Of a stretch of DNA of 23,535 nucleotides, positions 1 to 23,535 are shown piece by piece. Source of the stretch: a virus. The notes beneath the pieces are model-generated. The model searched no databases, was not told where the DNA came from, and saw nothing but the letters and a program-made list of their open reading frames with translations. Where the stretch lies: positions 1 to 23,535 of the IMG/VR virus record IMGVR_UViG_3300020595_000201. One strand, written 5' to 3'. The translations under genes were made by a program, and so were the position numbers. Numbering within the stretch: position 1 is the first letter of the stretch; each line of letters opens with the position of its first letter.

Positions 1-999
1 TCCGCATTGCGCGGATCCTTTGCTACAGTTGAAACTGTAGGTGATTGGCAAGCGCCTGAAGATACAGATAATGGTTTGTATCTGTGTAATGGCAGCGATT
101 GGACATTGATTCAGGGTTTGGATTCAGCAGGAACACCACCGCCTTTTCAAGGTAGTAACTTCGGGTATGCTTCTGGTGGCAACGATGGTTCGAGTGCAAG
201 TAACATCATCGAAAAGTTTCCGTTTGCGTCTGACGGTAACGCAACAGATGTAGGTGACCTGACAGCGGGTAGATATAATGCTGCGGGACAGAGTTCAGCA
301 ACCTATGGTTATAATTCTGGTGGTGTTCCTCTCAGTAATGTCATTAATAAGTTTTCGTTTGCTGCTGACGGTAATGCTACAGATGCGGGTGATTTGACAG
401 TGGCTAGATATAAAAGCGCAGGTCAAAGTTCAACAACTGATGGTTATACTACTGCTAGTGAGGGCAGTCCTTCTGTTACTTACAACGTCATCGATAAGTT
501 CTCTTTCGCGACTGACGGTAATGCTACAGATGTAGGCGATATGTCTGTACACAGATGGGCGGTCGCAGGTCAAAGTTCAACAACTGATGGTTATGCTTCT
601 GGCGGTCTACCCACTTATAACACCATCGATAAGTTTTCTTTCACGACTGACGGTGATGCTACAGATGTAGGCGACTTAAGTTCTGGCAGACAGTCGTTGA
701 CAGGTCAAAGTTCAACAACTCATGGTTATAGTTCCGGTGGTGTAACCACCGGACGTATAGATATCATCGATAAATTTCCTTTCGCTTCTGACGATGACGC
801 AACAGACGTTGGTGATTTGACAGTAGGTAAAAACGCCAACAGTGGTCAGAGTTCAACAGCCCATGGTTATAGTTCTGGTGGTTATGATACGGGAGCGTCT
901 AATATTATCGAAAAGTTTCCGTTTGCGTCTGACGCTAATGCTACAGATGTAGGTGACTTGACAGTGGCTAGATATAGTGTCGCTGGTCAACAATACTAA
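1..999 (+). CDS. Kelch-like six-repeat propeller protein, N-terminal type C (5' partial)
   Basis: Probable virion surface or tail-fibre-like protein. The reading frame is open from base 1. Its first residues (S-A-L-R-G-S) align with the interior of the neighbouring paralogue (S-L-R-G-S), so the gene starts upstream; the TTG at 7 is not a real start. A short module with a NGLYLCNGSDW stretch leads into FQGSNFGY, where the propeller begins. Six repeats follow, each of the pattern GY-SGG, variable loop, IDKF-F, DGNATDVGDLT, R, then GQSS. The chain closes with GQQY. Exactly six repeats of about 45 residues suggest a six-bladed beta-propeller. The nearest relative is the next gene, which shares the N-terminal module. 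Function on the virion is inferred from family character; no enzymatic motif is seen. Confidence 0.8.
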   Translation, partial: SALRGSFATVETVGDWQAPEDTDNGLYLCNGSDWTLIQGLDSAGTPPPFQGSNFGYASGGNDGSSASNIIEKFPFASDGNATDVGDLTAGRYNAAGQSSATYGYNSGGVPLSNVINKFSFAADGNATDAGDLTVARYKSAGQSSTTDGYTTASEGSPSVTYNVIDKFSFATDGNATDVGDMSVHRWAVAGQSSTTDGYASGGLPTYNTIDKFSFTTDGDATDVGDLSSGRQSLTGQSSTTHGYSSGGVTTGRIDIIDKFPFASDDDATDVGDLTVGKNANSGQSSTAHGYSSGGYDTGASNIIEKFPFASDANATDVGDLTVARYSVAGQQY

Positions 1000-1014
1000 T
1001 TAAGAGAATTAAAA

Positions 1015-2250
1015 ATGGCATTTAATCTAAACAACCTTTTGTCGACACTGGACTCTTCTATTGGATTGCTTGATAGTTCAAGTGATTTACTATCGATTTT
1101 ACAAGCAATCAATGTTACAAATCCCACAATGGGGCATGGTAAATCACAGAAAAAGACCTATGCTACTCGTGCCTCATTGCCTGCCGCATCGGTTAGTCTT
1201 CGCGGATCCCTTGCTGTAGTTCAGACCATAGGTAATTGGGCAGCAAGTGGAAATGCAGATAATGGTTTGTATGTGTGTAATGGCAACGATTGGGCGTTGG
1301 TTCAGGGTTTAGATTCTGCGGGAATACAACCTGTTTTTCAAGGTAGTAACTTTGGGTATACTTCTGGCGGTCTAAATCCCAGCAGCCTTAACGTTATCGA
1401 TAAGTTTCCTTTCTCGTCAAACAGCAACGCAACAGTGGTTGGTGACTTAACGCAGGCGGGCCGTGGTAGTGGTGGTCAGAGTTCACAGACTCATGGTTAT
1501 GTATCGGGCAACGGCGCTTCTAACGTCATCGACAAGTTTCCTTTCTCGTCAGACGGCGATGCAACAGATGTTGGCGACTTGACAGCAGGAAGATATAAAA
1601 TTACTGGCCAAAGTGATGTTGTTAACGGATTTGGTTATGCCACTGCTGGACAAAGTAATCATGGCATCGATAAGTTTCCTTTCTCAGCAGACGGCAACTC
1701 AACGGATATAGGCGAGATAACTCAGGGTAGATATGACCCCGCAGGCCAAAGTGATACTGTTAACGGATTTGGTTATACTTCTGGCGGAAGTTTGCCAGCC
1801 TCCGGCACTAATGTCATCGATAAGTTTTCTTTCACTTCTAACGGTAATGCTACAGATGTAGGTGATCTATGGCGGAATTCCAGCGGTCTCGCAGGTCAAA
1901 GTTCATCTACTCATGGTTATAATACGGGAGGAATGGTAAGGTGGCCGCCGTCATATCCGGCCACCCACGTGAACTATAATGAAATTACAAAGTTTCCCTT
2001 TGTTTCAGGCGGAAACTCTTCTGATATAAGTGATCTGACACAAGCTAGACAGGCGGGCGCAGGTCAAAGTTCTACAACTCATGGTTATACTTCTGGTGCC
2101 GGAGTGAACGGTGTACCGCCGCAAGCGGCCTACATAGTCTACTGGACAAATACCATCGACAAGTTTCCTTTTGCTTCTGACGATAACGCAACAGATGTCG
2201 GTGACCTGACAGGATCTAATAGATTGTTTATATCTGGTCAACAATACTAA
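1015..2250 (+). CDS. Kelch-like six-repeat propeller protein, N-terminal type C
   Basis: Complete 411-residue paralogue of the preceding gene. Residues 1-47 are a helix-prone, Ser/Leu-rich N-terminus (MAFNLNNLLS), perhaps the assembly or trimerisation part. Residues 48-100 hold a small module ending in NGLYVCNGNDW, and the propeller starts at FQGSNFGY (108-115). Six repeats are countable. Blades 5 and 6 have unusually long, aromatic- and proline-rich loops between the SGG and the ITKF/IDKF strands, while the framework is unchanged. This pattern is expected if loops on one face of the propeller bind variable targets. The 15-nt spacer before it (taagagaatt core) resembles those before the type-A genes. 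No late promoter is visible between the six genes, so they are probably co-transcribed from upstream. Confidence 0.82.
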   Translation: MAFNLNNLLSTLDSSIGLLDSSSDLLSILQAINVTNPTMGHGKSQKKTYATRASLPAASVSLRGSLAVVQTIGNWAASGNADNGLYVCNGNDWALVQGLDSAGIQPVFQGSNFGYTSGGLNPSSLNVIDKFPFSSNSNATVVGDLTQAGRGSGGQSSQTHGYVSGNGASNVIDKFPFSSDGDATDVGDLTAGRYKITGQSDVVNGFGYATAGQSNHGIDKFPFSADGNSTDIGEITQGRYDPAGQSDTVNGFGYTSGGSLPASGTNVIDKFSFTSNGNATDVGDLWRNSSGLAGQSSSTHGYNTGGMVRWPPSYPATHVNYNEITKFPFVSGGNSSDISDLTQARQAGAGQSSTTHGYTSGAGVNGVPPQAAYIVYWTNTIDKFPFASDDNATDVGDLTGSNRLFISGQQY

Positions 2251-2265
2251 TTAAGAGAATCTAAG

Positions 2266-3414
2266 ATGGCATTTAATATCACAAATTTAGTTAACGCGAT
2301 CAACGCTAAAAGTGCTACTGTTGGTGCTGATTCTGCGTTAGACAAAGCCGTTCTTTTAGCGAGTAATGTTAAGAACGCTTTAATATATTCTTCGTTGGTC
2401 GATCTACCTACTGCTGATTCTTCGAACCAAGGTGACCTTGTTCGTATTGGGGCATCATTTGGCGCGGACACAAATTACTATGTGTCACACAGAGATAGGT
2501 GGAATCTGATTGATTTATCAGATACTGGGTCCATTGTTCTGGGTCAGTATAGACCTTTTCAAGGTAGTAACTACGGATTCGTTACTGGCGGAAGTTCCAC
2601 TGACATCACGAAGTTCCCGTTTGCGTCTGACGGTAATGCAACAGATTTAGGTGATTTGACACAATCCGCCGCGATTTACTCAGGTCAAAGTTCAGGGACT
2701 CATGGTTACTGCACAAACAACAGTGGTGGTAATAAAATCGAAAAGTTTCCTTTCACGTCTAACGCAAACGCGACAGATATAGGTGATTTAGCGGATGCCT
2801 CAATCGGTGCTGGAGGAGGTCAAAGTTCATCAACTCATGGTTACACCGCTGGGGGTAGATTTACTTACATTCAAAAGTTTTCTTTCACGACTGATGGTGA
2901 TGCTACAACAAATTCAGGTGGTTTGGCGGTAAGCACCGGTGCGGCCGCAGGTCAGTCTGATGCTATTAACGCATTCGGTTATGTTACTGGAGGTACCATA
3001 CCCCCTTCAACATTCAGGAACGACATTCAAAAATTCTCGTTTGCGAGTGAAGCGGCCGCAACAGACATTGGTAATTTAACAATGGCTCGTTATTATATGT
3101 CCGGCCAGAGTTCAGAAACTCATGGTTATACTACTGGTGGCACTCAAGGTTCGGGACCAACGGCGTCCACCATTCGAGATCGGATTGACAAGTTTTCTTT
3201 CTCTTCTGGCGGTAGCGCGACAGATGTAGGCAACTTGTTAGAGTCTAAGACATCTAACACCGCAGGTCAAAGTTCTACTGTAAGTGGTTATACATCTGGC
3301 GGGTTGCCGACAACTTACCAAATCGAAAAGTTTCCTTTCTCGACTGACGCTAACGCAACAGATGTCGGTGACTTAGTTACAAATAGAACTTATATGACTG
3401 GTCAACAATACTAA
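2266..3414 (+). CDS. Kelch-like six-repeat propeller protein, N-terminal type A (copy 1)
   Basis: 382 residues. The N-terminus (MAFNITNLVNAINAKS) is nearly the same as in the gene at 4586. It is followed by a DLPTADSS stretch and a YYVSHRDRWNLID segment (residues 47-83), a small strand-rich module probably equivalent to the type-C module. The propeller begins at FQGSNYGF (98-105) and has six repeats with ITKF, IEKF, IQKF, IQKF, IDKF and IEKF strands, closing with GQQY. The framework is more diverged than in copy 2 (for example HGYCTNN in blade 2), so it is either the older copy or the faster-evolving one. It pairs with the type-B gene downstream; the pair is repeated at 4586-6857. Confidence 0.82.
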   Translation: MAFNITNLVNAINAKSATVGADSALDKAVLLASNVKNALIYSSLVDLPTADSSNQGDLVRIGASFGADTNYYVSHRDRWNLIDLSDTGSIVLGQYRPFQGSNYGFVTGGSSTDITKFPFASDGNATDLGDLTQSAAIYSGQSSGTHGYCTNNSGGNKIEKFPFTSNANATDIGDLADASIGAGGGQSSSTHGYTAGGRFTYIQKFSFTTDGDATTNSGGLAVSTGAAAGQSDAINAFGYVTGGTIPPSTFRNDIQKFSFASEAAATDIGNLTMARYYMSGQSSETHGYTTGGTQGSGPTASTIRDRIDKFSFSSGGSATDVGNLLESKTSNTAGQSSTVSGYTSGGLPTTYQIEKFPFSTDANATDVGDLVTNRTYMTGQQY

Positions 3415-3427
3415 AGGATTAAATTAA

Positions 3428-4570
3428 ATGGCGGGAACAGATATTACACGTCTCTTAGAGGCTATCCAAAAAAAGATAGACGCAGTAGATTCAAGTGCTT
3501 CTTCTGGTGATCTACTTCGTCTATTATCATCTGTCCGCCAAGCGGGAACAGGGTCTCTCTTGTCTTACACTAGTGCAAGCCAATTTCCGAACCTAATAGA
3601 TGGTACATCAGATCCTGAAATGATAGGATATAACATTGAAGATAACAAGTTGTACTTCCAACAAGATGCTTGGAATTATAAAACGACACCGCCGTTTCAA
3701 GGTAGTAACCATGGTTATACGTCTGGCGGCATAGGACCTTCTGGCAATACTGATGTCATCGACAAGTTTTCTTTCACCTCTAACGGTAACGCAACAGATG
3801 TAGGTAACTTAACCTCGACATCGGGTCAAGGTGCCGCGGGTCAAAGTTCGACTACAAATGGATATGCAAACGCATTTCAAACTTTTTCAAGCAAAATTGA
3901 CAAAATTTCCTTTGCCTCGGGTGGAGATGCGACAACAAGCGGCACCCTGCCCTATAGTTCGGACGGTCTCTGTGGTCAAAGTTCGACTGCGAACGGATAT
4001 GCTTCGGGATCTGGATATGTGAGTAAGTTCCCCTTTGCCGCCGATGCTGATGCTGTTGATGTTGTGAATCTTGTCGGCGCCGACGCTGCCCACGGCGCCG
4101 GAATAAGTTCATCTTTTGATGGTTATGTTGCTGGCGGGGGTTACAACCCCGGCACAACTCCTATTGACAAGTTTCCTTTTGCGTCTGATGCTAACGCAAC
4201 AACAGATGTAGGTGATTTGTCAGTAGCAAGAGGATTCATGTCTGGTCAAAATAGTAGTACTCATGGTTATATTTCTGGTGGTTCAGCAGCGTCGCTGAAC
4301 GCCTATTCAGATACTATTGATAAGTTTCCATTTGTCACTCATGGCACCGCAACAGATGTGGGCAATTTATCGGTCGCTCGTGGATTTGGCATTACCGCCG
4401 GTCAAAGTTCGACTACTGATGGTTATGCTTGCGGCGGCCGAGCGTTGCCGGCACCGGCGTACCCTATTCAATCGGTGATCGACAAGTTTTCTTTCGCATC
4501 TGGCGGCAATGCTGCAAATATAGGTAGTTTAACAGTAGCCAGACGTGGTTCCGCTGGTCAACAGCACTAA
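3428..4570 (+). CDS. Kelch-like six-repeat propeller protein, N-terminal type B (copy 1)
   Basis: 380 residues. The N-terminus (MAGTDITRLLEAIQKKID) is amphipathic and helix-prone through about residue 40. It is followed by a segment with DPEMIGYNIEDNKLYFQQDAW (62-82 region) that parallels the W-containing modules of the other types. FQGSNHGY starts the propeller at about residue 90. Six repeats can be counted, but blades 2 and 3 are degenerate: they lack the NATDVGDL signature and one has SKF instead of IDKF, while the GY and GQSS landmarks remain. The protein ends GQQH rather than GQQY. The 13-nt spacer before the start is identical to that before the other type-B gene, and the AGGA of the stop/spacer junction can act as Shine-Dalgarno. 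Confidence 0.82.
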   Translation: MAGTDITRLLEAIQKKIDAVDSSASSGDLLRLLSSVRQAGTGSLLSYTSASQFPNLIDGTSDPEMIGYNIEDNKLYFQQDAWNYKTTPPFQGSNHGYTSGGIGPSGNTDVIDKFSFTSNGNATDVGNLTSTSGQGAAGQSSTTNGYANAFQTFSSKIDKISFASGGDATTSGTLPYSSDGLCGQSSTANGYASGSGYVSKFPFAADADAVDVVNLVGADAAHGAGISSSFDGYVAGGGYNPGTTPIDKFPFASDANATTDVGDLSVARGFMSGQNSSTHGYISGGSAASLNAYSDTIDKFPFVTHGTATDVGNLSVARGFGITAGQSSTTDGYACGGRALPAPAYPIQSVIDKFSFASGGNAANIGSLTVARRGSAGQQH

Positions 4571-4585
4571 TCAAGAGAATCAAGA

Positions 4586-5704
4586 ATGGCATTTAATATC
4601 ACAAATTTAGTTAATGCGGTTAATGCTAAAAGTGTTACTGTTGGTGCTGATTCTGCATTGGATAGAGCAGTTCTCTTAACAAATGACATCAAGAATGCTT
4701 CGATATATTCTTCGTTGGATGATCTACCTACTGCTGATTCTTCAAACTCTGGTAGACTCTCTCGTGTTGGAGACGCAAATAATGCAAATACAAAATACTA
4801 TGTGTCACAAAGAAATAGGTGGAATCTAATCGGTTTGGATGATTCTGATGTGGTTACTGAGGGTCAGTTTCCCCCTTTTCAAGGTAGTAACTATGGTTAT
4901 GCTTCTGGTGGGAGTGGTAGTAGTAATGTCATCGAAAAATTCCCGTTTTCGTCTGACGCTAACGCAACAGATATAGGTGACTTGACAGTAGCAAGAAACG
5001 GGGCCGCCGGTCAAAGTTCTACAACTCATGGTTATACCTCTGGTGGGAGTGGTGGTACTAATGTCATTGATAAGTTTCCTTTCACTTCTGGCGGTAACGC
5101 ATCAGATGTAGGTGATTTGACAGTAGGTAGATATCATATCGCTGGTCAGAGTTCATCAACTCATGGTTATTCTTCTGGTGGTTATAACTCTAATGTCATT
5201 GATAAGTTCCCTTTCTCAACTGACGGTAATGCTACAGATGTAGGTGATTTGACAGTGTCCAGATATGGTGCCGCAGGTCAAAGTTCAACAACTCATGGTT
5301 ATTCTTCTGGTGGCGCGTTGCCAAGTGTTGGCACTCCCAACACCATCGATAAGTTTTCATTTACAGCAGACGGTAATGCTACAGATGTCGGTGACTTAGT
5401 TGCAGGTAGATATTATTCAACCGGTCAAAGTTCAACAACTCACGGTTATAATACTGGGGGATACCCCGTGGGCACAATCCAGAAGTTTACTTTCGCGACT
5501 GACACTAACGCAACAACTGTGGGAAATTTGTCAGTGTCCCGAGGCGGCTCCGCAGGTCAAAGTTCAACAACTCATGGTTATACCTCTGGTGGGACCGCTG
5601 GTACTAATGTCATTGATAAGTTCCCTTTCTCAACTGACGCTAATGCTACAGATGTCGGTGATTTGACAGTAGGTAGATATTATATCGCTGGTCAACAATA
5701 CTAA
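4586..5704 (+). CDS. Kelch-like six-repeat propeller protein, N-terminal type A (copy 2)
   Basis: 372 residues, paralogue of the gene at 2266. The first 80 residues align almost without gaps (MAFNITNLVNAVNAKS, then DLPTADSSNSG and YYVSQRNRWNLIG). The six propeller repeats are the most regular of the family: HGYTSGG or HGYSSGG, short Gly/Ser/Asn-rich loops, NVIDKFPF, then NATDVGDLTV. Short loops with the framework intact make this the closest in the window to a consensus blade. The regularity extends to the nucleotide level (repeated ggtcaaagttcaacaactca blocks), which suggests recent gene conversion or recent amplification. Confidence 0.84.
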   Translation: MAFNITNLVNAVNAKSVTVGADSALDRAVLLTNDIKNASIYSSLDDLPTADSSNSGRLSRVGDANNANTKYYVSQRNRWNLIGLDDSDVVTEGQFPPFQGSNYGYASGGSGSSNVIEKFPFSSDANATDIGDLTVARNGAAGQSSTTHGYTSGGSGGTNVIDKFPFTSGGNASDVGDLTVGRYHIAGQSSSTHGYSSGGYNSNVIDKFPFSTDGNATDVGDLTVSRYGAAGQSSTTHGYSSGGALPSVGTPNTIDKFSFTADGNATDVGDLVAGRYYSTGQSSTTHGYNTGGYPVGTIQKFTFATDTNATTVGNLSVSRGGSAGQSSTTHGYTSGGTAGTNVIDKFPFSTDANATDVGDLTVGRYYIAGQQY

Positions 5705-5717
5705 AGGATTAAATTAA

Positions 5718-6857
5718 ATGTCAGGAACAGATATTACAAATCTTTTGGATATTGTTCAGAGGAAAATAAACGCAGTAGATTCAAGTGCTTCCACTAGTGA
5801 TCTGCTTTACCTATTATCGGCTATTCGACAGTCCGGAGAAGGGTCTGTTTTTGCTTATGATAATGAAAGTCAGATTCCGAATCTATTAGACGGTACACCA
5901 GATCCTGAAATGATAGCCTATACCCTTGACAGTGACAAGTTGTATTTTCAGAGAGGCTCTTGGGTTGGCAAAGAATTACCGATAACCATAATACCTTTTC
6001 AAGGTAGTAACTATGGTTATGTTTCTGGTGCCAACCCAGGCGGAGGTGCGCTTGACACCATCGACAAATATCCTTTCACGTCTGACGGTAATGCTACAGA
6101 TGTAGGTAACTTGTCCGTAGGAAGATGGCAATGCGCAGGGCAGAGTTCAGCAACTCATGGTTATACTTCTGGTGGCAACACGGGCCCTGCTCTAAGTGGG
6201 CCAGTAGACACCATCGATAAGTTTCCTTTCTCGACTGACGCTAACGCTACAGATGTAGGTAACTTGACCGCAGCCAGAACCGCCACCTCAGGTCAAAGTT
6301 CTATCCCTAATGGATATGGTTATAATACTGGTGGTGGTAATGTCATTGAAAAGTTTTCTTTCACTTCTGACGGTAACTCAACATCAGTAGGCAATACGCT
6401 AGCATCTAGAGAGTATGCTGTAGGTCAAAGTTCAACAACTCATGGTTATGCTTCTGGTAATTATCCGATAACCACTGACATCGATAAATTCCCGTTTTCG
6501 TCTGACGGTAACTCAACAGACGTTGGTGATTTGACAGTGGGTAGAGGTGGCAATTTTGGACAGAGTTCTACAACTCATGGTTATACTGCTGGTGGTTATA
6601 GCCCCGTCGGTAATGACGATCCCATCGACAAGTTTTCTTTCGCAACTGACGGTAACGCAACAGATGTCGGTGATTTGACGGTAGGAAGACAAACCGGTGC
6701 AGGTTCAAGTTCTACAACTCATGGTTATAGTGCTGGTGGTTATGGTCCAGGCACGTCGAATATCATTGATAAATTTCCTTTCTCGACTGACGCTAACGCA
6801 ACAGATGTCGGTGACTTAACCCTGGGCAGATATCAAGGCGCTGGTCAACAATACTAA
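5718..6857 (+). CDS. Kelch-like six-repeat propeller protein, N-terminal type B (copy 2)
   Basis: 379 residues, paralogue of the gene at 3428: MSGTDITNLLDIVQRKINAV at the N-terminus, DPEMIAYTLDSDKLYFQ at about residues 62-78, and FQGSNYGY opening the propeller at about residue 94. Six repeats; blade 3 has a short insertion (NGYGYNTGG) and blade 5 ends GSSS where the others have GQSS. It closes with GQQY. This is the last member of the array. After it come a 14-bp palindrome and an unrelated oxygenase gene, with no clear terminator, so transcription may continue downstream. Confidence 0.83.
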   Translation: MSGTDITNLLDIVQRKINAVDSSASTSDLLYLLSAIRQSGEGSVFAYDNESQIPNLLDGTPDPEMIAYTLDSDKLYFQRGSWVGKELPITIIPFQGSNYGYVSGANPGGGALDTIDKYPFTSDGNATDVGNLSVGRWQCAGQSSATHGYTSGGNTGPALSGPVDTIDKFPFSTDANATDVGNLTAARTATSGQSSIPNGYGYNTGGGNVIEKFSFTSDGNSTSVGNTLASREYAVGQSSTTHGYASGNYPITTDIDKFPFSSDGNSTDVGDLTVGRGGNFGQSSTTHGYTAGGYSPVGNDDPIDKFSFATDGNATDVGDLTVGRQTGAGSSSTTHGYSAGGYGPGTSNIIDKFPFSTDANATDVGDLTLGRYQGAGQQY

Positions 6858-6866
6858 GATTTGACT

Positions 6867-6880
6867 ATATACATGTATAT
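6867..6880. promoter_or_regulatory. 14-bp perfect palindrome upstream of the oxygenase gene
   Basis: The sequence atatacatgtatat reads the same on both strands and lies in the 46-nt gap between the propeller array and the oxygenase gene. It could be an operator or may be chance in AT-rich DNA. No convincing -35/-10 pair at proper spacing surrounds it. Confidence 0.3.
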
Positions 6881-6903
6881 GATTGAAAATTTGGAGTTTT
6901 GTT

Positions 6904-8154
6904 ATGGATGCAGAGAAATCTTTTCGTGAGAATCGATATGTCTATCTTTCGGGTGCTGTTTCTCGTGACGATTGCGAGAAACTCACCAATCACATGTTTG
7001 AACTTTTTGAAAACGGTGAGTTAGAAAAAGACCCTCAGTGCCCTCTTTCAGATTCAATATATGGAAACCCCATATTTGATAATCTTGCTGCATCTCTTGC
7101 GCCTGCTTTGTCCAAGCAATTAGGTGTAGAGATCGCACCAACTTATACCTACTGCCGTATCTACAGAAACTCAGAACTTTTAGTTCGACACACAGATCGC
7201 CCATCATGCGAGATTTCTGGAACTATGACTCTGGGGTTCGACGACTCTTCGGGTATATGGCCAATCTTCTTTGCTGAAGATGAAGATGATGTTGTGGGTC
7301 ATCCTTTAGAAATCAATATTGGCGATATTGTAATGTATCGAGGATGTGAGTTACCTCATTGGAGACCAAAGTACAAGGGTAAATGGCAAGTTCAAGTATT
7401 CTTTCACTATGTCAATGTGAATGGTCCTCACAAAGATCATATCTTCGATGGTCGATCTACCATGGGTGTGCCAAAAGAGCAACAACCCTTACTCGTTGAA
7501 GCGCCTCAGAGAGAAGAACTGACATCAAAGGTCATCTATGATGGTGTTATGATTACAACGAACGATGAAGTCTTTCCGGGCTTAACACACTTCGATAAAG
7601 ACTTTAACCCTCATCTCTCGTTCACAGCAGAAGAATGTAAGAAAATTGTTTCACACTCAGACACTCTTTATCCCTCAAAGTCAACTGTTGGTGGAGGTGA
7701 TAAAGAAAGAACTTACGATGTTGACATTCGTGCTGTAGACACGTATAGTATAGAATTGAATGACAAAACTAAGTGGATATTTGATCGTATTGCTGCCGCT
7801 ACGGGAACAGCGAATCGCGACTATTACAAATATAATGTTTTGGGAATAACTCATTCGTTACAGTTGTTACACTATAAAGGTGATGAGAACGGACACTATG
7901 ATTGGCATATCGATGCTGGACCTGGCCCAAGTTGTACTCGCAAGATTTCGGTGATCGTACCTCTCAATAACCCCGAAGAATTTGAAGGTGGTGTTCTTGA
8001 TATCAACAACAGCGGTACGATTGTTGCTGCCCCTCAAACACCCGGAACTATGATTCTTTTTCCAAGTTTTACTCCTCATAGAGTGAATCCAGTGACGAAA
8101 GGTGATCGATGGTCCCTTGTTTCTTGGGTACACGGTACTGATAGATTCAAATAG
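6904..8154 (+). CDS. Double-domain 2OG-Fe(II) oxygenase
   Basis: 416 residues from the ATG at 6904, chosen over an upstream TTG because GGAG lies 7 nt before it. Two oxygenase-like double-stranded beta-helix domains are visible. In domain 1 (about 10-175) the iron site is H96-x-D98 (RHTDRP) and H152 (LPHWR). In domain 2 (about 225-412) it is H335-x-D337 (DWHIDAG), H392 (TPHRV) and R402 (GDRWSLV), the last being the usual 2-oxoglutarate carboxylate ligand; this domain resembles prolyl-4-hydroxylase/PKHD enzymes. Both triads are intact, so both halves may be active. The family uses Fe(II), O2 and 2-oxoglutarate to hydroxylate proteins or other substrates; the substrate is unknown. Its place right after the propeller genes makes a virion protein a possible target (inference). 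Confidence 0.85.
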   Translation: MDAEKSFRENRYVYLSGAVSRDDCEKLTNHMFELFENGELEKDPQCPLSDSIYGNPIFDNLAASLAPALSKQLGVEIAPTYTYCRIYRNSELLVRHTDRPSCEISGTMTLGFDDSSGIWPIFFAEDEDDVVGHPLEINIGDIVMYRGCELPHWRPKYKGKWQVQVFFHYVNVNGPHKDHIFDGRSTMGVPKEQQPLLVEAPQREELTSKVIYDGVMITTNDEVFPGLTHFDKDFNPHLSFTAEECKKIVSHSDTLYPSKSTVGGGDKERTYDVDIRAVDTYSIELNDKTKWIFDRIAAATGTANRDYYKYNVLGITHSLQLLHYKGDENGHYDWHIDAGPGPSCTRKISVIVPLNNPEEFEGGVLDINNSGTIVAAPQTPGTMILFPSFTPHRVNPVTKGDRWSLVSWVHGTDRFK

Positions 8155-8162
8155 TATAAATA
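8155..8162 (+). promoter_or_regulatory. T4-type late promoter
   Basis: Exact TATAAATA directly after the oxygenase stop codon, 81 nt before the next start. In T4 this -10-like element is read by the gp55 late sigma factor with gp33 and the gp45 clamp. It lies next to a sigma-70 promoter, so the downstream gene may be expressed at two stages. Confidence 0.7.
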
Positions 8163-8166
8163 GTAG

Positions 8167-8195
8167 TTGACATCATTAAACTTATTGTGTATAAT
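8167..8195 (+). promoter_or_regulatory. Perfect sigma-70 promoter (TTGACA, 17 bp, TATAAT)
   Basis: TTGACA at 8167-8172 and TATAAT at 8190-8195 are separated by exactly 17 bp, a full consensus match for the host housekeeping sigma factor. It points at the gene starting at 8244 and would be expected to act early in infection. Such exact matches are rare by chance and this one is intergenic. Confidence 0.85.
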
Positions 8196-8243
8196 GCTCT
8201 TGAAGCTAACCTAATAGAAGAATGGCATGGCAGGAGTAATTAA

Positions 8244-9410
8244 ATGCCGAACCTAAGTATACCAGAAATCACTAAAGACGGTAAAGAGTATCGTTCTGTT
8301 CTTCTCGTCGAAAAAACATTTGAAAAAAATGGAAAAACCAATGTTTTTAAAACTGATGGCGGTTTATTTCATGCGAAGTACATATTAATTGGTACGACTA
8401 AAATAACCAAAAGTTCTGATGTTGATAAAACTGCCGGAGAAATCTTATCGCTTAGACTTAAAAAAGGACTTGATAGAATCTTAAAGATTGGTGGGACTTA
8501 CGCCGGATCAAAATCGAACGTTGAAATTCCTATAACTCAACTTGAAAAGAGTGAAGAGTTCGGGGGCATGCCCGCAGGTGGTACCCGAGTTAACAAAGGG
8601 CTTTTGTTTGAGACTGATCTCGCAAAACGGTTAGACGAATACGTTGAAGGAAGACAAGGTAAAGGACAATACGCTTCCGAAACGTCAAAAATAATTGAAA
8701 TGTGTTCTGCAAAAATAGGTTCACCAGTCGTCAATTTCAGACATGAAGGCGGCGCTAATACATCAAGACCTATCGTTAATTCTGGATCACAGGTTTTTGT
8801 ATCCCCTAAAGATCATAGAGAACACGGAAGTAAATTGACTGATATTACTCTTGTGCACCATAACAAAAAAGAAAGTTATCTTTCCCTCAAATATAGTTCC
8901 ACGCTTACCTTTGTCAATTCTGGTGTAAGTAAAATTTTTCCGGAAACAGAAATTAAAAAGGGATCAATTAGTTCTCCTGTCGGAAAAGCAATTATGTCTG
9001 CCTTCGGTATCGACGAGTTGTTATTTTGTAATGTGTTTAATGATTACGGCAAAGGAACTCGCCATGCGACTGGCGTCAATGTATCTTCTAAAATCGATAG
9101 AAATGCTTTAAAATTATTTTTATCGACAGCTATAGGGTCTGACTATTGGATGATTCACGGAATGGATGGCGGTAAAATATGGTCTTGGTATATGGATCCT
9201 AGTAAAAATAACACCATGTCGACAATCAGTGGACCGATTATAATAGATTACGGTGGTTCATCTGGTACTGGTAAGCGTGTTAATATATCATTCAGTAATT
9301 CATTTTTTGATTTTACAGTAAACATACGTAACAAACAGTCTGGTCGTTATCCTTCTCATATCATGTGTGACTACAAAAGCAAACCAGCAACCGGTAAAAA
9401 ATTATTATAA
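8244..9410 (+). CDS. Unknown protein, possible PD-(D/E)XK-like nuclease fold
   Basis: 388 residues; start supported by GGAG (8233-8236) 7 nt upstream. I do not recognise a named family. A possible nuclease signature is visible: a GLLFETDLAKRL helix with E123, then D200 in KLTDITLV, then S214-L215-K216 in YLSLKYSS. This spacing resembles the E...D...(E/S)xK core of restriction-endonuclease-like enzymes. The segment after it (TFVNSGVSKIF) is often a following helix in such folds. The C-terminal 130 residues are strand-rich, with no signal peptide or membrane segment. The gene stands alone between a sigma-70/late promoter pair and a late promoter, so it may be transcribed as a single-gene unit. 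The nuclease idea is inference from motif spacing only. Confidence 0.75.
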   Translation: MPNLSIPEITKDGKEYRSVLLVEKTFEKNGKTNVFKTDGGLFHAKYILIGTTKITKSSDVDKTAGEILSLRLKKGLDRILKIGGTYAGSKSNVEIPITQLEKSEEFGGMPAGGTRVNKGLLFETDLAKRLDEYVEGRQGKGQYASETSKIIEMCSAKIGSPVVNFRHEGGANTSRPIVNSGSQVFVSPKDHREHGSKLTDITLVHHNKKESYLSLKYSSTLTFVNSGVSKIFPETEIKKGSISSPVGKAIMSAFGIDELLFCNVFNDYGKGTRHATGVNVSSKIDRNALKLFLSTAIGSDYWMIHGMDGGKIWSWYMDPSKNNTMSTISGPIIIDYGGSSGTGKRVNISFSNSFFDFTVNIRNKQSGRYPSHIMCDYKSKPATGKKLL

Positions 9411-9413
9411 ATA
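9406..9413 (+). promoter_or_regulatory. T4-type late promoter overlapping a stop codon
   Basis: Exact TATAAATA; its central TAA is the stop codon of the preceding gene (9408-9410). It lies 27 nt before the ATG at 9441 and would start late transcription of the head-interior gene block. Confidence 0.65.
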
Positions 9414-9440
9414 GTTAAACTATTAAAGACATAGAAGCCG

Positions 9441-10664
9441 ATGTTAGCATTTTCTGATTTTCTGACCGAACAAAAGAATACCCATATGACCCACATTGAG
9501 GATAAAGTCCTCTACGGTGGTGTTAATGGTACACGTCAAGCAATCTTTGCCTTACGTGATTTACGTGATATGCTTAGTGGTGTAAAAGATACGGGAGTTT
9601 CTGTCAAGTGGGATGGCGCACCTGCTATCTTTGCTGGTACTGATCCACGAGACGGTCAGTTCTTTGTAGCAAAGAAAGGTATTTTTAATAAGAACCCTAA
9701 AGTCTACAAGACGCCCGCAGAGGTAGACGAAGACACTTCGGGTGATCTTGCTACTAAACTTAAAGACGCATTACAGTATCTACCCGCTCTTGGAATCAAA
9801 GGTGTTATTCAAGGGGACTTCTTATTTGGTAAGGGTGATATTAAGAAACAAAAAATTAAAGGCGAAAGATACATTACCTTCCATCCTAACACTATTGTTT
9901 ATGCTATTCCGGTTGATCAAGCAAAAGACATTCAGCGAGCAAAAATCGGTATTGTATGGCATACTACATATACAGGTAGTACATTTGAAACAATGAAAGC
10001 ATCATATGGAGTTGATGTGAGTAAGTTGAAAAAGACCGCCAACGTGTGGTCACAAGACGCAATGCTTCGAGATGTTCGAAGCGCAACCATGACTAAAAAT
10101 GAAACGGAGACAGTGAATGAATATCTTTCGCAAATTGGTAAACTTTTTAACGGGATCTCAGGAACAACCCTTAGAACCCTCGAAGCCAACCAAACCCTTG
10201 CCCAGCACATCGAGCAGTTCAACAACACCTACGTCCGAGCCGGCGCAACCATCGGTGATAGTAGAGCCCACACCACCAAGCTCATCAACTGGATCAAAAA
10301 CAAGTACAAAAAAGAAATCGACAACCGCAAAAGCGACCGCGGCAAAGCCACGCAAAAAGCGAAGCTCGACGACCTCCTCTCCTTCTTCGGCGAAGAAAAC
10401 AAAGCAAACTTAATTCGAATGTTCGAGTTGCAAAAATTGATTGTTATTGTTAAACTGAAACTTATAAATAAACTTAATAAACTGAATAGTCTTGAAACCT
10501 TTATTAAAACCCGAAAGGGTTTCAAGGTTACAGGTCAGGAAGGATATGTAGCAATAGACACAATTGGTGGTGATGCGGTGAAACTTGTTGATCGTATGGA
10601 GTTTTCATACAACAACTTTTCACCTGATATTTTGAAAGGATGGGATAAACCAACGAGAAATTAA
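9441..10664 (+). CDS. KxDG ligase-like nucleotidyltransferase, probable internal head protein
   Basis: 407 residues. Motifs of the covalent nucleotidyltransferase superfamily (ATP-dependent DNA/RNA ligases, capping enzymes) are visible in order. Motif I is K56-W-D58-G59 with K56 as candidate AMP-accepting lysine. A motif-III-like QGDFLF lies at 124-129. Motif IV is E367-G368-Y-V and motif V is V380-K381-L-V. About 190 residues of mostly helical sequence separate the III-like and IV motifs, much longer than usual for a ligase, so activity is uncertain. I recall similar proteins in marine T4-like phages annotated only as unknown. The N-terminus LAFSDFLTE resembles the T4 capsid-targeting peptide and carries an LxE cleavage consensus. 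Codon use changes sharply to C-ending codons at about 10149-10410, where another ORF lies in a second frame. Confidence 0.8.
   Translation: MLAFSDFLTEQKNTHMTHIEDKVLYGGVNGTRQAIFALRDLRDMLSGVKDTGVSVKWDGAPAIFAGTDPRDGQFFVAKKGIFNKNPKVYKTPAEVDEDTSGDLATKLKDALQYLPALGIKGVIQGDFLFGKGDIKKQKIKGERYITFHPNTIVYAIPVDQAKDIQRAKIGIVWHTTYTGSTFETMKASYGVDVSKLKKTANVWSQDAMLRDVRSATMTKNETETVNEYLSQIGKLFNGISGTTLRTLEANQTLAQHIEQFNNTYVRAGATIGDSRAHTTKLINWIKNKYKKEIDNRKSDRGKATQKAKLDDLLSFFGEENKANLIRMFELQKLIVIVKLKLINKLNKLNSLETFIKTRKGFKVTGQEGYVAIDTIGGDAVKLVDRMEFSYNNFSPDILKGWDKPTRN
10106..10109 (+). promoter_or_regulatory. Shine-Dalgarno for the nested ORF
   Basis: GGAG lies 7 nt upstream of the ATG at 10117, inside the ligase-like coding sequence. 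Spacing and sequence are as good as those of the best ordinary genes in the window (for example 8244 and 6904). Confidence 0.6.
10117..10413 (+). CDS. Nested out-of-frame ORF: 98-residue Ser/Thr/Pro/Lys-rich basic protein
   Basis: Lies wholly inside the ligase-like gene in another frame. Residues 1-13 (MNIFRKLVNFLTG) look like a short amphipathic helix. Residues 14-58 are Pro/Ser/Thr-rich and uncharged to acidic. Residues 59-98 are Lys/Arg-rich with KTSTKKKS and KPRKKRSS stretches, like a histone H1-type tail. The whole is low-complexity and probably disordered. Support: its own GGAG at 7 nt; and the surrounding gene changes from A/T-ending to C-ending codons over just this tract (by hand count about 51 of 87 codons end in C and about 5 in T), reverting at the stop of this ORF. 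The wobble base of the outer frame is position 2 of this frame, where C gives Ser, Pro, Thr or Ala. A nucleic-acid-binding or condensing role is a guess. Confidence 0.55.
   Translation: MNIFRKLVNFLTGSQEQPLEPSKPTKPLPSTSSSSTTPTSEPAQPSVIVEPTPPSSSTGSKTSTKKKSTTAKATAAKPRKKRSSTTSSPSSAKKTKQT
10463..10470 (+). promoter_or_regulatory. Possible internal late promoter
   Basis: Exact TATAAATA inside the 3' part of the ligase-like gene, about 195 nt before the start at 10666. It may drive the next genes, or be a chance match (it encodes part of KLINKL in AT-rich sequence). Confidence 0.35.
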
Positions 10665-10665
10665 G

Positions 10666-11127
10666 ATGACAAAACCTTTAAGTTTTAAAGATTTTTTAGT
10701 AGTCGATTACACTCCTGGCATGCCAGAAGAAATCTCCTGGGCAGCAATGAAACGTAGGAGAGGTCGTATTGGGGAAGAGGTCGAGGAGACAGACGAAGCC
10801 CTCGACTTCGCGCAGCGAAGAGCCCGTGGTAGAGTCATGCGCAAAAACAAAGCGAAGATTGCTATGGGTCGTAGGAAAGCGGCAAACCGAGCCGCTGATC
10901 CCGAAAGACTTAAGAAGAGAGCGCGTAAACAAGCCATGAATGTAATGTTCAAGAAACTCGCGAAAGGGACTTCTCGTGCGGACTTACCGGCTACACGTCG
11001 TCAAGAAATTGAAAAACGTCTTGAGAAACTGAAACCCAGAATTGATAAGATGTCGCGCAAGTTGTTACCACAGGTTCGTAAGATGGAAAAAGAACGAAGA
11101 ATGGGTAAGCAGAACAAAGATGCCTAA
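10666..11127 (+). CDS. Small highly basic helical protein, probable head-interior protein
   Basis: 153 residues, starting 1 nt after the preceding stop, so translation is probably coupled; no strong Shine-Dalgarno is seen. The N-terminus has PLSFKDFLVV, which matches the SFxxFL pattern at the start of several neighbours. After an acidic patch (EEVEETDEALDF, about 37-48), residues 49-153 are almost continuous Arg/Lys-rich helix (for example RRKAANRAADPERLKKRARK and RQEIEKRLEKLKPRIDKMSR). This could bind DNA or form part of the prohead core. I know no defined domain for it. The gene overlaps the next one by 8 nt. Confidence 0.75.
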   Translation: MTKPLSFKDFLVVDYTPGMPEEISWAAMKRRRGRIGEEVEETDEALDFAQRRARGRVMRKNKAKIAMGRRKAANRAADPERLKKRARKQAMNVMFKKLAKGTSRADLPATRRQEIEKRLEKLKPRIDKMSRKLLPQVRKMEKERRMGKQNKDA

Positions 11128-12208
11128 TATACCATCGTTTAAACAGTATCTCGTAGAGGAACAACGCGAGGTATTTTTCACCTTCGGCCGAATGAACCCT
11201 CCGACAATAGGCCATGGGAAAGTGATTAATGCTTTGGCGACCAAGTCTGGGCGTAATCCATATAAAGTATTCTTATCACAATCCCAAGATTCAAAAAAGA
11301 ATCCTCTTAGTTATGAACAAAAGATAAAGCATGTTCGTAAGATGTTCCCTAAACATGCTCGAAACATCATTTCAAACAAGAGTTATAAGACTGTGTTCGA
11401 AGTCGTGACTGGTCTATACGATCAGGGATTCAACAAGATCACCATGGTTGTAGGTTCAGATCGGGTGACAGAATTTGAAACCTTGTTAGGGAAGTACAAC
11501 GGTGTTAAAGGGCGACACGGTTTTTATAACTTCGAAAAGATAAACATTGCCTCTGCGGGTGCTCGTGACCCTGACGCTGAAGGTGTTGAAGGAATGTCAG
11601 CATCAAAGCAACGTGAGAACGCAAGGAACAATGATTTCATAACATTCGGTCAAGGTGTTCCTAAGACAATGTCGAACAAGGACTCGAAGCGATTGTTCAA
11701 CGACATTCGTTCTGGTATGGGTCTGAAAGAGACTTTGCAGTTTAAGAATCATATCGAACTTGAATCCGTATCTGAAATGCGCGAAAAGTTTGTTGAAGGT
11801 AATCTGTTCAGCGAAGGTGATAAAGTTGTTATCAAATCAACAGGTGAGAACGGTCACATCCATCGACTCGGCACTAATTATTTAATTATTGCTCTTGAAG
11901 AAGGTAATATTTCTCGTCGATGGATTGATGACGTAGAGTTAAAGACGAAGAACGAGAAGACTGATCGGTGGTATAAAGATCAACCCGAATGGGGCACACC
12001 TGAAGCAACTAAGAAAGCCAAGAAGAAAGTGCCTGGTCAAGTCAAAGAAGATGAAATCGACAGCGCGAAACAACAGATTCGCCTAGATAAAGAACGAGAC
12101 CGCGAAGAGAATCAACGAGAAAGAGAACGAAAAAAGCTTGGATACGATCGTGTTCTTGATCGGGCCCGTCTTGCCCGCGCTCGTCGTAAAAACAAACAGA
12201 CAAACTAA
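11120..12208 (+). CDS. TxGH nucleotidyltransferase (cytidylyltransferase-like) with C-terminal SH3-like segment
   Basis: 362 residues from the ATG at 11120, which overlaps the previous gene by 8 nt; an upstream in-frame start would add 26 residues unlike any neighbour's N-terminus. Residues 18-200 form a Rossmann-like nucleotidyltransferase: FTFGRMNPPT leading into T29-I-G31-H32 (the HxGH nucleotide-binding motif), VVGSDR at 110-115, and a SASKQR motif at 160-165 corresponding to the ISSTxxR element. These enzymes transfer AMP or CMP to a phosphate-bearing substrate; the substrate is unknown here. Residues 231-273 (EGDKVVIKSTGENGHI...) look like a KOW/SH3-type barrel. The tail (310-362) is a charged Arg/Glu/Lys helix. 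The first residues, PSFKQYLVEE, fit the shared head-targeting-like peptide and contain L11-V-E13. Confidence 0.82.
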   Translation: MPNIPSFKQYLVEEQREVFFTFGRMNPPTIGHGKVINALATKSGRNPYKVFLSQSQDSKKNPLSYEQKIKHVRKMFPKHARNIISNKSYKTVFEVVTGLYDQGFNKITMVVGSDRVTEFETLLGKYNGVKGRHGFYNFEKINIASAGARDPDAEGVEGMSASKQRENARNNDFITFGQGVPKTMSNKDSKRLFNDIRSGMGLKETLQFKNHIELESVSEMREKFVEGNLFSEGDKVVIKSTGENGHIHRLGTNYLIIALEEGNISRRWIDDVELKTKNEKTDRWYKDQPEWGTPEATKKAKKKVPGQVKEDEIDSAKQQIRLDKERDREENQRERERKKLGYDRVLDRARLARARRKNKQTN

Positions 12209-12212
12209 AAGA

Positions 12213-12220
12213 TATAAATA
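12213..12220 (+). promoter_or_regulatory. T4-type late promoter
   Basis: Exact TATAAATA in the 41-nt gap before the 652-residue protein, 29 nt ahead of its GTG start. It is intergenic and well placed to give high late expression of this probable head-core component. Confidence 0.7.
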
Positions 12221-12249
12221 ATAGTTATCCGGATAGAGGAAATTTTTCT

Positions 12250-14208
12250 GTGAAAAAATTCAAAGGTATGAGAGAATCTCTCAAGGGAAATAAAGAAGCA
12301 ACCGAACTTGATGAAGCAATTGACTTCCGTAAAGCCTTCATGGATATCCAGTCATATGCCAAGAAGAGTGGTGGTATTGACAAGACTGACTTTGAGAAAG
12401 TTGCATACTACGTCAAAGCAATCGGAGACAATCAGAACACACCTAATGTTGCTAACAAAGCATTCATGGCAATGAAAAAACATATTGCTGGGCTAGATAC
12501 GGATGTGCGAGATGGAATTCATGTGTTGTTAAAGAAACACGGCATGGTGAAGAATGGTCGTATGGTACAAGAGTCAACAGATCTTAGTGAAAATCTGAAT
12601 CCTAAACAGATCGCGTTACTCAAGAAGAGTTATTCTACCATCGATCGAATTGACCCTTCTGGACCTGCATATAAGAAAGCGAAAGGTATGATCTCTGGAT
12701 TAGAAAAAGACAATCTAATTGATCTTGCTAAAGCAAAAGTCAAGTGGTTGTCTCAGATTGCGGCTGATGAATTGCGTAAGCAACACAACGTTAAGTTAAA
12801 GGCTTCCGAATATATGGAGTCTGTTAAAGAGTCAACAATAAATGAGTTGACCACTGTAGATCGAGAGAAGTTAGTCAAAGTATTTGACAAATTGAAAAAA
12901 GGTTCAACCGTCAAAATCAAGTCTAATGACTCCATCAAGAAGGGTGATGACTACATTGAATTTGTTGTTAAATCAAAGAGTACAGTTCGTAAGGGTGAAG
13001 TAGAAAAGATTACCCTTGCTAACAAAGGAAATCCAACCGGTGTAAAAAGATTCTTATACAAAAGAGTTGGTACTTCGATGGTATCGTTTGCCGTTGGTGA
13101 CATGGCAGCCTCTATTGTAGATATTAAAGAGTCGACTGAACTCGAAGAAAAGGGTAAGGGTCTCTGGCACAACATTCGTAAGAAGCGAGAGCGTGGTGAA
13201 CCCAAAGCCAAACCAGGCGATAAGGATTATCCCAAGACTCTAGACATCGATGAAACAAAGATTGGTAAACTTCCCGCAAACGCAAGTCGTGAAGATAAGA
13301 TTAGACATACTGTTCAGATTATGAAGAAGTATGCTGCAAACAAGGGTAAGTCAGAAAATGAGTTGAGAAAAGGTGCTATCGATTATCTTGACCAATTCAT
13401 CAACAAAAACAAAAAGACTGACGCCTACATCGCGAAGATGACAGCAAAGAAAGAGTCGAAAGCGCCTGCACTAAAAAGTTCAGATTATCCGAAAGGCACT
13501 TCTCAGTCTGCACAGGCATTCAAAGATAAGTTCGCCAAAAATAAGAAAGAATCAGTTGATGAAGCGGCACTTGAAGAAAAGACTAAGTGGAAAATGGGTG
13601 ATGGTCGCCCAAGAAACGGTGCTCGTATTGAAAACGATAGGTTCTGGAACTTACCGTATGATTCTTTAAAGTATATCGCCAAAGATGCTGGTGATGCCAT
13701 AAAAGCAAATCCCACTGCAAGAAAGGCAACTACTGGACCGGGCAACTGGGCAGACCAAGTTGCGGATGCTGCCACAGTCATGCAATGGAGAAAGAAAAAC
13801 GGTATTAAGGAGTCAGACGAAGGTGTCGAAGAAGCATCGATTCTTAAAACTACACATAAGAATGTAACTAATAAAAAATCAGTAGAAAAAGATCGTAAGA
13901 AAGCAGTAAAAACCCTTGCCGATATTCGTAAAGGTAAGTATGCCGGTGTTAAGATGGCAAATGAAGATCATGATTCAAGTTGTGTAACTGAGTCAATGGA
14001 GTTGGGAGAATTGACTACCCAACAATTGATTAAAAAGTTAGGCGCGGATACCATCTTTAAAAAAAAGTATAGTGCTGCCGCTGATAAAGTGAAAGAGATT
14101 ATGTTTAAACACGGTGATAAACCTAGACATGGTAAAGAATACTATGCAGGTAAGATCGCTCGACAAGTGGATCTCGATCCGCATATACTTGCATTGATGG
14201 TTGACTAA
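12250..14208 (+). CDS. 652-residue multi-module protein with (L/I)xE linkers, probable prohead core/internal polyprotein
   Basis: GTG start with AGAGGA (12235-12240) 9 nt upstream. Lysine-rich modules of about 50-130 residues are separated by short linkers of the type (K/R/Q/T)ES followed by L/I-x-E. Sites are L20-D-E22, L112-S-E114, I197-N-E199, L298-E-E300, L441-E-E443 and L585-G-E587, plus a V526-E-E528 variant. (L/I)-x-E is the consensus cut by T4 gp21 prohead protease in core and internal proteins. Module 3 (about 200-293) starts KLVKVFDKLKKGSTVKIK and is strand-rich; module 5 (445-519) carries RPRNGARIENDRFWNLPYDS. I recall related modules in other marine T4-like phages with no assigned role. 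The polyprotein reading is inference. No membrane segment or enzyme motif is visible. Confidence 0.8.
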   Translation: MKKFKGMRESLKGNKEATELDEAIDFRKAFMDIQSYAKKSGGIDKTDFEKVAYYVKAIGDNQNTPNVANKAFMAMKKHIAGLDTDVRDGIHVLLKKHGMVKNGRMVQESTDLSENLNPKQIALLKKSYSTIDRIDPSGPAYKKAKGMISGLEKDNLIDLAKAKVKWLSQIAADELRKQHNVKLKASEYMESVKESTINELTTVDREKLVKVFDKLKKGSTVKIKSNDSIKKGDDYIEFVVKSKSTVRKGEVEKITLANKGNPTGVKRFLYKRVGTSMVSFAVGDMAASIVDIKESTELEEKGKGLWHNIRKKRERGEPKAKPGDKDYPKTLDIDETKIGKLPANASREDKIRHTVQIMKKYAANKGKSENELRKGAIDYLDQFINKNKKTDAYIAKMTAKKESKAPALKSSDYPKGTSQSAQAFKDKFAKNKKESVDEAALEEKTKWKMGDGRPRNGARIENDRFWNLPYDSLKYIAKDAGDAIKANPTARKATTGPGNWADQVADAATVMQWRKKNGIKESDEGVEEASILKTTHKNVTNKKSVEKDRKKAVKTLADIRKGKYAGVKMANEDHDSSCVTESMELGELTTQQLIKKLGADTIFKKKYSAAADKVKEIMFKHGDKPRHGKEYYAGKIARQVDLDPHILALMVD

Positions 14209-14212
14209 CGAA

Positions 14213-14479
14213 ATGGTTAGTTTTAAGAATTTTTGTGAGGCAACCTACCAAGGGAAGAAAGTAACATTAAACAAACCCTCGGCAGGTGATGTAAAGAAGT
14301 CAAAGGTCTTTGTTGACCCTGACGGAGACGGAGTTGCGAAAAAAGTTAATTTTGGTGATAAAAACATGACGATCAAGAAGAATATTCCTGCTCGTCGAAA
14401 ATCCTTTAGGGCGCGCCACAAGTGTGACACTGCAAAGGATAAGAGCACACCAAGGTACTGGAGCTGTAAAGCCTGGTAG
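14213..14479 (+). CDS. Small basic protein of a marine-phage type (unknown function)
   Basis: 88 residues from ATG 14213; a TTG start 12 nt upstream would overlap the previous gene and delay the VSFKNF peptide typical of its neighbours. After MVSFKNFCEA come YQGKKVTLNKP, a strand-rich stretch with VFVDPDGDGVAKKVNFGD, and a basic C-terminus with ARRKSFRARHKC and RYWSCKAW. The two cysteines near the end could pair or bind metal. I recall closely similar C-terminal sequences in several T4-like marine phages. It may be another internal head protein because of its N-terminal peptide and position (inference). Confidence 0.75.
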   Translation: MVSFKNFCEATYQGKKVTLNKPSAGDVKKSKVFVDPDGDGVAKKVNFGDKNMTIKKNIPARRKSFRARHKCDTAKDKSTPRYWSCKAW

Positions 14480-14509
14480 TTTATAACTTAATTCGTAGGA
14501 TGAGAAACA

Positions 14510-14788
14510 ATGAGCGACGATGTACGGTTACAAAGGATCGAGGAGAAACTCGATAAACTTGCAGATGTGGTAGTTGGTATGGCAAGGGTAGAAGAAAAGA
14601 TTATTGATCTTGAGACAAGACGTGCTGAAGGTCATGAAAGGCTCAATAGAATCTCTAATAAAGTAGATGAAATTGACTCACATGTAATATCCATGCGAGA
14701 ACGCATGAATGTTGTATCAAAAGTGTTGTGGGTAATGAGTGCAGGTGTTATCACTGCGATTATTACACATTTCCAAGAAATGTTATAA
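14510..14788 (+). CDS. Coiled-coil protein with C-terminal membrane anchor (XhlA-like)
   Basis: 92 residues; AGGA 9 nt before the ATG. Residues 5-66 show heptad-like hydrophobic spacing (LQRIEEKLDKLADVVVGMAR, then a KIIDLETRRAE region) typical of a coiled coil. Residues 72-87 (VLWVMSAGVITAIITH) form one membrane helix at the C-terminus. This layout is that of the small XhlA/hemolysin-type phage proteins, some of which tether lysis factors to the membrane. The assignment is by architecture only. Its distance from the lysis cassette at 17524 leaves other membrane roles open. Confidence 0.7.
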   Translation: MSDDVRLQRIEEKLDKLADVVVGMARVEEKIIDLETRRAEGHERLNRISNKVDEIDSHVISMRERMNVVSKVLWVMSAGVITAIITHFQEML

Positions 14789-14800
14789 AGGACAGGAACA

Positions 14801-15733
14801 ATGGATAGCAAAATTATTAAAAACATTTTCTCGGCATGGCAGGATGTCGTAGAAAAGAAAAAGTTGGATCCTGTAGACGATAAAGCAAACGATAAAGAAT
14901 TTAAGAATCGTAAAGACAAAGACATTGACAACGATGGTGATGTCGATTCTTCGGATGAGTATCTGCACAAGAGACGTGCTGCTACTGATGACGCAATCGA
15001 CGGCGGTAAAAAACCTGCTGACAATGCTAAACCTAAGAAGGGTGTTAATCCTTTCAAGAAGGAAGAAGTTGAGGTTGATGAAGCACGTCAGATGAAAGAT
15101 CCTAAGAAAGATTCAATGGTCACTAAAGGTGGTAAGACCATCGTGATCGACAAGTCTAAGGAAGCAGAGTACCTCAAGAAAGGTTGGACTCTATCTGAAG
15201 CTTCTGATATTGATACTAAATCAGTAGACAAAGCATTGTCTCATGATTGTGCCAAGCATGTAACCTCAGAACAATGGGGATTCGGTGAATGTATCGCAGG
15301 CGAACACACCCTTGTTGAACAAGAAGATGGTTCTGCTGTTGTGACTCATTACGACGTAGTGTTTGAACATGGTGTTGAGTTTGAGGTCCCTGTCGAAGAT
15401 CTTGAAATTCTCTTTTCTGAGTCACATAAACATACTGCTAAGAAAATGAAAGAAAGCAAGACCCATGCTGATCGTACAAAAGGTGCATCAAAAGCAGAGA
15501 CGATGAAAGACAAGCGTAAGGGTAAGCCAGCAAACGACATGGCAAACGATCTCGATGCTGACAATCCTGAACTTGCGGCAGACGATGCGAAAGGTCATGA
15601 AGACGCTACTAAAGCAGGTCGTGCTGTCAAAGGTCAAGCACCTGCGCGCCCAGGCGAGAAGCGCATGGGAGACACAAAGATTGTGAATCCTGTCAAGGGT
15701 TCAGTAACATCAACAACAGGTAAGGAGGGTTAA
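14801..15733 (+). CDS. EF-hand-containing head-core-like protein
   Basis: 310 residues, preceded by AAGGACAGGA. An EF-hand/dockerin-type calcium loop lies at D41-x-D43-x-D45-G46-x-V48-D49-x-x-D52 in a Lys/Asp-rich N-terminal third. Linkers resembling those of the 652-residue protein follow: VEVDEA (90-95), L131-S-E133 before ASDID, and MKESKTH (216-222). A compact central domain spans about 144-212, beginning SHDCAKHV and including HYDVVFEHGVEFEVPVEDLE; I recall this segment in marine T4-like phages. The C-terminal third (215-310) is low-complexity, Lys/Ala/Asp-rich and probably disordered. A calcium-binding prohead core component is the most likely reading; the calcium part is motif-based. 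Confidence 0.75.
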   Translation: MDSKIIKNIFSAWQDVVEKKKLDPVDDKANDKEFKNRKDKDIDNDGDVDSSDEYLHKRRAATDDAIDGGKKPADNAKPKKGVNPFKKEEVEVDEARQMKDPKKDSMVTKGGKTIVIDKSKEAEYLKKGWTLSEASDIDTKSVDKALSHDCAKHVTSEQWGFGECIAGEHTLVEQEDGSAVVTHYDVVFEHGVEFEVPVEDLEILFSESHKHTAKKMKESKTHADRTKGASKAETMKDKRKGKPANDMANDLDADNPELAADDAKGHEDATKAGRAVKGQAPARPGEKRMGDTKIVNPVKGSVTSTTGKEG

Positions 15734-15976
15734 ATGTCAATAAAAGCACCACATTGGGCACCAGCAGGTACTCATCCTACTTCAAAGGGATGGGCAACAC
15801 CAACCGGCGAAGTAGTCAAAAAACAGAAGTTTACTGCGGAACAAATCGCAGAGTGGCATTCGGGTCCAGTCGTACAGACATTACACGAAGCACCAGTCGT
15901 CGAATCAGTGGTAACACCTGAAGTACAAGAATTTCATTATGGAGAAACCGCTGAAGAAACTTCCCCCGAACTATAA
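15734..15976 (+). CDS. Small conserved-type phage protein, unknown function
   Basis: 80 residues, starting right after the preceding stop, with a strong Shine-Dalgarno (AAGGAGG, 15722-15728). The N-terminal half has a Trp/Pro/Gly pattern (APHWAPAGTHPTSKGWATPTG) followed by a short helix (TAEQIAEWHSG). The C-terminal half is acidic, Val/Pro/Glu-rich and probably unfolded. No membrane segment or catalytic motif is seen. It sits between the EF-hand core-like protein and the EF-hand membrane protein and is probably co-translated with them. Confidence 0.65.
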   Translation: MSIKAPHWAPAGTHPTSKGWATPTGEVVKKQKFTAEQIAEWHSGPVVQTLHEAPVVESVVTPEVQEFHYGETAEETSPEL

Positions 15977-15985
15977 GGAAGACTA

Positions 15986-16312
15986 ATGAGTGATGAATTA
16001 GAAAAGATCCATCATCCTGCTGATACTAACGGAGACGGTAAAGTATCCGAAGAAGAACAGGCAATGTATCTAGAGTTTAAAAGAAAAGAACTTGACGATG
16101 CTGACGCAATGCGTGATGCGCAACGTAAGATGACGTGGTTTGCTTTATTCGGATTATTACTCTACCCCTTTGCTGTTGTATTAGCCGATACGGTTGGTCT
16201 AAACCAAGCCTCAAAGATCCTCGGTGATATGGCGGCTACATACTTCGTGTCTGTAGCGGCAATTGTAGCAGCATTCTTTGGTGGTCAAGCGTACTCAACA
16301 TCTAAGAAGTAG
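15986..16312 (+). CDS. EF-hand protein with two membrane helices
   Basis: 108 residues; AAGGA 6 nt before the start. Residues 13-24 (DTNGDGKVSEEE) are a textbook 12-residue EF-hand loop with calcium ligands at D13, N15, D17, S21 and E24. A charged helix follows (26-48). Two membrane segments are clear: about 50-67 (TWFALFGLLLYPFAVVLA) and 83-99 (AATYFVSVAAIVAAFFG), ending in a short Lys tail. Two helices with both ends probably cytoplasmic resemble a holin, but the calcium-binding head is atypical, so a calcium-responsive membrane protein is an alternative. It is the last gene before the terminator. Confidence 0.75.
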   Translation: MSDELEKIHHPADTNGDGKVSEEEQAMYLEFKRKELDDADAMRDAQRKMTWFALFGLLLYPFAVVLADTVGLNQASKILGDMAATYFVSVAAIVAAFFGGQAYSTSKK

Positions 16313-16330
16313 ATAAAATCGTCTCCTAGA

Positions 16331-16357
16331 AAACCCACAAACGCTGTGGGTTTTTTT
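16331..16357 (+). terminator. Intrinsic (Rho-independent) terminator
   Basis: A 9-bp perfect stem (aaacccaca with tgtgggttt), loop aacgc, and a run of seven T overlapping the 3' arm, in the gap between the EF-hand membrane protein and the next gene. It closes the late head-interior transcription unit. Confidence 0.9.
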
Positions 16358-16395
16358 ATAAGTATAATAAAGTGAATTTGTTATAAGGGATCCTG

Positions 16396-16767
16396 ATGTT
16401 ACTATTTGATGATTTAGACGAAGAGAATTTTCTTCTATATGCCGCAAAAAATTATTATAACCCCACTTGTATTGACGCAGAAGAATTCTACGAAGATATA
16501 AAGAGATTTAAATATCTGAAGAGATTGATTAGGCGATATGATGATGGCGGTACACTTGCGGTCAATTTGATATTAAATCATCTAGTAGTAATTTTTAATG
16601 TGTTTGGTATTGAAGCCGGTTTACGAATGTTAGAATATAAGTTGGTTATTGCCTCGGATCTTTCAATCGTCAAACCTTTCCTGATATATTTGAACGCTAT
16701 CACAAATGATAAATATACAGGTATACCTATGGACAACCATGTCGTAGAAGAATTGAGGAAAATATAG
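16396..16767 (+). CDS. Marine T4-like phage protein of unknown function
   Basis: 123 residues; AAGGGA 5 nt upstream. A mostly helical, Leu/Tyr-rich protein: LLYAAKNYYNPTCIDAEEFYEDI, then KYLKRLIRRYDDGG and a hydrophobic NLILNHLVVIFNVFGIEAG stretch (about 57-75) that is more likely a buried helix than a membrane span because charges follow closely. I recall similar sequences in marine T4-like phages with no known role. A TATAAT (16363-16368) lies upstream but has no matching -35. The stop codon overlaps the next start by 1 nt. Confidence 0.75.
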   Translation: MLLFDDLDEENFLLYAAKNYYNPTCIDAEEFYEDIKRFKYLKRLIRRYDDGGTLAVNLILNHLVVIFNVFGIEAGLRMLEYKLVIASDLSIVKPFLIYLNAITNDKYTGIPMDNHVVEELRKI

Positions 16768-17354
16768 TGTCATTAGCATCAAGAGCAGGAGATATCTACT
16801 ATTCGTTTAGGTTTGTAAAACTTCTCACAACGCCGTGGAACGAAACCGACGCCTATGATTTAGGTATTATTGACGAGAATGGAAAGCGTGTCAAGTCAGT
16901 TAAATTAGATAATGATGAAAAGAAATCGGCTTACAGTACGTTTATTCGTATGGTATTTAATCTCAAAAGATTGTTAGAAAAGGTTCCGGGAGGAAAGTCT
17001 GTCCTTTCGTCATATGCTGCCGCATTGTTTCTACTCAGAGAGAAATATGAACTGTCAGATAAAACGATAGACAAGATGCTCAAGCAATGTGAGATTGACC
17101 CATTAGATCTGATGTCAGAAAGTAGTCAATGGTATGTGTTAGACGATAGACAATTATCTCCTGGCCTCTATCATGTTCGAGAAGAGAAGTTGTTATCATC
17201 TACTCTTGATGACATAGTCAACGCAAAGGATAAAGTTCGTGTGTCCAATGACAACTATCCTATTGGTGAAATTTTTGGTTTAGATATATATGAAGTAACA
17301 CACTTAAACTCAAATCAACCTGTATATGTAACAGTAGGGGAACTTTACAAATGA
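16767..17354 (+). CDS. Marine T4-like phage protein of unknown function, likely structural
   Basis: 195 residues with a GTG start formed at TAGTG, sharing one base with the previous stop; GAGGAA (16755-16760) is 6 nt upstream. The N-terminal half has RAGDIYYSFRFVKLLTTPW, a LGIIDENGKRVKSVK turn and a helix ending LLEKVPGGKSVLSSYAAALF. The C-terminal half is more strand-like, with WYVLDDRQLSPGLYHV and GEIFGLDIYEVTHL. It is cytoplasmic with no catalytic motif. The tight coupling with the 123-residue gene suggests that the two products act together, perhaps in virion assembly (inference). Confidence 0.75.
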   Translation: MSLASRAGDIYYSFRFVKLLTTPWNETDAYDLGIIDENGKRVKSVKLDNDEKKSAYSTFIRMVFNLKRLLEKVPGGKSVLSSYAAALFLLREKYELSDKTIDKMLKQCEIDPLDLMSESSQWYVLDDRQLSPGLYHVREEKLLSSTLDDIVNAKDKVRVSNDNYPIGEIFGLDIYEVTHLNSNQPVYVTVGELYK

Positions 17355-17527
17355 AATCATTCAAAAACTTCGTAGAAGAACCTACAATGACAACTGGGCC
17401 TGGAGTGGCGGGAACATCACCTAATGATCCCGCTGATTGGGCTCACAATAAAAAGAAAAAGAATCGGCGACCCCTTACTCGACGATTCATTGAAATTAAT
17501 GGCAAGTTTAAAAAACAAGAAAAATGA
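17351..17527 (+). CDS. 58-residue basic protein with head-targeting-like N-terminus
   Basis: Start and stop are both in ATGA overlaps (17351-17354 with the preceding stop, 17524-17527 with the next start), the normal gene packing of this genome. The N-terminus MKSFKNFVEEP closely resembles MVSFKNFCEA at 14213 and the other SFxxF peptides. A Thr/Gly/Pro-rich middle (TMTTGPGVAGTSPNDPADW) is followed by a basic tail (NKKKKNRRPLTRRFIEI). It could be a small internal head protein. Its length alone would not convince, but the two-sided coupling and shared N-terminal peptide do. Confidence 0.7.
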   Translation: MKSFKNFVEEPTMTTGPGVAGTSPNDPADWAHNKKKKNRRPLTRRFIEINGKFKKQEK

Positions 17528-17820
17528 AACGCTTGTTGTTATTCGTTCTACTCCTTTCTGGATGTAGTAATGTAGGATGGTCTCCCAATGTTCAAGAAAG
17601 GGAACAACCGGACGACACATCTTTATACAGTATAAGTATTACTGCCACATACCCCAAAGATCAATTTATGTCTTCTGAGGAACGAGAAGAATACGTTTTG
17701 TTGCCTCCTCATGCTCAAGATAGGCTGATGGAGTATTATCGACAAAGAGAAGACGACAGAGAAAGAGAAGACGAAATACTTGTCTGTCTGTTACAGTTAC
17801 CACCAAGTTTGGAGTGTTAG
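17524..17820 (+). CDS. Small lipoprotein, candidate outer-membrane spanin
   Basis: 98 residues. MKRLLLFVLLLSGC is a short lipoprotein signal with lipobox L-S-G-C (Cys 14), so the mature protein would be an acylated, membrane-tethered periplasmic protein of about 85 residues. The rest is charged and includes an Arg/Glu/Asp-rich helix (YYRQREDDREREDEI); extra cysteines occur near the end (VCLL, LEC). Position just before a membrane-anchored coiled-coil gene suggests a spanin-type lysis role. The second lipoprotein at 18257 is the stronger partner candidate, so this one may be accessory. Confidence 0.65.
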   Translation: MKRLLLFVLLLSGCSNVGWSPNVQEREQPDDTSLYSISITATYPKDQFMSSEEREEYVLLPPHAQDRLMEYYRQREDDREREDEILVCLLQLPPSLEC

Positions 17821-17823
17821 ATT

Positions 17824-18270
17824 ATGCTGTTTTTTATTAAACTATTACCTGTTTTACTTTTAGTGGGCGGCGGTGCGTATGGTTATCATACAGTCAAAGT
17901 AAACGAAATGAGTGCCACAATCGCACAGAAAGAATCCGCAATTGTTATTCTGAAATCAAACGAAGAGAAACTCATTGCGGCAGAAGAAAAGAACCGTAAA
18001 GCAATTGAGACGATGAAACAAGACATTGAGAAACAACGGGAAGCATTCACGAATCTGTCGACTCAACATGTCCAACTTACTAAAGAACGTGACGAATACA
18101 TGTCGATATTTCGCAAACACGACCTCACAAAACTAGCACGGCGAAAACCAGGTCTGATTGAGCCTCGAATCAATAACGGTACAGCACAAGTGTTTCGCCA
18201 AGTGGAGCAAGACAGTCGTGAAGTGGATCAAGCAGACGATGTAGTGGAGATTAAAAATGAAAAAGATTAG
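17824..18270 (+). CDS. Candidate inner-membrane spanin (Rz-like)
   Basis: 148 residues; GGAG 9 nt upstream of the ATG. One N-terminal membrane anchor (about 2-20, LFFIKLLPVLLLVGGGAYGY) is followed by a long coiled coil (27-95, including KNRKAIETMKQDIEKQREAF) reaching into the periplasm. It continues into a KHDLTKLARRKPGLIEPRIN segment (about 98-117) and an acidic tail. Single-anchor plus coiled coil is the architecture of Rz-type i-spanins, which fuse inner and outer membranes in the last step of lysis. The 3' end overlaps the next lipoprotein gene by 14 nt, as often seen for i-/o-spanin pairs. Confidence 0.75.
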   Translation: MLFFIKLLPVLLLVGGGAYGYHTVKVNEMSATIAQKESAIVILKSNEEKLIAAEEKNRKAIETMKQDIEKQREAFTNLSTQHVQLTKERDEYMSIFRKHDLTKLARRKPGLIEPRINNGTAQVFRQVEQDSREVDQADDVVEIKNEKD

Positions 18271-18712
18271 TATCGTATTGATTGTATTGGTTGCTATATT
18301 ACTTCCAGGCTGTTCGTCGATCCCGATTTTTGGTTGGGGAAAAGAACCCGAACCACTTCCTCCTAAAGTTGTCACTGTCACTGAGACAGTCCCTTTACGG
18401 ATTTATCAACCGCCTCTTCCTCAAGAGATTTCACTTGAGAATGTTAAGTTTTTTGTTATCACACAGAAGAACCTAGAAGAGCAGACGGCTAAGATTGAAA
18501 AAATTCTTGGAGGAGATTTCGTAGTATTCGCTTTGACTCCTCAAAGTTATGAAAACATGGCTTACAATCTTCAAGAGATTCGACGATATGTTCGTCAACA
18601 GAAAGAGATCATTCTCTACTACCGTGAAGCCACGACAGGTGATGATGGAACTGATGCTGAAGATTGGATAGAAAAGAATAAAGAAGTGGTAGAACAACAG
18701 AAATCTGATTGA
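18257..18712 (+). CDS. Lipoprotein, candidate outer-membrane spanin partner
   Basis: 151 residues; GGAG 7 nt upstream, in the end of the i-spanin gene. The signal MKKISIVLIVLVAILLPGC has lipobox L-P-G-C (Cys 19), followed by a Pro-rich periplasmic linker (EPEPLPPKVV, IYQPPLPQE) as in Rz1-like o-spanins. A folded-looking domain (about 62-125) contains VKFFVITQKN, FVVFALTPQSYENMAYNL and RRYVRQQKEIILYY. At 151 residues it is much longer than lambda Rz1, so it may have a further role. A sigma-70 -35 element begins just before its stop codon. Confidence 0.72.
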   Translation: MKKISIVLIVLVAILLPGCSSIPIFGWGKEPEPLPPKVVTVTETVPLRIYQPPLPQEISLENVKFFVITQKNLEEQTAKIEKILGGDFVVFALTPQSYENMAYNLQEIRRYVRQQKEIILYYREATTGDDGTDAEDWIEKNKEVVEQQKSD

Positions 18713-18737
18713 CACGGCGTTATATGTAGTGTATCAT
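18709..18737 (+). promoter_or_regulatory. Strong sigma-70 promoter for the nrd-isc operon
   Basis: TTGACA at 18709-18714 and TATCAT at 18732-18737, 17 bp apart (11 of 12 consensus bases). The start site would be near 18744, with a leader of about 28 nt to the nrdA ATG. This suits early or middle expression of nucleotide metabolism genes. Confidence 0.75.
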
Positions 18738-18745
18738 GTACCTTG

Positions 18746-18753
18746 TATAAATT
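18746..18753 (+). promoter_or_regulatory. Near-consensus late promoter element
   Basis: TATAAATT differs from the late consensus only in the last base. It lies between the sigma-70 promoter and nrdA and could allow continued late expression, or be chance. Confidence 0.3.
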
Positions 18754-18771
18754 ATAAAAAGAGAAAAACGA

Positions 18772-20760
18772 ATGTCGCTGAAAATAGATCTATCCCGAGA
18801 CGAACTGTTAGAAGACTATGCTGTCGGGATGCTGAAAGATTTTTACTTAAAAGAATATGAAACATCGCCTCAAGAAGCCTATTCTCGTGCCGCAAAAGCA
18901 TGGTCAACATACAAAGATGAATTAGACGAAGATATGGCAAGCCGACTCTATGAGTATGTGAGCAAGAAGTGGTTCATGTTCGCATCTCCTGTGCTGTCGA
19001 ACGCCCCCAATGGTGATACAAAAAACAAAGGGATGCCCATCTCCTGTTTCCTTACATATGTTCCCGACACTCTCGAAGGGTTGATCGAACACTCGTCTGA
19101 GTTGCGTTGGTTAAGCGTTATGGGTGGTGGCGTAGGTGGTCACTGGTCAGACGTTCGTACCGTGAGTGATATCGCACCAGGCCCAATGCCGTTTCTACAC
19201 ACTGTAGATGCTGACATGATTGCGTATCGTCAAGGTAAGACTCGCAAGGGTTCTTATGCGGCATATATGGATGTGAGTCATCCCGAAATCATTGAGTTTT
19301 TGAACATGCGTATACCTACGGGTGACGTACAACGCAAAGCATTGAATCTGCACAACGCAGTCAATATCACTGATGAGTTTATGGACGCTGTTGTAAACAA
19401 TAAGACATTTGATCTGCGAGATCCAAAGGACGACGCTGTCAAAGATACTGTTAGTGCTCGAAAACTGTGGGAACGAATCATTGAGATTCGTTTTCGAACA
19501 GGCGAACCTTATCTAAACTTTATCGATACGGCGAACCGAGATCTGCCTCAGAGTCTAAAAGATCTTGGTCTGCGTATCAACGGTAGTAATCTATGTAACG
19601 AGATTCACTTACCTACAAGTGCTGATCGAACCGCTGTGTGTTGTCTGTCGTCACTCAATCTGGAGTATTACGACGAATGGAAAGATACTAACATTGTTAG
19701 GGATCTTATTCGAATGCTTGATAACGTATTAGAGTATTTTATTGAGAACGCACCCGACACAATCTCAAGAGCAAGATATAGCGCATCACGAGAAAGATCT
19801 ATTGGGTTGGGTGCTATGGGGTTTCATTCACTACTCCAAAAACATGGGGTTGCTTGGGAATCCGATAAGGCACGCGAAATCAATGATGTGGTGTTCAGTC
19901 GCATTAAGTCAGAGGCACTTGAAGAGACTCGGTTTCTTGCTCGTGTGCGTGGTTGTTATCCTGATGGTGAAGGTTATGGTCGTAGGAATGCACACCTGTT
20001 AGCGATTGCTCCTAATGCGTCAAGTGGTGTTGTTCTATCAACAAGCCCTTCGATCGAACCATCTAAGGCAAATGCATACACACATCGTACTCGTGCTGGT
20101 TCATTCCTTGTAAAGAATAAATATCTCACAACATTACTTGAAGAGAAAGGTCAGAACAACGATTCGATTTGGACCTCGATCATTACTAATAGAGGTTCTG
20201 TACAACATCTACCTTTCCTGACAGAAGGTGAGAAATCAATCTTTAAGACAGCACAAGAACTCGACCAGAACTGGGTCGTACAACATGCTGGAGATCGACA
20301 GAAGTATATCTGTCAGGGTCAGTCGGTCAATCTGTTCTTTCCGTCAGGCACACAGAAGTCATATGTTAATGCGGTTCACATCAAAGCGTGGAAAGAAGGT
20401 CTGAAAGGTCTGTACTACCTACGCACCGAAGCGAAGAATCGTGCTGAGAATGTGAGTGAGAAAGTGGAGCGAGTAGCATTACAAGATGATGCTCGCACAC
20501 TGGTGTATAGTAAAAAGAACTGCCCGTTCTGTGCTATGGCAATGGAAGAACTCAAACTGCGTGGAATACCTTACGACAAGATCGATCTTGAAGAGATAGG
20601 TAAGACTGCCGCAGAAGTTACCGGTCGTAAAGTAAACACTCTACCACAAATATACTTAGAGGGTTCATATATAGGTGGTTACGATGAATTGATGGCACAC
20701 TTTAATGGAGTTGTTGTAGATTCAGAAGAAGACGAAGAATGTAGGGCTTGCGAGGGATAA
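18772..20760 (+). CDS. nrdA: Class I ribonucleotide reductase large subunit with embedded glutaredoxin domain
   Basis: 662 residues. Reduces ribonucleoside diphosphates to deoxyribonucleotides with the NrdB radical subunit. Active-site residues are in place: C92 (PISCFL) and C291 (CLSSLN) as the redox pair, C275 in N273-L-C-N-E277 as the thiyl-radical cysteine with its Asn/Glu partners, and Y548-Y549 for radical transfer. The core begins almost at once, so the N-terminal ATP-cone of typical NrdA is missing, predicting loss of dATP feedback inhibition. Residues about 575-645 are a glutaredoxin (C584-P-F-C587, T623-L-P cis-proline motif, GGYDEL). After it comes a short acidic tail ending C657-R-A-C660-E-G, the usual mobile CxxC redox tail. 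Glutaredoxin is thus inserted between core and tail. First gene of the operon. Confidence 0.95.
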   Translation: MSLKIDLSRDELLEDYAVGMLKDFYLKEYETSPQEAYSRAAKAWSTYKDELDEDMASRLYEYVSKKWFMFASPVLSNAPNGDTKNKGMPISCFLTYVPDTLEGLIEHSSELRWLSVMGGGVGGHWSDVRTVSDIAPGPMPFLHTVDADMIAYRQGKTRKGSYAAYMDVSHPEIIEFLNMRIPTGDVQRKALNLHNAVNITDEFMDAVVNNKTFDLRDPKDDAVKDTVSARKLWERIIEIRFRTGEPYLNFIDTANRDLPQSLKDLGLRINGSNLCNEIHLPTSADRTAVCCLSSLNLEYYDEWKDTNIVRDLIRMLDNVLEYFIENAPDTISRARYSASRERSIGLGAMGFHSLLQKHGVAWESDKAREINDVVFSRIKSEALEETRFLARVRGCYPDGEGYGRRNAHLLAIAPNASSGVVLSTSPSIEPSKANAYTHRTRAGSFLVKNKYLTTLLEEKGQNNDSIWTSIITNRGSVQHLPFLTEGEKSIFKTAQELDQNWVVQHAGDRQKYICQGQSVNLFFPSGTQKSYVNAVHIKAWKEGLKGLYYLRTEAKNRAENVSEKVERVALQDDARTLVYSKKNCPFCAMAMEELKLRGIPYDKIDLEEIGKTAAEVTGRKVNTLPQIYLEGSYIGGYDELMAHFNGVVVDSEEDEECRACEG

Positions 20761-20763
20761 CTG

Positions 20764-21165
20764 ATGTCATATTCAGACAAAGTTATGGATCACTATGAAA
20801 ACCCACGTAATGTTGGGAGACTGGACAAGGAATCTTCTGAAGTTGGCACAGGTATGGTCGGTGCACCTGCTTGTGGTGACGTAATGTTGTTACAAATCAA
20901 GGTGAATGACAATGGAATTATCGAAGATGCTAAATTTAAAACCTACGGATGCGGAAGTGCTATCGCTTCTTCCTCATTGCTTACCGAATGGGTTAAAGGT
21001 CGAAGTCTTGAGGAAGCTGGAGAAATTAAAAACACCCAACTTGCCGAAGAACTTGCCCTCCCACCCGTCAAAATCCACTGTAGTGTCCTTGCAGAAGATG
21101 CGATCAAAGCTGCGATAAAGGACTATAGAGGCAAACATGATAACACTGACACAGTCCGCCTCTGA
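20764..21165 (+). CDS. iscU: IscU-type iron-sulphur cluster scaffold
   Basis: 133 residues, GAGGG 7 nt upstream, 3 nt after nrdA. All ligand residues of IscU are present at the same numbers as in Escherichia coli IscU: C37 and D39 (GAPACGDV), C63 (YGCGSA), H105 and C106 (KIHCS). The LPPVK motif bound by the HscA chaperone is at 99-103, so it should interact with the host ISC machinery. It assembles 2Fe-2S or 4Fe-4S clusters from cysteine-desulphurase sulphur and iron. Full length and intact, hence probably functional. The phage supplies the scaffold but no desulphurase in this window, so it must rely on host IscS. Overlaps iscA by 29 nt. Confidence 0.95.
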   Translation: MSYSDKVMDHYENPRNVGRLDKESSEVGTGMVGAPACGDVMLLQIKVNDNGIIEDAKFKTYGCGSAIASSSLLTEWVKGRSLEEAGEIKNTQLAEELALPPVKIHCSVLAEDAIKAAIKDYRGKHDNTDTVRL

Positions 21166-21457
21166 ACATATATCCAATTTTATCGAACAACGCGGTAAAG
21201 GTATCGGTATTCGTGTTGGCATAAAATCCACGGGTTGTTCTGGTTATGCGTATATTGTAGAACCCGTTGATGAAAAACAAGAGTGGGATAATATCTTCCA
21301 AGACAAAGGTATAGATATCTTTGTTGACGGAAAGAGCTTGGTCTACATAGACGGTAGCGAAGTTGATTACATCAGAAACGGATTAAACGCAGGATTAGAA
21401 TTTAACAACCCCAACATCAAAGCAGAATGTGGTTGTGGAGAAAGTTTTACTATATGA
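21137..21457 (+). CDS. iscA: A-type iron-sulphur carrier (IscA/ErpA-like)
   Basis: 106 residues, about the length of bacterial IscA. AGAGG lies 5 nt before the ATG, inside the end of iscU. The three cluster-binding cysteines are C34 (STGCSGYAY), C98 and C100 (ECGCGESF). Such proteins accept clusters from IscU and deliver them to target apoproteins; some bind iron. IscA and ErpA cannot be told apart from sequence inspection alone. The 29-nt overlap with iscU implies co-translation. Confidence 0.92.
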   Translation: MITLTQSASEHISNFIEQRGKGIGIRVGIKSTGCSGYAYIVEPVDEKQEWDNIFQDKGIDIFVDGKSLVYIDGSEVDYIRNGLNAGLEFNNPNIKAECGCGESFTI

Positions 21458-21493
21458 AATTAACTGAAATCAAAGATTATAAAGGAAATATTA

Positions 21494-22456
21494 ATGTCGT
21501 TACTTGAGTTTTCTCAAACTTATAAACCGTTTCAATATCCGTGGGCAGTTGAATTGTCCAAGAAACATGAAGAGGTTCATTGGATTGAAGACGAAGCGGA
21601 ACTGTCAGAAGATGTGCAGGATTGGAAAACCAAATTATCTGTAAATGAGAAAGACTTTATCACTCAGGTGTTGAGGTTATTCACACAGAGTGATGTACAG
21701 GTTGGTGAGAACTATCACGAACTGTTAATACCTAAGTTTAGGAATAACGAAGTGCGCAACATGCTTTCGTCGTTTGCTGGTCGAGAAGCAGTCCACCAGC
21801 GCGCCTACGCGCTTCTGAACGATACTTTGGGCTTACCCGACGAAGAGTATGGCAAATTCATGGAAATCAAGGAGATGGCTGATAAGGTCGATTTCATGGC
21901 GAATGGTGACTGTTCAACTCAGTCTGGTCTCGCCCTTGCGCTTGCTCAATCAGTATTCAACGAAGGCATGTCCTTGTTCGCATCATTCGTAATGTTGTTG
22001 AATTTCCAACGTTTCGGTAAGATGAAGGGTATGGGTACGATTGTCGAATGGTCGATCCGCGATGAAACTTTACATGTGCAAGGTAACGCGAAACTGTTCC
22101 GAACATTCTGCGAAGAACATCCTCGTATTGTCAACGATGAACTCAAGTCAAAGATCTATGTAATGGCTAGGAACGCTGTCGCACTCGAAGATAAGTTTAT
22201 CAATCTTGCATTCAAAGGCAACGAAGTGCAGGGGCTTACCAAAGAAGAAGTGCGAGCATATATAAGACATATTGCTGATCGACGTTTACTTCAACTTGGT
22301 CTTCGTACTAAGTTTCGACAAAAAGACAACCCTCTTCCGTGGTTAGATTGGGTGCTTAATGGGGCATCACACGATAACTTTTTTGAGAAGCGAGTCACCG
22401 AATATTCAGTAGTGGGTATGGAAGGTGATTGGGGTTGGGGAAAAGAATATGATTGA
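21494..22456 (+). CDS. nrdB: Class I ribonucleotide reductase small (radical) subunit
   Basis: 320 residues; AAAGGA 7 nt upstream. Supplies the stable radical for NrdA through a dinuclear metal site in a four-helix ferritin-like fold. Ligands: D67 (QSDVQ), E98 and H101 (REAVHQRAY), E157 (NEGMS), E191 and H194 (RDETLH). Y105 sits where the radical tyrosine is expected (ExxHxxxY), so a tyrosyl-radical subtype is likely rather than a Tyr-less Mn/Fe one. The C-terminus (EYSVVGMEGDWGW) retains a tyrosine and aromatic tail as used for NrdA docking. Fourth gene of the operon; overlaps the next gene by 8 nt. Confidence 0.95.
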   Translation: MSLLEFSQTYKPFQYPWAVELSKKHEEVHWIEDEAELSEDVQDWKTKLSVNEKDFITQVLRLFTQSDVQVGENYHELLIPKFRNNEVRNMLSSFAGREAVHQRAYALLNDTLGLPDEEYGKFMEIKEMADKVDFMANGDCSTQSGLALALAQSVFNEGMSLFASFVMLLNFQRFGKMKGMGTIVEWSIRDETLHVQGNAKLFRTFCEEHPRIVNDELKSKIYVMARNAVALEDKFINLAFKGNEVQGLTKEEVRAYIRHIADRRLLQLGLRTKFRQKDNPLPWLDWVLNGASHDNFFEKRVTEYSVVGMEGDWGWGKEYD

Positions 22457-23153
22457 TATACAAGAAAATCCTAATAGGGTCAGGGACGATGTTTTAATTT
22501 TAATCACAGGTGTAGAAAGACTAGACCCAGATGTGCATGATAAAATAATCAAAAGATTGTGTTTTGAAGGTCGATATGATTATGCAGTTGTTAATATAGA
22601 AAAAGAAATATACAAGAAAATTTTATCGGATTTCCCACAATCCTTTTTACAAGTTTATAAACTTTGGGATATATTACAAGAAGTACCTGAAAAATACAAA
22701 TACATTGTTCGAGCAAGGAACGACTGTCGTTTAGATTGGAATCCACAATTGTGGAAACCGCCCACAGCAAAATTCTTTGAAAGATATGTAGGAGAAATAA
22801 TAAGGCGCGACCTTACATTTGGTTTAGGTTCGTTCGGTATTAGCAAATCTATACAAAACCTATTTGTACCAGATCACCGCGTTTGGTTCGCCGACTTTAT
22901 TATTGTGTTTAGACGAGACCAATATAAAAACCCATATGAGGTTATAGATGTGTTAGATGTTAATCCACCAGTTCAGATTATAACGGGTGGGTGGACCCAC
23001 CCCCATTATTATTGGTGTAAGTTGTTTAAAAATAAGTGTATCTCGATGAACACACAGATTTCATTATTAAGAAAAAGAGACCCTTTGGATCTCCATGTTT
23101 TAGACGCGGGTTTAACAAGTGGCCAAAAAGAATTGACGCCGCGAGATGACTAA
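22449..23153 (+). CDS. Unknown protein, possibly glycosyltransferase-like
   Basis: 234 residues from the ATG at 22449, which overlaps the nrdB stop region by 8 nt; GGGGA is upstream at fair spacing. The N-terminal half has alternating strands and helices (DDVLILITGVERL, YDYAVVNIEKEI), then a KYKYIVRARNDCRLDW segment. The R-x-R-x-D pattern at a strand end resembles GT-A glycosyltransferases or WavE-like polysaccharide proteins that use an acidic metal site. The WFADFIIVFRRDQY segment could be the later acceptor-side strand. Similarity is only motif-level. Codon use is more A/T-rich than in nrdB, suggesting a different origin. It could modify host surface sugars or virion proteins. Confidence 0.65.
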   Translation: MIDIQENPNRVRDDVLILITGVERLDPDVHDKIIKRLCFEGRYDYAVVNIEKEIYKKILSDFPQSFLQVYKLWDILQEVPEKYKYIVRARNDCRLDWNPQLWKPPTAKFFERYVGEIIRRDLTFGLGSFGISKSIQNLFVPDHRVWFADFIIVFRRDQYKNPYEVIDVLDVNPPVQIITGGWTHPHYYWCKLFKNKCISMNTQISLLRKRDPLDLHVLDAGLTSGQKELTPRDD

Positions 23154-23183
23154 ATAATATACATAAAAATAAGGAGTTAAAAA

Positions 23184-23318
23184 ATGGATGAATACGAATA
23201 CGAATTAGAATGCCCGATGTGTGATACCTATGTCGAGTTAACTGTTACTGACGACGAAGAAAAACCAGCAAATTGCCCAATGTGTGGTATCGAAGCCCAG
23301 TGGGAATCGGTAACCTAA
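23184..23318 (+). CDS. Small zinc-ribbon protein
   Basis: 44 residues; AAGGAG (23171-23176) 7 nt before the ATG. C10-P-M-C13 and C31-P-M-C34 form two identical knuckles that should bind one zinc ion. The protein is strongly acidic (DEYEYELE, TDDEE), so it is more likely to bind protein or an enzyme than DNA. Tiny zinc ribbons of this kind are common in phages as transcription-machinery or enzyme modulators; the target is unknown. Confidence 0.75.
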   Translation: MDEYEYELECPMCDTYVELTVTDDEEKPANCPMCGIEAQWESVT

Positions 23319-23327
23319 CATACTTTT

Positions 23328-23535
23328 ATGACTTGGTATTACAATGATCGACCCTATGAACCCACCGAAGAGGAATTAAATTCTCTGGTGGGTTTTGTGT
23401 ATCTGATAGAGGAGGCTGACACCGGTATGAAATATATTGGTAAGAAAGGCTTCTGGCGTAGTAAGATCTTACCCGTCACCAAAACACGCAAGAGACGCAA
23501 GAAGACGCTCGTAGAGAGCGATTGGCGTACATACC
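23328..23535 (+). CDS. GIY-YIG nuclease-like protein (3' partial)
   Basis: The first 69 residues are seen before the window ends. G-F-V-Y-L (about 23-27) and K-Y-I-G-K-K (about 37-42) are the GIY and YIG elements of the GIY-YIG nuclease fold, 10 residues apart as usual. A basic stretch follows (KTRKRRKK) and then ESDWRTY. Free-standing GIY-YIG genes in T4-like phages can be homing endonucleases (Seg type) or other DNA-cleaving enzymes. The catalytic Arg and Glu beyond this point cannot be checked. Only weak ribosome-binding sequence is seen. A strong hairpin lies inside the first 70 bases of the gene. Confidence 0.75.
   Translation, partial: MTWYYNDRPYEPTEEELNSLVGFVYLIEEADTGMKYIGKKGFWRSKILPVTKTRKRRKKTLVESDWRTY
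23359..23394 (+). other. Strong hairpin inside the GIY-YIG reading frame
   Basis: aacccacc pairs perfectly with ggtgggtt (23359-23366 with 23387-23394), with further inner pairing (agag with ctct, aatt with aatt). Four T (23393-23396) overlap the 3' arm. It could be an inefficient terminator or an mRNA structure that limits translation of the nuclease. Confidence 0.5.

Follow-up and report, generated by a model that had tools for sequence, protein, structure and literature searches.

Phages are known to carry small genes nested in the +1 frame of a longer gene: Rz1 lies within Rz (PMC6139136), and the Sgl genes of leviviruses are another example (PMC7693330). More generally, overlapping genes of viruses are enriched in C, Ser, Pro, and Arg (PMC6195259). 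Here we describe an open reading frame (ORF) in the +1 frame of a phage gene from the DUF6267 family. Based on comparisons of related sequences, and without any translation data, we think that it is very likely (probability about 0.88) to be a genuine overprinted protein-coding gene. Its translation into a protein of its own is inferred from sequence alone, as we have no Ribo-seq, proteomics, or mutant.

The putative inner gene resembles Rz1 of lambda in that it would encode a small, proline-rich protein, is nested in the +1 frame, and has its own start. However, Rz1 pairs with Rz and is secreted as a lipoprotein that carries a lipobox cysteine, whereas the inner protein lacks both a cysteine and a signal and is not encoded within a spanin gene. 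The Sgl genes within the levivirus rep gene are also in the +1 frame, arose de novo, and occupy regions where the outer gene is less conserved (PMC7693330), but those candidates were picked for having a transmembrane domain, which the inner protein lacks, and they are found in RNA phages instead of a large DNA phage. As a class, viral genes that overlap are similarly enriched in C, Ser, and Pro, are disorder-promoting, and have an outer gene that is more widely distributed (PMC6195259, PMC3744397). What differs here is that carriers and non-carriers share one outer gene, so the effect on codons can be compared directly. Finally, the C-terminal tail of histone H1 has a similar composition (Ser, Thr, Pro, Ala, and Lys) and probable disorder, but the inner protein has no charge excess, no globular domain, and no shown homology to H1.

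The features of the locus are listed in the table below. The window is the whole stretch of viral DNA that we analyzed. A preliminary description had reported an ORF of 98 codons inside another gene, with an ATG and with GGAG at 7 nt, and this held. We propose that the inner gene would start from this GGAG and ATG on the mRNA of the outer gene. Because an in-frame TGA touches the ATG, a frameshift upstream could not feed the inner frame without a restart. Most of the relatives with the full ORF (group A, below) also have an inner-frame stop at the codon directly before the ATG.

Table. Coordinates of the inner gene, the outer gene, and associated features
Feature	Position	Strand	Remarks
Window	23,535 bases		Virus record
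Outer gene, 407 aa, DUF6267 family	9441..10664	+	Pfam PF19782, E 2.8e-104; phrog_455, E 1e-101
GGAG, Shine-Dalgarno-like	10106..10109	+	7 nt 5' of the inner ATG
TGA in the inner frame	10114..10116	+	Abuts the inner ATG; shuts the frame upstream
Inner (putative overprinted) gene, 98 aa	10117..10413	+	+1 frame of the outer gene, ATG to TAA
Inner residues 3-13, IFRKLVNFLTG	10123..10155	+	Amphipathic helix, predicted by AlphaFold and hydrophobic moment
Inner residues 14-98, Ser/Thr/Pro/Ala/Lys tail	10156..10410	+	Probably disordered, from composition and no predicted secondary structure
Outer codons with C-ending bias	10158..10412	+	49/85 end in C, 5/85 in T; edge is the inner stop

Elsewhere in the window, positions 7-6857 hold six consecutive paralogous ORFs (starting at 7, 1015, 2266, 3428, 4586, and 5718) that are 37-62% identical to each other; two of the six match phrog_19111. 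In the single ORF at 6883-8154, the N-terminal half matches a family of phage ferrochelatases and the C-terminal half matches a family of 2OG-Fe(II) oxygenases. Another +1 ORF (70 amino acids, at 20906-21118, with an ATG and AAGG upstream) is nested within a 133-amino-acid ORF at 20764-21165.

Codons 237-323 of the outer gene have an unusual preference for C at the third position: among these 87 codons, 50 end in C, 22 in A, 10 in G, and just 5 in T. In the following 38 codons, 4 end in C and 15 in T. These counts confirm hand counts in the preliminary description (51 of 87 ending in C and 5 in T, and then 4 of 38 in C). The richest 70-codon stretch of the outer gene has 63% C at the third position, versus 33% for the best stretch of any other gene in the window (mean 0.19 and standard deviation 0.06). 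Within the tract, C is elevated at the third position only, and G is not elevated at that position. The outer wobble base is position 2 of the inner codon, and any codon with C at position 2 encodes Ser, Pro, Thr, or Ala, so outer position 1 stays free. The comparisons below show that, in relatives with the full ORF, the inner tail exchanges hydrophobic residues for Ser, Thr, Pro, and Ala via the C that is forced at the outer wobble base.

To estimate what the outer protein alone would produce, we redrew synonymous codons while holding the outer protein constant. The chance that the inner frame stays open across 86 codons is about 0.045. The inner frame encodes 49 Ser, Thr, Pro, or Ala residues, as compared to about 17 in the resampled sequences (z about 9; the maximum in 2,000 resamplings was 31).

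Relatives of the outer gene are present in 465 phage records, mostly from cyanophages but also from other T4-like phages. DUF6267 was not mentioned, and the overlap was not described, in the literature that we searched, and neither Pfam, PHROGs, nor the phage records that we examined annotate a nested gene here. The description of the outer gene as ligase-like is undemonstrated: it rests only on a KxDG motif (K56, D58, and G59), which is invariant. We found no match to a ligase in Pfam or the PDB, and sequence and fold searches gave no convincing relative with a solved structure. A structural model of the outer protein (mean pLDDT of 69, and below 50 for the C-terminal 57 residues) had no Foldseek match under E = 0.001. 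The top match from profile search was gamma-SNAP (E = 0.006), which covered helices, and we took this to be due to chance. In all three groups of relatives that we define below, no part of the outer protein changes faster than the tract (pN of 0.26-0.32, versus 0.12-0.18), which is predicted to be helical, albeit by a low-confidence model. The inner ORF sits on this rapidly changing stretch, and it is possible that fast change and helicity make the overlap affordable.

To compare relatives, we scanned viral contigs with DUF6267 proteins. Three scans yielded at least 200 or so loci, and the non-redundant set comprised 127 relatives and 3 outgroup genes. We placed the relatives in three groups. 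Group A (22 relatives) has an ORF of 80-106 amino acids with an excess of inner Ser, Thr, Pro, and Ala (z of at least 4). Group B (65 relatives) also has an open frame in this position, about 55-89 codons long, but it is shorter or weaker, and group C (40 relatives) has no such open frame. Group A has the same wobble shift as the window's gene, and group C does not have it. Because group A was defined by its high content of inner Ser, Thr, Pro, and Ala, its own wobble shift is partly circular, but the tests of the moving edge, silent divergence, and Shine-Dalgarno sequences are independent of this definition. Also, the relatives share ancestry, so the counts are not independent and the P values from Fisher's exact test are nominal.

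Neither the ORF nor the bias is present in relatives at a greater distance (C48C1, DLP_6, Melnitz, HTVC008M, and genes from genome bins). The exception is L235, which has an open frame of 83 codons, without strong bias. In a near-identical relative, L212 (3001-3399), the match to the outer protein extends only to residue 324, with the inner frame continuing into the outer C-terminus; this pattern resembles the result of a deletion that shifts the frame or of an error in assembly.

The strongest evidence for overprinting is that the edge of the C-ending bias in the outer gene shifts with the inner stop. In 14 members of group A, the inner frame stops early (around codon 305-312 of the outer gene), and in the other 8 it reads on to codon 321 or beyond. 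Codons 313-320 played no part in defining group A. Across these codons, the early-stop members have C at the third position in 22/112 cases and T in 45/112 cases, which resembles the non-carriers, while the read-through members have C in 38/64 cases and T in 0/64 cases (nominal P = 3e-11 for the contrast in T). A conserved Phe-Phe pair in this segment is always encoded by TTC TTC in the read-through members and is mixed in the early-stop members (in the first data set). The earlier claim that the codon bias reverts at the inner stop is correct, and it is also true in relatives whose stop is earlier. The claim that selection for inner Ser, Pro, Thr, and Ala bends the outer wobble choice is also supported, including by the comparison of silent change below.

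The wobble choice also flips within the ORF. In group A, outer codons are T-rich under the N-terminal helix and C-ending under the tail. For instance, Phe236 is encoded by TTT in 21/22 members (giving Leu11 of the inner protein), and the adjacent Asn237 is encoded by AAC in 20/22 (giving Thr12). Two-fold pyrimidine codons in group A end in C 90% of the time in the tail and 36-38% of the time in the helix and the flanks. In group C, this is near 40% throughout.

A comparison of silent change, which the preliminary description had proposed as a check, showed that the drop in silent divergence within the tract is confined to group A. The mean outer-silent divergence (pS) falls from 0.750 upstream to 0.515 in the tract in group A, versus 0.735 and 0.753 in group B and 0.789 and 0.835 in group C. 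Among near-identical phages, there were 4 silent SNPs per 63 sites in the tract versus 29 per 202 sites in the flanks, but this is a small sample.

A Shine-Dalgarno-like 4-mer precedes the inner ATG in 20/22 members of group A, 45/65 members of group B, and 8/40 members of group C, or 65/87 for the carriers (A and B together) versus 8/40 for group C. Other ATGs in the +1 frame are preceded by such a 4-mer 12% of the time. This is sequence evidence only.

An open frame is weaker evidence. At codons 45-115 of the DUF6267 gene, open +1 frames are also more common than expected from resampling (41/126 versus 6.3 expected, with a start at codon 60), although we did not see a conserved start or a shift in composition there. 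So, openness alone is weak evidence for coding. Support for group B rests mainly on openness, which makes it weak, and group B's members are only possible carriers.

What is selected in group A is the open frame, an amphipathic N-terminus, and a tail that is rich in Ser, Thr, Pro, and Ala and poor in hydrophobic residues; the comparisons show each of these. In the tail, Ser and Thr together account for 0.336 of residues versus 0.126 expected from synonymous resampling (z = 6.2), Pro for 0.131 versus 0.034 (z = 5.3), and Ala for 0.071 versus 0.022 (z = 3.5), while Phe, Leu, Ile, Met, and Val account for 0.084 versus 0.318 (z = -4.8). For Ser and Thr, group B is weakly shifted in the same direction (z = 2.1) and group C is not shifted (z = 0.15). 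The preliminary description's amphipathic N-terminus held up: the helical hydrophobic moment of inner residues 2-13 is above resampling in group A (mean z = 2.35), and AlphaFold predicts a helix at residues 3-13, with modest confidence, and coil for the remainder. Selection has thus acted on the hydrophilicity of the tail and on its probable disorder. Searches with the inner protein gave no usable match in Pfam or PHROGs. A match to LPMO_AA14 from Pfam (E = 0.024) was below the cut-off and we took it to be low-complexity noise.

We considered several other explanations. The one that survives best, although we think that it is unlikely, is that the inner gene is real but encodes a DNA-binding protein similar to histone H1, with a basic tail that was selected, as the preliminary description had suggested. 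The tail is indeed net positive (14 to 27 Lys or Arg against 2 to 9 Asp or Glu in group A) and rich in Ser, Thr, Pro, Ala, and Lys. However, Lys and Arg make up 0.232 of the tail versus 0.233 expected (z = 0.04). Because this matches the level that the outer protein dictates, the positive charge appears to be a by-product and not a selected trait. Binding to DNA in the capsid or to the host's nucleic acid remains a guess, without any binding data.

Second, the C-ending tract could be a recombinant import from a genome that prefers C-ending codons, with the open inner frame as a by-product. In favor of this, the tract recombines or diverges faster than its flanks in three pairs of relatives (L029/L037, L111/L165, and L055/L069), and with a C-ending bias alone, the frame would be expected to remain open in about 78% of cases. 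But C is raised only at the third position and G is not raised there, which does not fit a GC-rich donor; the edge tracks the inner stop; the codons under the helix lack the bias, with TTT for Phe236 adjoining AAC for Asn237; and the Shine-Dalgarno sequence is kept. So, the import that the preliminary description had left as an escape is very unlikely.

Selection on the RNA or DNA itself, such as for an unstructured C-rich and G-poor site for binding Rho, is also very unlikely. On the coding strand, the tract is indeed rich in C and poor in G (GC skew of -0.11), and the wobble bases would be usable for this, but such a signal would not track the inner stop, would not flip across inner codons 1-12, and would not coincide with a Shine-Dalgarno sequence and an ATG. 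Nor did any of the relatives that we compared keep the C-ending bias while having inner-frame stops in the tract.

Another very unlikely possibility is that the inner protein is a spanin outer subunit like Rz1 or a single-gene lysis protein like Sgl. These have the same frame relation and small size, and the Pro-rich tail fits as well (PMC6139136); Sgl genes also tend to lie where conservation of the outer gene is lower (PMC7693330). However, there is no lipobox cysteine, and 21/22 inner proteins from group A have no cysteine at all. Nor is there a segment long enough to span the membrane: the sole predicted helix has 11 residues and the tail is hydrophilic.

Finally, chance, or a long but untranslated frame left open by the composition and codon usage of the outer gene, might be suggested by the excess of open +1 frames at codons 45-115, but is all but excluded by the inner composition (z of 4-10 across the 22 group A relatives, by synonymous resampling), the moving edge, the depressed divergence at silent sites, and the Shine-Dalgarno sequences.

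If the overprinted gene is genuine, as we think, then it probably arose de novo on an older outer gene. We infer this because every relative of the inner protein that we found lies within a DUF6267 gene (29/29 viral loci, with no standalone copy) and because relatives of the outer gene that lack the inner ORF are more widespread than the carriers. A tblastn search with the inner protein against phage records found nothing, and so no isolate phage with the inner ORF, but little of the query escapes masking by the low-complexity filter. Group A is scattered on a tree of the outer flanks (9 changes, of which starred branches force 2) and on a tree of the tract (10 changes), so gain, loss, and recombination of the tract cannot be separated. 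The three pairs of relatives named above have near-identical upstream parts but diverged tracts, which might reflect either recombination or very fast change.

A bolder reading is that groups C, B, and A are successive grades in the birth or loss of an overprinted gene at one place. Group C has no open frame or bias; group B has about 55-89 open codons, often with a Shine-Dalgarno sequence, and weak enrichment in Ser and Thr (z around 2); and group A has the full ORF, strong bias, and a stop that moves. We lean slightly against this reading. If it is true, overprinting would here have left a natural record of the birth of a gene, in which every stage is represented by near relatives.

As for function, we can only speculate. 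One possibility is that the inner protein is an accessory effector whose short helix docks on a membrane or a protein partner while its tail, which is flexible and net positive, makes contact with a polyanion such as nucleic acid. This is a guess, without functional data.

Ordinary annotation misses nested genes. The DUF6267 gene is an unusually clean case because the inner ORF can end early, end late, or be absent within the same outer gene, so that the cost of overprinting can be read. It also illustrates how composition can mislead: the richness in Ser, Thr, Pro, and Ala was selected, while the positive charge came free from the outer protein. If the inner gene is translated, then it represents an unrecognized family of proteins in marine T4-like phages.
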